From the NCBI GenBank assembly GCA_003347645.1, contig QDFX01000014.1, forward strand, positions 1 through 64,000: a DNA stretch of 64,000 bases, read 5' to 3'. Position numbers and translations under genes: made by a program. Below, piece by piece: positions 1 through 64,000 of the stretch (positions within the stretch are counted from its first letter, which is position 1; each line of letters starts with the position of its first letter). Under the pieces are notes generated by a model. That model had not been told where the DNA came from. It did no database searches and saw only the letters and a program-made list of their open reading frames with translations. Source of the DNA: Rhizobiaceae bacterium CPCC 101076. GTDB lineage: Bacteria > Pseudomonadota > Alphaproteobacteria > Rhizobiales > Methylopilaceae.

Positions 1-2
1 CC

Positions 3-83
3 ATCGACCCGGAAGCAGGTTCCGAATCCGGCAATATCGGAAACCTCAACCCGCAATCCGTCGTCAAAAAGAAGAGCGTCTGA
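3..83 (+). CDS. oxc: Oxalyl-CoA decarboxylase, C-terminal end (partial)
   Basis: The window opens inside a reading frame that ends at TGA 81-83. Only 26 codons are visible; they begin IDPEAGSESGNIGNLN and end in a Lys-rich tail. From memory this matches the extreme C-terminus of oxalyl-CoA decarboxylase (IDPAAG.ESG...LN...), a thiamine-diphosphate enzyme that converts oxalyl-CoA to formyl-CoA and CO2. The next gene is formyl-CoA transferase, its obligate partner in oxalate breakdown, which supports the call. The catalytic region lies off the window, so the identification rests on the tail plus context. Confidence 0.72.
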   Translation: MDPEAGSESGNIGNLNPQSVVKKKSV

Positions 84-235
84 GACGGACTGAGATATCC
101 GCTGGCCGAAAGGCTGGCTTCATTCCGCCCGGAAAAGCCTTGCTTCTGCCGGGCGGAATGATCACTTCCTGACCCAGCACCGGAAGGTCGGGGCGTCAGG
201 AACAACGCAAACCTTGAAAGGGAATGGATCGACAG

Positions 236-1489
236 ATGACGAAGCCACTCGAAGGTATAAAGATCATCGACTTCACGCACGTCCAGGCTGGTCCGGCGTG
301 CACGCAGCTTCTGGCGTGGTTCGGCGCTGACGTGATCAAGGTCGAGCGTCCGGGCGCCGGTGACGTGACCCGTTCGCAGCTCCGCCACGTCAAGGACGCG
401 GACGCGCTGTACTTCACCATGCTGAACTCGAACAAGCGTTCGCTGACGCTGGACACCAAGACCCAGCAAGGCAAGGAAGTCCTCACCAAGCTCATCCAGG
501 AGTCGGACGTTCTCGTCGAGAACTTCGGCCCGGGCGCGCTCGACCGCATGGGCTTCTCCTGGGAGAACATCAAGGCCATCAATCCGGGCCTGATCGTCGC
601 CTCGGTGAAGGGCTTCTCGGACGGCCACCACTACGAAGACCTGAAGGTCTACGAGAATGTCGCCCAGTGCGCCGGCGGCGCCGCCTCGACGACCGGTTTC
701 TGGGACGGCCCGCCGACCGTGTCGGCCGCGGCTCTCGGTGACTCGAACACCGGCATGCACCTCGCGATCGGCATCCTGACCGCGCTGCACGCCCGCAACA
801 AGAATGGCGGCAAGGGCCAGAAGGTCGCCGTCTCGATGCAGGACTCGGTGCTCAACCTCTGCCGCGTCAAGCTGCGCGACCAGCAGCGTCTCGACGCCAT
901 CGGCTACCTCGAAGAGTACCCGCAGTACCCGCACGGCACGTTCTCGGACGTCGTTCCGCGCGGCGGCAATGCCGGCGGCGGCGGTCAGCCGGGCTGGGTT
1001 CTGAAGTGCAAGGGCTGGGAAACCGACCCGAACGCCTACATCTACTTCACCATCCAGGGTCATGCCTGGGCGCCGATCTGCAAGGCTCTCGGCAAGGAAG
1101 AGTGGATCGAGGATCCGGCGTACAACACCGCCGAAGCCCGCCAGGACAAGATCTTCGACATCTTCGCCTTCATCGAGGAATGGCTGTCGGACAAGACCAA
1201 GTTCGAGGCCGTCGACATCCTGCGCAAGTTCGACATTCCGTGCGCGCCGGTCCTGTCGATGAAGGAGATCGCCAACGACAAGTCGCTCCGTGAGAGCGGC
1301 ACCGTCGTCGAGGTCGATCATCCGAAGCTCGGCAAGTACCTGACCGTCGGCAGCCCGATCAAGTTCTCGGACCTGAAGGTCGAGGTCACCGCCTCGCCGC
1401 TGCTCGGCCAGCACACCAACGAAGTGCTCGCCGACCTCGGCTACAGCCAGGAACAGATCGCCCAGCTTCACGAAGCCAAGGCCGTCTGA
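236..1489 (+). CDS. frc: Formyl-CoA:oxalate CoA-transferase
   Basis: Class III (CaiB/BaiF) CoA-transferase that moves CoA from formyl-CoA to oxalate, feeding oxalyl-CoA to Oxc. The product is 417 aa from ATG 236 and follows the known Frc sequence throughout: [12 protein letters not shown] near the start, [13 protein letters not shown], the active-site stretch [10 protein letters not shown], and the glycine loop [12 protein letters not shown]. Choosing ATG 236 rather than ATG 224 places the catalytic Asp at residue 169, the same number as in the Oxalobacter enzyme, and gives the AAGGGA at 218-223 a longer but usable spacing. It lies 152 bp behind oxc and is followed by a strong terminator, so oxc-frc is probably one transcript. 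Confidence 0.95.
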
Positions 1490-1511
1490 GCCTTAGGGTT
1501 CTGAATGATTG

Positions 1512-1545
1512 AAAAGGGCCGCCGAGAGGCGGCCCTTTTTGTTTG
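1512..1545 (+). terminator. Rho-independent terminator of frc
   Basis: A 12-bp stem AAAAGGGCCGCC / GGCGGCCCTTTT with a four-base loop GAGA is followed by T-rich sequence (TTTTTGTTTG). It begins 22 bp after the frc stop codon. Confidence 0.9.
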
Positions 1546-1560
1546 TCCCGTTTCCCCGGA

Positions 1561-1648
1561 GCGCGTGCGCGAAGCGCATCGCGAGATCCAGCGCTCCTCG
1601 CGGCGAAGCCGCACTTTATCTATTGAGCGCCTGCGGCGCGTTTATGCG
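1561..1648 (+). repeat. Direct repeat, left copy, flanking the GIY-YIG gene
   Basis: About 88 bp resembling 1965-2049. The shared core TATTGAGCGCCTGCGGCGCG plus TTATGCG (1621-1648) differs from the second copy (2022-2049) at one base, T versus C. Upstream of the core the two copies share AGCGCATC.CGAGA.CC with more drift. The core holds the palindrome GCGCCTGCGGCGC. The left copy runs into the start of the GIY-YIG reading frame. Confidence 0.7.
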
Positions 1649-1950
1649 TGACCAGAAGGCGGTTTGGGGCGCTTCTGGGTCTATCTTCTCGCGAGCGGCA
1701 GGAACGGCACGCTTTATGTGGGCGTGACGAACGATCTGGCGTGCCGGATGTACGAGCATCGCGAGGGGCTGGCCGAGGCGTCACCAAGACCTCCGGCGTG
1801 ACCATGCTGGTTTTGGCCGAGAACTATGCCTCGATCCTCGAAGCGCGGGCGCGCGAGGCGCAGCTCAAGAAATGGCGGCGCGCGTGGAAGATCGCGCTGA
1901 TCGAGGAGAGCAATCCCGGCTGGCGGAATCTCTACGGGGAGATGCTGTGA
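1648..1950 (+). pseudogene. GIY-YIG endonuclease-like gene with two compensating frameshifts
   Basis: The frame from GTG 1648 opens MTRRRFG and ends in a typical GIY-YIG C-terminus (SILEARAREAQLKKWRRAWK...NPGWRNLYGEML). Between them the frame is wrong: the conserved part FWVYLLASGRNGTLYVGVTN and DLACRMYEHREGLAE is read only in the next frame (codons from about 1670 to 1777). One extra G in the run at 1666-1669 shifts out of frame, and one missing base at about 1777-1779 shifts back. Removing the first and restoring the second gives a normal protein of about 100 aa. As written, the product lacks the paired Tyr motifs and should be inactive. Sequencing errors in G runs are an alternative. Short GIY-YIG proteins of this type are common in this order; their role is not well defined. 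Confidence 0.8.
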
Positions 1951-1964
1951 GCCGTTTCCCGGTC

Positions 1965-2049
1965 GGGGTGTGCGTAGCGCATCCCGAGAACCGGGACCGT
2001 GTATTTGCGAAGCTCTTTAGTTATTGAGCGCCTGCGGCGCGCTTATGCG
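1965..2049 (+). repeat. Direct repeat, right copy, flanking the GIY-YIG gene
   Basis: Second copy of the element at 1561-1648, starting 14 bp after the GIY-YIG stop codon. The last 28 bp (2022-2049) match the left copy with one mismatch; the preceding 57 bp match loosely, with small gaps. Confidence 0.68.
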
Positions 2050-2091
2050 CTGGGCCCCGGATCGGCGTGCGTTTCGCGCACTTGCCCGGGG

Positions 2092-2128
2092 GACGTCATC
2101 ATCCTTCGGCGAGCCGAAGGATGACGTC
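2092..2128. repeat. Palindrome between convergent genes
   Basis: GACGTCATCATCCTTCGGC faces GCCGAAGGATGACGTC across a GA loop; only an extra ATC in the left arm breaks the symmetry. It lies just beyond the stop codon of the leftward FAH-family gene. It resembles the GTCATCCTCCGG palindromes found later in the window, with a different stem tip. It could act as a terminator, although no T run is present. Confidence 0.7.
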
Positions 2129-2132
2129 CAGA

Positions 2133-2906
2133 TCACAGCTCGACCGTGTTGGTCAGCGTGCCGATGCCCTCGATCATGATCTCGACCGTGTTCACCGGCT
2201 CCTTCATCGAGCCGACGCCGACCGAGGTGCCGCATTCGATCAGGTCGCCCGGGTTGAGCGTCATGTCGTGCGAGAGCAGCGAGACGAGCTTCGCGGCCGG
2301 GAAGATCATGTCGGCGATCGGGTAGTTCTGGCGCTCCTGACCGTTCAGGACCGTCTTCACCACCAGCGTCTCCGGCTTCACGTCGGTCGCGATGACCGGG
2401 CCGAACGGGCCGAAGCCGTCATAGCCCTTGGCGCGCGCCCATTGCGGGAAGGTCGGGTCCCTGGTGATGATCGCTGCGGCGGTGATGTCGTTCACGCAGG
2501 TGTAACCGAAGATGTGGGCGGCGGCCTCTTCCTCGGAGATGCGGGTCGCGGTCTTGCCGATGATGATGCCGAGCTCGCCCTCGAACACGACCGGGCCCTC
2601 ATAGCCCTTCGGCTTCCTGACGACCGCGCCGGGCGTCGTGACCGACGAGATCGACTTCAGGAGGAACAGCGGCTCGGCGGGTTCCGCGACCTGGAGCTTG
2701 GCCGCGAGCGCGTGGAAATTGTTCCACATCGCGATGATCTTGGTCGGCTCGGTCGGCGCCAGCAGCGACACCGACGACAGCGCGACGGTCTCGCCGGTCG
2801 GCGTGGCGCCGTCGAACATATCGCCGGAATGGACGGTGATGCTGTCGCCGTCGAGCGTTCCGAACGCGGTCTTCCCCTGATGGGTGAAGCGAACCCATTT
2901 CGCCAT
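2133..2906 (-). CDS. Fumarylacetoacetate hydrolase (FAH) family protein
   Basis: 257 aa. The family cleaves or decarboxylates beta-keto acids with a divalent metal. Seen here: a short N-terminal domain, then the FAH core with the metal-binding stretch VVFEGELGIIIGK, GYTCVNDITAA, the WARAKGYDGFGPFGP turn, and the C-terminal GTSVGVGSMKEPVNTVEI. The size fits the small acylpyruvase/hydratase-type branch rather than true fumarylacetoacetase (over 400 aa). Substrate cannot be read from the sequence. It is the last gene of a leftward run after glycerate kinase and pyruvate kinase, 27 bp behind pyk, which hints at acting on a pyruvate- or oxaloacetate-related keto acid. Confidence 0.88.
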   Translation of the reverse strand: MAKWVRFTHQGKTAFGTLDGDSITVHSGDMFDGATPTGETVALSSVSLLAPTEPTKIIAMWNNFHALAAKLQVAEPAEPLFLLKSISSVTTPGAVVRKPKGYEGPVVFEGELGIIIGKTATRISEEEAAAHIFGYTCVNDITAAAIITRDPTFPQWARAKGYDGFGPFGPVIATDVKPETLVVKTVLNGQERQNYPIADMIFPAAKLVSLLSHDMTLNPGDLIECGTSVGVGSMKEPVNTVEIMIEGIGTLTNTVEL

Positions 2907-2933
2907 TGGCGTTTCCCCTAACTATTTATGCGG

Positions 2934-4352
2934 TCAGACGCCGCCGACCTGGAAGATGCGGAGCAGGTTGGTGGTGCCCGACTGCGCGAAGGGCATGCCG
3001 GCCGTCACCGCCATGATGTCGCCGTCCTTGGCGACGCCGTTCGACTTGGCGACCTCGGTCGCGAAGGCGACGATCTCCGACACCTTCTCGATGTCGCGGA
3101 TGACGACGGGGGTGACGCCCCAGACGCAGGACATGCGGCGTGCCGTCTCGATGCTCGGCGTCAGCGAGAAGATCGGGACGAGCGGACGCTCGCGCGCGGC
3201 GCGCAACGTGGTCGAGCCCGAGGTCGTGTAGGTCGCCGCGGCGGTCAGCGGCAGCACGCTCGCGACGGTGCCGAGCGAGGCGCAGATCGCGTCGGCGATC
3301 GTCGCGCGCGAGCCCGGATGCGAGTTGAGGATCAGGCGCTTGTACTCCGGATCCTTTTCGACGTTGGCGACGATCTTGCTCATCATCGTCACGGCCTCGA
3401 TCGGGAACTTGCCCGAGGCGCTTTCGGCCGAAAGCATGACGGCGTCCGCGCCCTCATAGACGGCGGTCGCGACGTCCGAGGCCTCGGCGCGCGTCGGTGT
3501 CGGCGAATGGATCATACTTTCCAGCATCTGCGTCGCGACGACGACCGGGCGGCCATACTGGCGCGACAGCTTGATCATGCGGCGCTGCACGGCCGGGATC
3601 TCTTCCGGCTGCATCTCGACACCGAGATCGCCGCGGGCGACCATGATGGCATCGGATGCCTCGACGATCTCTTCCAGGACGTCGACGGCGGCCGGCTTCT
3701 CGATCTTCGACATGATCAGCGCGCGGCCGCCGATCAGCTTGCGGGCATCGTGCAGGTCCTGCGCGGTCTGGACGAAGGAGAGCGCGACCCAGTCGGCACC
3801 CATACCGAGACCGAATTCGAGGTCGCGGCGGTCCTTCTCGGTGATGACGTCGAGCGGCAGGACGGCGCCGACGACGCTGACGCCCTTGCGCTCCGACAGC
3901 ACGCCGCCGGTGATGACCTTGCCCACCGCGTAATCCTTGCCGTGCTCCTGCACCTCCATGCGGATCTTGCCGTCATCGAGGAGGAGCTGCACGCCCGGGC
4001 GGGCGGCTGCGAAGATTTCCGGGTGCGGGAGGTAGGCGCGGCTGACGTCGCCCGGCTTCGGATCGAGGTCGAAGCGGAACAGCGCGCCGTTCTGGAGCGT
4101 GACCGGGCCGTCGGCGAAGGTGCCGACGCGGAGCTTCGGGCCCTGCAGATCGAGAAGGATGCCGATCGGTTTGCCGGTTTCCTTTTCGAGCGCGCGGATG
4201 GCCTCGAAACGGGCGCGATGGTCGTCGTGCGTGCCGTGGCTCATATTGAGACGGAACATGTCGACGCCGGCCTCGAACAGGGCGCGGAGCTGTTCCGGGC
4301 TCGAGCTGGCCGGGCCGACGGTGGCAACAATCTTGGCTTTGCGATCACGCAT
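2934..4352 (-). CDS. pyk: Pyruvate kinase
   Basis: 472 aa, the usual length. Transfers phosphate from phosphoenolpyruvate to ADP in the cytoplasm. Key features: TVGPASSS at residues 11-18, substrate-binding FRLNMSHG (33-40), catalytic Lys219 in IEKP, the metal-binding MVARGDLGVE (237-246) and the C-terminal allosteric-type domain. It follows glycerate kinase by 35 bp on the same strand, so the pair would carry glycerate toward pyruvate, needing only enolase in between. Confidence 0.97.
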   Translation of the reverse strand: MRDRKAKIVATVGPASSSPEQLRALFEAGVDMFRLNMSHGTHDDHRARFEAIRALEKETGKPIGILLDLQGPKLRVGTFADGPVTLQNGALFRFDLDPKPGDVSRAYLPHPEIFAAARPGVQLLLDDGKIRMEVQEHGKDYAVGKVITGGVLSERKGVSVVGAVLPLDVITEKDRRDLEFGLGMGADWVALSFVQTAQDLHDARKLIGGRALIMSKIEKPAAVDVLEEIVEASDAIMVARGDLGVEMQPEEIPAVQRRMIKLSRQYGRPVVVATQMLESMIHSPTPTRAEASDVATAVYEGADAVMLSAESASGKFPIEAVTMMSKIVANVEKDPEYKRLILNSHPGSRATIADAICASLGTVASVLPLTAAATYTTSGSTTLRAARERPLVPIFSLTPSIETARRMSCVWGVTPVVIRDIEKVSEIVAFATEVAKSNGVAKDGDIMAVTAGMPFAQSGTTNLLRIFQVGGV

Positions 4353-4387
4353 GCGATCTCGCGGGGTCCCGACCCCGCCTCCCTTCT

Positions 4388-5686
4388 TCAGTCAGTGATA
4401 AGGATGGCGCGGAAGTCGTTGACGTTGGTCAGCGTGGGTCCCGTCGTCACAAGGCTGTCGAGCGCGGAAAAGAAGCCGTAGCCGTCATTGTCCGCGAGTT
4501 TGAGTTTGGCGCTGACACCCTTGTCGGCTGCGCGCGAGAGGGTGTCGTCGAGCGCGATCGCGCCCGCATTATCCTCGCTGCCATCGATGCCGTCGGTGTC
4601 GGCCGCGAGCGCGTGGACGCCCTTCAGGCCGTCGAGCGCGACGGTGAGCGCGAGGAGGAATTCGGCGTTGCGGCCGCCGCGACCCTTGCCGCGCACGGTG
4701 ACCGTGGTCTCGCCGCCGGAGAGCAGCACGCAGGGCTTTTTTGCCGGCTGATCGTACTGGACGACCTGACGGGCAATACCGGCCATCACGCGCGCGACCT
4801 CCCGCGCCTCGCCCTCGATGGCGTCGCCGAGGATGATCGGCGTCAGGCCGGCCTGACGGGCGACCTCGGCCGCCGCTTCCAGCGACATCTGGGGCGTCGC
4901 GACCATTTTGAGGCTCGCGCGCGACAGCTTCGCGTCGCCGGGCTTGATGCTTTCGCCGACGCCACGTTCGAGATGTTCGATCGCCGCGCGGGGCTCCTCG
5001 ATCTTGTATTTGCGGACGATCGCGAGCGCGTCGGCGAAAGTGGTACGGTCCGGGACGGTCGGGCCCGAAGCGATGACGGACGGGTCGTCGCCGGGGACGT
5101 CGGAGATCAGGAGCGAGACGACGGTCGCCGGCCAGGCGGCGGCCGCGAGGCGGCCGCCCTTGATCGCCGAGAGATGCTTCCTGACGCAGTTCATCTCGTC
5201 GATCGAGGCGCCGGAGGCGAGGAGCGCTTTGTTGAGCGCCTGCTTGTCGGCGAGCGTCAGGCCTTCGGCCGGAAGCGCCATCAGCGCCGAGCCGCCGCCG
5301 GAGATGAGCGCGATGACGAGGTCGTCCTCGTTGAGGCCCTGGACTTTTTCGAGGATCCGGCGCGCGGCGTCCTCGCCGGCGGCGTCAGGCACCGGATGCG
5401 AGGCCTCGACGATCTCGATCCTGTCGCAATGGACGGCGTGGCCGTAGCGGGTGACGACGAGGCCCTCGAGCGGGCCGGTCCAGTTGTCCTCGACGGCCTT
5501 GGCCATCGCTGCGGAGGCCTTGCCTGCTCCGATCACGATGGTGCGGCCCTTCGGGATCGGCGGCAGATGCTGCGGGACGATGACCGACGGCAATGCCGCC
5601 GCGACGGCCGCGTCGAACATCGCGCGCAGCTTCTCGCTCGGAGCGGAACTGGATGTAATCTGAGCTGGGACGTGGCCCGGTGCCAT
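4388..5686 (-). CDS. Glycerate 2-kinase (MOFRL/DUF4147 family)
   Basis: 432 aa. Phosphorylates D-glycerate to 2-phosphoglycerate; older annotations call the family hydroxypyruvate reductase TtuD. Seen: an N-terminal DUF4147 domain with GRTIVIGAGKASAAMAKA and the glycine-rich ALISGGGSALMALP, LISDVPGDDPSVIASGPT, then the C-terminal MOFRL domain with LLSGGETTVTVRGKGRGGRN and ALAADTDGIDGSEDNAGA. It is the first gene of a leftward run with pyruvate kinase. In methylotrophs and C2-acid users this enzyme drains the serine or glyoxylate route, which fits oxalate genes nearby. The exact start is uncertain; the first 10-15 residues are not conserved. Confidence 0.92.
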   Translation of the reverse strand: MAPGHVPAQITSSSAPSEKLRAMFDAAVAAALPSVIVPQHLPPIPKGRTIVIGAGKASAAMAKAVEDNWTGPLEGLVVTRYGHAVHCDRIEIVEASHPVPDAAGEDAARRILEKVQGLNEDDLVIALISGGGSALMALPAEGLTLADKQALNKALLASGASIDEMNCVRKHLSAIKGGRLAAAAWPATVVSLLISDVPGDDPSVIASGPTVPDRTTFADALAIVRKYKIEEPRAAIEHLERGVGESIKPGDAKLSRASLKMVATPQMSLEAAAEVARQAGLTPIILGDAIEGEAREVARVMAGIARQVVQYDQPAKKPCVLLSGGETTVTVRGKGRGGRNAEFLLALTVALDGLKGVHALAADTDGIDGSEDNAGAIALDDTLSRAADKGVSAKLKLADNDGYGFFSALDSLVTTGPTLTNVNDFRAILITD

Positions 5687-5786
5687 GGAGACCTTCCACC
5701 AGGGGAGCCGCCTTAGTGGCGGAAATGGAAATATTTTTCAACCGGCCTCATACCAAAGGCCGAGTATGTCGCGGAGGCTCCTTTTA

Positions 5787-6248
5787 TCAGCCTCGGCCGC
5801 GATAGGAAGGGACCCCCTGATCGGGTACCCAGGTGCCTTCCGGGACCGCGCCGAACTGCCAGAAAACGTCGATCGGGATCCCGCCGCGCGGATACCAATA
5901 GCCGCCGATGCGCAGCCAGCGCGGCTTCAGCGTCTCGACGAGCTTCTTGCCGATGCCGACGGTGCAATCCTCGTGGAAGGCGCCGTGGTTGCGGAACGAG
6001 GTGAGATAGAGCTTGAGCGACTTCGATTCGACGAGCCAGGCGTCGGGCACGTAGTCGATCATCAGATGCGCGAAATCAGGCTGGCCGGTGACCGGGCAGA
6101 GCGAGGTGAATTCCGGCACGGTGAAGCGTGCGACGTAATCCGTGTCCGGATGCGGGTTTGGCACGCGCTCGAGCGTCGCGGCATCAGGAGACGCGGGCGT
6201 CTCGGTGGCGCGGCCGAGCTGGGTGAGGGTCGTGGTGTCTGTCGTCAT
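5787..6248 (-). CDS. queF: NADPH-dependent preQ0 reductase
   Basis: 153 aa, type I QueF. Reduces 7-cyano-7-deazaguanine (preQ0) to preQ1 in queuosine tRNA modification. Motifs: Cys51 of CPVTGQPD forms the thioimide, Asp58 is the general acid, and the NADPH-binding QueF motif ESKSLKLYL spans 74-82; [10 protein letters not shown] follows. It stands alone, 100 bp from the glycerate kinase start. A queuosine-precursor transporter lies at 47.8 kb. Confidence 0.96.
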
Positions 6249-6382
6249 GGCGGCGTTCTAGCGCCGCTCGGCCCGCGAGGCGAGAGCGGCGCGCTCACGC
6301 CTCGGATCACGCTTCACGCGATCGGGCCGGCCCGGACACGGATCGTGTGCGGCTGCCGCCGGATGCACCCTCCGGACGAGCG

Positions 6383-6556
6383 TCATGCGTCCGTGGGGAT
6401 CTCGCCGTCCTCCTCGAAATCGTGGACGAACTGCCATCCCTCGAACCATTCCGCATGATCGCGGGTGCCCTGCTCGTAAGGATTGTCCTGAGCCTGCCGG
6501 CCTTCAGCCGCTGCCGCTCGCCCCTGTTGGAAGGCAGTGGTCGGTTTGGTGTTCAT
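6383..6556 (-). CDS. Small Rmf/CrpP-like protein
   Basis: 57 aa from ATG 6556, chosen because GGGAGG lies 8 bp upstream; a longer in-frame ATG exists at 6607. The sequence FQQGRAAAAEGRQAQDNPYE followed by GTRDHAEWFEGWQF has the pattern of the ribosome modulation factor/CrpP family (GxxA..G....NPY......W..GW). Rmf dimerises stationary-phase ribosomes; CrpP-like members have been linked to fluoroquinolone resistance, a role that is disputed. An acidic tail ends the protein. Function beyond family is inference. Confidence 0.72.
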   Translation of the reverse strand: MNTKPTTAFQQGRAAAAEGRQAQDNPYEQGTRDHAEWFEGWQFVHDFEEDGEIPTDA

Positions 6557-6811
6557 GATCGAACCTCCCGCAACCGATGAACGCGGAAGGCAGTCCGCCG
6601 GGTTCATCGTTTTCGAAGCGCGAGGCGAATTTTCGATATGCCAGCCGAATGTGATCTCAAGCCGTTCCGACCCTACCGCGCGGTTAGGGTCGTTTGCGAC
6701 TTGCGGATCGTTCCCCTCCTGGTCGCAAAGTCGTCCCCCTACACGTAAAATTATCTATGAGTTAGGAATTTTTCTCCAGGATTCCGTAGGGAAATGCGCG
6801 GGGAGCATGCG

Positions 6812-8485
6812 ATGGGCAAGGGGTCGATTGCGAGGCAGCTTTATCTGATCGGTGGGCTTGGCGGGATCGCGCTGTTCGGGATGATCGTCTACGGCGGTTA
6901 TGAATCCCATCGGACCGCGATGGCCTACAAACAGGCCGAGCTTCAGCACATCGTCGAAAGTGCCATCGGCCTTGCCGACGGCTTCGCCAAGCGGGCGGAG
7001 GCCGGCGAAATGACGACCGAGGAAGCGCAGAAGGCAACACTCTCCGCGATTGCATCGATGCGCTATGCCGGCACCGAATATCTTTGGGTCAACGACATGC
7101 ATCCTCGCATGGTGATGCATCCGATCAAGCCTGAACTAAACGGCAAGGACCTCACCGAGAACAAGGATCCGAACGGCAAAAGGCTGTTCGTCGCCTTCGT
7201 CGACGAGGTGAAGGCGCACGGCGCGGGAACGGTCGATTATCTTTGGCCCAAGCCCGGCGAAGCGGCTCCGGTGGCGAAGACGTCCTACGTGAAAGGCTAT
7301 CCGCGCTGGGGCTGGGTCGTAGGGACCGGCGTCTATATAGATGTTCTCCAGGCTCAGGTGTGGCGGGAGATTTTCGGACAGGCCGCGGTCGGCGGACTTC
7401 TTGTCCTTTGTCTGTTCGGCGCGGCCACGCTGCTTATCCGCTCGGTCACGAAGCCGCTCGGGCGGATACGCGATGCGATGCTGCAAATGGCGCGCGGAGA
7501 AGACGCCGTCATCGGCGATACCGACCGGTCGGGCGAAATCGGGGAAATGGCGCGGGCGCTCGTCGTGTTCCGCGCCAATGCCGCCGAGAGAGTGACGCTC
7601 GGGGAGCAACAGGAGGCGAGCCGCAGCGCCGCGCTCTCGCGCCAAGCCGTGGTGGATGCGGCGATCGCGAGCTTTCGCCAGGACGTCCAGCGTCTCCTCG
7701 AGGCGATGACCGAGAACGGCGCGGCCATGCAGTCGGCCGCCCGAGATCTCGATCAGGTCGCGAGTGCCACTGTCGAGCAAGCGGGCGCCGCGGCCCAGGC
7801 ATCCGACACGGCGACCGGGAATGTCCAGATCGCGGCGGCAGCCGCGGAGGAACTGGTCTCCTCCATTCAGGAGATCACGGGCCAGATCGGCCGGACGAGC
7901 AGGATTGTCGGCCAGGCCTCGGAAGAGGTGCGGCGCACGAATTCGACCGTCGCGAGCCTCAGCGAGGCGGCGGCGCGGATCGGCGATGTCGTCTCCCTCA
8001 TCCAGGACATCGCCGCACAGACCAACCTTCTCGCGCTCAACGCCACGATCGAGGCAGCGCGCGCCGGGGAAGCCGGCAAGGGGTTCGCCGTCGTCGCGCA
8101 GGAGGTCAAGACGCTCGCCAACCAGACCGAGCGGGCGACCGGAGACATCTCGACTCAGATCGGCGCCATCCAGACCGCCTCGCGCGAGGCGGTGGACGCC
8201 ATCCGGGAGATTTCCGCGACGATGGAAGAGGTCGACCGTTCGACCAATGCGATCGCCGCGGCGGTCGAGGAGCAGGGCGCGGCAACGTCGGAAATCAGCC
8301 GCAGTGTCGCGAACGCGGCCCTGGGCACCACCTCCGCGAACGCCCATATCGGTGACGTTTCGTCAGCGGCAGACCGGGTGTCGGGGTCGTCGACGAGCGT
8401 CGATCAGGCCGCGTCGGACATTTCCGCGCGCACGGCCGACCTCAGAAGTCTCGTCGATTCGTTCCTGACGAAGGTCGCGGCCTGA
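6812..8485 (+). CDS. Methyl-accepting chemotaxis protein with single Cache sensor
   Basis: 557 aa from ATG 6812, preferred over ATG 6794 because GGGGAG ends 6 bp before it. Order: TM helix about 10-30, periplasmic sCache_2-type sensor ([20 protein letters not shown], then [15 protein letters not shown]), TM helix about 190-210, HAMP domain, then the signalling coiled coil with tip [20 protein letters not shown] near residue 405. sCache_2 sensors usually bind small organic acids, which would suit this metabolism; that is inference. No CheW-binding tail pentapeptide was recognised. No che genes are nearby. Confidence 0.95.
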
Positions 8486-8547
8486 TCCCCGGCGGGATCA
8501 GCTCGGGCGTTCGCTGATGGCGGTTGCGCCGGGATGGCTGCGAAGAT

Positions 8548-8751
8548 TTATGACGCGGAGCTCTTTCCCGCCTCGGGTTCTTCGGCGTCGTCTTCCTCGT
8601 ACTCGAACATCTCGTCGAGCGCGTCCTGGATGGTTTCCACGTCGTCGACGGAGGCGGTGAACGTGAACGTCGCGCCGTCGCCGGTCTCGAACGTCATTTC
8701 GATTTCGTCCTCGCCCTTGGCGTCGATCTGCAGGCTGGTGAATTTGGCCAT
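8548..8751 (-). CDS. Small acidic hypothetical protein
   Basis: 67 aa from ATG 8751. Begins MAKFTSLQIDAKGEDEIEMT and has an alternating pattern typical of a small beta-sheet protein, then a helix (VETIQDALDEMFEYEEDD) and an acidic disordered tail. No signal peptide, membrane segment or known motif was recognised. It lies tail-to-tail with the chemoreceptor, 62 bp apart. Coding is supported by codon usage and a clean start, but the ribosome-binding site is weak (GAGACC). Confidence 0.62.
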   Translation of the reverse strand: MAKFTSLQIDAKGEDEIEMTFETGDGATFTFTASVDDVETIQDALDEMFEYEEDDAEEPEAGKSSAS

Positions 8752-9114
8752 GACGGTCTCGGTACTCTCGATGTTGGGATGTGGTGTCGAGCGACAGTGA
8801 GCCCACAACGTTGCATAGTTATGGCCGTTCCCGGCATCGCTGATGAAACGGCGGGTGCGAGTCGCGTCCGGGCGACCGCTCGACGCTGACTGCATCGCAC
8901 AGAAGCCGCGCCATGCGCCAGGGCGGCTGGACACCGGCCGAAGCGCGCCCACATGATGGGTCAGCCGTGCGACGACGCATGACACAAAAACAATAGCGTA
9001 TCGGCAGCATACAGGGCTTCGGTCCCGCCGGCGTGTCCTTTAACGACGCGCCCCCGCCACCGGACTCTCCTGCCGACAGGCTGCGTTTCGCGGCGTGTTT
9101 CGGGAGGAACAACA
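8752..9114. other. Intergenic region upstream of the aldehyde dehydrogenase
   Basis: 363 bp between divergent genes. Several open frames cross it but none has a coherent protein pattern. The last bases carry GGGAGGAACAACA before ATG 9115, a strong ribosome-binding site. I looked for a sigma-54 promoter, common for related alcohol-induced dehydrogenases, and did not find one I would defend. Confidence 0.5.
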
Positions 9115-10632
<1,518 letters not shown>

Positions 10633-10692
10633 CAGACGGGCGGCGGCGCGATCGGCGCCGCCGCCGCTCCATTCAGCGACGGTGCGATAGAA

Positions 10693-11046
10693 ATGGCGGA
10701 CAAGGTAATCGCGACACCGGCGGCGCTCGGCCTGCTGGAGGAGATCGTGGCCGATCACGGCCCGGTGCTGTTCCACCAATCGGGCGGCTGCTGCGACGGA
10801 TCGAGCCCGATGTGCTACCCGCAGGGCGACTTCATCATCGGCGATGCCGACGTGCTGCTCGGCCATATCGGCGGCATGCCGTTCTACATCGGCGGCCCCC
10901 AATACGAGATGTGGAAGCACACCGACCTGATCATCGACGTCGTGTCGGGCCGCGGTGGCATGTTCTCGCTGGATAACGGGCGGGAACGGCGGTTTCTGAC
11001 GCGGTCGGAGGTGTGTGCGGTGCCGGGGGGCGATGCTGCGGAGTAA
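10693..11046 (+). CDS. DUF779 domain protein
   Basis: 117 aa with the family's hallmarks: FHQSGGCCDGSSPMCYP near residue 30, which holds the conserved Cys pair plus a third Cys, and GMPFYIGGPQYEMWKHTDL in the middle. The family commonly sits directly after an aldehyde dehydrogenase, as here, but I know of no proven activity. The Cys-rich segment would allow metal binding or aldehyde/thiol chemistry; that is inference. It probably shares a transcript with the dehydrogenase. Confidence 0.9.
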   Translation: MADKVIATPAALGLLEEIVADHGPVLFHQSGGCCDGSSPMCYPQGDFIIGDADVLLGHIGGMPFYIGGPQYEMWKHTDLIIDVVSGRGGMFSLDNGRERRFLTRSEVCAVPGGDAAE

Positions 11047-11327
11047 ACGCCCTTTCTTCTGCTATGGCCTCGTGCGCCTTGAGCCGGTGCCGGTGAGCGG
11101 TCTGCTTGGTGGGCGGGCTGGAACTGAAACTGCACGGCGCTCGCCGCCTCACCATCGCCGCATGGCCGCCGTGGGAACCCTGCCGGCGTTCGGGCGCCGC
11201 GAGACGGTGCACATTTTCGGCGCGACATGACCACGGAATGACCATCCGACGCCCGACTTCCAACCGCGTTCGGCGTGTGAGGTGTCAGGATGGTCGCTGG
11301 TGACCATGCCCGAGGAAGGGAATCCCC

Positions 11328-11705
11328 ATGCGCATGATCGCAATTCTGGCAGCGGGCGCCGCTCTCGCCTTCGCAACGGCGGCCAACGCGCAAGCGCCAT
11401 CCGCGCAGCAGCCATCCGTGCAGCCTCCTACGGCCGCGCCGACATCTCCCCCCGCGGCGACCCCGACGATTCAAAGCATCGATATCGTCGATATGAATGA
11501 GTTGCCTGAATCCACACAGACGCAGGTCAACAAAGTGGTGGCACAGCGCGGCGACGGCGATCTTCAAAGGTTGCGCGCTTCGATCGACGCCTCCCCCAAA
11601 ATCAAATCCGAGCTCGAAGCCAAGGGCCTGACCTCGGCCCACGTCATCGTAGCCAGCCTGGGGCCGGACGGTACGCTGACGCTGGTGACCAGGAAGGCCA
11701 GCTGA
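11328..11705 (+). CDS. Secreted hypothetical protein, proline-rich linker
   Basis: 125 aa. Signal peptide MRMIAILAAGAALAFATAANA with an AxA cleavage site at about residue 21, then a Pro/Ala/Gln/Thr-rich linker (22-48), then a small domain with IQSIDIVDMNELPESTQTQV and a C-terminal HVIVASLGPDGTLTLVTRK. The start has GAGGAAGGG about 8 bp upstream. Family not recognised; location should be the periplasm. A hairpin follows the stop codon. Confidence 0.75.
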   Translation: MRMIAILAAGAALAFATAANAQAPSAQQPSVQPPTAAPTSPPAATPTIQSIDIVDMNELPESTQTQVNKVVAQRGDGDLQRLRASIDASPKIKSELEAKGLTSAHVIVASLGPDGTLTLVTRKAS

Positions 11706-11712
11706 TATTGGC

Positions 11713-11734
11713 AGTGGCGGACTTGTCCGCCACT
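11713..11734 (+). terminator. Perfect hairpin after the secreted-protein gene
   Basis: AGTGGCGGAC TT GTCCGCCACT, a perfect 10-bp inverted repeat with almost no loop, 7 bp after the stop codon. Only a short TTT follows in part, so it is a probable but weak intrinsic terminator. Confidence 0.6.
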
Positions 11735-11972
11735 TTCCACACCCGGCGACCAGCCACTGCCGTGAACCGAGCCTCATAGCGCCACAGGCACGACTCCGAG
11801 AAATGCCCCGGGCACAAAAAGGGGATGTCGTGGGTGCCAACAACGAAACGCAGTGACGCGATTACGATCGAAATCGATGCCACATGCGCTCGCGCGAATG
11901 GAACGATTGAGGTCAGAAACGACTCCGCAGGATGGGACGGCGTGAGCGCGCTCTTCCCTGTCGAGGCGTCGC

Positions 11973-12812
11973 GTGGCGACGAAGATCCAAGGCCAACGAG
12001 CAGGGCCGCCAGCCGGCTCTTGGCGCAAATTGAATGAAGGTATGCCCGTCGAGGTCGCTGGCCTGCGTTCTCGACTGAGAGAAGTTCAGTCCTTCATTCA
12101 GGAAGCGAAGGCCGCCGGCGAGGATCGGTTTGGTGTCCTTGCTCGACAAGAGGTGGAATCTTCTCGCTACCGAAAAAGCTTTGCCATTGCTGTTGATGGC
12201 TGGTGGGTGAGTAAGGGACTTTTGGGAGGCCAAAAGCGGCATCAGGTCCAGCTTGGTTATTTGCCGGAATGGATCGCCCACCAGTGTCAGCGTCCCCACG
12301 TCGCGCCGCCAGAGCCCGTGGTTTTTGTGGAGCTGGACACAGCGCTCAGCGACGAGGGCTTTGTGGACGTCGATGTCCTGGTTCGGGTGAACCAAGCGCT
12401 AGCAAGGCCAACCGAAACCAGTGCTGCGCGCATTGCCAAAACTGCCCGCCAACAATGCATGCCGGGCCTGAAGGTGCTCGCACGCGTGGCAATGGCCAAA
12501 GGTTATGACGATGAAGTGGCGTTGTTCGCCCGGATGGCGGACTATGTAAACACTCGTTCGTCGCGCCTGGGGCTTCATCCAGAACTGGACGTCGTTGGGC
12601 AGATCGTCGAGGCGGCGGTGGGACTGGCTCCGACCGACGAAGCCGTTCTCGCGGCGACGCGTTTGATCGCTGAAGACGACCAGGGCCTTGAAGAACTGTT
12701 TCGTTTCGCCCTGGACCTGTCCCGCGCCGGTGGCAAGGAAAGCGAGGCCGCAATAGCTGTCCTCAAGCGGGTCCTGGAGATGGCTCGCCAATGCCGGGCA
12801 AGGAGCAGTTGA
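11973..12812 (+). CDS. HIRAN domain protein with TerB-like C-terminal helices
   Basis: 279 aa from GTG 11973; ATG 12042 (256 aa) is an alternative start. Residues about 25-105 look like a HIRAN domain: VEVAGLRSRLREVQSFIQEA, a GVLARQEV strand, then FAIAVDG and QLGYLPEWIAHQ, which matches the family's closing VGYLPR..A. HIRAN domains bind single-stranded 3' DNA ends in repair enzymes and also occur alone in bacteria. The C-terminal half (GLKVLARVAMAKGYDDEVAL, then two more helices) resembles TerB-like or tellurite-resistance-type helical domains. Codon usage is noticeably less GC-rich than its neighbours, suggesting transfer. No partner gene was found. The 5' end may be truncated. Confidence 0.6.
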   Translation: MATKIQGQRAGPPAGSWRKLNEGMPVEVAGLRSRLREVQSFIQEAKAAGEDRFGVLARQEVESSRYRKSFAIAVDGWWVSKGLLGGQKRHQVQLGYLPEWIAHQCQRPHVAPPEPVVFVELDTALSDEGFVDVDVLVRVNQALARPTETSAARIAKTARQQCMPGLKVLARVAMAKGYDDEVALFARMADYVNTRSSRLGLHPELDVVGQIVEAAVGLAPTDEAVLAATRLIAEDDQGLEELFRFALDLSRAGGKESEAAIAVLKRVLEMARQCRARSS

Positions 12813-12899
12813 AGTTCGGCCGTTAGCGGACCTGAAGAACAGGGGAACGCGCCCTGAAGGTGTGTGCGCCCCAGCGAACGGGCTCGCCCGAAAACGACA

Positions 12900-12921
12900 A
12901 AGCCGCGGTTTCCCGCGGCTT
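12900..12921 (-). terminator. Terminator of the DUF6481 gene
   Basis: Stem AGCCGCGG / CCGCGGCT with a four-base loop at 12901-12920, followed on the minus strand by TTTGTCGTTTT. It lies 57 bp beyond the DUF6481 stop codon. Confidence 0.75.
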
Positions 12922-12935
12922 CTGTTCGGGCTGAC

Positions 12936-12962
12936 TGGGTCGGTGGAAGGGTCGAACCCTCG
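12936..12962 (-). other. tRNA 3'-end-like remnant
   Basis: Read on the minus strand this is GAGGGTTCGACCCTTC followed by CACCGAC and CCA: a T-arm-like hairpin lacking two loop bases, an acceptor-like strand and CCA. It resembles the 3' end of tRNA-Gly at 13600-13674 (GAGGGTTCGAATCCCTTCGC...CCA). Could be an attachment-site scar or chance; no integrase is present. Confidence 0.35.
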
Positions 12963-12977
12963 GTAGCTCGTTGGCTT

Positions 12978-13406
12978 TCAGCCGCGCGCGACACGGCTTT
13001 TGCGGCTGGCGTACCGGGCGTCGCGGGCGGCCTTCTGCGCAGCCTCATCAACAACCACCTGCTTGATCCGCGCGGCCTTGGCAGCGTCGCGGGCGTTCTT
13101 CTCTTCGGCCAGCGCCTGTTCGGCAGCGACGCGCTCGGCCTCGATTGCCGCTTCGGCGGCGAGGCGTTCGGCTTCTTCCTGCTCACGCACGGCGGCGCGG
13201 CGATCCTCTTCGGCCTTGCGCACGGCTTCCTTCTCGGCAAGGCGGGCGGCGCGCGCCTCGGCAATGCGGGTGCGCTCGGCGCGGCGCTCGATCTCGGCCG
13301 CATCATCCTCGGCCGGACGGGTTTTGAACTTTTCGAGCAGCGCCTGTCTGGCGCTCGCTGCAGCGGATCGGCGGTCAGCGAATGTATCGTGCTTGGAAGC
13401 TGGCAA
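12978..13406 (-). CDS. DUF6481 family coiled-coil protein
   Basis: 142 aa from TTG 13406. After LPASKHDTFADRRSAAASAR, the family's opening block, the rest is one long highly charged Ala/Glu/Arg-rich helix (for example ARAARLAEKEAVRKAEEDRR) ending in a basic tail. No membrane segment or catalytic motif. Function unknown. An in-frame ATG at 13497 would add about 30 residues of unconserved sequence, so I prefer the TTG, although no good ribosome-binding site precedes either. It lies between a tRNA-like scar and tRNA-Gly. Confidence 0.62.
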   Translation of the reverse strand: MPASKHDTFADRRSAAASARQALLEKFKTRPAEDDAAEIERRAERTRIAEARAARLAEKEAVRKAEEDRRAAVREQEEAERLAAEAAIEAERVAAEQALAEEKNARDAAKAARIKQVVVDEAAQKAARDARYASRKSRVARG

Positions 13407-13556
13407 GTGTGGTGTCCAATTAAAGTGGGAAGATGAGAGGGAGTTACGGGCCGCCGACGGATCACAGCCGGGGCGGGTTTCCGTAGCGGGGAGCATCATG
13501 TAACCGCGCGGTAACCGGAGCCCTTCGCGAGCAATCCGCGACATGTAGGCCCAAAC

Positions 13557-13583
13557 GAAAAAAGCCGTGGAGTCCCCACGGCT
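13557..13583 (-). terminator. Terminator of tRNA-Gly
   Basis: On the minus strand GCCGTGG GACT CCACGGC is followed by seven T residues. It lies about 17 bp past the tRNA 3' end and shows the tRNA is transcribed leftward. Confidence 0.92.
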
Positions 13584-13599
13584 TCGATCGATGGGAAAC

Positions 13600-13674
13600 T
13601 GGAGCGGGCGAAGGGATTCGAACCCTCGACCCCAACCTTGGCAAGGTTGTGCTCTACCCCTGAGCTACACCCGC
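13600..13674 (-). tRNA. tRNA-Gly (anticodon GCC)
   Basis: Minus strand begins GCGGGTGTAGCTCAGGGGTA. Acceptor GCGGGTG pairs with CGCCCGC, the D arm carries AGCTCAGGGGTAGAGC, the anticodon arm CAACCTTGCCAAGGTTG shows GCC, and the T arm GAGGGTTCGAATCCCTTC is canonical. Discriminator T is followed by an encoded CCA (13600-13602). Reads GGC and GGT codons. Confidence 0.97.
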
Positions 13675-13757
13675 ACGCTTCAGTCCCGTCGCGGCGGGCG
13701 TGCCCGGCGCGAGGCGCGTTCTATGCCAAAGATCGCGGGGCATTGCAACGCGGTTTG

Positions 13758-14516
13758 TCAGAAATTGTTTTTGCGCTCGCGAACTTCCGCAAACACGGTT
13801 TCCGGCGAGGCTCCCGGTGTTCCGACGCCTGTCGCGACGGCCGGATCGTCGGCGCGCAGGAAGGGGCTGGTCGCCTTGTCGAGCCCGAGCTGGAACGGAA
13901 TTGTCGGCTGGCCGGCATCCCGCGCGCGGGCAATGTCGGCGGCGCGCTCCTGCAGGGCCTTGTTGTGCGGGTCGACCGTGATCGCGAAGCGGGCGTTCGA
14001 CAACGTGTATTCGTGGCCGCAATAGACCGAGGTGTCGTCCGGCAGAGCGCGGAGCTTCGAGAGCGAGTGCCACATCTGGGCGGGCGAGCCTTCGAACAGG
14101 CGGCCGCAGCCGAGCGCGAACAAGGTGTCGCCGGAGAACAGCAGCTTCTCCTTTGGGAAATGGAACGAGACGTGGCCGGAGGTGTGTCCCGGCGTCTCGT
14201 AGACGTCGGCGACCATCGGGCCGACCTCGACCTTGTCGCCCTCGCGTACCGTCCGGGTGAGGCCCGGGATCTTGTCCTGCTCGGCTTCGGGTCCGACGAT
14301 GATCGGCGAATATTCGGCCGCGAGCTCCGGAATGCCGGCGATATGGTCGTCGTGCTTGTGGGTGATCAGGATGTGCGTCAGCCGCCAGCCATCGGCCTTG
14401 AGCTGCTCCCGGATCGGACCCGCCTCGGGTGCGTCGACGAGCATCACGGTATCTCCCTCGCGAACGATCACGGCGTAATTGTCGGCGAGGCAGGGGACGA
14501 GGCGGATATCGGGCAT
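13758..14516 (-). CDS. gloB: Hydroxyacylglutathione hydrolase (glyoxalase II)
   Basis: 252 aa metallo-beta-lactamase fold. Hydrolyses S-D-lactoylglutathione in methylglyoxal detoxification. The metal motif THKHDDH (52-58), ETPGHTSGHVSFHF, FSGDTLFALGCGRLFEG and VYCGHEYTLSNARFA are all present, and the C-terminal substrate domain HxxG region ends in VRERKNNF. Length is normal for GloB. It stands head-to-tail after tRNA-Gly on the minus strand. Confidence 0.95.
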   Translation of the reverse strand: MPDIRLVPCLADNYAVIVREGDTVMLVDAPEAGPIREQLKADGWRLTHILITHKHDDHIAGIPELAAEYSPIIVGPEAEQDKIPGLTRTVREGDKVEVGPMVADVYETPGHTSGHVSFHFPKEKLLFSGDTLFALGCGRLFEGSPAQMWHSLSKLRALPDDTSVYCGHEYTLSNARFAITVDPHNKALQERAADIARARDAGQPTIPFQLGLDKATSPFLRADDPAVATGVGTPGASPETVFAEVRERKNNF

Positions 14517-14707
14517 TGATTGTTTCCTTGCGCTTGCGCGGGAAACTGGGCTTGGCCGGGTTGAAGGTCAACTGGGCGGACGCGGAAAGAAATCATTCAC
14601 CCTGCGAACGGGGCATTGAACCCGTTTCGAGGCGGCGCCGACCAATGGTCATCGAGGCCGCGGGAAATGGTTCCGGACGGTCTCTCCAAAGACCGAGGAT
14701 GACCACG

Positions 14708-14965
14708 ATGCTTCGCAAGATCATGATTTCCATGGCCGCAATCGCCGCTCTCGGCGCCGCTGCCGCCGCCCCGACCGCCGCTTCGGCCAAGGGCATCCAC
14801 ATCGGTATCGGCTTCGGCGGATACGGCTATGGCTACGGCCCGCATTACGGCGGCTATTACCCGGCCTACGATTACGGTCCGGATTTCTGCACCTTCAAGA
14901 AGGTGAAGGTGTGGAGCAACAAGTACGACCAGTTCGTCTGGAAGACGAAGAAGATCTGCTACTGA
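14708..14965 (+). CDS. Small secreted Gly/Tyr-rich protein
   Basis: 85 aa from ATG 14708 (AGGA about 8 bp upstream); ATG 14699 is three codons earlier. Signal peptide to about ASAKG, then HIGIGFGGYGYGYGPHYGGY, a Gly/Tyr repeat, and a C-terminal block FCTFKKVKVWSNKYDQFVWK ending KKICY with two cysteines that could pair. Proteins with this layout are common in Hyphomicrobiales and usually uncharacterised. Likely periplasmic or surface. A terminator follows. Confidence 0.78.
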   Translation: MLRKIMISMAAIAALGAAAAAPTAASAKGIHIGIGFGGYGYGYGPHYGGYYPAYDYGPDFCTFKKVKVWSNKYDQFVWKTKKICY

Positions 14966-14984
14966 TCCCGGTGGCACGATGACG

Positions 14985-15014
14985 AAAGGGCCGGCCCATG
15001 GGAGCCGGCCCTTT
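14985..15014. terminator. Bidirectional terminator
   Basis: An 11-bp stem AAAGGGCCGGC / GCCGGCCCTTT with loop CCATGGGA lies between two convergent genes, with T-rich sequence on the plus side (CTCGTTT) and a weaker tract on the minus side. Confidence 0.82.
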
Positions 15015-15020
15015 CTCGTT

Positions 15021-16082
15021 TCAGGCGCGTGCCTCAAACACCATGTTGAACGGCGTCTCCGTCGCGCGGCGGAAGTGCGAGAAGCCGGCGTCTAGAGCGA
15101 CCTTCCTGAGGCGCGTCTCGCCCGCCTGGGCGCCCAGCGCCAATCCCACGTCCTGGGCTAGCGAGGCCGGGGTGCAGAGCATGGTCGAGGCGCCGTAATA
15201 GATCCGTCCGACCGGATTGAGGTTGTCCTTGAGCCTGTCGTGGGAGAACGGCTCGACGATCATCCAGGTGCCGCCGGACGCGAGCGTCTCGCGGACATGG
15301 CGGCCGGCGCCCACCGGGTCGCCCATGTCGTGCAGGCAATCGAACATCGCGACGAGATCGTAGTCCCTTGCCGGGAAATCGGACGCGGACGCCCGGTCGA
15401 AGGTGACGCGGTCCCCGACTCCCGCTTCTTCCGCGGCCGAGCGGGCTCGCTCGATCGAGGCTTCGTGATAGTCGAAGCCGTAAAAAAGGGACTTCGGATA
15501 GGCCTTTGCCATCAGGACCGTCGAGGCGCCGTGACCGCAGCCGACATCCGCGACGACGGCTCCTTCCTCGAGGCGCCTGGACATTCCATTCATGGCCGGA
15601 ATCCAGGAGCTGACGAGGCTGGCATTGTAGCCGGTCCGGAAGAAGCGCTCCGTGCCGCGGAACAGGCACTGACTGTGTTCGTGCCAGCCAACGCCGTTGC
15701 CGCTCACGAAGGCGTCGGCGATTTTCGGCTCGTCCATCCACATCGCCTGGAGGATTTCGAACGCCCCGGCAAAGAAGGCGGGACTGTCCTCGTTGGCGAA
15801 CACTGCCGCTTGTTCGGGAGACAGGCTGAACCTGTTCGTTTCGTCGTCATAGTCGACGTTGCCCGCCGCCGCCTGGGCGGACAGCCATTCGCGGACATAG
15901 CGTTCGCGCGTTCCGGTGCGTTGCGCCAGTTCTTCCGGCGAGACCGGGTCACCATCGGCCATCGCCTTGAACAGGCCCAGGCGGTCTCCGAGGACGACCA
16001 GGGGGCCCGTCGTACAGGCGCCGAGGTCGCCGACCATCCGGCCAACGAGTGCATCCAGTTTGTCGTGATCGGGCTCGCGCAT
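15021..16082 (-). CDS. Class I SAM-dependent methyltransferase with winged-helix N-terminus
   Basis: 353 aa from ATG 16082, fixed by GGGGAGGATGCC directly upstream. The N-terminal 90 residues form a winged-helix dimerisation domain (LGLFKAMADGDPVSPEELAQ, RYVREWLSAQAAAGNVDY); the catalytic half has motif I VVADVGCGHGAST and a later VAMFDCLHDMGDP. The layout matches the Rv2258c-like group, whose substrates are mostly unknown. No biosynthetic neighbours give a clue. It converges on the small secreted protein gene. Confidence 0.87.
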   Translation of the reverse strand: MREPDHDKLDALVGRMVGDLGACTTGPLVVLGDRLGLFKAMADGDPVSPEELAQRTGTRERYVREWLSAQAAAGNVDYDDETNRFSLSPEQAAVFANEDSPAFFAGAFEILQAMWMDEPKIADAFVSGNGVGWHEHSQCLFRGTERFFRTGYNASLVSSWIPAMNGMSRRLEEGAVVADVGCGHGASTVLMAKAYPKSLFYGFDYHEASIERARSAAEEAGVGDRVTFDRASASDFPARDYDLVAMFDCLHDMGDPVGAGRHVRETLASGGTWMIVEPFSHDRLKDNLNPVGRIYYGASTMLCTPASLAQDVGLALGAQAGETRLRKVALDAGFSHFRRATETPFNMVFEARA

Positions 16083-16414
16083 GGCATCCTCCCCGGCCGT
16101 TCGGGTGCGTGTAGAGAACGCCGTCGTACGGCCGATCTTTGTGTGATGCGCTGATCGTGACACGGCCGTGTTTCGGGAGGATTTCGTCAGCCGGGCGGCA
16201 CTCGGGCGGCACGTCGCCCTTCCGGACGATGCGATAGATGCTGGCCGGCGGGATATTGGCGAAAGCCGTCCTCAGATAAATCGGTTCCAGGCGGCTTGAA
16301 CCTCGTCTCTGCTACCGATCGATAAGCACAGTACGAGATGCCGGCTGAAAGGTCGGCTTTTCCCTTGGAACAAAGGGGCGGCCGGACTATCTCCTGTAGC
16401 TGACGCATTACGGG
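16083..16414. other. Intergenic region without a supported gene
   Basis: 332 bp between divergent genes. A minus-strand frame crossing 16187-16300 reads FANIPPASIYRIVRKGDVPP, vaguely like a helix-turn-helix end, but it has no start of its own and runs into the methyltransferase leader. I see no RNA gene or repeat here; promoters for both flanking genes must lie in it. Confidence 0.45.
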
Positions 16415-16720
16415 ATGGCTTCGATGATCCGGAAAATCTCCACTGCCTTCGGCTTGGCGTTTGTGATTGCTGCCACCGCGGCCCCCGGAATCGCCGATGC
16501 GAGCCATCGCCAGGGCAGGGAAGGCCGCGCCGCCCAGGCGATCTGGCCGAGCGAGCGGCCCTATTACGTCAACGATCCCTCGGTCGGTTGCTATCCTAAA
16601 CTGGTCACGATCGACGGCCGGTATGGAAGCCGCCGGGTATGGGTAAAGAACATCCACTGCCTCGATCGCGAGCCCGACAACCTCATCTCGGATGTTATGA
16701 GGAACGAGGGACTCTACTAA
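16415..16720 (+). CDS. Small secreted hypothetical protein
   Basis: 101 aa with a signal peptide (MASMIRKISTAFGLAFVIAA, cleavage near GIADA) and a compact mature region with two cysteines, GCYPKLVTIDGRYGSRRVWV and KNIHCLDREPDN. ATG 16424 is a possible start. Family not recognised. The next gene starts 9 bp downstream, so they may be cotranscribed. Confidence 0.68.
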   Translation: MASMIRKISTAFGLAFVIAATAAPGIADASHRQGREGRAAQAIWPSERPYYVNDPSVGCYPKLVTIDGRYGSRRVWVKNIHCLDREPDNLISDVMRNEGLY

Positions 16721-16729
16721 GAGGCCCTA

Positions 16730-17488
16730 TTGTCTCTCGACGTCGTCGATCTCCGCACCTTCTATCACGGCCGCCTCGGGCAGATGGCCCGGCGCGTCCT
16801 GCGCGCGAAACTGCGCGCGCGGTTCGCGGACGTCGCCGGCCTCCGGGTCCTTGGCTTCGGGTTCGCCGCGCCGTTTCTCGGGCCGTTCCGGGACGATGCC
16901 GAACGGGTGATGACCTTCATGCCGGCGGAGCAGGGGGTGATGCCCTGGGAGTCCGGCCGCGGCACGGCCTCGGCGCTGGTCGAGGAAGACATCTGGCCCT
17001 TGCCTGACGCGGCCATAGACCGGGTGATCCTCGTCCATGCACTGGAGAGCGCTGACGATCCTCGCGAAGTGCTCCGCGAATGCTCGCGGTGCCTGGCGCC
17101 GGGCGGCAAATTGCTCGCGGTCGTGGCCAACCGGCGTGGGCCGTGGGCGCGGATCGAATCCACGCCCTTCGGCCACGGACGCCCCTACAGCCGCGCACAG
17201 CTCTCGGCGCTGCTTCGCGAGTCGCAGTTCGCGCCGGTGACCTGGAGCGAGGCGCTGATGTTCCCGCCGATCGACAAGGGCATCGTGCTGCGCTCGGCGA
17301 TTGCGCTGGAGCGGCTGGGCGGCCAGTTCTGGAGCCCGTTCTCGGGCGTCCACATCGTCGAGGCGGTGAAGTCGGTGTACACGCCAGTCCGCGCCAAAAG
17401 GAAGGCGGCTAAGGAGAGCCGCGTCAGGGTGCGCTCGCCGGTTCTGGTGCCGGGCGTGGGGATTCCGGTTCGGCGAGACGAGGCCTAG
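16730..17488 (+). CDS. Methyltransferase-domain protein
   Basis: 252 aa from TTG 16730. A class I methyltransferase fold in which motif I is loose (GLRVLGFGFAAPFLGPF), but the later motifs are clear: PLPDAAIDRVILVHALES and LAPGGKLLAVVANRRGPWAR. A basic tail (RAKRKAAKESRVR) ends the protein. In this order a gene of this kind commonly sits beside gloB; its substrate is unknown. The loose motif I leaves open whether it still methylates. Confidence 0.83.
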   Translation: MSLDVVDLRTFYHGRLGQMARRVLRAKLRARFADVAGLRVLGFGFAAPFLGPFRDDAERVMTFMPAEQGVMPWESGRGTASALVEEDIWPLPDAAIDRVILVHALESADDPREVLRECSRCLAPGGKLLAVVANRRGPWARIESTPFGHGRPYSRAQLSALLRESQFAPVTWSEALMFPPIDKGIVLRSAIALERLGGQFWSPFSGVHIVEAVKSVYTPVRAKRKAAKESRVRVRSPVLVPGVGIPVRRDEA

Positions 17489-17509
17489 TTCCGACGGCGG
17501 AAGGGGTGC

Positions 17510-18178
17510 CTAGCCCCTGCTCAGCAGAAACACCGCCTGTGCGCCGAACAGGTTCCAGAACCACCATGGAAGGCGCAGGCCGACCGGTCGTCCCGAAACG
17601 TCGAGCGCGACGGCGCGTTCGATGTGAGCGCCGACCTCATCGCACAGATCGACGAAATCGCGGATCGTGCAGAGATGGATGTTCTGGGTGTCGTACCAGG
17701 TCTCGGGCAGCGTCTTCGTCACCGGCATGCGGCCGAGCGCGAGGAGCTGCATGCGCATCCGCCAGTGACCGAAATTCGGGACCGACACCACGGCGCGGCG
17801 GCCGATCCGCAGCAGGTTCTCCATTACCGCCCGGGGATGGCGCGTCGCCTGCAGCGTCTGCGACAGGATCACATAGTCGAAGGCATCGTCCGGATACTGG
17901 TCGAGATCCTTGTCGGCGTCGCCCTGGATGACCGAGAGGCCGTGGGCGACGGAATTGTTCACGCCGGACTGGCTGAGCTCGATCCCGCGACCGTCGACGT
18001 TCTTGCGGGAGACGAGCAGGCGCAGCAATTGGCCGTCGCCGCAGCCGACATCGAGGACGCGCGCGCCGCGCTGGATCATCTCTGCCATCAGGAGATGGTC
18101 GGGACGCGCGGTCTCTACCACAGGCGCGAACTCGGCGCGCATCGGAGCGCCCTCGCGGACCATTCTCGGAGAAACCAT
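17510..18178 (-). CDS. metW: MetW family protein
   Basis: 222 aa methyltransferase-like fold with ARVLDVGCGDGQLLRLLVSR, then IELSQSGVNNSVAHGLSVIQ and VILSQTLQATRHPRAVMENL, all typical of MetW. MetW works with MetX in homoserine activation for methionine synthesis. Its ATG (18176-18178) overlaps the metX stop by one base (TGATG), implying translational coupling. An in-frame ATG 11 codons later is also possible. Confidence 0.95.
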   Translation of the reverse strand: MVSPRMVREGAPMRAEFAPVVETARPDHLLMAEMIQRGARVLDVGCGDGQLLRLLVSRKNVDGRGIELSQSGVNNSVAHGLSVIQGDADKDLDQYPDDAFDYVILSQTLQATRHPRAVMENLLRIGRRAVVSVPNFGHWRMRMQLLALGRMPVTKTLPETWYDTQNIHLCTIRDFVDLCDEVGAHIERAVALDVSGRPVGLRLPWWFWNLFGAQAVFLLSRG

Positions 18179-19383
18179 CAGCCCTCCGCCTCCGGAAGGC
18201 CACGCGCCTTGCCGGCACCAGCGAGGAAGCCGCGCGCGGTGGCGAAGAATTCCGGCTCGTCGAGCAGGAACGCGTCGTGCCCCTTATCGCTTTCGATCTC
18301 GACGAAGGAGACGTTCGCCGCGGCTGCGTTCAGCGCGTGGACGATGGCGCGGCTGTCGGAGGTCGGGAACAGCCAGTCGGAGGTGAAGCCCATCACGCAG
18401 AATCGGGTCTTGGTACCCTTGAAGGCGTTGGCGAGGACGCCGCCGTGGTCGGCCGCGAGATCGTAATAGTCCATCGCCCGGGTGACGTAGAGATAGGAGT
18501 TCGCGTCGAAGCGCTCGACGAAGCTCGATCCCTGATGGCGGAGATAGCTCTCGACCTGGAAGTCGGCGTCGAAGGTGAAGGTCGGGCGCTCGCGGTCCTG
18601 CAATTCGCGGCCGAACTTCCGCTGCAGCGCGGCTTCCGAGAGATAGGTGATGTGCGCCGCCATGCGCGCGACCGCGAGGCCCTTGCGGGGCACCGCGTTG
18701 TGCTCGAGATAGCGGCCGCCATGCCATTCCGGGTCGGCCATGACCGCCTGGCGGCCGACCTCGTGGAAGGCGATGTTCTGCGCCGAATGCTTGGCGGCGG
18801 TGGCGATCGGCATAGCCGCGAAGACCTTGTCCGGATAGCTCGCTGCCCATTCCAGCACCTGCATGCCGCCCATCGAGCCGCCGATGACGGCGAACAGCTG
18901 GTCAATGCCGAGGTGGTCGATCAGGGCGGCCTGGGCGCGGACGATGTCGGGGATCGTCACCAGCGGGAAATCCACGCCCCAGGGGCGGCCGGTCGCCGAA
19001 TTCATCGACGACGGGCCGGTCGTGCCCATGCAGCCGCCGAGGACGTTCGAGCAGATGACGAAATAACGGGTCGTGTCGATCGGCAGGCCCGGGCCGACCA
19101 TGGTCTCCCACCAGCCGGGCTTGCCGGTCACCGGGTGCTCGTTGGCGACATGCTGGTCGCCCGTCAGCGCGTGGGTGACAAGGACCGCATTCGACTTGTC
19201 GGCGTTGAGCGTGCCGTAGGTCTTGTAAGCGACCTGATAGGGCGAGAGGCTGATGCCGCAATCGAGCTTCAGCGGACTTTCCGGGCCGAAGCGTGCGACA
19301 TGGCTCTGTGGCAGGTCCGCTTCCCGGCGGGCTGCTTCCTTGATCGACTCGACGACTTTCGGCCTGGCCATAGCGCCGGGCAT
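18178..19383 (-). CDS. metX: Homoserine O-acetyltransferase
   Basis: 401 aa alpha/beta hydrolase that acylates homoserine in the methionine pathway. Nucleophile Ser170 sits in [10 protein letters not shown], the oxyanion region in [14 protein letters not shown], and the remaining triad members in GFTSDWLFP and [11 protein letters not shown] 19371 (MARPK) is an alternative start with better spacing from AGGAAGG. Some MetX-like enzymes use succinyl-CoA; the sequence alone does not settle this. Promoter elements lie at 19404-19433. Confidence 0.95.
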
Positions 19384-19403
19384 CCTTCCTAGGTGCGGGC
19401 GAC

Positions 19404-19468
19404 AGATAAGGTGTCACGCCGGTCTGAAGTCAACGTTTCTTTGACTTCCGGCATCAGCGGCGTATTGA
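19404..19468. promoter_or_regulatory. Back-to-back promoters of metX and the chorismate mutase gene
   Basis: GAAGTCAA (19426-19433) and TTGACTTC (19441-19448) form a perfect inverted repeat with a 7-base centre. Rightward: TTGACT 19441-19446, 16 bp, TATTGA 19463-19468. Leftward: TTGACT (complement of 19428-19433), 18 bp, TTATCT (complement of 19404-19409). The two -35 boxes are therefore the arms of one palindrome, and a bound regulator would cover both promoters. No SAM riboswitch pattern was recognised. Confidence 0.6.
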
Positions 19469-19496
19469 GTGCGCCCCTGCTCACAAGCCAGACGCC

Positions 19497-20282
19497 ATGA
19501 ACGACACGCCCAAGACCCTCGACGACTTGCGCCACGAGATCGACCGGATCGACGATGCGATGCATCGCCTCCTGATCGAACGGGGCGGCATCATCGATGC
19601 GCTGGTCCGGGTGAAGCGCACCGGCGAGACCGGCTCGGCGTTCCGGCCCGGCCGCGAGGCCGACATGATGCGCCGCCTCGTCGCCCGCCACAGCGGAAGG
19701 CTGCCGTTCTCGGCGGTCGAGAACATCTGGCGGACGATCATTTCCGGCTTCACCCATGTGCAGGCGCCGTATGCGGTGCATGTCGACATGTCGTCGGACC
19801 CGGCCGGCATGCGCGATCTCGCGCGCTTCCAGATGGGCTTCGACGTGCCGCTCATCGCCTATGACAGCGCCGACGCAGTGGTTTCCGCCGTCTCCGCTTC
19901 GCAGGGCGATCTCGGTCTGATCGGGCTCGGCGTCACGCGCTCGCCGTGGTGGCTGAACATCGGTCCCGGCAAGCCGCAGGTGATGGCACGCCTGCCGTTC
20001 CTGATTTATCCGGACCGCCCGGCCGCGACGCCTGCGGTGGTGATCGCGAAGCCGCTCGGCGATGCCGCCGTCGATGAGATCGCGGTGGTCGCCGCCGATT
20101 TCGCCGCCGCGCCACCGGCCGGCATGTTCGACGTGATCACCGAGACCGTCGGCGGCGATCGATGGCGAGGTCTCGTCGCCATCCCCTCAGCACGAGTACC
20201 CGAGGGAGCGGTCCGCGTCGGCAGCTATGCCCAGCCGATCGACCTCGCCGACACCGCGGCCCCTGCCGCCGCGGCAGGATGA
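19497..20282 (+). CDS. Chorismate mutase (AroQ fold) with C-terminal extension
   Basis: 261 aa. Residues 1-95 are an AroQ-type helical chorismate mutase ([55 protein letters not shown]) converting chorismate to prephenate. Residues 95-250 are an additional domain ([28 protein letters not shown]) of the kind found in Hyphomicrobiales homologues; its role is unclear, but it resembles a ligand-binding prephenate dehydratase-like region without the catalytic motif. Its stop overlaps the upstream frame of hisC, and the three genes CM-hisC-tyrA supply Tyr/Phe and His. Confidence 0.9.
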
Positions 20283-20287
20283 CAGAA

Positions 20288-21403
20288 ATGCTCAGCCAGC
20301 CTATCCGCCCGGTGCCGCGCCCGGGCATTCTCGACATCGAGCCTTACGTCCCCGGCAAGTCCACCGGCGCGCCGGGCGTCAACCGCATCTTCAAGCTCTC
20401 CTCGAACGAGACGCCATTCGGGCCGAGTCCGCGCGCGATTGAGGCCTATACGGCGACGGGCGCCAAGCTCTCGCTCTATCCGGAAGGCACGTCGAAAGTA
20501 CTTCGCGAGGCGATCGGCAAGGCGAACGACCTCGATCCGGCGCGTCTGGTCTGCGGCGCGGGCTCCGACGAACTGCTGAACCTGCTCGCCCATGCCTATG
20601 TCGGTCCGGGGGACGAGGGTCTGTTCACCGAGCACGGCTTCCTCGTCTACAAGATCGCGATCATGGGCCGGGGCGGGACGCCCGTCGTGGTTCCCGAAAC
20701 CGGCTACACCGCCGATGTCGACGCAATCCTCGCCAACATCACCGAGCGGACGAAGATCGTCTTCATCGCCAATCCGAACAACCCGACCGGCACCTATCTG
20801 CCGGCGGAAGAGGTGCGGCGCCTGCATGCCGGGCTGCGCCCCGATATCCTGCTCGTCCTCGACGCCGCCTATGCGGAATATGTCCGCAAGCCGGACTACA
20901 CCGACGGCCGCGAACTGGTGGACGAGTTCGAGAACGTCGTTGTTACCCACACCTTCTCGAAGATCTTCGGCCTCGCCAATCTGCGTATCGGCTGGATGTA
21001 TGGGCCGGAGGCCGTGGTCGACGTGCTGAACCGCATCCGCGGGCCGTTCAACGTATCGGGCGCTGCGGTCGCGGCCGGCGTCGCCGCCCTCGATGACACG
21101 GCGCATATCGAGATGTCGGTCGAGCACAATACGAAATGGCTCGAATGGCTCGACCTCGAATTGTCCAAGCTCGGCCTCCACGCGACGCCGAGCGTGGCGA
21201 ATTTCGTGCTGATCCATTTCCCCGAGGAGCCGGGCAAGACGGCGGCCGACGCCGACGAGTTCCTGTCGACGCGCGGCCTGATCCTGCGCCGCGTTGCCGC
21301 CTACGGCCTGCCGAACGCGCTCCGGATGACGGTCGGCAGCGAGGAGGCGAACCGTTTCGTGGTGGCAGCCCTGGCCGAATTCATGGGAGCGCCGCGTGGC
21401 TGA
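20288..21403 (+). CDS. hisC: Histidinol-phosphate / aromatic aminotransferase
   Basis: 371 aa class II PLP aminotransferase. The PLP Lys is about residue 225 in [14 protein letters not shown]; other motifs are [25 protein letters not shown] and [12 protein letters not shown] 20288 is preferred (AGGA 8 bp upstream); ATG 20279 overlaps the previous stop as ATGA. Between chorismate mutase and tyrA, it probably works on phenylpyruvate/prephenate-type substrates as well as, or instead of, imidazole acetol phosphate (the HisC2 situation). Confidence 0.93.
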
Positions 21404-22334
21404 ACCTCTTTTCGGCCGGCTGGCGCTGATCGGTATCGGCCTGATCGGCTCATCCATCGCGCATGCGGCACGGCAGAACGGGCTCGTGAAGGAGATCGTC
21501 GTCCAGACGCGCTCGCAGAAGACGCTCGACCGCGCGCGTGAGCTGGGCCTCGGAAATGCCTACACGCTTGACCCGGCCGAGGCGGCCGACGGCGCCGACC
21601 TCGTCATCGCCTGCGTGCCGGTCGGTGCGTCGGAGCAGGTGGCGAAGGCGATCGGTCCGGTGCTGAAGCCCGGCGCAATCGTGTCTGATGTCGGCTCGGT
21701 TAAGACGTCGGTCGTGAAGCAGATGGGGAACTATCTGCCGGCCGACGTGCACTTCGTCCCGGCGCATCCGATCGCAGGCACCGAGCATTCCGGCCCGGAT
21801 GCCGGCTTTGCCGAGCTGTTCCAGAGCCGCTGGTGCATCCTGACGCCGCCGGAGGGCACCGACCCGAAGGCCGTCGAGAAGCTCGCCGCCTTCTGGCGTG
21901 GCATCGGCGCCAATGTCGAGGTGATGTCGGCGGAGCACCACGACCTCGTGCTCGCCATCACCAGCCATATTCCGCATCTGATCGCCTATAACATCGTCGG
22001 CACCGCCGCCGACATGGAGGAGAGCGTCCGCGCCGAGGTGATCAAGTTCTCGGCCTCCGGCTTCCGCGACTTCACCCGCATCGCCGCGTCCGACCCAACG
22101 ATGTGGCGCGACATCTTCCTGCACAACAAGGATGCGGTGCTGGAAATGCTGGGCCGCTTCACCGAGGACCTGACGGCGCTCCAGCGCGCGATCCGGCGCG
22201 GCGACGGCAATACATTGTTCGACCTATTCACGAGGACACGCGCGATCCGTCGCGGCATCGTCGAGATGGGGCAGGATACGTCCGAGGCCGATTTCGGCCG
22301 CCGCCACGGGACGGGGACGCCGGCCGGGGAGTGA
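21396..22334 (+). CDS. tyrA: Prephenate/arogenate dehydrogenase
   Basis: 312 aa. Rossmann motif [14 protein letters not shown], then [20 protein letters not shown], the substrate region [20 protein letters not shown] and [19 protein letters not shown]. Converts prephenate (or arogenate) to the tyrosine precursor with NAD(P)+. It starts with GTG 21396 and overlaps hisC by 8 bp, so the two are probably translationally coupled. No ACT domain is present. Confidence 0.94.
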
Positions 22335-22347
22335 GGGATTGCCCGCC

Positions 22348-22417
22348 GTCATGCTCCCGCTCGACCGGAGCATCCACATCATCGCCATGGATCCTCCGGT
22401 CAAGCCGGAGGATGACG
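22348..22417. repeat. Paired palindromes (REP/BIME-like), copy 1
   Basis: GTCATGCTCCCGCTCGACCGGAGCATCCAC and, in inverted orientation, ATGGATCCTCCGG then TCAAGCCGGAGGATGACG. Each half is a palindrome with core CTCCGG-(C/G)TTGA-CCGGAG, and the two are mirror images across about 10 bp. Lies 14 bp after tyrA. Related elements are at 28035, 47660 and 57109. Confidence 0.8.
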
Positions 22418-22527
22418 ATTCGGGCTATGAAAAGCCGTGACTGGCATGTGGTTTGCCTTGATCCCGCCGTCAGCCAAGGCTTAGCTCGAAGAAGGCGGAG
22501 ATTCGCGAAGCTCCGCGCCCGCAGGTA

Positions 22528-23094
22528 ATGGACGCTTCTACAGATCTTTGGATTTTCGGGTACGGCTCGCTGATGTGGCAGCCGGGATTTGCCTTCGATG
22601 AGGCAAAGCCGGCTCGGCTCGTCGGGGCGCACCGGTCGCTCTGCATCTTTTCCAATCATTGGCGCGGCACGAAAGAGCAGCCGGGTCTGGTGCTCGGGCT
22701 CGACGCCGGCGGTTCATGCCGTGGCGTCGCCTTCCGGGTGGCCGCCGAGCGGGCGCACGAGACGCGCGCCTATCTGCACGAGCGTGAGCTCAGGAATTAC
22801 GTCTATCGCGAGGTGATGCGGCCCGTCCGGTTCGAGGACGGCAGCCGTGAAGTCGCGCTGGCCTATGTCGCGGACCGCCGCCACCACCAATACGCGGGGC
22901 GCCTGACGCGGGAAGAGAGGCTTGCGCTCGTCTCGCAGAGCCGGGGCGAGGGCGGGCCGAACCGCGACTACGTCATCAACACGGTGACGCATCTTCGCCA
23001 TATCGGTGTCTGCGATCCGGAGCTCGAATGGATGGCCGAGCGACTGGGCAGTGAGCCCTGCTCGATGGCAGCTGGCGGTCGGCTACTGGGCTGA
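22528..23094 (+). CDS. Gamma-glutamylcyclotransferase (ChaC-like)
   Basis: 188 aa. Motif WIFGYGSLMWQPGF at residues 8-21 is the family's substrate loop; ALVSQSRGEGGPNRDYVINT holds the conserved region near the catalytic Glu. ChaC-type enzymes release 5-oxoproline from glutathione. The last 12 bp overlap the end of the convergent plsC gene. It stands alone on the plus strand after the BIME-like repeat. Confidence 0.9.
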   Translation: MDASTDLWIFGYGSLMWQPGFAFDEAKPARLVGAHRSLCIFSNHWRGTKEQPGLVLGLDAGGSCRGVAFRVAAERAHETRAYLHERELRNYVYREVMRPVRFEDGSREVALAYVADRRHHQYAGRLTREERLALVSQSRGEGGPNRDYVINTVTHLRHIGVCDPELEWMAERLGSEPCSMAAGGRLLG

Positions 23095-23853
23095 CTTCGT
23101 CTTCGGCGGCGCGATCTCATTTTCCGGGATGCCTTCGCCGCGCGTGCGGGCTTCCGCGATCAGGCGCGCGGTTGCCGTCTCGATCCGATCCTGCAGCAGG
23201 GTCCGGAAAGTGTCACGGTCGAGGCCCGGCGGGATCGGTTCGAGGAATTCGAGCGTGGCAGTGCCGGGATAGCGCTTGAGCGAGCGGCGGGGCCAATAGA
23301 GGCCGGAATTGACCGCCATCGGAACGCAGAGCGCGTCGAGTTCCGAATAGAGATGGATGACGCCGAACTTGTATTCCGGCGGCGCGCCGGGCGGCCGGCG
23401 GGTGCCTTCGGGATAGATTATGATCTTGCGGCCCTCGGCGATCGCTTGCCTGGCCTTGATCGTGATCTCGCGCAGCGCGGCCGACTTCGCGCCTCGGTTC
23501 ACCGGGATCATGCCGGTCCGCGAAGTGTACCAGCCGAACAGCGGCACCCAGTTCAGCTCGCGCTTCAGGATGAACGCGAACTGGCCAAGATAGGGAACGG
23601 CGGAGAACGTCTCCAGCGCCGACTGGTGCTTCGCGGCGATGATGCAGCCGCCGTCTGGCAGATGCTCGAGGCCGCGCACCTCCAGCTTGATTCCGGCGAC
23701 GTGGTGCATCAGCCAGATCGTGATGTTGGCCCAGGCGCGGGCAACCCAGAACGCGCTTTCGCGAGTGACCAGGAACGGCAGGCCGAGCACCGCCATGATC
23801 AGGAACAGCGAATAGGCCAGGATGTTGAAGGCGATTGCGCGGAGGACGGTCAT
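23083..23853 (-). CDS. plsC: 1-acyl-sn-glycerol-3-phosphate acyltransferase
   Basis: 256 aa. Makes phosphatidic acid at the inner membrane. N-terminal membrane helix about 5-30 (AFNILAYSLFLIMAVLGLPF), motif I AAKHQSALETFSAV (an HX4E variant of HX4D), TGMIPVNRG, and IIIYPEGTRRPPG. The start ATG overlaps the ydcF stop as ATGA, closing the leftward run ftsE-ftsX-ydcF-plsC. The tail is basic and Pro-rich. Confidence 0.93.
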   Translation of the reverse strand: MTVLRAIAFNILAYSLFLIMAVLGLPFLVTRESAFWVARAWANITIWLMHHVAGIKLEVRGLEHLPDGGCIIAAKHQSALETFSAVPYLGQFAFILKRELNWVPLFGWYTSRTGMIPVNRGAKSAALREITIKARQAIAEGRKIIIYPEGTRRPPGAPPEYKFGVIHLYSELDALCVPMAVNSGLYWPRRSLKRYPGTATLEFLEPIPPGLDRDTFRTLLQDRIETATARLIAEARTRGEGIPENEIAPPKTKSAQ

Positions 23854-24512
23854 GACTTCTTCGGTTCGTCGTCGGCGATCCGCGGGGCGACGCGAACCTG
23901 GATGAGGGCGGCGAGGTATTTGACATATTCCGTGGCGAGCAGGCGGAAATTCGCCGGCTCCCCCCACCATGTCTCGCTGCCGGCATTGCCGGTGATGACC
24001 GGATACGGCAGGAGGATCGCTTCCGGAATGACGCGCTGGAGTTCCAGCAGCGAGCGCCGCATATGCCAGCCCGACGTCACCACGATGACGGTCTGGAAGC
24101 CGTGGCGCCGGATCCACTCGCGGGTCTCGACGGCGTTGCCGGCGGTGTTCAATGCCCGGCGGCCGAGATCGACGCAGCAGTCGAGCCAGCGTTTGGCGCG
24201 GGGATAGATGCGCACGATCTCCGCGCCGGTGGTTTGCGGATCGACGCCGGAGATCAGAAGCCGGCGGGCGCGGCCCTCGGCGAGCAGCTCGGTTGCCTCG
24301 GCGATGCGTTCGGCTCCGCCGGTCAGGACGACGATGCCGTCTCCCGAAACATTGGCCGCGGGTTCATCCCGAGGGATTGTCGCGACGAACGCGATGAAGC
24401 CGCCCACGAGCGCGAGCGCGCCGATGCTGCCGACGATGACGGCGATCTGCACAAGGCGCTTCAGCAAGGACGGCGGCCGGGGTTTCGTTCCCGTGCCTTC
24501 TTCACCGGTCAA
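23850..24512 (-). CDS. YdcF family (DUF218) membrane-anchored protein
   Basis: 220 aa from TTG 24512, which overlaps the ftsX stop as TTGA. One N-terminal membrane helix (LVQIAVIVGSIGALALVGGF), then a DUF218 domain in the periplasm: GIVVLTGGAERIAEATELLA, RARRLLISGVD, GNAVETREWIRRH, VIVVTSGWHMRRS. The family includes ElyC/SanA-like proteins linked to envelope and peptidoglycan-precursor maintenance. The place between ftsX and plsC fits an envelope role. Confidence 0.9.
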   Translation of the reverse strand: MTGEEGTGTKPRPPSLLKRLVQIAVIVGSIGALALVGGFIAFVATIPRDEPAANVSGDGIVVLTGGAERIAEATELLAEGRARRLLISGVDPQTTGAEIVRIYPRAKRWLDCCVDLGRRALNTAGNAVETREWIRRHGFQTVIVVTSGWHMRRSLLELQRVIPEAILLPYPVITGNAGSETWWGEPANFRLLATEYVKYLAALIQVRVAPRIADDEPKKS

Positions 24513-25447
24513 TCGAGCCGCCTCAGATGTGCCATCACAGTGAGCCGCGAGGTCGCGGCGGTCAGGACGCCGATGAACAGCGCCAGAACGACGATGCCGA
24601 TATAGCCGCTCAGGCTCATGCTGTAACGGCCAAAGAGCAGACTTCCTGCCGCATCTCCTGACCCCCCAAGGAGGTCGGCAGCCAGGAAGAACAGGATGGC
24701 GAGACCGCCGCCGATCATCGCTCCGCGTAGCCCCAAACCGAGAAAGCGGCGGGCGAAGGCTCGGGCGACATAGCCGTCGCGCGCACCGCAGAAATGCAGC
24801 ACCTCGACAACGTCCTTGTTGCCGGAGACCGCGCCACGCGTGGCGAACAGCACGGAGAGCGCGGTGGCGAGAATGACGAGCGCGAGGATCGAGATGCCGA
24901 AGCCGGCGAGCGTGTTGCCGGTCAACCGCAGGCGGTCGAGCCAGGCGGTGTGATCGTCGAGGCTCGCGCCGGGTATTTCGGCCGAGAGGCGGTTTCGCAG
25001 GCCCGCGAGGTCGGGTTGCCGGTCCTCGGCCGTACGCACAACGATCAGGCGCGGTGTCGGGAGGTCGCGGATATTCACGCCCGAGCCGAGCCACGGTTCC
25101 AGCAAGGCCGCCATCTGCGCGTCGCTATAGGCCTGGGCGCTGGTCACGCCCGGCGTCGCCCGAGCGAGCGCCAGAGCCTGCAAGACGGCCGCGTTCATGT
25201 CGCGGCCGTCGGCGGGCCGGATCTGGATCGTCACTTCGCGCAGGACCTGCGACTGCCAGCCGCGCGCCGCATCGCGGACGATATCGACCGCGCCGACCGT
25301 GAGCGAGGCGAGAAAGCTCATGATGGCGATGATCACGATCAGCGCGCTGCCCGCGAGAGAAGCGCCCGGCACCAGAGGCGGCGAGCGCCGGCCTTCGCCC
25401 GGCGAAAGCGGCGAAAGACTGGAGAGGCGGGAGGAGAGCGGACTCAT
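24509..25447 (-). CDS. ftsX: Cell division protein FtsX
   Basis: 312 aa from ATG 25447, which overlaps the ftsE stop as TGATG (an in-frame TTG lies just ahead). Four membrane helices (about residues 30-53, 190-215, 235-260, 285-305) and a periplasmic domain between the first two, the FtsX plan. With FtsE it transduces ATP hydrolysis to peptidoglycan hydrolases at the septum. The Ser/Pro-rich first 28 residues are cytoplasmic. Confidence 0.93.
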   Translation of the reverse strand: MSPLSSRLSSLSPLSPGEGRRSPPLVPGASLAGSALIVIIAIMSFLASLTVGAVDIVRDAARGWQSQVLREVTIQIRPADGRDMNAAVLQALALARATPGVTSAQAYSDAQMAALLEPWLGSGVNIRDLPTPRLIVVRTAEDRQPDLAGLRNRLSAEIPGASLDDHTAWLDRLRLTGNTLAGFGISILALVILATALSVLFATRGAVSGNKDVVEVLHFCGARDGYVARAFARRFLGLGLRGAMIGGGLAILFFLAADLLGGSGDAAGSLLFGRYSMSLSGYIGIVVLALFIGVLTAATSRLTVMAHLRRLD

Positions 25448-26106
25448 CAATCGTAAATATGAAGGCGGCTGTCGCTGAGGACGAGTCGGCGTGCATCGTA
25501 CAGGTCCATCAGGGCAATGTCGTGCGTAGCGATTAGCACGGACGTGCCCGATTTGTGCAGTTCGACGAACAGCCGGAGCAGACGGCGGGCGAGGTGAGGG
25601 TCGACGTTGCCGGTCGGCTCGTCCGCGAGCAGGAATTCGGGACGGCTGATCACGGCGCGGGCGATCGCGGCGCGCTGCTTCTCGCCGCCCGACAGCACCT
25701 GCGGATAGGCGTTCACCCTGTCACCGAGCCCGACCCAGCGGAGCAGTTCGACGACTTCGGCGCGGTAGATGCTCTCCTCCCGGCCCAGCACGCGGAGAGG
25801 CAAGGCGACGTTCTCGAACGTGGTCAGATGGTCGAGCAGTCGAAAATCCTGGAACACGATGCCGATGCGGCGGCGGATGTCCGGCAGGTCGCGGCGGGTC
25901 AGGGTTGCGGTGTCCCGGCCAAAGATCGAGATCAGCCCTCGCGTCGGCTTGAGCGACAGGAAAAGCAGCCGCAGAAGAGACGTCTTCCCGGCGCCAGACG
26001 GGCCGGTCAGAAACTGGAACGAGTTCGCATCGATCTGGAAGGAGAGATCGCTCAGGACCTCGGGACCAGGCCCATAGCGCAAACCGACGTTTTCGAACCG
26101 GACCAC
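25447..26106 (-). CDS. ftsE: Cell division ATP-binding protein FtsE
   Basis: 219 aa ABC ATPase. Walker A TGPSGAGKTSLLR, Q-loop FQDFRLLDHLTTFENVALPL, signature LSGGEKQRAAIARA, Walker B FLLADEPTGNVDP and H-loop ATHDIAL. The motif FQDFRLL is characteristic of FtsE. First gene of the leftward run; the plus-strand zinc-ribbon gene diverges 155 bp away. Confidence 0.96.
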   Translation of the reverse strand: MVRFENVGLRYGPGPEVLSDLSFQIDANSFQFLTGPSGAGKTSLLRLLFLSLKPTRGLISIFGRDTATLTRRDLPDIRRRIGIVFQDFRLLDHLTTFENVALPLRVLGREESIYRAEVVELLRWVGLGDRVNAYPQVLSGGEKQRAAIARAVISRPEFLLADEPTGNVDPHLARRLLRLFVELHKSGTSVLIATHDIALMDLYDARRLVLSDSRLHIYD

Positions 26107-26261
26107 TTTTTCCGACCTCTCGGAAGGGACTTCACCTGCTTCCGTAAGCAGATATCCGTCAGCTTAACCGATTGTTAACCGCGCGCGCGCGGGATGGCGG
26201 GCGGCATCAACCGATTTGCCGCCTGCGGGCATGTTCATGCGCTAAGACGAGTCGCGACGCC

Positions 26262-27029
26262 ATGCTTATCACCTGTCCCGATTGCGTAAGCCAGTACGAG
26301 GTCGAGCCTGAATCGCTCGGCCCGGACGGTCGCATGGTGCGCTGTGCGGAATGCGGCGCGAAATGGCGCGTGATGCCGGAGACCGATCTTGCCGCAGAGG
26401 AGGAGATCGAACCGGAGATGGTCGAGCCGGTCGCGGCGTTCGACTGGGATGATGCCGAATATGAGGAGGACGAGGACGACGAGGAGGACGTGCCGGAACC
26501 CGTCGCCGCCGCGCCCGCACCGCCATCGCCGAAGAAGCCGAGGCGCCTGCTTCCTCCCATCCGAATCGAAAAACCCCGGACGACCACGGCGGCAACGATC
26601 GCGGGCGTGGTTCTGGTGATCGCCCTCTTTGCGGGGCGCGACAAGGTTGCGTCCGTATTCCCCGATCTCGCTTCGCTTTACGCTGTGGCCGGTATTCCGG
26701 TGAATTTGCGGGGCCTCGATTTCCACGACGTCGAGACGTCCGAGACGATCGAGAATGGCGTTCCGGTTCTCGCGGTCACCGGCTCCATCGAGAATGTCTC
26801 GAAGCAAACGGTCGAGGTGCCGCGCGTGCGGCTTGCGGTGCGGGCCACGAGTGGCCGCGAAATTTATGTCTGGACGGCGATGCCCTCGAAGCCTCAACTG
26901 GCGGCTGGTGATGTGCTGCCCTTCGCCGCGCAGCTGGCTTCGCCGCCGGCCGGGGGCAGGGACGTCTCCGTCCGCTTCCTTAATCCGCGTGACGCGCAGT
27001 TCAATGTGTCCGCCCGGGTGAATCAATGA
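26262..27029 (+). CDS. Zinc-ribbon (MJ0042) membrane protein with DUF3426-like domain
   Basis: 255 aa from ATG 26262. Residues 1-38 form a zinc ribbon with two CxxC pairs (CPDC, CAEC) typical of MJ0042 domains; then an acidic linker (EYEEDEDDEEDVPEP), a membrane helix about 108-125 (AATIAGVVLVIALFAG) and a periplasmic beta domain (VLAVTGSIENVSKQTVEVPR) of DUF3426/FxLYD type. Role unknown. Its stop overlaps the hpt start (ATGA), so the pair is coupled. Confidence 0.88.
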   Translation: MLITCPDCVSQYEVEPESLGPDGRMVRCAECGAKWRVMPETDLAAEEEIEPEMVEPVAAFDWDDAEYEEDEDDEEDVPEPVAAAPAPPSPKKPRRLLPPIRIEKPRTTTAATIAGVVLVIALFAGRDKVASVFPDLASLYAVAGIPVNLRGLDFHDVETSETIENGVPVLAVTGSIENVSKQTVEVPRVRLAVRATSGREIYVWTAMPSKPQLAAGDVLPFAAQLASPPAGGRDVSVRFLNPRDAQFNVSARVNQ

Positions 27030-27580
27030 GTTTGACTGTCCGGCCGCTGTTCGAAGCCGAGGTTCTCGCCAAGCGTATCCACGAACTCGCGAGAGAGATC
27101 GCACTGGCGGACCACAAGGACCTCCTGGTCATCGCGGTCCTGCGCGGCAGCTTCGTCTTCGCCGCCGACCTGATCCGGGCGATGCACGATGCCGAGCTCG
27201 CGCCGCAGATCGAGTTCCTGCAGCTCTCGAGCTACAAGACGGGCACCACGTCGACGGGCTCGGTGGACGTCGTGCGTGACATCGACAGCGATGTGACCGG
27301 CCGCGACGTCATCCTCGTCGACGACATTCTCGAATCGGGACGGACGCTCGCTTATGCGAAAAACCTGCTGATACAGAGGGGAGCGCGCGAGGTTATGACC
27401 TGTGTGCTGCTCGACAAGCCGGGCAAGCGTACCGTGGATATTAACGCCGATTACGTCGGGTTCGAATGTCCGGACTATTTCGTGGTTGGTTATGGAATGG
27501 ATGTTGCTCATTCATATAGACAATTGCCGTTCGTCGGCGTCGTCGAGGAAGACGGCGTGACAATCACCGGAGGACCGTAA
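27026..27580 (+). CDS. hpt: Hypoxanthine phosphoribosyltransferase
   Basis: 184 aa. Salvages hypoxanthine/guanine with PRPP. Motifs: VIAVLRGSFVFAADLIRAM and the PRPP loop VILVDDILESGRTLAY at about 94-109; YVGFECPDYFVVGYGMDV near the C-terminus is typical of Hpt. Coupled to the zinc-ribbon gene upstream (ATGA) and followed after 2 bp by cpdR. Confidence 0.96.
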   Translation: MSLTVRPLFEAEVLAKRIHELAREIALADHKDLLVIAVLRGSFVFAADLIRAMHDAELAPQIEFLQLSSYKTGTTSTGSVDVVRDIDSDVTGRDVILVDDILESGRTLAYAKNLLIQRGAREVMTCVLLDKPGKRTVDINADYVGFECPDYFVVGYGMDVAHSYRQLPFVGVVEEDGVTITGGP

Positions 27581-27582
27581 GA

Positions 27583-27960
27583 ATGGCCCGTATCCTCGTT
27601 GTCGACGATGAAGACTCGATCCGGAGCTTCGTCCATCGCGCGCTGGAGCTCGACGGCCATCAGGTCACGACGGCCTCAGACGGCGCCGAAGCGCTCGACA
27701 AGCTGATCGCCGAACCGGACGGCTATGAATTGCTGCTCTCCGACATCCGCATGCCGCTGATGGACGGCATCGCGCTGGCGCTTTCGGCCGCGCGCGATTG
27801 CCCGGACATGACGATCCTGCTGATGACCGGCTTCGCCGATCAGCGCGAGCGCGCGTCGGACCTCGAAGCACTGATCCATGACGTGGTGACGAAGCCGTTC
27901 AGCCTGGCCGATATCCGCGGCGCGGTGGACGGCGCGCTGGAGTCCCGGAAAGCGGCCTAG
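27583..27960 (+). CDS. cpdR: CpdR-type single-domain response regulator
   Basis: 125 aa receiver domain with no output domain. Asp54 in LLSDIRMPLMDGIALAL is the phosphoacceptor; the acidic pocket is VVDDED, and the downstream Thr and Lys are in LLMTGFAD and VTKPFS. The stretch MDGIALALSAARDCPDMTIL closely follows Caulobacter CpdR, which when unphosphorylated docks ClpXP substrates and controls cell-cycle proteolysis. Two bp after hpt, so probably the same mRNA. Confidence 0.93.
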   Translation: MARILVVDDEDSIRSFVHRALELDGHQVTTASDGAEALDKLIAEPDGYELLLSDIRMPLMDGIALALSAARDCPDMTILLMTGFADQRERASDLEALIHDVVTKPFSLADIRGAVDGALESRKAA

Positions 27961-28034
27961 GCGGGATCGGCCGGGTGTGTCTCGGGGTCGCGAAGCGGAG
28001 TCCGTGACCCACACTCCGAGCGCTAACGGATGTT

Positions 28035-28059
28035 GTCCTCCGGCTTAACCGGAGGAGCC
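28035..28059. repeat. Single REP-like palindrome, copy 2
   Basis: GTCCTCCGGCTTAACCGG then AGGAGCC: the same core as the paired elements at 22348, 47660 and 57109, but present as one half only. It lies between convergent cpdR and the DUF4175 gene. Confidence 0.7.
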
Positions 28060-28159
28060 ATATCGGTCCTGCCGTATTTCCGGGCTCGGCTTCGCCGCCC
28101 CGGAAAAACGCACCGCCCGAATGTTTCTGTTGAGATGGAGCTTTGGCAAATCTTTGCCA

Positions 28160-30865
28160 TCAATCCCTCAGCAGACGCTCCAGATAATCCAGCTCGTCCT
28201 GCGGGCGCGTCGGCTCGCTGACGCGGCGGCGGAGCTCTTCCTGTACGCGACGGGCGCGCTGGGCGTCGATCTCGCCGGGTACGCGGACTGTCGAGCCGGG
28301 ATCGTAGCGGCGGGAGCGGGTCGGACGGCCGAGCGGATCGGTGTCGTCCTGCGTGGCCTGCTGGCCCTGGCGGCGGCCGCCATTCGGCTGGCCTTGATTG
28401 CCGGCCTGGCCCTGCTGGCCCTGTTGCTGCTGCATCTGTTCGGCCATGCTCTGGGCGCCCTGACGGAGCGCGTCGAGCGCGCGGCCCTGCGAGCCGAAGG
28501 CGCGGCCGGCATCGCCCTCGCCGAGCTGGCCCTCGGCGGAGCCCATCTCCTTGCCGGCATCGCCGAGCGAGTCATTGCCTTCAAGGCCCTGGGCCTGCAT
28601 GTCCTTCAGGAGCTGTTCGAGCCGCTGGCGGAGCGCGCCCTGGCGCTCACCGAGGCCGCCCATGCCCTGATCGCCTTGGCCGCCCTCGCGTCCGCCGGCC
28701 TGCTGGCCCGGATCGCTGCCGGGTTCGCCCTGCTGGCCTTCGCCCTGTTGGCCCATCTGGCCCTGACCCTGTTGCTGGCCGCGTTGTCCCTGCTGCCCCT
28801 GCTGCCCCTGTTGTCCTTGCTGGCCGCGCTGGCCCGGCTGCCGCTGGCGGAAGGTCTCGTCGCGGAGCTGGCTCTGCTCGCGGATCATCTTGCCGAGTTC
28901 GTCGAGCGCCTTGGCGGCGGCCTCCGAACCCTCGTCCATCTGCCCCGGCGCCTGCTGGCTGCGCTGGAGGTTGTTCATCAGCTCCGAAAGTTCGGACAGG
29001 AGATCCTTCGCGGCCTGCTTGTTGCCGCCGCGGGCGAGGTCCTCCATCCGGTCTAGCATCTTCGCCAAATCCTGCGGCGTCAGCAGCTTGGCCCCTGGGG
29101 GCAGTTGCCCCGTCTGGCGATTGGGGTTCTGCTGCATCTGCCGCGCCATCTCCTGCAGATATTTGTCGAGCGCGGCACGGAGATCATCCATCAGCTTCTT
29201 GATCTCTTCGTCCGGCGCATTGCGGTCGAGCGCGTCGCGCAGCGCCTTCTCGGCGGCCTTGAGATCGTTCTGCATGCCCGGCAGATCGCCGTCTTCGAGC
29301 TGTGTCGCGATCTCCCAGAGATAGTCGACCACGCCGCGCAGATCGTCGTCGGATTTCGCGCCGGCGAGCCGCCAATAGGCCGAGCGCAGGCCGAGATAGA
29401 CGCCATTCGAGGGCGTGAAGCGCTCCGGATAGAGCGCCAGCGCGTCGAGCATGCTGAGGACGCCGGTCTTCTGCTCGGCGTCGAGCGCCAGACGGCGGCG
29501 TTGTTCGATCAGCGCGCGCGCCACAGGATGGGTGAAGGGTCGGGCCGGCAGCACCGTTTCGAGCGTCTCGCTCCGTGCGTTCTGGCCGGGCTCGTCCTTG
29601 GCGACGAGCGTCATGCGCACCCGCGCACCGGCCCAGGGATGATCGATGACGTCGATCGCGGTCGCGGAATCCCCGCCTCGGCCCTGCGGCAAAGCGAGCT
29701 TCACCTCAGGAGCGCCATAGAGCGGTCGCGGCGGCTTGACCTCCTTGCCGGGGAGCGCGCGGGGCGGTGCGAGCGCGATTTCGGCATTGGCGGCGACGAT
29801 CCCGTAATCGTCCGAGGCGGAGTATTCGACGTTCAGCGCGCCGTTCTCGTTCTGCCGCGGTTCGGTGCGGAAGGCGATGGACGGCGGATTGTCCGGGATG
29901 ACCGTAAAGCGCCAGACCAAGGGCTCGCCGGTCGGACGGGTCACGGTGACATCGGCGTCGTTGTCGAGCGCATAACGCTGCTCCGCGATCCCTTCGCCGG
30001 GATTGGCGGGCGCGCCGGGCGGGGCTTTCGCCATTCCGGGCACCTTGTCGTCAGGGTTCAGAACGCGCGCATTCGGCGCGGAAACCTCAGTGCGGCCGCC
30101 GCCGGTACGAACGACCAGGACACTGCCGGCCGGAACGCTGTGAATGCGATCCGCCTCCGGCATCACGGCCCGTTCGGCGTCTTCCTGCTTGGCAGCGGTG
30201 AGGAAGATCGGCGCGCGGCCGGTATAGGCCGGCGGCGTCACCCAGGCGTCGAGGCGAGGAGGGGCGGATCCGATCGCCGGCGTGTGCCAGTCGAAGGCGG
30301 ACAGCAGGCGCGGTCCGCGCTCGGTGCCGGCGGCGATGAATGCGACCAGAGCGGCGAGGATCGCGAGGAAACGAAGTGCGCGGGGATCGCGCTGGGCGAG
30401 GCCAGGAGCGGCGAAGCCGGCGCGAAGATCGCGAGCCGCCTCCAACGCGCGGGCGCGGTGAACGGCCCAGAGCGCGCGGGTGACCGGATCGTCCGGCTGG
30501 TTTGCCAGAGGGTCGCCGAGCGCGGTGGCGGGGCGATGGTTATGGCCGCTGGCGCGATCGATACGGGCGAGGGCAGACGCGCGGTTCGGCGAGGACAACC
30601 GAGTGAGAGGGAAAAGAGCGTAGAACAGCACCGCGCCGAACAGGACGACACCGGCGATGCGGCCATAAGGCGATATGAGGTCCCAAAAGCCAAACCAGGA
30701 GATCGCGGCGAAGCCGAGAAGGACGGTGCCGGCGGCGGCCAGTGGGGGCCACAATCCTTCCCAGAGGAGTGCGGCACGGGCGCGCTGCATCAGGGCATCG
30801 AGCGCCCTCGGGCTTTCGCCGAAGGGAGGCGGTGATTTCGGGGCGGAGTTGCCGTCGCCCGTCAC
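28160..30865 (-). CDS. TIGR02302/DUF4175 family large membrane protein
   Basis: 901 aa from GTG 30865 (GGAGAG upstream). Membrane helices near residues 32-50, 60-85 and 170-190, then a long periplasmic part. Order: TM region, beta-rich region (RLDAWVTPPAYTGRAPIFLT is a DUF4175 signature), helical region 480-660, then a Gln/Gly low-complexity stretch about 668-740 (GQQGQQGQQGQQGQ-type repeats) and a conserved end RRYDPGSTVRVPGEIDAQRA followed by EELDYLERLL-like sequence. The function is unknown, although the family is nearly universal in this order. It is the end of a leftward run lysA-lptM-argH. Confidence 0.9.
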   Translation of the reverse strand: MTGDGNSAPKSPPPFGESPRALDALMQRARAALLWEGLWPPLAAAGTVLLGFAAISWFGFWDLISPYGRIAGVVLFGAVLFYALFPLTRLSSPNRASALARIDRASGHNHRPATALGDPLANQPDDPVTRALWAVHRARALEAARDLRAGFAAPGLAQRDPRALRFLAILAALVAFIAAGTERGPRLLSAFDWHTPAIGSAPPRLDAWVTPPAYTGRAPIFLTAAKQEDAERAVMPEADRIHSVPAGSVLVVRTGGGRTEVSAPNARVLNPDDKVPGMAKAPPGAPANPGEGIAEQRYALDNDADVTVTRPTGEPLVWRFTVIPDNPPSIAFRTEPRQNENGALNVEYSASDDYGIVAANAEIALAPPRALPGKEVKPPRPLYGAPEVKLALPQGRGGDSATAIDVIDHPWAGARVRMTLVAKDEPGQNARSETLETVLPARPFTHPVARALIEQRRRLALDAEQKTGVLSMLDALALYPERFTPSNGVYLGLRSAYWRLAGAKSDDDLRGVVDYLWEIATQLEDGDLPGMQNDLKAAEKALRDALDRNAPDEEIKKLMDDLRAALDKYLQEMARQMQQNPNRQTGQLPPGAKLLTPQDLAKMLDRMEDLARGGNKQAAKDLLSELSELMNNLQRSQQAPGQMDEGSEAAAKALDELGKMIREQSQLRDETFRQRQPGQRGQQGQQGQQGQQGQRGQQQGQGQMGQQGEGQQGEPGSDPGQQAGGREGGQGDQGMGGLGERQGALRQRLEQLLKDMQAQGLEGNDSLGDAGKEMGSAEGQLGEGDAGRAFGSQGRALDALRQGAQSMAEQMQQQQGQQGQAGNQGQPNGGRRQGQQATQDDTDPLGRPTRSRRYDPGSTVRVPGEIDAQRARRVQEELRRRVSEPTRPQDELDYLERLLRD

Positions 30866-30979
30866 GTGGCTGAACTCTCCATATGTAGAAGAGTAGCACG
30901 GACTTGGGCGAAGACGAGGCGTCAGCCTGTCCTAGGGCAGACTAAAGTGTAACCAAGTGTGCAGAACGGGTATGCGCGT

Positions 30980-32248
30980 CTAGCGCAACCAGGTCGGGAT
31001 GCGGTCGAGGCCGATCAGGTCTTCCAGCGGCGGACGCGGGCGGATCACCGCCATTTCGGGGCCGCGGACCAGCACTTCCGGCACGAGCGCCCGCGTGTTG
31101 TAGGTCGAGGACTGGGTGGCGCCATAGGCGCCCGCTGTCATGACCGCGACGAGGTCGCCCCGCTTCAGCGGCGGCATGGACCGGTCGAGGGCGAGATAGT
31201 CTCCCGTTTCGCAGACCGGTCCGACCACGTCGGCTCTGATGCGGGCGACGGCCGGCTCCGGCTCGGCAACCGGCCAGATGTCATGATGGGCGTCGTAAAG
31301 CGTCGGACGGATCAGGTCGTTCATCGCCGCGTCGACGATGACGAAGCTCTTCGCCGAGCCCTCCTTCACATAGATGACGCGGGTCAGCAGGATGCCGGCA
31401 TTGCCGGCGATCAGGCGTCCCGGTTCCAGCACGATCTTCGCGCCGAGCGAGGAGAGATGCTTCTTCACCACGTCCGCATAGTCGTCGGGCAGCGGTGGCG
31501 GCTGGTTGTCGAGCTTGTAGGGGATACCGAGCCCGCCGCCGACATCGATGTGGTCGATGATGTGGCCGTCGGCGCGCAGCGTGCCGACGAGATCGGCCAT
31601 CAGCGCGAACGCGGCGTCGAACGGTTCGACCTCGGTGATCTGGCTGCCGATATGCATGTCGACGCCGGTGACCGCGATCCCAGGTAGCTTGGCCGCTTCC
31701 GCGTAGACCGCGCGGGCATGCTGGAACGGAATGCCGAACTTGTTCTCGGCCTTGCCGGTCGAAATCTTCGCGTGGGTCTTGGCGTCGACATCCGGATTGA
31801 CGCGAAGCGAGATCCGGGCGGTCGCTGCACGCTCGCTGGCGATGGCGGAGATGCGGGCGAGTTCCGGTTCGGACTCGACGTTGAAGCAGAGAATGCCCGC
31901 GTCGAGCGCGGCCGCGATCTCCTCGTCGATCTTGCCGACGCCGGAGAAGGTGATGCGTTCGCCCGGGACGCCGGCGGCGAGCGCGCGCTTCAGCTCGCCG
32001 CCGGAGACGACGTCCATTCCCGCGCCGAGCCGCCCGAGAGTGGCGAGAACGGCCTGGTTGGAGTTCGCCTTGACCGCGTAACAGACGAGCGACGGCATGC
32101 CAGCGAAGGCTTCTGCGAAGACGCGGTAGTGCCGCTCCAAAGTCGCGGTCGAATAGACGTAGACGGGAGTTCCGACCTCTTCCGCAATGGCGGCGAGGCT
32201 CACATCCTCGGCATGGAGGATGCCGTCACGATAGGCGAAGTGATGCAC
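30980..32248 (-). CDS. lysA: Diaminopimelate decarboxylase
   Basis: 422 aa, PLP-dependent, last step of lysine synthesis. PLP Lys60 in CYAVKANSNQAV; other motifs HIGSQITEVEPF, IDVGGGLGIPY, LEPGRLIAGNAGILLT and VGPVCETGDYLALDR (CxxGD, supplied from the partner subunit). It starts 18 bp after the LptM-like lipoprotein gene and is probably cotranscribed with it. Confidence 0.97.
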   Translation of the reverse strand: MHHFAYRDGILHAEDVSLAAIAEEVGTPVYVYSTATLERHYRVFAEAFAGMPSLVCYAVKANSNQAVLATLGRLGAGMDVVSGGELKRALAAGVPGERITFSGVGKIDEEIAAALDAGILCFNVESEPELARISAIASERAATARISLRVNPDVDAKTHAKISTGKAENKFGIPFQHARAVYAEAAKLPGIAVTGVDMHIGSQITEVEPFDAAFALMADLVGTLRADGHIIDHIDVGGGLGIPYKLDNQPPPLPDDYADVVKKHLSSLGAKIVLEPGRLIAGNAGILLTRVIYVKEGSAKSFVIVDAAMNDLIRPTLYDAHHDIWPVAEPEPAVARIRADVVGPVCETGDYLALDRSMPPLKRGDLVAVMTAGAYGATQSSTYNTRALVPEVLVRGPEMAVIRPRPPLEDLIGLDRIPTWLR

Positions 32249-32266
32249 GGGCTGGAGCCCTCGGGC

Positions 32267-32662
32267 TCATTGAACGAGTGGATCGAGCGGGAACGAATTG
32301 TTCGACGATTTCATCGGCCTGGTGCGCCCCGGCGCCGGCGGCACCATGGTCGCCGACGGCTTGGCTTGGTAGGCCCAGCCCTTCACATAGCCACCCGAGG
32401 TCGGAGCCGATTTGTCGAGCACCGGACCGGTGCCGAGCGCCATCGCCTCGACTTCATCACTGTCGTTGTTATTCCTTTCGGCGACATCGCTGTTCGTCGA
32501 TATCGTCGGAGTGGGAACCGTGAGGGCTGACTTCTGGACGGGCGGCGGCGGAGCGAGCTGGGCATTCGGCGGCGCCTCGAGCGCGCCGCGACGGCCGCAA
32601 CCGGCGACGACGAGCAGGATCGCCGTGAAAACCACGCCGGTCACGATCGTGCGGCGGTTCAT
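32267..32662 (-). CDS. LptM-like lipoprotein
   Basis: 131 aa from ATG 32662. Lipoprotein signal MNRRTIVTGVVFTAILLVVA with lipobox VAGCGRRGALEAPP, the LptM (YifL) signature where the acylated Cys is followed by G-x-x-G-x-L. Proteobacterial LptM assists LptD disulphide maturation in LPS export. The remaining residues are Pro/Ser/Thr-rich and disordered, and longer than E. coli LptM. The argH-lptM-lysA order is common in proteobacteria. Confidence 0.85.
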   Translation of the reverse strand: MNRRTIVTGVVFTAILLVVAGCGRRGALEAPPNAQLAPPPPVQKSALTVPTPTISTNSDVAERNNNDSDEVEAMALGTGPVLDKSAPTSGGYVKGWAYQAKPSATMVPPAPGRTRPMKSSNNSFPLDPLVQ

Positions 32663-32759
32663 GGCCGAATTCCCGGAAAATGAATCATACGCGGATACGT
32701 CCCCATCCTGTTCGCAACATCGTGGATGAAGGCTTTCGGCGCAAGGGCGGGATGGCCGC

Positions 32760-34157
32760 TCAACGGCTGGACGCTTCGTCGGCGAGGCGCTTTTGCCACG
32801 CTTCGGCCTCGCGCGCGACGTTCGCGGGTGCCGTTCCGCCGAAGCTGGTGCGGCTCTCGACCGAGCGTTCGACGCCGAGGACGTTGAAGATCGCATCGGT
32901 GATGCGCGGCTCGATCTCCTGAAGGTCCGACAGCGTCAGTTCCTCCAGCGCCTTGCCGAGCGACGAGGCTTTGCCGACGATGCGGCCGGTGACGTGGTGG
33001 GCTTCGCGGAAGGGGAGCTTCAATTCCCGCACCAGCCAATCGGCGAGGTCGGTGGCGGTGGCATAGGCCGCTCCCGCGGCCTTCTTCATCGCCACGGCGT
33101 CCGGCTCGAGGTCCTCGATCATGCCGGTCATCGCGATCGTGCAGAGGCGCAAGGTGTCGAGCGCGTCGAACGAGCCTTCCTTGTCCTCCTGCATGTCCTT
33201 GGAATAGGCGAGCGGCAGCCCCTTCATGACGGTAAGGAGGCCGATCAGGGCGCCGATGACGCGACCCGTCTTGCCGCGCACAAGCTCGGCGGCGTCCGGG
33301 TTGCGCTTCTGCGGCATGATCGAGGAGCCGGTGGTGAACCGGTCGGACAGGCGGACGAAGCCGAATTGCGGCGTCGTCCACAGCACGATCTCCTCGGCCA
33401 GACGCGACAGATGGGTCGCAGCGATCGCAGCGGCCGACAGAGTCTCCAGCACGAAATCGCGGGAAGATACGGCGTCCAGCGAATTCCGCATCGGGCCGGA
33501 AAAGCCGAGCGCCGCAGCGGTGGCATGGCGATCGATCGGAAAACCGGTGCCGGCAAGGGCCGCCGCGCCGAGCGGGCTCTCGTTCAGGCGGGCGCGCGCA
33601 TCGGCGAACCGCCCACGATCGCGCGAGACCATCTCGACATAAGCGAGAAGATGATGGCCGAACGTGACCGGCTGGGCGCTCTGCAGATGAGTGAAGCCCG
33701 GCATGATCGTACCGGCATGCGCCAGCGCCTTTTTCGCGAGTGCGGTCTGGAGACCGGCGAGAACCTTGTCGGTCGAGTCGATCGTGTCGCGTACCCAAAG
33801 CCGGAAATCGGTGGCGACCTGGTCGTTGCGGGAACGCGCGGTGTGCAGGCGGCCGGCCGAGGGGCCGATCAACTCGGCGAGGCGTGACTCGATGTTGAGG
33901 TGGATGTCCTCGAGGGCCCGCGAGAACTTGAAGTCGCCGGCCTCGATCTCGACCAGGATGTCGCTCAGGCCCTTGGCGATGGCGCGGGCGTCAGCTTCCG
34001 GCAGGATGCCCTGCCTGGCGAGCATCGCGACATGCGCTTGCGAGCCACGTATATCCTGAGCATAGAAGCGCTGGTCGAAATCGATCGACGCGTTGATCGC
34101 TTCGAGTGCGGCATCGGGCCCCTCTGCAAAGCGCCCGCCCCACATCTTATTGCTCAT
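32760..34157 (-). CDS. argH: Argininosuccinate lyase
   Basis: 465 aa, cleaves argininosuccinate to arginine and fumarate. Fumarase/aspartase-fold signature [16 protein letters not shown] with the catalytic Ser loop, plus MWGGRFAEG at the start, [19 protein letters not shown] and [20 protein letters not shown]. Length is normal. Divergent from the TlpA-like gene 36 bp away, so the two promoters must overlap the start regions. Confidence 0.97.
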
Positions 34158-34193
34158 CTACAAGCCCCTTTGAGGCATGATACGGACCAGCCC

Positions 34194-34847
34194 ATGACCG
34201 ATGAGACAAAGCGCTCCGGATCGACGGTGCGGCTTCTCGCACTGGCCGCCGTGCTTGGCATCGCCGCCGGCGTGGCGGCGATATACGTGAGAAGCGCGGC
34301 GGATAGCAATCAAGGAGCGCTCGCCTGTGCGGGCGATCAGAAGGCGATCGAGCGGATGAAACCGCTTGCTCGCGGGGAGGTCGCGGGCGTCCTGGTACCG
34401 GACCGGCCGCGCGCTTTGCCTGAGCTGACCTTCGTGAATGCCCAGGAGCAGCCGCTGAATCTCGCCGATTTCACCGGGAAAACTGTGCTCCTGAACATCT
34501 GGGCGACCTGGTGCGTGCCTTGTCGGGAGGAGATGCCGAATCTCGATCGTGTGCAGTCGGAACTGGGCAGCGACAAGTTTGAGGTCGTTGCCGTCTCGAT
34601 CGATCTCGACGGCTTTAAGAAATCGGTCCCGTTTCTGGAAGAATTGAAGCTCGCCAACATCAATCGCTATGCCGAGCCGACCGGAAAGCTGTTCCAGGCG
34701 CTGAAAATGGCCGGGCGCGCGGTCGGATTGCCGACGACATTGATCATCGACGGATCGGGTTGCGAGATCGGCTATTTGCCGGGGCCGGCGGTATGGGATT
34801 CCGAGGACGGAAAGGCGCTGATAAAGGCCGCCGTCGGAGAGTCTTGA
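34194..34847 (+). CDS. TlpA-family membrane thioredoxin
   Basis: 217 aa. N-terminal anchor helix (VRLLALAAVLGIAAGVAAIY, about 11-31), then a periplasmic thioredoxin fold with active site WATWCVPCREEM, the cis-Pro in VGLPTTLIIDGSG, and an insert LNLADFTGKTVLLN typical of TlpA. TlpA reduces copper-site cysteines during cytochrome oxidase assembly; this homologue also carries two extra cysteines (LACAGD, GSGCEIG) as seen in TlpA-like proteins. Convergent with the small gene at 34850. Confidence 0.9.
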   Translation: MTDETKRSGSTVRLLALAAVLGIAAGVAAIYVRSAADSNQGALACAGDQKAIERMKPLARGEVAGVLVPDRPRALPELTFVNAQEQPLNLADFTGKTVLLNIWATWCVPCREEMPNLDRVQSELGSDKFEVVAVSIDLDGFKKSVPFLEELKLANINRYAEPTGKLFQALKMAGRAVGLPTTLIIDGSGCEIGYLPGPAVWDSEDGKALIKAAVGES

Positions 34848-34849
34848 GC

Positions 34850-35122
34850 TTAAGCGAGGGTGTCGAGGCCGGAGAGCGCTGAGCTGTACCTCTCCTGCAA
34901 TTGTGTTTGCACGCGTTCGTTGGCGATCTGCATGGTGAGCTGAACCATGCCTGCCGTCGAATCGAGGCTGCCGCCGATCAGATTGTTGGCGGCCGTGCTC
35001 TGGTTCGCGACCATGTTGTCGTAGGTCGCCCGGTTGGCCGCGCGCATCGTGGCGCCGGGATCGCGCTGCCAGCTCGGCGTATAGAGATAATAACCTTTGG
35101 CGTTGACCTGGAAGGCGCCCAT
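34850..35122 (-). CDS. Hypothetical protein beside a YjfB-like gene
   Basis: 90 aa. Starts MGAFQVNAKGYYLYTPSWQR and ends with an amphipathic helix (MVQLTMQIANERVQTQLQER). No signal peptide or catalytic motif. The helix pattern and its start one base after the stop of a YjfB-like motility gene suggest a linked role. Family not recognised. Confidence 0.66.
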   Translation of the reverse strand: MGAFQVNAKGYYLYTPSWQRDPGATMRAANRATYDNMVANQSTAANNLIGGSLDSTAGMVQLTMQIANERVQTQLQERYSSALSGLDTLA

Positions 35123-35123
35123 C

Positions 35124-35318
35124 TCAGGCGTCCCGGTCGATCATGCCGCCGACACCGTCGGGGAGCAGGGCCTTGATGTCCTCGGCCGCGGAGGCGAGCA
35201 GGTTGACGATCGACTGATCCATCTCGTTCGCCTGCTTCAGGGCGATCATCGAGGCCTGCTGCGCGCGGCTGCCGGCCTGCATCGACGTCATGGTCAAAGC
35301 GAGAGATGCGGTGTCCAA
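35124..35318 (-). CDS. Putative motility protein, YjfB family
   Basis: 64 aa from TTG 35318, supported by GAGGAGTAGATC directly upstream. The sequence MDTASLALTMTSMQAGSRAQ and IALKQANEMDQSIVNLLASA matches the YjfB family (MDI.SL......Q....V...LKKA...), usually labelled motility-related without a proven role. One base separates it from the 90-aa gene, so the two are coupled. Confidence 0.66.
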   Translation of the reverse strand: MDTASLALTMTSMQAGSRAQQASMIALKQANEMDQSIVNLLASAAEDIKALLPDGVGGMIDRDA

Positions 35319-35372
35319 GATCTACTCCTCGCACCCACCCTGACAAACCAGGGTAAACGCGCCGTTAAGAAT

Positions 35373-35576
35373 TCAGGCGCTGCGGTCGAGCCTCTTGCCT
35401 GGTCCGGCCAGCCGGTAGCCGGCGAGCCCCTGGGCGTGTTCGGTCGCGTTTTCGAGGACATCGGTGAGGGTGAGTTCATCCGGGTCCGACTGCACGACAG
35501 GTGTCTGCTCGGACATGGCCCGGCGGTAGCCTTCGAGAATGGCCGCCGCCGAGGCATTGGCGCTGACCGGGTCCAT
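35373..35576 (-). CDS. Small hypothetical protein
   Basis: 67 aa from ATG 35576, chosen because GGAGATGCGCC precedes it; a longer frame to 35609 exists. MDPVSANASAAAILEGYRRA, then an acidic middle (QSDPDELTLTDVLENATEHA) and basic end. No family recognised. Fifty-four bp upstream of the YjfB-like gene on the same strand, with which it may be cotranscribed. Confidence 0.6.
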   Translation of the reverse strand: MDPVSANASAAAILEGYRRAMSEQTPVVQSDPDELTLTDVLENATEHAQGLAGYRLAGPGKRLDRSA

Positions 35577-35728
35577 GGCGCATCTCCGTTCCGGACGAAA
35601 ATGCACCAAACGGGGCGCGCGATCCCGAAAAGCGGGCTTTTTGGCTAACGAATCGCTGCTGACAAAATTCGAGTTTTCGAGTATAGAGATCGTGTGGGTA
35701 TGTACGTACCGGCGGTGCGGGGGATCTC

Positions 35729-35989
35729 ATGAAGAAGAAGGGCAAGAAGAAGAACGATGCCGGCGCGGCCGTCGTCGATGCCGCGAGCCCCTCTTCGGCC
35801 GCTGATAGCGCCGAAGCCAAGGCGCTCTACAAGCCGGTGAAGCAATCGGTGACGATCCGGCTGGATTCCGACGTGGTGGCCTGGTTCAAGAGCCGCGAGG
35901 ATCGCTACCAGACGGCGATCAACAAGGTGCTGCGCAAGCACATGCTGAAGCGGCTGAGCGACAAGAAGAAGTCCGCGCCTGCTGAATAA
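35729..35989 (+). CDS. BrnA antitoxin-family (DUF4415) protein without a BrnT partner
   Basis: 86 aa. A Lys-rich start (MKKKGKKKNDAG), a disordered Ala/Ser linker, then the BrnA core VTIRLDSDVVAWFKSREDRY and QTAINKVLRKHM, a ribbon-helix-helix DNA-binding fold. BrnA normally neutralises the BrnT ribonuclease, encoded just upstream of brnA; here neither side holds a BrnT-like gene, so this is probably a stand-alone regulator or an orphan. It converges on hbdA, the stops being adjacent. Confidence 0.82.
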   Translation: MKKKGKKKNDAGAAVVDAASPSSAADSAEAKALYKPVKQSVTIRLDSDVVAWFKSREDRYQTAINKVLRKHMLKRLSDKKKSAPAE

Positions 35990-36871
35990 TCAGCGGGTCG
36001 GAACCGGCTTTTCGCCTCGATAATCGTAGAAGCCGCGCTGGGTCTTGCGTCCCAGCCAGCCGGCCTCGACGTATTTCACGAGCAGCGGGCAGGGGCGGTA
36101 TTTCGAATCCGCCAGGCCGTCGTGCAGCACCTGCATGATCGACAGGCAGGTATCGAGGCCGATGAAGTCAGCAAGCTGCAGCGGTCCCATCGGGTGGTTG
36201 GCGCCGAGCCGCATGGCGTTGTCGATCGCCTCGACCGTCCCGACGCCTTCGTAAAGCGTGTAGATCGCCTCGTTGATCATCGGCATCAGGATGCGGTTGA
36301 CGATGAAGGCCGGGAAGTCCTCCGCAACCGTCGTCGTCTTGCCCAGCCGCTGGACGAAGTCCCGCGCCACCTCGAAGGTCGGCTCGCCGGTGGCGATGCC
36401 GCGCACGAGTTCGACCAATTGCATCGCCGGCACCGGGTTCATGAAATGGATGCCGATGAACTGTTCCGGACGGTCCGTCGCCGAAGCAAGGCGGGTGATC
36501 GAGATCGAGGATGAGTTCGAGGCGATGATCGCATCCGGCCGGAGACTTTTGCTGACTTCGGACAGCAGCGCCGCCTTCAGTTCCTCATCCTCCGTCGCGG
36601 TCTCGATGACGAGATCGCTCGGCGCAAGATCGCTGAGACCGACCGCCGGGCGAAGACGGGCGAGGGCCTCGGCGCTTTGCTCCTGGGTGATGTGCTGCTT
36701 CGCCACCTGCTTGGCGAGGTGGTAGCCGACCGTGGCTATACCGGCCTTGATCTTTTCTTCCGAGATGTCGTGCAGCAGCACGTCCATGCCGGCCAGCGCG
36801 CAGACCTGGGCAATGCCGGAGCCCATCTGTCCCGCGCCGATGATGCCGACCGTGCGAATTGGCTGAACCAT
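35990..36871 (-). CDS. 3-hydroxybutyryl-CoA dehydrogenase
   Basis: 293 aa. NAD-binding GIIGAGQMGSGIAQVCALAG at residues 9-28, catalytic His region FIGIHFMNPVPAMQLVELVR, PAFIVNRILMPMINEAIYTL, and the C-terminal domain GANHPMGPLQLADFIGLDT. Oxidises or forms (S)-3-hydroxybutyryl-CoA in fatty-acid or butanoate metabolism; the length fits the short PaaH/Hbd group without a fused hydratase. Monocistronic by position. Confidence 0.94.
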   Translation of the reverse strand: MVQPIRTVGIIGAGQMGSGIAQVCALAGMDVLLHDISEEKIKAGIATVGYHLAKQVAKQHITQEQSAEALARLRPAVGLSDLAPSDLVIETATEDEELKAALLSEVSKSLRPDAIIASNSSSISITRLASATDRPEQFIGIHFMNPVPAMQLVELVRGIATGEPTFEVARDFVQRLGKTTTVAEDFPAFIVNRILMPMINEAIYTLYEGVGTVEAIDNAMRLGANHPMGPLQLADFIGLDTCLSIMQVLHDGLADSKYRPCPLLVKYVEAGWLGRKTQRGFYDYRGEKPVPTR

Positions 36872-37002
36872 GATCTGTTACCGGCGGTGCAGGAACGGTT
36901 CGGGTGCAAGGCGCATGGGAAGCGGCCGGACCAGAAGAGCGGCGACGGTAATGGTCAAGCTGCGGCCGGTCAACGTGTCCGCGAGCGCAAATCCGCTGGA
37001 AC

Positions 37003-37701
37003 TCAGATCGTTTTCGGCGGCCGCCCGAACCACGGTACGTCGTCGCGCTTGAACAGGGGGATCAGCATCGCGCCGGCAAGAAATCCGCCAGTATGGGCCC
37101 ACCACGCGATTGCGTCGTCCCAGCCGAAGAGGCCGCTTCCGAGCTGAACCACGAACCAGGCGATGATGATCCAGAACGCGGTGACTCGAAGCGGGATGCG
37201 GCCGAACAACAGGATCCACATCTTCACCCTGGGATGAAGCAGGAGATAGGCCGCGATTACGCCCGATATCGCGCCCGAGGCACCGATCAGGGGAGCCTCG
37301 GAGGTCGGCACCGCCAATGCGTGCGCCGCGGAGCCGGCAATGCCGCAGAGAACGTAGAACAAGGCAAATCGCCAATGCCCCATCGAATCCTCGATGTTGT
37401 CGGCGAAGACGAGGATGAAGAGCAGGTTGCCGACCAGGTGGAACGGGTCGCCGTGCAGGAAGAGCGACGTGAAAATCGTCAATTCCGGCGGCACTCCCGC
37501 ATGTACGGGCGCGGCGGCATGGCCGAAGACGACGGCAGGGATCAGCCCCCAGCCATAGGTCGCTGCCAGATTGTCGTCGAGGACCAGACCGGACTGGAAG
37601 ATCGTGTAGACGCCGAGATTGATCGCGATCAGGGCCCAGGAAACGAACGGATAGCGGATGAGAATCCTTGGATTTTCGTCGCTCAGCGGCACGAAGACCA
37701 A
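37003..37701 (-). CDS. Rhomboid-family intramembrane serine protease
   Basis: 232 aa from TTG 37701 (GGAG 8 bp upstream). Six membrane helices. The catalytic Ser lies in LIGASGAISGVIAAYLLLHP and the His in IAWWAHTGGFLAGAMLIPLF, with the loop HGDPFHLVGNLLFILVFADN. It cleaves membrane proteins inside the bilayer; substrates unknown. The C-terminal cytoplasmic tail is short. Confidence 0.93.
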   Translation of the reverse strand: MVFVPLSDENPRILIRYPFVSWALIAINLGVYTIFQSGLVLDDNLAATYGWGLIPAVVFGHAAAPVHAGVPPELTIFTSLFLHGDPFHLVGNLLFILVFADNIEDSMGHWRFALFYVLCGIAGSAAHALAVPTSEAPLIGASGAISGVIAAYLLLHPRVKMWILLFGRIPLRVTAFWIIIAWFVVQLGSGLFGWDDAIAWWAHTGGFLAGAMLIPLFKRDDVPWFGRPPKTI

Positions 37702-37829
37702 GATCGTCTCTCCGAAGGTTCAGCCGCGCTCAGGGATAGCCAAGCCGCACGCCTGCATTGGTGATCCCGCGATCTTGGCCGCACAGGTCAAGGTTGGAAA
37801 GATGCTAGATCGCCGCCGCGATATCGACT

Positions 37830-38027
37830 TCAGCCACGTCCGCCGGCGACCCAGAGGAACAGCATGATGACGCCGATGGCAACGAACTGGAGCAGGACGC
37901 GCCAGCGCATCAGGCTCTGCGAGCGGTCGGGGTCGCCGCCCTTCATCATGTTGACGAGGCCCATGACCAGCACGACGGCGACCGCGGCGATCGCGACGGG
38001 GATCAGATAGAAAATCGCGGAATCCAT
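37830..38027 (-). CDS. HIG1-domain (twin transmembrane) protein
   Basis: 65 aa with two membrane helices and the conserved linker GLVNMMKGGDPDRSQSLMRW, then RVLLQFVAIGVIMLFLWV. This is the HIG1/QRRWR-like small family, linked in mitochondria and some alphaproteobacteria to cytochrome oxidase assembly. It begins 16 bp after the TspO gene on the same strand. Confidence 0.9.
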   Translation of the reverse strand: MDSAIFYLIPVAIAAVAVVLVMGLVNMMKGGDPDRSQSLMRWRVLLQFVAIGVIMLFLWVAGGRG

Positions 38028-38043
38028 TGGGTCACCCAGGATG

Positions 38044-38568
38044 TCAGGCGTTCAATCGCCAGATCGTCACGTTGAGAGCGGTCGCGAACATCACCCAGCC
38101 GAGATAGGGAACGAGCAGCCACGCGGCGAGGCGATCCCTGCGCGCGAAGGCGACAATAGTCCAGATGATCGCCGCGATCAGCGCAATGATGACGCAGACG
38201 CCGGCGAACGGATTCTGGTGGGCGAAGAAGGCGTAGGACCAGGCGACATTGAGAACGAGTTGGACGCCGAAGGGCAGGAGCGCCCGGTTGCTGGCGATCC
38301 ATCCGCCCGAGGCGCGCACGACGAGCCATAGCGAAACGGCCATCAGGCAAAAGAGGGTCGTCCAGGCGACCGGGAACACCCAGTTCGGCGGGTTGAAGTC
38401 CGGCTTTGCGAGACCGGCATACCACCCGAGGTTGGGCGTAGTCAGGGTCGAGCCGAGACGAAGTGCGGTTGCACAGATCAGGAGAGACAGGAGAAGGGCG
38501 AGGCCCGAGCGTATGCGGCCGATATTGAAGCTGCGGTCCATGTCCATCATCGTCTGCCGATCACGCAT
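38044..38568 (-). CDS. TspO/MBR family protein
   Basis: 174 aa with five membrane helices. Family motifs: [20 protein letters not shown] and [14 protein letters not shown] in the first half and [20 protein letters not shown] near the end. TspO binds tetrapyrroles and cholesterol-like ligands and modulates pigment and stress responses. Starts other than [12 protein letters not shown] are possible (ATG seven or nine codons in). Cotranscription with the HIG1 gene is likely. Confidence 0.92.
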
Positions 38569-38715
38569 CTGTGTACGGGATTTAGCTCAATCCCAAGAGC
38601 ATCAACGGGTTCCGGCGTTAGCCGCAACATTCTGTTAAGCGGTAATGCGTATTTGTACCAATCAACCGAAGGTGGCAAATCACCTCAATGGGGGCAAAGG
38701 CTGGGGAGTATAGTA

Positions 38716-40746
38716 ATGCGTATTTTCTCCGCGTTTCAGCGAGTGAATGTGTTCAAGCGCGTGCGCGTTCCGGCCGCACTGACATCGGTGCGCCTGCGTG
38801 TCTCGCTGCTGAGCATCGCTCCCTTGATCGCCCTCCTCATTGTCGCCGGCACGTTCCGGTTCGGCCAGCATGAGGTGGCGACGGCGGTCCAGCGTGCCGA
38901 CAAATATTCCGATATTTCCAGCGAGGTTGAGCGTTTCCGCGGTCAGCTGGCGACGATGGCGTCGGCCGTGGCGCAATATCGCCTGAAGCCGACCGACACG
39001 ATCAAGGGATCGTTCGACCAGGCCAGGAAAGAGGCGACGCGGGCGATCGAGGCGATCCGTGCCAATGTCGACGACGAGAATTTTCTGGTGACTGTCGGTC
39101 TGCTCTCCGACGGCCTGAACCAGACCGCCGACGCGTTCGCGGATATCGTGAAGGCGCAGGCGGTGCTCGGCACCAAGCAGGCTCCCGGTGTTGATCAGAA
39201 GCTGCAGGCCGCGGGCGACGATCTCGAGGTCTTCATGGAGGATAAGCTGAATGCGCTGGGCGAGGACAGCTATGCGATCGCCAAGACCGTCCAGGAAATC
39301 CGCAAGCTCGAAAAGGGCTACATCATCTCCGGCACGTCCTCGCTGTTCGACCAGTTCAACAAGAGCCTCACGACGCTGGGCGACCAGCTGAAGGACAATC
39401 CGCTTCTGGATGACGGAACGAAGAATAAGGCCGCCGAGGCGATCTCGACCTATCAGCAGCTGTTCAAGGATTGGCGCACCGCCCGCAACAAGCAGGGGAC
39501 GGCAGCCAATGTGACGAGCGACACGCTCGAGAACGTCTCGCTGAACACGAGCGCGCTGCTGGCCTTTGCCCGCGACGGCAAGACCCAGACGGCCGGGGTT
39601 CGGCATCAGGCCGAGCAGTGGACCAACATGGTCGCGGTCGGCATCATCGTGATCGCCATTCTGGTCTGCTCGACGCTCGGCTTCTTCATCGGCCGCAGCA
39701 TCACCAAGCCGATGTCGGATCTCACTTCCGACATGCGCCGGTTGGCGGATGGCGACACCAATATCGAGGTGAAAGGCGCCGAGGGCCGCAATGAGTTGTC
39801 GCAGATGGCTCGCGCGGTGCTCGTGTTCCGCGACAACGCGATCGAACGCGAACGGCTTACCGGCGAACAGGCCGCTGCTGCGACCCAGCGCGAGGCCCGC
39901 GCCCGCGCGGTCGAATCGCTCGTGCACGAGTTCGAGGCGCTGGCCAATTCCGCGATCAACGGCGTCCGCTCGGCCGCCGGCAATCTCGAGGAGACGGCGT
40001 CGAACCTGATCGAGGCCTCGACCCGCGTCACCGAAGAGGCCCGGGCGGCCGGCAATGCCGCCAACAGCGCCTCCGAGAACGTCACCGCGGCGGCCACCGG
40101 AGCGGAAGAGCTCGCTCTGTCGATCCAGGAAATCGAGCAGCAGGCGCTCAAGTCGACCGAGGTTTCGTCTCGCGCGGTCACGGAAGCCAATCGCACGTCC
40201 GATACCATGGGTGGTCTCGCGACGGCGGCAACCCGCATCGGCGAGGTCGTCAGCCTCATCGAGGCGATTGCATCCCAGACCAATCTTCTCGCCCTCAATG
40301 CCACCATCGAGGCGGCCCGGGCGGGCGAAGCGGGCAAGGGCTTCGCGGTCGTCGCGCAGGAGGTGAAGACGCTCGCCTCGCAGACAGCGAGCGCAACGCA
40401 GGAAATCGCCCGCCAGATCGGCGCGATCCAGGAGGCCTCGGCCGATGCCGGCGTCGCCATCGAGCGCGTCAGCGGCATCATCTCCGAGACCTCGTCTATC
40501 GCGGCCGCCGTCGCCGGTGCAGTCGAGGAACAGACGGCCTCGGTGCAGTCGATCGCCGGCAACGTCGCCCGGGCGTCGAACGAAGCGCAGTCCGGCTCCT
40601 TGGCCATGGCCTCGGTCGAGGAAGCGGCGGCATCCGCCCGCATGGTCGCCGACGATGTCGCCAATCTCGCGACCGACCTGTCGAAGGAGGCGCAGCGGCT
40701 CGAAGAAGCCGTGAACGGCTTCCTCCGCGAGGTTCAGGCGGCCTGA
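38716..40746 (+). CDS. Methyl-accepting chemotaxis protein with large helical sensor
   Basis: 676 aa from ATG 38716 (GGGGAG 7 bp upstream). TM1 about 30-46, a periplasmic helical domain of about 255 residues ([20 protein letters not shown], then [20 protein letters not shown]), TM2 about 303-325, HAMP, and the signalling hairpin with [20 protein letters not shown] near 520. The size and helix pattern suggest an HBM (helical bimodular) sensor, which often binds organic acids; that is inference. No CheW-box at the tail. A long terminator follows. Confidence 0.93.
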
Positions 40747-40771
40747 CGAACCGGCATTGCCGGACTATCGA

Positions 40772-40826
40772 CAAAGGATCGGGGCGCGTTGCGGTTGAAC
40801 CGTGACAGCGCCCCGATCCTTTGTTT
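40772..40826 (+). terminator. Long-stem terminator after the chemoreceptor gene
   Basis: CAAAGGATCGGGGCGC (40772-40787) pairs perfectly with GCGCCCCGATCCTTTG (40808-40823), a 16-bp stem. The 20-base loop contains a smaller hairpin CGGTT-GA-ACCG. Only a short T run follows, but the position 25 bp after the stop fits termination. Confidence 0.82.
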
Positions 40827-40873
40827 ATGGCTAGTCTTCAGGATGCAGGAACGCCGCTTTGGCTCGGAGCCGT

Positions 40874-42040
40874 ATGAAATCTGCCTGGGCCATCGTCTAT
40901 GACGTCTATCTGCGCTTCACCGCGCATGACGCCTGGGCGATCGCGAGCCATGTGGCGATGTCGGTGCTACTCGCTCTGTTTCCGTTCCTGATCGTCGTGA
41001 CCGCGCTCGCTTCGCTGATCGGCACGCCGCAGGTCGCGTCCGAGGTGATCGGGCTGGCGTTCGAGGGATGGCCGGAGTCTCTGGCAGCGCCGCTGGCCGG
41101 TGAAATCACTCGTGTGTTGACCGGACGCCGCCTCGACCTTCTGACGGTCGGTGTCGTCCTTCTGCTGTGGACTGCGTCCTCGGCGGTCGAGGCGATGCGG
41201 GTCGCGCTCGTCCGGGCCTATGGCGTTCCGGACCTCAGGACCTGGTATTTCAATCGTCTGCAGAGCACCGGCTTCATGCTGCTCGGCGCGGCCGGCATGC
41301 TCGTGCTTGCGGTGGCCGTCGTCCTGTGGTCGCCCATCTGGGAGTTTGCGGTCCGATATTTTCCGGAGATCCGGGCAGCGACCTGGTCGGACGAGTTCTT
41401 CCGCTATAGCGCGACCGGCCTGTTCCTCGCGGGCGGGCTGATCCTCGCCCATCTGTGGCTGCCGCCGCAGCGCGTGCCGATCCTGTTCATCCTGCCGGGC
41501 ACCGCGCTGACCATCGTTCTCTGGCTCGTCGGCGCGTCCGTATTCGGATACTGGCTGGCGCGGTTCAGCAATTACGCCTCCACCTATGCCGGCCTCGGCG
41601 GCATCATGGCGGTGATCTTCTTCCTCTACATGAATTCGGTCGCCTTCATTCTCGGCGGCGAGTTGAACGCGGTTCTGGCATCCAGGAAGCGGGCAAGGGA
41701 TACGCGGCTGGCCCAGCAGGGACCGTCGCCGGAACCCGGCCCGGACGCGCACGTTGGTCCCCGAAAGGAGATCATCGTGACCGACCACCGCACGCACGAC
41801 ACCCCGCCCCGCAAAAACGCCACCGAGGCCCGTCAGGGCGCCAGAGGGACCCCGGTTCTGTGGGTTCTGATCTGTGGTCTGGCGCTCGCGGTCGTGGCGC
41901 TGTTCTTCTTCCTGTCGACGGATGTTCAGAATCCGCCGCCGGTGCCGGTAGAGCAGCAGCCGGTTGGGCCGAGCTCCGATGCGACGCCGAACAATGCGGA
42001 GCCGTCGCGGCTCGACGCGCCGCCCGGCCCGGCCAAGTGA
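40874..42040 (+). CDS. YihY/BrkB family membrane protein with an extra C-terminal membrane segment
   Basis: 388 aa from ATG 40874 (GGAG 4 bp upstream); TTG 40859 is possible. Residues 1-285 are the six-helix BrkB/YihY fold, ending FFLYMNSVAFILGGELNAVL. BrkB proteins are widespread; the older RNase BN label is wrong. The frame then runs without a stop through a hydrophilic link (about 285-300) into a 90-residue tail with its own membrane helix, VLWVLICGLALAVVALFFFL. That tail looks like a separate small gene in related genomes and keeps a strong internal ribosome site, so this may be an in-frame fusion. The last residues are Pro-rich. Confidence 0.88.
   Translation: MKSAWAIVYDVYLRFTAHDAWAIASHVAMSVLLALFPFLIVVTALASLIGTPQVASEVIGLAFEGWPESLAAPLAGEITRVLTGRRLDLLTVGVVLLLWTASSAVEAMRVALVRAYGVPDLRTWYFNRLQSTGFMLLGAAGMLVLAVAVVLWSPIWEFAVRYFPEIRAATWSDEFFRYSATGLFLAGGLILAHLWLPPQRVPILFILPGTALTIVLWLVGASVFGYWLARFSNYASTYAGLGGIMAVIFFLYMNSVAFILGGELNAVLASRKRARDTRLAQQGPSPEPGPDAHVGPRKEIIVTDHRTHDTPPRKNATEARQGARGTPVLWVLICGLALAVVALFFFLSTDVQNPPPVPVEQQPVGPSSDATPNNAEPSRLDAPPGPAK
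41777..42040 (+). other. Internal in-frame start: small membrane protein inside the BrkB ORF
   Basis: GTG 41777 is preceded by AAAGGAG (41764-41770) with 6-bp spacing, the best ribosome-binding site in this area. It would give 87 aa: a hydrophilic start MTDHRTHDTPPRKNATEARQ, a membrane helix and a Pro-rich tail. The ARQG-plus-one-helix layout resembles stand-alone small proteins I recall from this order. Seen directly: the site and frame. Separate translation is inference. Confidence 0.55.
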
Positions 42041-42322
42041 TCAGCGGCGATTGCGGTCTTCGGGCGGCAGGACTTCGTATTCCGCGTCGATGATCGTCTC
42101 GCTTGCGGACCGCGGCGCGCGGGCACTCTTTCGGGCACGCCAGCGATAGACGGCGTCCAGCACCAGGAGCGCGGGGAACACGACAAGGAAGACGCCGGTC
42201 GCCACGATCGCCAAAGTCACGACGATCGCGGCCGCGATCGCGCCGATCACGGCGATTTGCCATGCCGGCATGCGGGATGCGCGGAGGCGGAACAGGCCGA
42301 AGGGTTGGTTTGCGTTCATCAT
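42041..42322 (-). CDS. Hypothetical membrane protein
   Basis: 93 aa with two closely spaced hydrophobic stretches, AWQIAVIGAIAAAIVVTLAI and VATGVFLVVFPALLVLDAVY (about 20-60), then a basic and acidic cytoplasmic tail ending EVLPPEDRNRR. Its stop codon abuts that of the BrkB ORF. Family not recognised; two start Met codons are adjacent. Confidence 0.72.
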   Translation of the reverse strand: MMNANQPFGLFRLRASRMPAWQIAVIGAIAAAIVVTLAIVATGVFLVVFPALLVLDAVYRWRARKSARAPRSASETIIDAEYEVLPPEDRNRR

Positions 42323-42426
42323 CTAAACCTAGACGCCTTATATCGGCCTTCGCCGCTCCAAATCCAAGCGCCACGAAACCGCAGGACTCCGGCGGCGTTT
42401 CCAATTGAAAGATTCGGAGGCGAGAA

Positions 42427-42696
42427 GTGCCCTCGACCGCGATCAAACAGATTGCCTATCTGCCGGACGACCGCGAACTCGACGTGACATTCGTCGGAAG
42501 CAATCGGACCTACACCTATTTTGGCGTCGAGCCCGAAGTGCACGAGGATTTTGTCCACGCGATGTCGAAGGGACAGTTTTTCAATGCACGTATCAGGGAT
42601 CGCTACGAATATCGGCTCAAGACGGCTAGCTCGCCGAAGCCTCGATCGCCAGAGCGTGGACCCGCTCGCGGAGTTCCTCGGCCAACACGGCATTGA
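42427..42696 (+). CDS. KTSC domain protein
   Basis: 89 aa from GTG 42427 with GGAGG 6 bp upstream. The whole KTSC fold is present: IAYLPDDRELDVTFVGSNRT, YTYFGVEPEVHEDFVHAMSK, GQFFNARIRDRYEYRL. The family is linked to lysyl-tRNA synthetase C-termini and often found alone; its role is not proven. The final 23 codons overlap the convergent bolA gene by 71 bp and are Pro/Arg-rich, so the tail is probably non-essential. Confidence 0.85.
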   Translation: MPSTAIKQIAYLPDDRELDVTFVGSNRTYTYFGVEPEVHEDFVHAMSKGQFFNARIRDRYEYRLKTASSPKPRSPERGPARGVPRPTRH

Positions 42697-42889
42697 CGGC
42701 GCGATGGGTCTCGACCCGGCTCTTGCCGGCGAATTGCGGCGAGCCGATGCGGACACGGAAATGGGTTTCCCCACCCTCGCGCCAGCCGCCATGGCCCGCA
42801 TGCTGGTGGCTCTCGTCGATGACCTCCAGCCGGGTCGGTTCGAAGGCGGCGCGAAGTTTCGATTCAATGCGGTTTCTAAACGTGCTCAT
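42626..42889 (-). CDS. BolA family protein
   Basis: 87 aa from ATG 42889. Motifs: IESKLRAAFEPTRLEVIDES, the glycine loop HQHAGHGGWREGGETHFRVR and KSRVETHRAVNAVLAEELRE with the conserved His. BolA proteins partner monothiol glutaredoxins in iron-sulphur handling and regulate envelope genes. It stands divergent from the J-domain gene and overlaps the KTSC gene tail-to-tail. Confidence 0.93.
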   Translation of the reverse strand: MSTFRNRIESKLRAAFEPTRLEVIDESHQHAGHGGWREGGETHFRVRIGSPQFAGKSRVETHRAVNAVLAEELRERVHALAIEASAS

Positions 42890-43031
42890 AGCGCCTACAT
42901 AATGGCTCCGGCTCGTCGAACGAAGCGTTCTGCGCGCCGTCGTGATCGATCCGTCAACCCTTCTATCGCATCCTGAGACCAGTGGCCGCGTTCGCTTGTC
43001 GCGCCCGCCGGAGCCGCCCATAATCGACGCT

Positions 43032-43667
43032 ATGAAACTTGATTCACCCTGGTTCGATCGCATCCGCGCCGCGCGCAAGCCGACGGCTGCCGAAGCACAG
43101 GCGAAGCCCGGAATGTGCGAACACCCCGGCTGCGCCGACAAGGGCGATTTTCGCGCGCCGAAGGGGCGTGACCGCGAGGGTCAGTACTGGCGATTCTGCT
43201 TCCAGCATGTCCGCGAGTACAACCAGTCATTCAATTATTTCCGCGACATGCCGGACGACGCGGTTGCGGCCTGGCAGAAGGATTCGCTGACCGGCCATCG
43301 CCCGACATGGACGATGGGCGTCAACCGTGCAGCCGGCGGCAAGGTCCCGCCGCGGCCGCATTCATCTCATCCGCGCTTCGGCAATTGGGATTTCGCGGAC
43401 CCCTTCAACGTATTCGGAGGCGATGCCGAGGCGCGCCGGCCCGAACCCGAGGCACCGCGTCGCCGCGCCCTCAAGAAGGTCGAGCGGAATTCGCTGATCG
43501 AACTCGGCCTGGAAGAGAGTGCGTCGGGGGAAGAGATCAAGGCCCGTTTCAAGACCTTGGTGAAACGGCTGCATCCCGATGCAAATGGCGGTGACCGTGC
43601 GACCGAGGATAAATTGCGCGCTGTCATCCAAGCCTATAATTACCTAAAACAGGCTGGTCTCTGCTGA
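43032..43667 (+). CDS. J-domain protein (DnaJ-like)
   Basis: 211 aa from ATG 43032. The first part has MCEHPGCADKGDFRAPKGRD with two Cys and RFCFQHVREYN, a possible zinc knuckle; the C-terminal 65 residues form a J domain (LIELGLEESASGEEIKARFK, the HPD tripeptide in LVKRLHPDANGGD, YNYLKQAGLC). The layout is common in Hyphomicrobiales beside cobS-cobT. It would stimulate a Hsp70; its client is unknown, though the position next to the CobS AAA+ gene is suggestive. Confidence 0.91.
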   Translation: MKLDSPWFDRIRAARKPTAAEAQAKPGMCEHPGCADKGDFRAPKGRDREGQYWRFCFQHVREYNQSFNYFRDMPDDAVAAWQKDSLTGHRPTWTMGVNRAAGGKVPPRPHSSHPRFGNWDFADPFNVFGGDAEARRPEPEAPRRRALKKVERNSLIELGLEESASGEEIKARFKTLVKRLHPDANGGDRATEDKLRAVIQAYNYLKQAGLC

Positions 43668-43727
43668 CTGGCATGTCGCCCATGGCGGGCGGCCCACGGC
43701 CGTGCGGGTCGTGGTTCAGGAGGTTTC

Positions 43728-44717
43728 ATGGCGACTGTAGCTGAAGGCGTCCGGGGTATACCGGACATGAAGGTGTCCGTACGTCAGACGTTCGGTATCG
43801 ACTCTGACCTGGAAGTGCCTGCTTATTCCGAGACCGACGACCACGTTCCGGATCTCGATCCCGATTATCTGTTCGACAAGAACACGACGCTTGCGATCCT
43901 CGCCGGCTTCGCGCGGAACCGCCGCGTGATGGTCACGGGCTATCACGGCACCGGCAAGTCGACGCATATCGAGCAGGTCGCGGCGCGCCTCAACTGGCCG
44001 TGCGTGCGCATCAATCTCGACAGCCACGTCTCGCGTATCGACCTCGTCGGCAAGGACGCGATCGTCCTGAAGGACGGCGCGCAGGTCACCGAGTTCAAGG
44101 ACGGCATGCTGCCCTGGGCGCTGCAGAACAATGTCGCGCTCGTCTTCGACGAATATGATGCCGGCCGCCCGGACGTGATGTTCGTGATCCAGCGCGTGCT
44201 CGAAGTATCCGGCCGCCTGACGCTGCTCGACCAGAAGCGCGTCATCCGTCCTCACCCGGCCTTTCGCCTGTTCGCGACGGCGAACACGGTCGGTCTCGGC
44301 GACACGTCGGGCCTCTATCACGGCACCCAGCAGATCAACCAGGGTCAGATGGACCGCTGGTCGATCGTGACGACGCTGAACTATCTGCCGCACGACAACG
44401 AGGTCGATATCGTCCTCGCCAAGTCGCCGCACTACAAGGGCAGGCCCGAAGGCCGCGAGATCGTCTCGAAGATGGTCCGTCTCGCCGACCTGACCCGCAA
44501 CGCGTTCATCAACGGTGACCTGTCGACCGTGATGAGCCCGCGTTCGGTGATCACCTGGTCCGAAAACGCCGACATCTTCAGCGATATCGGCTTCGCGTTC
44601 CGCCTGACCTTCCTCAACAAGTGCGATGAGCTGGAGCGGCCGCTGGTCGCCGAGTTCTATCAGCGCTGCTTCGGCCAGGAACTGGCCGAATCCGCGGTGA
44701 ATGTCGCACTGAGCTGA
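43728..44717 (+). CDS. cobS: Cobaltochelatase subunit CobS
   Basis: 329 aa AAA+ ATPase of the aerobic cobalt chelatase (CobN-CobS-CobT) that inserts Co2+ into hydrogenobyrinic acid a,c-diamide in B12 synthesis. Walker [19 protein letters not shown] near 68, Walker [12 protein letters not shown], sensor [26 protein letters not shown] lies just before the ATG. cobT follows by 13 bp. No cobalamin riboswitch pattern is visible in the 60-bp gap upstream. Confidence 0.97.
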
Positions 44718-44730
44718 GCCAGGTCGAGTC

Positions 44731-46626
44731 ATGGCCGCCTCGAATTCAGGACCGACCAAGCCACGCGAACCGCCGAGCGAGCCCCTGAAGCGCTCGGTGG
44801 CCGCGACCTTGCGCGCGATCGCGGGCAAGTCGGATCTCGAAATCAGCTTCTCGCAGGAGCGAGCCTCGCTCACCGGCAATACCGCACGTTTGCCGGAACC
44901 GCCGCGCCGCCTGACCGCGAAGGATGCCGCTGTCCTGCGCGGCAATGCCGACGCTCTGGCGCTGAAACTCGCCTGCCACGACCCGAAGCTGCACAACAGG
45001 CTCGTGCCGCGGGGAACCGAGGCGCGGGCGATCTTCGACGCCGTCGAGCAGGCGCGCTGCGAGGCGATCGGCTCGCGCCGGATGTCGGGTGTTGCGAACA
45101 ACATCACGGCGATGCTCGACGAACGCTTCACGCGCGCGAGCTATGATGACCTGTCCGCCCGCGAGGACGCTCCGATCGAGGAGGCGCTCTCGCTGATGGT
45201 CCGCCAGCGGCTGACCGGTATCGAGCCGCCGGCGTCCGGCCAGAAGGTCGTCGACCTCTGGAAGGGCTGGATCGAGGAAAAGGCCGGCAAGAATCTCGAA
45301 GACCTCGATCTGGTCCTGAACGACCAGATCGCATTCGCGCGTTCCATGCGCGAACTCCTGACCGCGCTCGAAATGGGCGACGAATTCGCCTCCGATCTCG
45401 ACGAGATGACGGATGAGGAGGGCGACGCGGACACCGACAAGGATCCCGGCCAGGAAGAGGGCGGCGAGCGCGGCGAGGAGAGCGCCGAGGGTGCCCAGTC
45501 GGCGGAGGCCGAGGCGACCGACGACGAGCCCGATTTCGGCGAGATGGAGCAGGCCGACGCGCCGCCTTCCGAAACGCCGGACGAGGCGGAGGAGGGCGAC
45601 GCCGAGGACATTAACGAGCCGCCGCGGCGCCAGCTGTCGAACACTCAAGGTGTGGCCGTCGACTACCGCGCCTTCACCAACCGCTTCGACGAGACCATGC
45701 ACGCCGAGGAGCTCTGCGACGCCGACGAGCTGGCGCGCCTCCGCTCGTATCTCGACAAGCAGCTCGCCAACCTCCAGGGCGTCGTCGGGCGTTTGGCGAA
45801 CCGGCTGCAGCGCCGCCTGCTCGCGCAGCAGAACCGCGCCTGGGACTTCGACCTCGAAGAGGGCACGCTCGATCCGGCGCGTCTGTCCCGCGTCGTCACC
45901 GATCCGATGCAGCCACTCTCCTTCATGAGCGAGCGCGACACCGATTTCCGCGACACCGTCGTCACGCTCCTGCTCGACAATTCGGGCTCGATGCGCGGAC
46001 GCCCGATCACTGTCGCGGCGACCTGCGCCGACATTCTAGCGCGAACGCTGGAGCGGTGCGGCGTGAAGGTCGAGATCCTTGGCTTCACGACCCGCGCCTG
46101 GAAGGGCGGGCAGTCGCGCGAAGCGTGGCTGCAGGCCGGCAAGCCGCCTTATCCAGGCCGCCTGAACGATCTCCGCCATATCATCTACAAGTCCGCCGAC
46201 GCGCCCTGGCGCCGGGCCCGGAAGAATCTCGGCCTGATGATGCGCGAGGGTCTCCTGAAGGAGAACATCGACGGCGAGGCGCTGGACTGGGCGCACAAGC
46301 GCCTGCTGGCCCGGCCGGAACAGCGCCGCATCCTGATGATGATCTCGGACGGCGCGCCCGTCGACGATTCCACTTTGTCGGTCAACAACGGCAATTATCT
46401 CGAGAAGCATTTGCGGGCCGTCATCGAGGACATCGAGACGCGCTCGCCGGTCGAGTTGATTGCCATCGGCATCGGTCACGACGTGACGCGCTACTACCGG
46501 CGCGCCGTGACGATCGTCGATGCCGAGGAACTCGGCGGTGTGATGACCGAGAAGCTCGCCGAACTCTTCGACGAGAAGGCGACGCCGAGAAGTCCGGCTC
46601 CGCGCCGCGCAACCGTCCGGGCCTGA
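44731..46626 (+). CDS. cobT: Cobaltochelatase subunit CobT
   Basis: 631 aa. N-terminal part about 1-215, then an acidic linker about 215-305 ([20 protein letters not shown]), then a von Willebrand A domain with [23 protein letters not shown] near 415 and [15 protein letters not shown]. CobT pairs with CobS as the two-ring motor for CobN; cobN is not in the window. The stop overlaps the next start (TGATG). Confidence 0.97.
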
Positions 46627-47606
46627 TGTGGACTCTGGCGTCGATCATTCTGGCCATGGCATCGACGCCCGCTTTGGCCGAGCCGATCACGATCACGGCA
46701 AAGCCCATTGCCTCCTTCGAACGCGCAAATCCGGAACGGACTGAGTTTGGCGCCCTGACGTTTCGCGGCGGGTTGGAACTCAGGGGCAGCGACCGAAGCT
46801 TCGGTGGTTATTCCGGGCTCCGCGTCGAGGCCGACGGCAGCCGGTTCCGCGCGCTTTCGGACCGTGCGACCTGGCTGGAAGGCCGCATCGTCTATGACGG
46901 CACCCGGCCGATCGGGATCGAGGATGCCTCGATCGCCGAGGTGCTGGATGCGAAGGGCGCCTCGCTTGTCGGGACGTCGCGAGGCGACACCGAGGCGCTG
47001 GAGGTTCGTGGCAGCACGGCCTGGGTGACGACGGAGGGTGTGCCGCAGCTTCTGCGGTTCGATTTCGGGGCGAATAACGCCAATCCGAGGGGCTTTTTGA
47101 CGATCCGCCTGCCGAAAGGGATGACGGCGATGCCGTCGAATGCGGGCCTTGAGGCCCTGGCGATCGTGCCCGACGGCCAGCCGCGTGCTGGGAGTTTCCT
47201 GATGCTCGGCGAGGATCCGAGCGGAAAGGACGGCAATCATCCGGCCTGGCTCATTCCCGGCAAAGGGGGCTTCGCGGAGACCCTCAGCCTTCGTGAGCAC
47301 GACGGCTTCGCCGTGACCGACGCGACCTTCCTGCCGGGCGGTGATCTCGTCGTCCTGCAGCGGAAGTACAGGGCGCCTTTGCTGTCGATCCGCATTCGCC
47401 GCATCGCCGCTAAGGACGTCGCCCCGGGCGCGGTGCTGGACGGGCCGCTTCTGTTCGAGGCGAACCTTTCTCAGGAGATCGATAATCTGGAAGCGATCTC
47501 GGCGACCAAGGCAGCGGATGGCACGACGGTGCTGACGCTTCTATCGGACGACAATTTCAATCCGTTTCAACGGACGATCCTGCTGCAGTTCGGATTGAAG
47601 GAGTGA
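46626..47606 (+). CDS. Esterase-like protein of the phytase family, secreted
   Basis: 326 aa from ATG 46626, overlapping the cobT stop by one base. Signal peptide [18 protein letters not shown]. The mature part is a beta-propeller-like fold: GGYSGLRVEADGSRFRALSD, EGLEALAI-type core here SNAGLEALAIVPDG, and NLEAISATKAADGTTVLTLL. This matches the esterase-like activity of phytase family (PF13449). Substrate unknown, periplasmic. The tie to cobS-cobT is positional only. Confidence 0.86.
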   Translation: MWTLASIILAMASTPALAEPITITAKPIASFERANPERTEFGALTFRGGLELRGSDRSFGGYSGLRVEADGSRFRALSDRATWLEGRIVYDGTRPIGIEDASIAEVLDAKGASLVGTSRGDTEALEVRGSTAWVTTEGVPQLLRFDFGANNANPRGFLTIRLPKGMTAMPSNAGLEALAIVPDGQPRAGSFLMLGEDPSGKDGNHPAWLIPGKGGFAETLSLREHDGFAVTDATFLPGGDLVVLQRKYRAPLLSIRIRRIAAKDVAPGAVLDGPLLFEANLSQEIDNLEAISATKAADGTTVLTLLSDDNFNPFQRTILLQFGLKE

Positions 47607-47659
47607 CATGGACTGCCATCCCGGATGAGGGCGAGCTACAGGGCTAGGCTTCTGTTACC

Positions 47660-47739
47660 GTCATCCTCCGGCTTGACCGGAGCATCCATCGTCGTGGCGA
47701 AGGCTGCATGGGTCCTCCGGTCAAGCCGGAGGACGACGG
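47660..47739. repeat. Paired palindromes (REP/BIME-like), copy 3
   Basis: GTCATCCTCCGGCTTGACCG followed by GAGCATCCATC, then after about 17 bp the inverted partner ATGGGTCCTCCGGTCAAGCC followed by GGAGGACGACGG. Same layout as copies at 22348 and 57109; lies between convergent genes. Confidence 0.85.
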
Positions 47740-47763
47740 CGTGGTGAACGGAAGTGCGAAAAT

Positions 47764-48372
47764 TCAGCGGCTAGCCGTAACCACTTCAGCCGGCCGGATG
47801 CGACCCATCAGTGCGCCGTAAGGCACCAGCAACAGCAGCGCCATCGCTACCTTTACCAGGAAATCGAAAAAGGCGAGGCCGACCCAGAGCGGGACGGTGA
47901 CGCCGAAGGTCGGATAGGTGACGGGGCCGGACATCATGGGGTCGCCGGCGAAGGCGAGCGAGAAGAACACGACCGTGTCGAGCGCCGAGCCGAGCAGGCT
48001 GCCAGCCAGCGGCGCACGCCACCAGGTCATCCGGCGGAGGCGGTTGAAGACGGTGATGTCGAGAAGCTGGCCGAACAGGAACGCCGTGCCCGACGCCAGC
48101 GCGATGCGCGGCGAAGCCAGGGCGATCGACAGCACGACGGCGATCGCGAAGCCGCAATAGATGACCCGGCGCGTAAGCGTCGGGCCGAAGCGGCGGTTGG
48201 TCAGGTCATTGACGAGGAAGGCGAGCGGATAGGTCAGCGCGCCGTAGGTCAGGTAGTCGCCGAGGCCGAACGCCGTGACGGGATACTGGACCGCAACGTT
48301 GGAGAGCGCCACGACGGCCGCCATGGCGGCGACCGGAAGGGCAAGCTGTCGGACGGTTCCGTTCGCGGGCAT
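47764..48372 (-). CDS. Queuosine precursor transporter (VUT/YhhQ family)
   Basis: 202 aa with six membrane helices. Family features: LTYGALTYPLAFLVNDLTNR, SGTAFLFGQLLDITVFNRLR and the TVVFFSLAF region. YhhQ-type proteins import preQ0/preQ1 or queuine-type precursors for tRNA modification. With queF at 5.8 kb the cell may combine synthesis and salvage. It starts 10 bp after rpmB on the same strand. Confidence 0.9.
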   Translation of the reverse strand: MPANGTVRQLALPVAAMAAVVALSNVAVQYPVTAFGLGDYLTYGALTYPLAFLVNDLTNRRFGPTLTRRVIYCGFAIAVVLSIALASPRIALASGTAFLFGQLLDITVFNRLRRMTWWRAPLAGSLLGSALDTVVFFSLAFAGDPMMSGPVTYPTFGVTVPLWVGLAFFDFLVKVAMALLLLVPYGALMGRIRPAEVVTASR

Positions 48373-48382
48373 CGGTGCTGCC

Positions 48383-48682
48383 TTATGCAGCCGCCGTGGC
48401 CTCGCCGGCGGCCTTGACGATCTTGCGGCGCAGTTCCTTGGCCTTCTGCGACAGGTCGTTCTCCGAAGCCTTCAGCAGGAAGGCATCGAGACCGCCGCGG
48501 TGCTCGACCGAGCGGAGGGCATGGGCCGTGACGCGCAGGCGCACGGACTGGCCGAGGGCGTCGGACAGCAGGGTGACCCTGACGAGGTTCGGCAGGAACC
48601 GGGTCTTCGTCTTACGATTCGAATGGCTGACAAGATTGCCAACGAGGACGGCTTTTCCAGTCAGTTCGCAGCGCCGCGACAT
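48383..48682 (-). CDS. rpmB: 50S ribosomal protein L28
   Basis: 99 aa from ATG 48682. Opens [20 protein letters not shown] and continues [13 protein letters not shown], the L28 signature; the C-terminal helix [20 protein letters not shown] is typical of the longer alphaproteobacterial version. The rpmB/DUF3108 divergent pair is common in this order. The transporter gene follows 10 bp downstream. Confidence 0.97.
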
Positions 48683-48902
48683 CGCAGTGCTCCATATACA
48701 AGAATTACGGGGCGAGCAGGCCGGACCCGAAAAGCAAAAGCAGAACAGGCCGCGAGAGCCGGGGCGCTCGAAGGTCGCGCTGTATAGTCGCCAACCCCCT
48801 TTTGCGTCAAGCGAAGCCCCGCAGAAACTGAGTCTCCGTTGCAACGGCCGCCCGGAATTGCTCGCCCACTCTCGACGGAACGGGCCGTCTGGAGCATTGT
48901 CA

Positions 48903-49835
48903 ATGCTTGAATCGGGCCGGAAGAGCCACGATTTGCGACGCCGAAGGATTACCGCTGTGCCGTCATTGCTCTCAGGTTTGCCGATCGCGCGGCCCGCCCG
49001 CATGGCGGTGGTCGCCGTTGCGGCGTGCGTCACGGCGATGCCGGCTCTCGCGGGTGAGACCGAGTTCACGGCCGCCTATACCGCACGTCTCGCGGTGCTC
49101 CCCATCAACTTCGCTAGCGGAACCCTGAAGGCGACGGTGCCGGATAAGGGGCGCTACGTGGTCGATTTCGGCGCCGACGGCATGGGCTTCGCGATGAGCG
49201 GCAAGGCCATCGGCACGGTCTATCCGGACGGCGTCTGGCCGCTGAGCGCCGCGATCGACACGGCCGACAGCTCCGAAGTTCGCAAGATCCGGATCGCTCT
49301 GTCGCGCGGCCGCGTGCGGCGCGATACCGTGACGCCGCCGCTGCCCTATCGTCCGGACCGGGTCCCGGTGACGCAGGAGCATAAGAAGGGCGTGATCGAT
49401 CCGATCAGCGCGCTTCTGATGCCGGTCGCAAAGAAGTCGGACACGCTGGAGCCGAGCGTCTGCGACCGCACTTTGCCGATCTTCGAGGGTACGGAACGGT
49501 TCGACATCAAGATGTCCTATCTCCGCATCGAGAACGTGAAGACGATCAAGGGTTATGAAGGTCCGGTCGTCGTCTGCCGCGCGACGTACAAGGCGATCGC
49601 CGGCCACCGGGCGAACGGCAAGCCAAACTATATGGAGCAGAACAAGACCATCGAAGCCTGGCTCGCGCCGATCCAGGGTACCCAGATGGTCGCTCCCTGG
49701 AAGATCTCGCTCGTCACCGGCATGGGCACGATGCTGATCGAGGCGAGCGAATTCACCGCGACTCAGAATCCGACCAAACACGCTGATGCCGGCGAGGCCG
49801 TCGCCGCTCCGTCCGATAACGGGACGCCGCGTTAA
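48903..49835 (+). CDS. DUF3108 domain periplasmic protein
   Basis: 310 aa from ATG 48903. A signal-anchor/signal peptide at about 33-50 ([20 protein letters not shown]) after a basic start; MAVV at codon 34 may be the true start. The mature part is a DUF3108 beta-sheet domain ([60 protein letters not shown]). Function unknown, probably periplasmic. A hairpin follows the stop codon. Confidence 0.86.
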
Positions 49836-49840
49836 CCATC

Positions 49841-49863
49841 CCTGTGTGACTTATCCACACAGG
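49841..49863 (+). terminator. Hairpin containing a DnaA-box-like sequence
   Basis: CCTGTGTG ACTTAT CCACACAGG, an 8-bp stem starting 5 bp after the DUF3108 stop. The loop and right arm contain TTATCCACA (49851-49859), a perfect consensus DnaA box, but it is single and is explained by the hairpin. No T tract. Likely a weak terminator. Confidence 0.5.
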
Positions 49864-50130
49864 CGGTTTCGGAGGCGCCCAGATGTTGTCCTTATCGCGC
49901 ATGCTGATCAACATATGGGGCATCCAAACCGGGAACATCGTCGCGTCTCCGATTCGGCCGGTCTTTGTTCCCTATTAGGCCGAGTGTTAACGTGCGGGCC
50001 GAGTAGAACAGACCGTGACTCAGGCGCGAGTCACCGATTCGGGCTGGATTCGTTCCGCCAACGTTCCCAGATTCAGCCCATTAAGGAAAACAGCGGGCCT
50101 GCTCGCTAACCGAAGGCCTTCCGCCACCCA

Positions 50131-53100
50131 ATGGACAGATTGAAGACCTTATCGCCGGCCGAACGCGGCCGGGGCGTCACTGCCGTTCTGGGGCCGACCA
50201 ATACCGGCAAGACCCATCTCGCCATCGAACGCATGGTGGCGCAGGGCTCGGGGTTGATCGGCCTGCCGCTGCGGCTGCTCGCGCGCGAGGTCTATCAGCG
50301 TATCGTCGACAAGGTCGGTGTCGACAAGGTCGCGCTCATCACCGGCGAGGAGAAGATAAAGCCGTCCAGTCCCCGCTATTGGGTCTCGACCATCGAGGCC
50401 ATGCCGCAGGATCTGGAGGTCGACTTCGTCGCTATCGACGAAATCCAGATCGCGTCGGATCTCGATCGCGGGCATGTCTTCACCGACCGGCTGCTGAACC
50501 GCCGCGGCCGTCATGAGACCATGCTGCTTGGCGCCGCCACCATGCGAGGGCTGATCGAGAAGCTTTTGCCTGGTGCGAGCATTCTCGGCCGTCCCCGCCT
50601 GTCGCAGCTGACCTTCGCCGGCGAGAAGAAGATCACCCGCCTGCCTCGCCGCTCGGCGATCGTCGCCTTCTCGGCGGAAGAGGTCTACGCCATCGCCGAA
50701 CTGATCCGCCGCCAGCGCGGCGGCGCGGCGGTCGTGCTCGGTTCGCTCAGCCCGCGCACTCGCAACGCCCAGGTCGAGCTCTACCAGAGCGGCGACGTCG
50801 AATATCTGGTCGCCACCGACGCGATCGGCATGGGCCTCAATCTCGACGTCGATCACATCGCCTTCGCCGGCGATCGTAAGTTCGACGGCTTCCAGTTCCG
50901 CCGCCTGAACCCCGCGGAATTCGGCCAGATCGCCGGCCGCGCGGGACGTCATCTGTCGAACGGTACGTTCGGAACGACGGGTCGTTGCGAACCGTTCGAG
51001 ACCGAACTCGTGGAAAGGCTCGAGACCCATAATTTCGATCCCGTGCGTTTGCTTCAGTGGCGAAGCCGTGATCTCGATTTCTCCTCGCCCGCCGCCTTAC
51101 TGGCCAGTCTCGCGGTGGCGCCGACCGAACCCGGCCTGACGCGGGCTCCGACGGGCGAGGACATCGAGGCGCTGGAGCACGCGGTTCGAGACCACGAGAC
51201 CCGGGATTTCGCCAAGGGCGCCAAGGCGGTCGAGCTGCTCTGGGATGTCTGCCAGGTGCCGGACTATCGGAAAGTTGCTCCGGCCGCGCATGGCGAACTT
51301 GTCACGACCCTCTATGGATTTCTGATGCGGGAGGGTAAAATCCCAGCCGACTGGTTCGCCCGGCAGGTCGATCAGGGGGACCGGACCGATGGCGATATCG
51401 ACACATTATCGGCGCGGATCGCGCATATCCGTACCTGGACATTTGTCGCCAATCGACCGGACTGGCTTGCAGACCCGGCACATTGGCAGGCATTAACACG
51501 CGCGGTTGAAGACAAATTGTCGGACGCTCTACACGAGCGGCTGACGCAACGCTTCGTCGATCGCCGTTCGAGCGTGTTGATGCGGCGGCTGAGGGACAAG
51601 GACATGCTGGAAGCGCAGGTGACGGAAAGCGGGGACGTGCTGGTCGAAGGACAGCATGTCGGACATCTTTCCGCGTTCCGGTTCACGGCGGATCAAAGCG
51701 CCGAGGGTGAAGACGGCCGCGCGCTGCGCGCCGCGGCCCAGAAAGCGCTCGGCGGCGAGTATGCGAGGCGGGCCGACCGGCTGGCCTCCGCTCCCGACAG
51801 CGAACTCGTTCTCTCTTCGGACGGCACCCTGCGCTGGCTCGGTGAGCCCGTCGGAAAGTTGGCGTCGGGCGACAAGACGCTCGCTCCGCGCGCCCGGCTT
51901 CTCGCCGACGACGTGCTGTCGGCGCCGGACCGCGAGAAGGCGGAAGCGCGGCTCCAGCTCTGGCTGACGACCAACATCCAGAAGCTGCTGGGACCGCTGC
52001 TCGCGCTTGAATCGGCCGAGAACCTGACAGGCATCGGGCGCGGCCTGGCGTTCCAGATCGTCGAGGCGCTCGGCGTCCTCGATCGTGCCAAGGTTTCCGA
52101 CGAAGTGAAGGGGCTCGATCAGGACGCCCGGGCGAGCCTGCGCGCCCTCGGGGTGCGGTTTGGCGCCTATCACCTCTATCTTCCGGCGCTGCTGAAGCCG
52201 GCTCCGCGCGCTTTGGCGGCGCAGCTCTGGTCGCTGCATCACAGCCGCGACAATGCCGCCGCTGCCGAGGTTGCAGGCCTGGCGTCGAGCGGACGCACGA
52301 GTTTCAAGACCGATCCGAACGGACCCAAGGACCTGTTCCGGGCTCTCGGTTACCGCCTCTGCAACGACCGGGCGATCCGCGTCGATATCCTCGAGCGTCT
52401 CGCGGACCTCATTCGTCCCGCCATCGCCTATCGGCCCGGCATCACGCCCGGCGATGCTCCGGCGGGAGCGGCCGAGGGGAACGGCTTCACGGTGACGGTC
52501 GCGATGACCTCGCTTGCGGGCTGCGCTGGCGAGGATTTCGCGGCGATCCTGCGTTCGCTGGGTTACCGGGTCGAACGCCGTCCGGCACCGACGGTTACTG
52601 CGGCACCGGTTGCGACCGAGGCTGCGCCGAGTGCTGATGCTGCCGAAGCAGTCTCCGATGCTCCGGCGCCTGATCAGGTCGATGCTGAAGCAAGCAGCGA
52701 GATTTTGGCTGATGCCGCCGTCTCCGAGCCGGCTCCGGCCGAGTCCGAGGCTCCGGTGGCGGCGGTCGAGCCTGAGGCGCCCGTGGCTACCGAGACGGTC
52801 GACCCGGGGCTGGAAGCCAGCAGCGAGGTTCTGGCCGACGCGATCCTGGGCATTCCGGATATCGACGTCGCTTCGTCCGACGCTGCCGCTACGGCTGCCG
52901 CCGAGCCGGTCATGATCGAGATCTGGCGCCCGGGCCGGTTCGAGGGCAATCGCCGTCCGGCTCCGAACAACCGCGATCGCCGTCCCGGCCAGGGCGCGCC
53001 GGGTGAGGGCGGCGAAGGCCGTCCCGAGCGTTCCGGCAAGCCGCGCCACCAGCGCGGTGGCGACAAGCGTGAAGGCCAGAACCGCGGCGACCGTCGCGAA

Positions 53101-53292
53101 GGCCAGAACGGGGAGGGCCGCGAGCGCCATGGCAAGCCGCCGCGCCGCGACGATCGCCAGGGCGGCCGCCCCGATCAGCAACAGCAGCAGCGTCGTCCGG
53201 AACGCCGCGAGCGGCCGATCGATCCGAGCTCGCCATTCGCGGCTCTGGCCGATCTCAAGGCCAAGCTCGAAAGCGACAAGACCCGGACCTGA
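50131..53292 (+). CDS. SUV3-like helicase with long C-terminal tail
   Basis: 1053 aa. Walker A LGPTNTGKTHLAIERM at residues 20-35, DEIQ in FVAIDEIQIASD, then LGAATMR and the C-terminal helicase domain GSLSPRTRNAQVELYQSGDV with YLVATDAIGMGLNLDVDHIA. This is the SUV3-related superfamily 2 type; mitochondrial SUV3 unwinds RNA for decay. Residues about 810-930 are Ala/Pro/Glu-rich and 930-1050 are Arg/Gly/Gln-rich (HQRGGDKREGQNRGDRREGQ), an RNA-binding style tail. The S4-domain gene starts 10 bp later. Role in RNA metabolism is inference. Confidence 0.93.
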   Translation: MDRLKTLSPAERGRGVTAVLGPTNTGKTHLAIERMVAQGSGLIGLPLRLLAREVYQRIVDKVGVDKVALITGEEKIKPSSPRYWVSTIEAMPQDLEVDFVAIDEIQIASDLDRGHVFTDRLLNRRGRHETMLLGAATMRGLIEKLLPGASILGRPRLSQLTFAGEKKITRLPRRSAIVAFSAEEVYAIAELIRRQRGGAAVVLGSLSPRTRNAQVELYQSGDVEYLVATDAIGMGLNLDVDHIAFAGDRKFDGFQFRRLNPAEFGQIAGRAGRHLSNGTFGTTGRCEPFETELVERLETHNFDPVRLLQWRSRDLDFSSPAALLASLAVAPTEPGLTRAPTGEDIEALEHAVRDHETRDFAKGAKAVELLWDVCQVPDYRKVAPAAHGELVTTLYGFLMREGKIPADWFARQVDQGDRTDGDIDTLSARIAHIRTWTFVANRPDWLADPAHWQALTRAVEDKLSDALHERLTQRFVDRRSSVLMRRLRDKDMLEAQVTESGDVLVEGQHVGHLSAFRFTADQSAEGEDGRALRAAAQKALGGEYARRADRLASAPDSELVLSSDGTLRWLGEPVGKLASGDKTLAPRARLLADDVLSAPDREKAEARLQLWLTTNIQKLLGPLLALESAENLTGIGRGLAFQIVEALGVLDRAKVSDEVKGLDQDARASLRALGVRFGAYHLYLPALLKPAPRALAAQLWSLHHSRDNAAAAEVAGLASSGRTSFKTDPNGPKDLFRALGYRLCNDRAIRVDILERLADLIRPAIAYRPGITPGDAPAGAAEGNGFTVTVAMTSLAGCAGEDFAAILRSLGYRVERRPAPTVTAAPVATEAAPSADAAEAVSDAPAPDQVDAEASSEILADAAVSEPAPAESEAPVAAVEPEAPVATETVDPGLEASSEVLADAILGIPDIDVASSDAAATAAAEPVMIEIWRPGRFEGNRRPAPNNRDRRPGQGAPGEGGEGRPERSGKPRHQRGGDKREGQNRGDRREGQNGEGRERHGKPPRRDDRQGGRPDQQQQQRRPERRERPIDPSSPFAALADLKAKLESDKTRT

Positions 53293-53302
53293 GTTCGGCA
53301 AT

Positions 53303-53680
53303 TTGAGCACGGACCGTCAGCGCATCGACAAATGGCTCTGGCACGCCCGGGTCGTGAAGACCCGGACGCTCGCCCAGGAACTGGCGGTTTCGGGTCACGT
53401 TCGACTGAACGGCATCAGAATTGATGCGGCAAGCCGACCGGTGAAGGTCGGCGACACATTGACCATTGCCCTGGAGAACCGCGTCCGGGTGCTTGAGGTG
53501 AAAGGGTTCGCCGAGCGGCGCGGCAGCGCGACCGTCGCAAGCGCTCTCTTCGACGATCACAGTCCGCCACCGCCGGAACGGCCCGGGCCCGTGGCGGTTG
53601 GTCCTCAGCGTGACCCCGGTACGGGTCGGCCGACCAAGCGCGACAGACGAATGTTAGATCGATTCGAAAAAGAGGATTGA
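53303..53680 (+). CDS. S4-domain RNA-binding protein (Hsp15-like)
   Basis: 125 aa from TTG 53303. S4 fold RIDKWLWHARVVKTRTLAQE, then SGHVRLNGIRIDAASRPVKV. Hsp15 in E. coli binds stalled 50S subunits carrying peptidyl-tRNA. The basic C-terminus (GRPTKRDRRMLDRFEKED) is typical of the group. Cotranscribed with the helicase by spacing, and followed by fdxA and carD, the usual order in this bacterial order. Confidence 0.92.
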   Translation: MSTDRQRIDKWLWHARVVKTRTLAQELAVSGHVRLNGIRIDAASRPVKVGDTLTIALENRVRVLEVKGFAERRGSATVASALFDDHSPPPPERPGPVAVGPQRDPGTGRPTKRDRRMLDRFEKED

Positions 53681-53784
53681 TCTTGAGGCTGGTCTGTATT
53701 TACCAGCACACAGCCTCGAAGCTTGCGTGCAAAGCATGCGTCGACTAGGCAGACACGCAAAGACCAAGGATGGACGTGTAGACG

Positions 53785-54120
53785 ATGCCCTATGTGGTGA
53801 CCGAGAACTGCATCAAGTGCAAATACATGGATTGCGTCGAGGTCTGTCCCGTCGACTGCTTCTATGAGGGCGAGAACATGCTCGTCATCCATCCTGACGA
53901 GTGCATCGACTGCGGCGTCTGCGAGCCGGAATGCCCGGCCGAGGCCATCAAGCCCGATACCGAAACAGGCCTCGAATCCTGGCTCGAACTGAACGCCAAC
54001 TTCGCCAAGAGCTGGCCGAACGTCACCACGAAACGCGACGCGCTGCCGGACGCCAAGGAATGGGACGGCAAGCCGGGCAAGCTCGAACTGCTGTCGCCCG
54101 AGCCCGGCGAAGGCGACTAG
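53785..54120 (+). CDS. fdxA: Ferredoxin FdxA (7Fe)
   Basis: 111 aa. Cluster ligands in [20 protein letters not shown] and [16 protein letters not shown], the 3Fe-4S plus 4Fe-4S pattern of Azotobacter-type ferredoxin I, followed by the conserved helix [20 protein letters not shown]. Electron carrier in the cytoplasm. A hairpin lies about 90 bp downstream; carD follows after 511 bp. Confidence 0.96.
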
Positions 54121-54211
54121 CCGGTTATCCGCGACGCGTTTTACTGGTTCTCGTTCCCGGACATCATATCCAGAGCCGCGGTATTGCTCAGGGGCGGGCG
54201 TCGGAAGGACC

Positions 54212-54235
54212 GGCCATAGACTTAATGTCTAGGCC
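54212..54235 (+). other. Hairpin downstream of fdxA
   Basis: GGCC A TAGAC TTAAT GTCTA GGCC: nested stems with one bulged A. No clear T run follows. It could stabilise or end the fdxA transcript; its position in a 511-bp gene-free stretch (54121-54631) is the main reason to note it. Confidence 0.45.
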
Positions 54236-54413
54236 TTCACTTTGATGGTCGCCAACCCCATATCTTCTTCGCGGACGATCAAGTTCAGCGTCCCGGGCCC
54301 GGTTAAGCCTAAACGGCACGAACCCTTCGAATGTCAGCTGATGTATTCGCGATACAGGCAACGCGGATTTGCGGAAAAGACATTTTTATGATAGGGTCTC
54401 TGGATGCTTGAGG

Positions 54414-54458
54414 TGCCCGTCACGGGCCGGCTCCGTTTCCTAGACGGGGCATTTTTTT
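54414..54458 (+). terminator. Terminator-like hairpin in the leader before carD
   Basis: TGCCCGTC (54414-54421) pairs with GACGGGGCA (54443-54451) with one bulge and is followed by seven T residues. The loop contains CCCGTCACGGG, which could form a competing hairpin. A TATGAT at 54387-54392 could be a -10 box, giving a transcript of about 60 nt. It lies 174 bp before carD, so it is either the end of a small RNA, the fdxA terminator, or an attenuator. The rest of 54121-54631 shows no gene. Confidence 0.65.
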
Positions 54459-54631
54459 CGACCAAAGCTTGAGGTTCGCAGCTGTGGCCGACTGCTCATT
54501 GCGTTGAGCGGTAATCATCAGTTCGTCTCTGGACGGATATGCGAACGGAAATTTGCCGGTGCGACCGCGGGGGGCGGACCGGCCAAGACGAGCGGCCTCG
54601 GAGCCGCAAGTGACACGGAGCGCGCGCCATT

Positions 54632-55234
54632 ATGACCACTGCCGCCAAGAAGCCCACGCCGACCAGCAACCGCCACGGCTTCAAGACCAACGAGCACATC
54701 GTGTATCCGGCGCATGGCGTCGGCCAGATCGTTGCGATCGAGGAGCAGGAAGTTGCCGGCTTCAAGCTGGAACTGTTTGTCATCACCTTCGCCAAGGACA
54801 AGATGACCCTGCGCGTTCCGGTTTCGAAAATCGCGAGCGTCGGCATGCGCAAGCTGGCCGACGAACAGGTTATGGCCAAGGCGCTCGAGACCCTGAAGGG
54901 TCGCGCCCGCGTCAAGCGCACGATGTGGTCGCGCCGCGCCCAGGAATACGAAGCCAAGATCAATTCGGGCGATCTGATCGCGATCGCCGAAGTGGTCCGG
55001 GACCTGCACCGCGCCGATACCCAGCCGGAGCAGTCCTACAGCGAGCGCCAGCTTTATGAAGCCGCGCTCGACCGTATGGCGCGCGAACTTGCGGCCGTCG
55101 AGAAGCTGACGGATTCCGAATCGGTCAAAAAGATCGAGGAAATGCTCGCGAAGGGCCCGAAACGCGCTGTCCGCGGCGAGGAAGCCGAGACGGACGCCGA
55201 CGAGACCGACGGCGACGAGGCGGAAGCCGCCTGA
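54632..55234 (+). CDS. carD: CarD family transcriptional regulator
   Basis: 200 aa. N-terminal RNA-polymerase interaction domain NEHIVYPAHGVGQIVAIEEQ and MTLRVPVSKIASVGMRKLAD, then the helical DNA-binding domain (RARVKRTMWSRRAQEYEAKI), and an acidic tail rich in Glu/Asp. CarD/CdnL proteins stabilise open promoter complexes and are important for rRNA expression. Preceded by a long leader and followed by a good terminator, so probably transcribed alone. Confidence 0.95.
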   Translation: MTTAAKKPTPTSNRHGFKTNEHIVYPAHGVGQIVAIEEQEVAGFKLELFVITFAKDKMTLRVPVSKIASVGMRKLADEQVMAKALETLKGRARVKRTMWSRRAQEYEAKINSGDLIAIAEVVRDLHRADTQPEQSYSERQLYEAALDRMARELAAVEKLTDSESVKKIEEMLAKGPKRAVRGEEAETDADETDGDEAEAA

Positions 55235-55258
55235 TTTCCTTCAGGTTCTGGATTTACG

Positions 55259-55290
55259 AAGGCCCGGCGAAAGCCGGGCCTTTTGTTTTT
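55259..55290 (+). terminator. Terminator of carD
   Basis: AAGGCCCGGC GAAA GCCGGGCCTT followed by TTGTTTTT; a GAAA tetraloop. It starts 24 bp after the carD stop. Confidence 0.93.
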
Positions 55291-55306
55291 GGCGACAGGA
55301 AAGCTG

Positions 55307-56113
55307 ATGTTCGACGAGTATCTCGGTCGTTGGAAGCTCACGCCCGACGGCCCGCCGATCGAGACGCACAGCAGCCAGCTACTTCCGGTCCGCTATCGCG
55401 GTGAACCCGCGATGCTGAAGGTCTCGCACGCCGTCGAAGAAAAGCTCGGCCATCTCCTCATGAACTGGTGGGACGGTCGCGGCGCCGCTCGTGTCTTCGC
55501 TCATGACGATGATGCGATCCTTCTGGAGCGCGCGGAAGGGAAGCGGCGTCTCACCGAATATGCGCGGGACGGCCGTGATGACGAGGCGACCAGGATACTC
55601 TGCGACGCGATCGCCGAACTGCATACGCCACGTGGCAAACCGCTTCCGGACCTCGTCCCGCTCACTGAATGGTTTCGCAGCCTCTGGCCGGCGGCCGAAG
55701 TACATGGCGGCCTCCTTGCGCTTTCGGCCCGCACAGCGCGAGACCTTCTCTCCAATCAGAAGGAGATCGGCGTCCTGCATGGGGACGTGCACCACGACAA
55801 CGTCCTCGATTTCGGCGCGCGCGGCTGGCTTGCGATCGATCCCAAGCGCATCCTGGGCGACCGGGCGTTCGACTACGCAAACCTGTTCTGCAATCCGGAG
55901 GACGCGCCCTCGGTGCCGAAGGAGAAGGACCGGTTCCTGCGGCGTGTCGAGATCGTATCGGACATGGCCGGCATCGAGCGCACGCGCCTGCTTCGGTGGA
56001 TACTTGCCTGGACCGGACTTTCGGCGGCCTGGTGGTTCGAGGACGACATGCCCGCCGAGATCGACATGGCGGTCGGACAGATGGCCGCGAGCGAACTCGG
56101 CTACGACGCCTAG
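55307..56113 (+). CDS. Aminoglycoside/hydroxyurea phosphotransferase-like kinase
   Basis: 268 aa from ATG 55307 (AGGA 9 bp upstream). Protein-kinase-like fold of the APH(6)/StrB type: the catalytic loop VLHGDVHHDNVLDFGARGWL, then AIDPKRILGDRAFDYANLFC holding the metal-binding Asp. The family phosphorylates streptomycin in some members, but chromosomal copies in soil bacteria often have unknown substrates. It starts 17 bp behind the carD terminator, so it has its own expression signals. Confidence 0.88.
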   Translation: MFDEYLGRWKLTPDGPPIETHSSQLLPVRYRGEPAMLKVSHAVEEKLGHLLMNWWDGRGAARVFAHDDDAILLERAEGKRRLTEYARDGRDDEATRILCDAIAELHTPRGKPLPDLVPLTEWFRSLWPAAEVHGGLLALSARTARDLLSNQKEIGVLHGDVHHDNVLDFGARGWLAIDPKRILGDRAFDYANLFCNPEDAPSVPKEKDRFLRRVEIVSDMAGIERTRLLRWILAWTGLSAAWWFEDDMPAEIDMAVGQMAASELGYDA

Positions 56114-56240
56114 GGCGGGCTTGTCCGCCTGAATGCATCCCTACGTATAGGGCATCCATACCCACGCGTTAGGGCGCCCCCGCAACCTTTCAAGTCCTCG
56201 GACGTTTCTTGATTCGCTTACTGCGTTCCAGGAGGTTTCG

Positions 56241-57104
56241 ATGGCTGCTGCCGATGGACTGCGCCACCAGTTCATGAAGACTGCGATGAGCGCACCCTTC
56301 CTCGAACGCGAGGAGGAGCACAAGCTCGCTCAGCGCTGGAAGAATGAACGTGACGAGGCGGCGCTGCATCGTCTCGCGGCGGCGCATATGCGCCTCGTCA
56401 TCTCCATCGCGGCGCGGTTCCGTCATTACGGCCTGCCGATGGCCGATCTGATCCAGGAAGGCCATGTCGGCCTTTTGGAAGCGGCGGCACGGTTCGATCC
56501 GGAACGCGAAGTGCGCTTCTCGACCTATGCGACCTGGTGGATCCGGGCTGCGATCCAGGATCACATCCTGCGCAACTGGTCGATCGTGCGCGGCGGTACG
56601 AGCTCCACCCAAAAGGCCCTGTTCTTCAGCTTGCGGCGACTTCGGTGGAGGCTTGGCCAGACCAACGACACGCTGACCACGGCGGAGCTTTATCGGCAGA
56701 TCGGACGGGCGATCGGCGTGTCCGAAGCCGATGTCGCGCTGATGGATTCGCGGCTTTCCGGCCCCGACCTCTCGCTGAATGCGCCGCTTACCGAGAACGA
56801 TGGCGAGAACGCCGCGCAACGGGTCGACTTCCTGATCGATGGCGCGCCGCTGCCGGACGAGGCGGTCGGCGACCTGATCGACGAGGAACGGCGGACGATG
56901 TGGCTCCGGAAGGCGCTCGGCGTCCTTTCCGAGCGCGAGCTGAAGATCATCCGGGCCAGGAAGCTCGACGATAACGCCGTGACGCTCGAGGCGCTGGGCG
57001 AACTGCTCGGAATCTCCAAGGAGCGCGTCCGGCAGATCGAGAACCGGGCGCTTGAGAAGCTGAAGAGGGCGCTCGAAGCGGAACCGGCCGCGGCCTTCGC
57101 TTGA
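56241..57104 (+). CDS. rpoH: RpoH-family heat-shock sigma factor
   Basis: 287 aa sigma-70 family, group 3 without region 1.1. Region 2 LRLVISIAARFRHY-type helix here MRLVISIAARFRHYGLPMAD followed by FSTYATWWIRAAIQDHILRN, the RpoH box TQKALFFSLRRLR, and region 4 LGELLGISKERVRQIENRAL. The RpoH box favours a heat-shock sigma; many Hyphomicrobiales carry two, and this sequence looks like the second, more divergent (RpoH2) type. It stands alone. Confidence 0.9.
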   Translation: MAAADGLRHQFMKTAMSAPFLEREEEHKLAQRWKNERDEAALHRLAAAHMRLVISIAARFRHYGLPMADLIQEGHVGLLEAAARFDPEREVRFSTYATWWIRAAIQDHILRNWSIVRGGTSSTQKALFFSLRRLRWRLGQTNDTLTTAELYRQIGRAIGVSEADVALMDSRLSGPDLSLNAPLTENDGENAAQRVDFLIDGAPLPDEAVGDLIDEERRTMWLRKALGVLSERELKIIRARKLDDNAVTLEALGELLGISKERVRQIENRALEKLKRALEAEPAAAFA

Positions 57105-57108
57105 ATTC

Positions 57109-57188
57109 GTCATCCTCCGGCTTGACCGGAGGATCCACCCCAAGTGGCACCGTCATATGGGTCCTCCGGTCGAGCCGGAGGACGACGG
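57109..57188. repeat. Paired palindromes (REP/BIME-like), copy 4
   Basis: GTCATCCTCCGGCTTGACCG followed by GAGGATCCACC, then about 17 bp later the inverted partner ATGGGTCCTCCGGTCGAGCC followed by GGAGGACGACGG. It begins 5 bp after rpoH and nearly repeats the 47660 copy. Could end the rpoH transcript. Confidence 0.87.
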
Positions 57189-57267
57189 CCATGAGCATCG
57201 TGCTGGCTCTCACCCGGTCGCCTGACGGCAACTCGACCCTCTCCCGCTTCGCAGGAGAGGGGGACCA

Positions 57268-58728
57268 TCACTCCACGATCAGCTTGTAACGCCCGCCAGG
57301 GACGATCTGCGCTTCGGGCGCCAGTTCGTTCAGCACCTGGAAACGCTCGATCTGGCGGTCCGCGGTTGCCATGCGCGCGGCGAGGCTTTGCATCGTGTCG
57401 CCGGCCTTCGCCTTGACGATGGCGAGCCGCTGCGGACGAACGGATGTGCCTTCGCTTGAGGTGAGGCGACGGAAGCTCTGGATCGAGGCACGGAACTGGG
57501 CGTCGATCTCCGGCGTCAGCTGGCGGGCGGCGTAGACGATGCGATAGACGTCCGAGCCGAAGCGTATGCCGGCGAGGCGGAAATTCCAGTCGCGGCCGCG
57601 GGCGACGGCCAGCGCAGCCGGGAAACCGTTCACCGTGACCTCCTCCACCCCGCTGACCTCGACACCCGTCATCAGGTCGGTCGCGAGATGTTGGCCGATG
57701 GGCTGGCCGCTCGGAACCTTGACGCTGTCGAAGCGAAGCGCGGTCTCGTTTTGTCCGATACCGACGATGGATTCCGACGCGTTCTCGAGATTGAAGCCCG
57801 GCGGGGCCTCGAAGACGAAGCCGATCACCGGGTGGATGAAGCGATTGCCACGGACGAAACCTTGTGCCGGGTCGTCGCCATAGACCATGCCCTCGATCGC
57901 GGTCAGGAAACGGTCGCGGTCGCGTTCGGGCTTCGAGGTCGCCTGCGCGTCCTTGGCGGCGGTGGTCGCGCGTTCGACGCGCTCGGGCGTAGCCGGGTGG
58001 CTCGACATGAAGTCGACCTTCTCCCCTTCTCCACCGCCGAAACTCGCCGCGCGAAGAGCGGCATTCCTGCCCATGGCGGCAAGGAAGCGGGAAGCGCCGT
58101 ACGGGTCGTAGCCGGCCTTGGCAAGCGTGCGCACACCGATGCGGTCGGCCTCCAGTTCCTGCTCGCGCGAGAACCGGGCGAGTTCGAGGCGGCTCTTCGC
58201 CAGCGAGGTCGCACCGGCCTCGGGATCGTTCAGCACGTCCGAGACGACACGGCTGACAAGCACGGCCTCGCGCTCCTTGTCGGCGCGGTCGAAGGCGTGA
58301 CGGGCCGAGACATGGCCCATTTCGTGGGCGATGACGGCGGCGATCTCCGACGTGTCGCTGGCCAGAGCGAGGAGGCCCCGGGTGACGTAGAGGTCTCCCG
58401 TCGGCAGCGCGAAGGCGTTGATCGATGGCGAATTCAGCACCGTGATGCGGTAGGCGATGTCCGGCCGGTCGGACGCGGTGGAAACCTTCGCCGAGACCTC
58501 CGACAGCAGCAGATCGAGCGCGGGATCCTGATAGGCACCGCCATAGGCCGCGAGAATCCGGCTGTGCTCGCGACGGGTGGGCGTGTCGGCACCGACGACG
58601 CGGGGAGCGACCGTGGGAACGAGGCCGGCGCTCGTCGTGGAGGATTCGAGGCCCGCGCAAGCGGCCAGGCCGGCGAGGAGCACGGCCAGCACACCGAAAC
58701 GCAATACGGACCCGACCCGCCGCACCAT
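57268..58728 (-). CDS. M48 family metalloprotease, lipoprotein
   Basis: 486 aa from ATG 58728. Lipoprotein signal with LAACAG at about residue 24. Zinc motif HEMGHVSARH near 133-142 and the third ligand region FSREQELEADRIGVRTLAKA mark a peptidase M48. The last 60 residues (VKAKAGDTMQSLAARMATAD) look like a LysM-type wall-binding module, unusual but not unknown in this group. Likely anchored in the outer membrane or periplasmic face and involved in envelope protein quality control. Its start overlaps the nuclease-like gene stop by one base. Confidence 0.92.
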   Translation of the reverse strand: MVRRVGSVLRFGVLAVLLAGLAACAGLESSTTSAGLVPTVAPRVVGADTPTRREHSRILAAYGGAYQDPALDLLLSEVSAKVSTASDRPDIAYRITVLNSPSINAFALPTGDLYVTRGLLALASDTSEIAAVIAHEMGHVSARHAFDRADKEREAVLVSRVVSDVLNDPEAGATSLAKSRLELARFSREQELEADRIGVRTLAKAGYDPYGASRFLAAMGRNAALRAASFGGGEGEKVDFMSSHPATPERVERATTAAKDAQATSKPERDRDRFLTAIEGMVYGDDPAQGFVRGNRFIHPVIGFVFEAPPGFNLENASESIVGIGQNETALRFDSVKVPSGQPIGQHLATDLMTGVEVSGVEEVTVNGFPAALAVARGRDWNFRLAGIRFGSDVYRIVYAARQLTPEIDAQFRASIQSFRRLTSSEGTSVRPQRLAIVKAKAGDTMQSLAARMATADRQIERFQVLNELAPEAQIVPGGRYKLIVE

Positions 58729-59474
58729 CACCTGCTCACCTGCCCAACCACCACCGGTTCTATCGGCTCGCGTGGGTCCGCCAGGATCACCGGCCCGCCA
58801 CGCCATTCCAACCGGCCGCGCACCCGCACGACCTTGCCGGAGAGCGCTTCGGCTGGGCGGCCATCCGCCATCGCGGACCAATCCTTCTCGGCGACGATCA
58901 GGCTCAGCCCGCGACGCCAATATTTCGCAAAATTCAGATAGACGCGATCCCGAACCTTACGGGTCGAGATCACCTGCCCCTCCGCGACGACATGCTCGCC
59001 CAGTCTCGCGACCAAGGCATCGCCATCCGCCGCCCTGATCACATAGCCGGAGCCGCGCCAGACTCCAAGCCGCGCGGCGCGCGCTTTCGCTTCCATTTGC
59101 AGGAGGGTTTCGAGGCAGGCCGGACGCGACAGCGCGGCGGCATGGCCAAGCCCTTCGGCAAGCAGGGTTTCCTCAATCAGCACACCGCCGGTCTCCGGAT
59201 GAACCGGGAAACGGCCCCAGCGATCGGCCGGGCCGGCAGGACGCAGGATCACCGGCCGGTAGGCTGTCAGCCTCCCCAGGCGATCGCGTCCCGACGTATC
59301 GAGGATCATACCGGCAAGGGTGAAGACACGGCCGTCCGGGGAGCGGAGCCCGTCTTCGACGAGCTGGAGACCCGCGATCGTCTCGATGGGAGCGGGCGGG
59401 CATTCGGCGAATGCGGGCCGCCCTTCGCCCAGAACGAGCGCAACGAGCAGGATTGGACCCGTGAGGAGCCGCAT
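58728..59474 (-). CDS. Secreted thermonuclease-family (SNase-like) protein
   Basis: 248 aa from ATG 59474. Signal peptide MRLLTGPILLVALVLGEGRPA ending near AFA. The rest follows the staphylococcal nuclease-like fold: RVFTLAGMILDT, WGRFPVHPETGGVLIEETLL, LGVWRGSGYVIRAADGDA and a second OB-like half. The catalytic Arg/Asp/Glu set of true nucleases is not evident, so activity is uncertain. TGATG coupling with the M48 gene downstream. Confidence 0.8.
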   Translation of the reverse strand: MRLLTGPILLVALVLGEGRPAFAECPPAPIETIAGLQLVEDGLRSPDGRVFTLAGMILDTSGRDRLGRLTAYRPVILRPAGPADRWGRFPVHPETGGVLIEETLLAEGLGHAAALSRPACLETLLQMEAKARAARLGVWRGSGYVIRAADGDALVARLGEHVVAEGQVISTRKVRDRVYLNFAKYWRRGLSLIVAEKDWSAMADGRPAEALSGKVVRVRGRLEWRGGPVILADPREPIEPVVVGQVSR

Positions 59475-59552
59475 ATTTTGCAGTCTAGGCTGAGGACGAG
59501 GTGCGATGACAGGCTGCAAATCGGCGCGCGGTTATGATACCCAGACCGCGGC

Positions 59553-59629
59553 GGTCCCGTAGCTCAGCTGGACAGAGCGGCGGTTTCCTAAACCGTAGGT
59601 CGGAGGTTCGAGCCCTCCCGGGATCACCA
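59553..59629 (+). tRNA. tRNA-Arg (anticodon CCT)
   Basis: GGTCCCGTAGCTCAGCTGGA starts the gene. Acceptor GGTCCCG pairs with CGGGATC (one G-T pair), D arm AGCTCAGCTGGACAGAGC, anticodon arm CGGTTTCCTAAACCG showing CCT, T arm GGAGGTTCGAGCCCTCC, discriminator A and encoded CCA. Reads the rare AGG codon. The DNA beyond it looks accessory. Confidence 0.96.
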
Positions 59630-59888
59630 CAGAAAATGACCGGCGCTGTCGTCTACGGAATAGTCCGGCGGCCATCACCATGCAGGCCTCGCAGACCTGC
59701 GTCGCATAACTTGCGATACGGAACGACTGAGACCGCAGGGGTGAATGTACGCCAAAATCGGTCGTTTATCGGACGTGCATGCCAATCGTGTGTGTGGCGT
59801 CAATTGCTCGCAGGTCAGTCAAGGGCGCCGGGCCGCCCCGTGATCCTCAGGCTGAGGCAGGAGGTGTCGATCGGGCGCATATTTTCTT

Positions 59889-60749
59889 TCAGGATTGTAC
59901 GTTCGCGATGTGATTGGTCACCGTAGTGATGAAGGCCCGCAGACGTTCAAGACGCCTTATGTCACGGTGGTAGCCCATCCAGATATCGCGTCCGGGCGGT
60001 TCCGCCGGCAGGTTTAACCGGCGGAGGCCGGGCATCTGATTGCCGACGACCTGCGGCAGAACTGCGATACCGATGCCGATGCGGCACATGCGCCCCTGAA
60101 CGTTCCGATTGTTCGACCGCAGAACGGTTCTGGCATTTGGGAAGCTCTCCTTAAGCCAACCGATATCTGGGAACTGGCCCGTCGACGTATCGTGGGTAAT
60201 CAGCCGAAACCCGGCTCCATCGCCGTATGCCGGTTCGGGCGATTCCGTCGCGACGTAGGCACCATAGGACAACCGGACTAGCCGTCGCTGCACGACGTCG
60301 GGCGTGTCGAAGGGAACGATGCGGAAGGCGATGTCGGCCTCGCGCTGCGCGAGGCTGAACAAGCGGGTGCCCGTCAGGATCTCGACATCGACGTTGGGAT
60401 AGGCGCTCGCATAGTCGGCGATGATCGGGGGCAGGACGTAGGCGCCGAACCAGTCGGCAGACGAGACGCGCAAGCTGCCGCGAAGGTTTTGCTCCTGCCC
60501 GGCGAGCCGCCGCTGCATCGCCAAGGCGCCTTCCTCCATCTGCTCCGCCAGGGCGATGATGGAATGGCCTTCTTCCGTCGGAACGAGGCCGTCGGCCGTC
60601 CTCTGAAACAACGTATTGCCGGTTGCCTGTTCGAGAGCCCGCAGCCGGCGCCCGACAGTCGGATGGCTCAGATGAAGCGCACGGGCAGCGCCGCCCAGCG
60701 TGCCGGAACGGACGATCGCCAGGAAAATTCGGACGTCACTCCACTCCAT
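59889..60749 (-). CDS. LysR family transcriptional regulator
   Basis: 286 aa. N-terminal winged helix WSDVRIFLAIVRSGTLGGAA and HLSHPTVGRRLRALEQATGN, then a coupling helix and a periplasmic-binding-like effector domain (LRVSSADWFGAYVLPPIIAD). Divergent from the EthD-MFS pair, 145 bp away, so it most likely controls those genes. The effector is unknown. Confidence 0.94.
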   Translation of the reverse strand: MEWSDVRIFLAIVRSGTLGGAARALHLSHPTVGRRLRALEQATGNTLFQRTADGLVPTEEGHSIIALAEQMEEGALAMQRRLAGQEQNLRGSLRVSSADWFGAYVLPPIIADYASAYPNVDVEILTGTRLFSLAQREADIAFRIVPFDTPDVVQRRLVRLSYGAYVATESPEPAYGDGAGFRLITHDTSTGQFPDIGWLKESFPNARTVLRSNNRNVQGRMCRIGIGIAVLPQVVGNQMPGLRRLNLPAEPPGRDIWMGYHRDIRRLERLRAFITTVTNHIANVQS

Positions 60750-60894
60750 TGCGCCTGACCTACAAAACTGAACGCCATGCGTACAGCAATGTCAGTTATC
60801 GAACAAATCTGATGGCCTAGATGATGCCGGGGCCACAAAGCGCCCGGCGCGACATCTCCATAGCCGCCGATTTCAACATTCTGAGAGGACCGCC

Positions 60895-61194
60895 ATGATC
60901 ACCATGTACGTGACCTATGCCGGGAACGGCAACACGCCGTTCAACCGCGAACATTGGATCAACGTCCATTTCCCGCTCGTGCTCGAATGCTGGGGGCCCT
61001 ACGGGCTCGAACGCCTCGCCGGCTTCTTCCCGCAGGGAGACGGCGCCGGCCTGATCGCGATCGCGACCTGCGTGTTCCGGGACGAGGCGGCCATGAGAGC
61101 GGCGTTGAACTCATCCGAAACGGCGCGGGTGATGGCCGACGTGGATCTCGTCACGGCCGTCAAGCCGCAGCGCAGCCTGGCGACACCTCTCTGA
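60895..61194 (+). CDS. EthD-domain protein
   Basis: 99 aa ferredoxin-like fold of the EthD family: MITMYVTYAGNGNTPFNREH, W-x-x-x-H-x-P pattern in HWINVHFPLVLECWGPYGLE, and a conserved C-terminal helix. EthD-like proteins accompany quinone or ether metabolism but lack a defined reaction. Here it precedes an MFS exporter by 9 bp under a divergent LysR, suggesting a small detoxification unit. Confidence 0.83.
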   Translation: MITMYVTYAGNGNTPFNREHWINVHFPLVLECWGPYGLERLAGFFPQGDGAGLIAIATCVFRDEAAMRAALNSSETARVMADVDLVTAVKPQRSLATPL

Positions 61195-61203
61195 GCCGCA
61201 ACC

Positions 61204-62745
61204 ATGCCGACCAATCCAGGACCTGTCGGCATCAGCGAAATTCACAATCAAGAACGGAAGACAGCCGTGAGTGTCAGTGTCATATCTCAGGCGGGAACAT
61301 TGCCGGCCGCCACGCCCCAGGCCGATGCGGTCCCGCTCGACCCGCGCCGATGGGCGATGTTCGTGGTTCTGCTGGCTGGCGCATTCCTGCCGCCGCTCGA
61401 TTTCTTCATCGTCAATGTCGCGCTTCCCTCGATCCGCGAGGGATTGGGCGCATCGCCCTCCGCCGAGCAACTCGTCATTTCCTCATACGCCGGGCTCTAT
61501 GCCGTGACGCTGATCACCGGCGGGCGACTGGGCGACCTGTTCGGACGCGGCCGTGTGTTCATCCTCGGGCTGATCGGCTTTGCGGCAGCGTCGCTGCTGT
61601 GCGGTTTCGCTTGGTCGCCTTGGTCGCTGATCGCGGGGCGCGCCTTGCAGGGCGTGACGGCGGCAGTCATGGCGCCGCAGGCACTGGCTTCGGTGCAGGC
61701 GATGTTCCCTGAAAAGGAAAAACCGCTGGCGCTCAGCCTCTATGGCGCGGTCTTCGGTCTGGCCTCCGTCGTCGGCCAGGCACTGGGCGGAGTCTTGATT
61801 TCACTCGATCTGATGGGCCTGGGGTGGCGGGCGATCTTCCTCGTCAACCTCCCGGTCGCGATCGTGGTCGTGCTGTTCGGCATCTCTATCCTGAAGGAAA
61901 CGCGTGCGCAGGACGCGCGCAGGCTGGACCTCGGCGGCACGGCTTTGTCGATGGTGACGCTCGGTGCGCTGATCCTGCCATTGATCGAGGGGCGCGAAGC
62001 GGGCTGGCCCTTATGGTCCTTGCTGTCGCTGGCAGCGGTGCCGGTGCTGGCGCGGTTTTTCTGGCGGTATGAATCCCGGCTGGCTCGCTCCGGCGGCACC
62101 CCTTTGCTCGATCCGGCCGCCTTGCAGGCACCGGGGCTTGGCCGCGCGCTGCTGGTCGCGCTGTCGTTCTATTCGATCGGCGCCTTCTTCCTGCTGTTCT
62201 CAATCTATCTGCAAGGCGCGCTGCACGTGTCCGCGCTCAGCGCTGGCTTCGTCTTCCTTCCGTTCGGTGCAGGGTTCCTTCTGGGGCCGCTGTCTACATC
62301 TGCCGGCAGGCAGATCTTCGGCGCGTATGTCAATCCGATCGGCTTAGGTCTGGAAACCATCGGCCTTCTTGGCCTGGTCTGGCTCATCATGGCGACTCCG
62401 ACCGGGGCACCGCCTGCACCCGTGCCGCTTGGGGTCATCCTGTTCGTGATCGGCTTCGGCCAGGGGCTCGGACTGCCGACCTTGATGCGGATGGTGACGG
62501 GCCGCGTCGCGCCGGCGTTCTCCGGCATGATCGCCGGCATCGTCAGTTCGACCCTGCAAGTCAGCACCGCGCTCAGCGTCGCGGTGATCGGCGGGATTTT
62601 CTACACAGTCCTTGACGCGCGCACCGATCCGGCAGCCATCACTCAGGCGTTCATCGTCGCCGTCCTCTGCATCGCTGTCTGCCTCGCTGGCGGCGCCTGG
62701 CTGGGTATCACTTTGGCCAAAGCGACCTTTCCCGGGCCAACATAG
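61204..62745 (+). CDS. MFS transporter, DHA2-type (14 TM)
   Basis: 513 aa. Fourteen predicted helices after a 45-residue hydrophilic start. Motif A GGRLGDLFGRGRVFILGLIG and motif C-like FGLASVVGQALGGVLISLDL fit the drug:H+ antiporter-2 group. The first start ATG 61204 is followed by other in-frame starts, so the N-terminus may be shorter. With EthD and LysR it forms a probable efflux module for an aromatic or quinone-like compound; that is inference. Confidence 0.9.
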   Translation: MPTNPGPVGISEIHNQERKTAVSVSVISQAGTLPAATPQADAVPLDPRRWAMFVVLLAGAFLPPLDFFIVNVALPSIREGLGASPSAEQLVISSYAGLYAVTLITGGRLGDLFGRGRVFILGLIGFAAASLLCGFAWSPWSLIAGRALQGVTAAVMAPQALASVQAMFPEKEKPLALSLYGAVFGLASVVGQALGGVLISLDLMGLGWRAIFLVNLPVAIVVVLFGISILKETRAQDARRLDLGGTALSMVTLGALILPLIEGREAGWPLWSLLSLAAVPVLARFFWRYESRLARSGGTPLLDPAALQAPGLGRALLVALSFYSIGAFFLLFSIYLQGALHVSALSAGFVFLPFGAGFLLGPLSTSAGRQIFGAYVNPIGLGLETIGLLGLVWLIMATPTGAPPAPVPLGVILFVIGFGQGLGLPTLMRMVTGRVAPAFSGMIAGIVSSTLQVSTALSVAVIGGIFYTVLDARTDPAAITQAFIVAVLCIAVCLAGGAWLGITLAKATFPGPT

Positions 62746-63000
62746 CGATGGACTGCCATCACGGATCGGAAGCGTGAGGCGCGCCCGGGACGAACAGTGA
62801 GGACGATCGAGAGGAATCAGCGGCAGGAACCAGCTGGGGGCGCTGCTGGCGGCTCCAATGAGCCGCGCAGGATGAGCAGGCGAAACTGCTGGCAGTCGCA
62901 TAAGTTTTCTTCTGGAACTCGAAGACCCCGCCTTTGCGAGCTTGCCTTGAAAACGTTTGCTTTCGCGGGGTCTGCCATTTCGTTTCTCCGACATGTGCAA

Positions 63001-64000
63001 CTACCTCATGGAGAGATTGCTCAAGCGCGGTTTCATGCCCCGGAGGCGCAAGGCGTTCGTGACCACGAACACGCTCGATAGCGCCATCGCCCCGGCCGCG
63101 AAGATCGGCGACAGCAGCACGCCGTAGAGCGGGAACAACGCCCCGGCCGCGACCGGGATCAGAGCCACGTTGTAGGCGAACGCCCAAAACAGGTTTTGCT
63201 GGATGTTCTTCAGGGTCGCCCTGGAGACGGCGATGGCATTGGCGACATTGCGCAGGTCACCGGACATCAGCACCACGTCGGCGGTCTCGACCGCGATGTC
63301 GGTTCCGGTGCCGATGGCGATGCCGACGCCCGCCTCCGCCAGAGCCGGAGCATCGTTGATGCCGTCGCCGACAAAGACGACGCCGGCGGAACCGGAAGAC
63401 AACTCCCTTAGCGCCGCGACCTTGCCTGCAGGCAGCACCTCGGCGACGACCGTGTCCACGCCGACCTGGCGGGCCACGGCCTCGGCGGTCCTGCGGTTGT
63501 CGCCCGTGATCATCGCGACCTTCACCCCGAGGGCGTGCAGCGCCGCGATGCCCGCGGGCGTCGTCGCGCGGATCGGATCCGACACCGCGAGAACCGCCTG
63601 GAGGCGTCCGTCGACGGCGACGTACAGCGGCGACTTGCCCTCGTTCCCGAGACGGCCCGCGACGTCGGCGAACTGATCGACCGACAATCCCGCCGCGGCC
63701 ATCATCCGATCGGCGCCGATCTCGACGCGACGGCCGTCCACTGTTCCGCGCGCCCCGTGCCCGGGCACTGCCTCGAAGTCCTCGACGGCGGCGTCGCCGA
63801 TATCGAGGGTCTTCGCCGCGTCGACGATGGCGGCAGCGATCGGATGTTCCGAGCGTGCTTCCACGGCGGCTGACAGCCGCAATATCTCCTCCTCGTCAAT
63901 CTCGCCGATCACCTCCAGGTCGGTGAGCCGCGGACGTCCTTCGGTCATCGTGCCCGTCTTGTCGAACGCAACGATCGTTGCCGAGCGCAGTGTTTGCAGG
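63001..64000 (-). CDS. P1B-type heavy-metal-transporting ATPase, C-terminal part (truncated by window)
   Basis: The frame runs off the window end; 332 codons are visible plus a stop at 63001-63003. The phosphorylation motif DKTGTM (63945-63960) is near the edge, followed by the [10 protein letters not shown] (HP) motif typical of P1B pumps, [14 protein letters not shown], and [20 protein letters not shown]. Two C-terminal membrane helices complete the pump. The HP motif and the NxxxxWAFAYN stretch of helix 7 (NLFWAFAYN) fit a Cu+ exporter of the CopA type. The N-terminal metal-binding domains and CPx motif lie outside. Confidence 0.92.

Follow-up and report, generated by a model that had tools for sequence, protein, structure and literature searches.

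Members of the BrkB/YihY family (PF03631 and TIGR00765) carry a membrane domain followed by a C-terminus that lies on the inside, and the function of the family is poorly known. Small stand-alone membrane proteins with a single helix form another family, which is spread across the order (loci L071 to L095) and shares a core around EARQG..G.PVL.VL. Fusion, fission, and translational coupling of neighboring genes are treated in passages of PMC3711429 in the context of predicted frame transitions, and a passage of PMC7043885 bears on internal initiation; our search of the literature found no published case of a fusion through stop codon loss. The locus described here resembles bacterial in-frame fusions, and bacterial short proteins that arise by internal initiation, in having two neighbors in one frame with the downstream start kept. 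Compared with the BrkB proteins of its congeners (293 to 321 amino acids), the protein encoded here is 67 to 95 residues longer, because its gene has joined the next one in frame. Compared with the small one-helix proteins of the order, as aligned in profile A1, its last part has the same conserved core, and the start site is shared within the genus, but here the small protein doubles as the C-terminus of a larger one.

Within the window (the whole stretch of 64,000 nucleotides that was analyzed), positions 40874 to 42040 of the + strand form one stop-free open frame of 388 codons, composed of a complete BrkB domain, a linker of 29 codons, and an 87-residue unit with one helix. Residues 1 to 272 (40874..41689, + strand) make up the BrkB/YihY-type membrane domain. 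The whole domain is present, with residues 18 to 271 matching positions 3 to 258 of the 259-position Pfam profile PF03631 (E value of 5e-42; 144.8 bits, where the cut-off is 33.7), while the NCBIfam model TIGR00765 scored 72.5 bits, 0.65 bits short of its cut-off of 73.15. A distant second BrkB paralogue is found in the same genome (G000:C12:70015-70830; 21% identity), and in one member of the family (G017:C1:3137436-3138286) the BrkB match lies in two adjoining pieces, a possible frameshift. The linker (41690..41776, + strand; 87 nucleotides, 71% G+C) is hydrophilic and not conserved, and it is open in the BrkB frame and free of stops in all frames. The Shine-Dalgarno-like AAAGGAG (41764..41770, + strand) stands 6 nucleotides ahead of a GTG at 41777 that is in frame with BrkB; from there runs the 87-amino-acid small membrane protein (41777..42040, + strand), which is supported by matches in relatives and by alignment A1. 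The ribosome-binding motif and the in-frame GTG ahead of a one-helix unit are thus present as the original prediction had described them. Residues 302 to 388 matched no family above the curated cut-off in Pfam or NCBIfam; the matches to DotU, DUF3185, CbiN, and CU044_5270 were far under their cut-offs, and we discarded them because they reflect a hydrophobic helix.

Hydropathy indicated one strong additional hydrophobic stretch at residues 322 to 353. Residues 273 to 328, ahead of this helix, hold 10 K/R and 7 D/E, and residues 350 to 388 hold 2 K/R and 5 D/E, a charge pattern consistent with a linker on the inside, an extra helix running from inside to outside, and a proline-rich tail outside. 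The AlphaFold model, made with no alignment, was poor (mean pLDDT of 55.1) and is informative on helix positions at most. Upstream, between a chemotaxis-like gene and BrkB, a strong inverted repeat followed by TTTGTTT (40771-40824; GGATCGGGGCGC...GCGCCCCGATCC) looks terminator-like by eye. Downstream, a 93-amino-acid membrane protein is encoded on the - strand (42041-42322), its end abutting the end of the fused frame at 42040, and it is kept in that place in all three congeners.

The genome search covered three other genomes of the genus (G001, G002, and G003) and 14 genomes of the family outside the genus; a scan of species genomes yielded a single relative, L066, whose contig has the length of the G003 contig (245,521 bases) and is apparently identical with it. 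BrkB and the small gene adjoin in all four genomes of the genus and are separate genes in each of the three congeners. In G003, BrkB has 293 codons and stops 37 nucleotides ahead of the small gene; in G002, it has 300 codons and stops 40 nucleotides ahead; in G001, with 321 codons, it reaches into the small gene, an overlap of 65 nucleotides in another frame. The matching GTG and a Shine-Dalgarno-like site for the small gene were found in four of four genus members, and in the three congeners the purine-rich site before the GTG matches AGGAGG at five of six positions. The order of the flanking genes on both sides is also kept in all three; these neighbors are presumably rhomboid-like, TspO-like, and chemotaxis-like genes, then BrkB, the small gene, the 93-amino-acid gene, and onward. 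Comparison with relatives, the check that the original prediction had proposed, finds the two units apart and the GTG start retained in each congener.

BrkB tails elsewhere are short and variable: past the residue matching position 272, 29 BrkB relatives have 1 to 49 residues (median, 21), against 116 here, which bears out the earlier statement that the BrkB frame usually ends near residue 290. A search of 297 genomes of the order, a sample into which G001 to G003 were not drawn, gave among its listed rows one protein that runs past query residue 298 with no stop, namely the one in the window. In G005, of the sister genus g3, BrkB is a frame of 290 codons located about 28 kb away from the small gene, and the 12,001 bases around that BrkB (L065) gave no small-gene match. 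Matches to the small protein had E values of 5.8e-21 in G003, 2.7e-16 in G001, 1.9e-13 in G002, and 4.4e-12 in G005. Profile A1 at E values up to 0.01 found 111 of 397 genomes of the order, weak matches included, the weakest of which may reflect no more than a hydrophobic helix matching by chance; in genus g2 of the family, the small gene was weak at best (4 of 13 genomes at the same threshold). At the 29 small-gene loci examined (the 30 listed profile matches minus the window's own), BrkB was nearby at 3, all from the genus, and no BrkB lay within about 1.5 kb at the other 26, all outside the genus, among the matches listed.

Because the congeners keep the gene order with separate genes, and the small gene elsewhere has no BrkB nearby, the fused state is most simply read as derived, by a recent fusion of two neighboring genes; this polarity is drawn from the congeners and sister genera rather than from a tree. 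The original prediction had explained the fusion by loss of one stop codon. Its core, a fusion of neighboring genes with the downstream start kept, agrees with all three congeners, but stop loss by itself is insufficient. The linker after codon 272 is 87 nucleotides here and 85, 127, and 103 nucleotides in G001, G002, and G003, so that by plain length all three relatives are at 1 mod 3 and the linker here is at 0 mod 3; a net frame-changing indel is therefore needed besides the loss of the stop. G001 illustrates the same point, as the upstream stop before the small gene is missing there and yet the genes are not fused. A run of 30 open codons has a 56% chance under a first-order (dinucleotide) model of the surroundings and a 72% chance under the linker's own composition. 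In such G+C-rich DNA, chance alone would thus leave a linker open in more than half of cases, and an open linker is unremarkable by itself. The case for fusion rests on the relatives and on the conservation of the start site.

We consider it highly probable that the locus is a lineage-specific fusion of a BrkB-family inner-membrane protein with a small one-helix membrane protein of an order-wide family, from which both products would be obtained. In the proposed course of events, the hypervariable C-terminal tail of BrkB would have lost its stop, and an indel would have shifted the tail so that it reads in frame with the small gene. Initiation at 40874 would then give a 388-residue protein with BrkB, a cytoplasmic linker, one extra helix, and a proline-rich tail outside, while initiation at 41777 would still give the 87-residue protein; to judge by the sequence features, both the long and the short protein are most likely made. 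Tolerance of the fusion is probably explained by the variability of the two C-terminal ends and by the expected topology, with the linker inside, which suits both partners. This is an ordinary gene fusion with the internal start kept, and its persistence by tolerance is a simpler reading than a new function. A version in which both products are under selection, one being BrkB with the small protein tethered to its C-terminus as a further helix and the other the free small protein, seems improbable to us; we saw no sign of selective maintenance, because only one of the four genomes of the genus has the fused form.

Two other explanations appear about equally doubtful. The first is that an assembly or base-calling error introduced an indel in the linker and joined two frames that the organism itself keeps apart. 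The fusion is present in only one of four genus genomes, with a linker phase unlike that of the three relatives, the assembly is in 38 contigs, and a TGA overlaps the GTG start (GTGA; frame +1, position 41778), which would give a classic 4-nucleotide coupled overlap were the linker in that +1 frame. However, with the linker set back to the phase seen in the relatives, BrkB would stay open as far as 42091 and span the small gene entirely, a stranger arrangement than the one now read; additionally, linker codon usage weakly favors the fused frame (-1.4 bits, versus -19.2 and -14.4 bits; 29 codons), and the site is far from the ends of its 113,128-base contig. An assembly error is thus an unlikely source of the fusion. 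The second is that the internal start has become silent, so that the locus yields the long protein alone. An internal start site can be blocked by ribosomes translating from upstream, and ribosomes arriving from BrkB could act in this way here. Against this, the GTG and the Shine-Dalgarno-like site are both intact, with their spacing preserved, and stand where the relatives have theirs, and in G001 the matching site lies inside the BrkB frame, so such embedding is evidently tolerated. The remaining idea, that a BrkB subfamily normally has this long form, with an additional helix at the C-terminus, is barely credible: C-terminal BrkB extensions do exist, as in the weakly matching 412-position NCBIfam profile NF003256 (PRK04214; "ribonuclease BN/unknown domain fusion protein"), but that match is confined to the BrkB part (query residues 11 to 271; 20.5 bits, against a cut-off of 500), and the long form, which the original prediction had named as evidence against a fusion, is absent from all three congeners and from the order-level rows listed, so that on these sequences the separate genes already refute this idea within the genus.

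The four congeneric genomes show one gene pair as separate genes, as genes that overlap out of frame, and as a fusion, with the downstream start intact, which makes them a small but clear example of the merging of neighbors. For annotators, the 388-amino-acid "BrkB" at this locus conceals a second gene. If the possibility of two selected products were true, it would imply that in this genus the small protein regulates BrkB or physically associates with it, and if the pair works together, it would offer a hint at a partner for the BrkB family.
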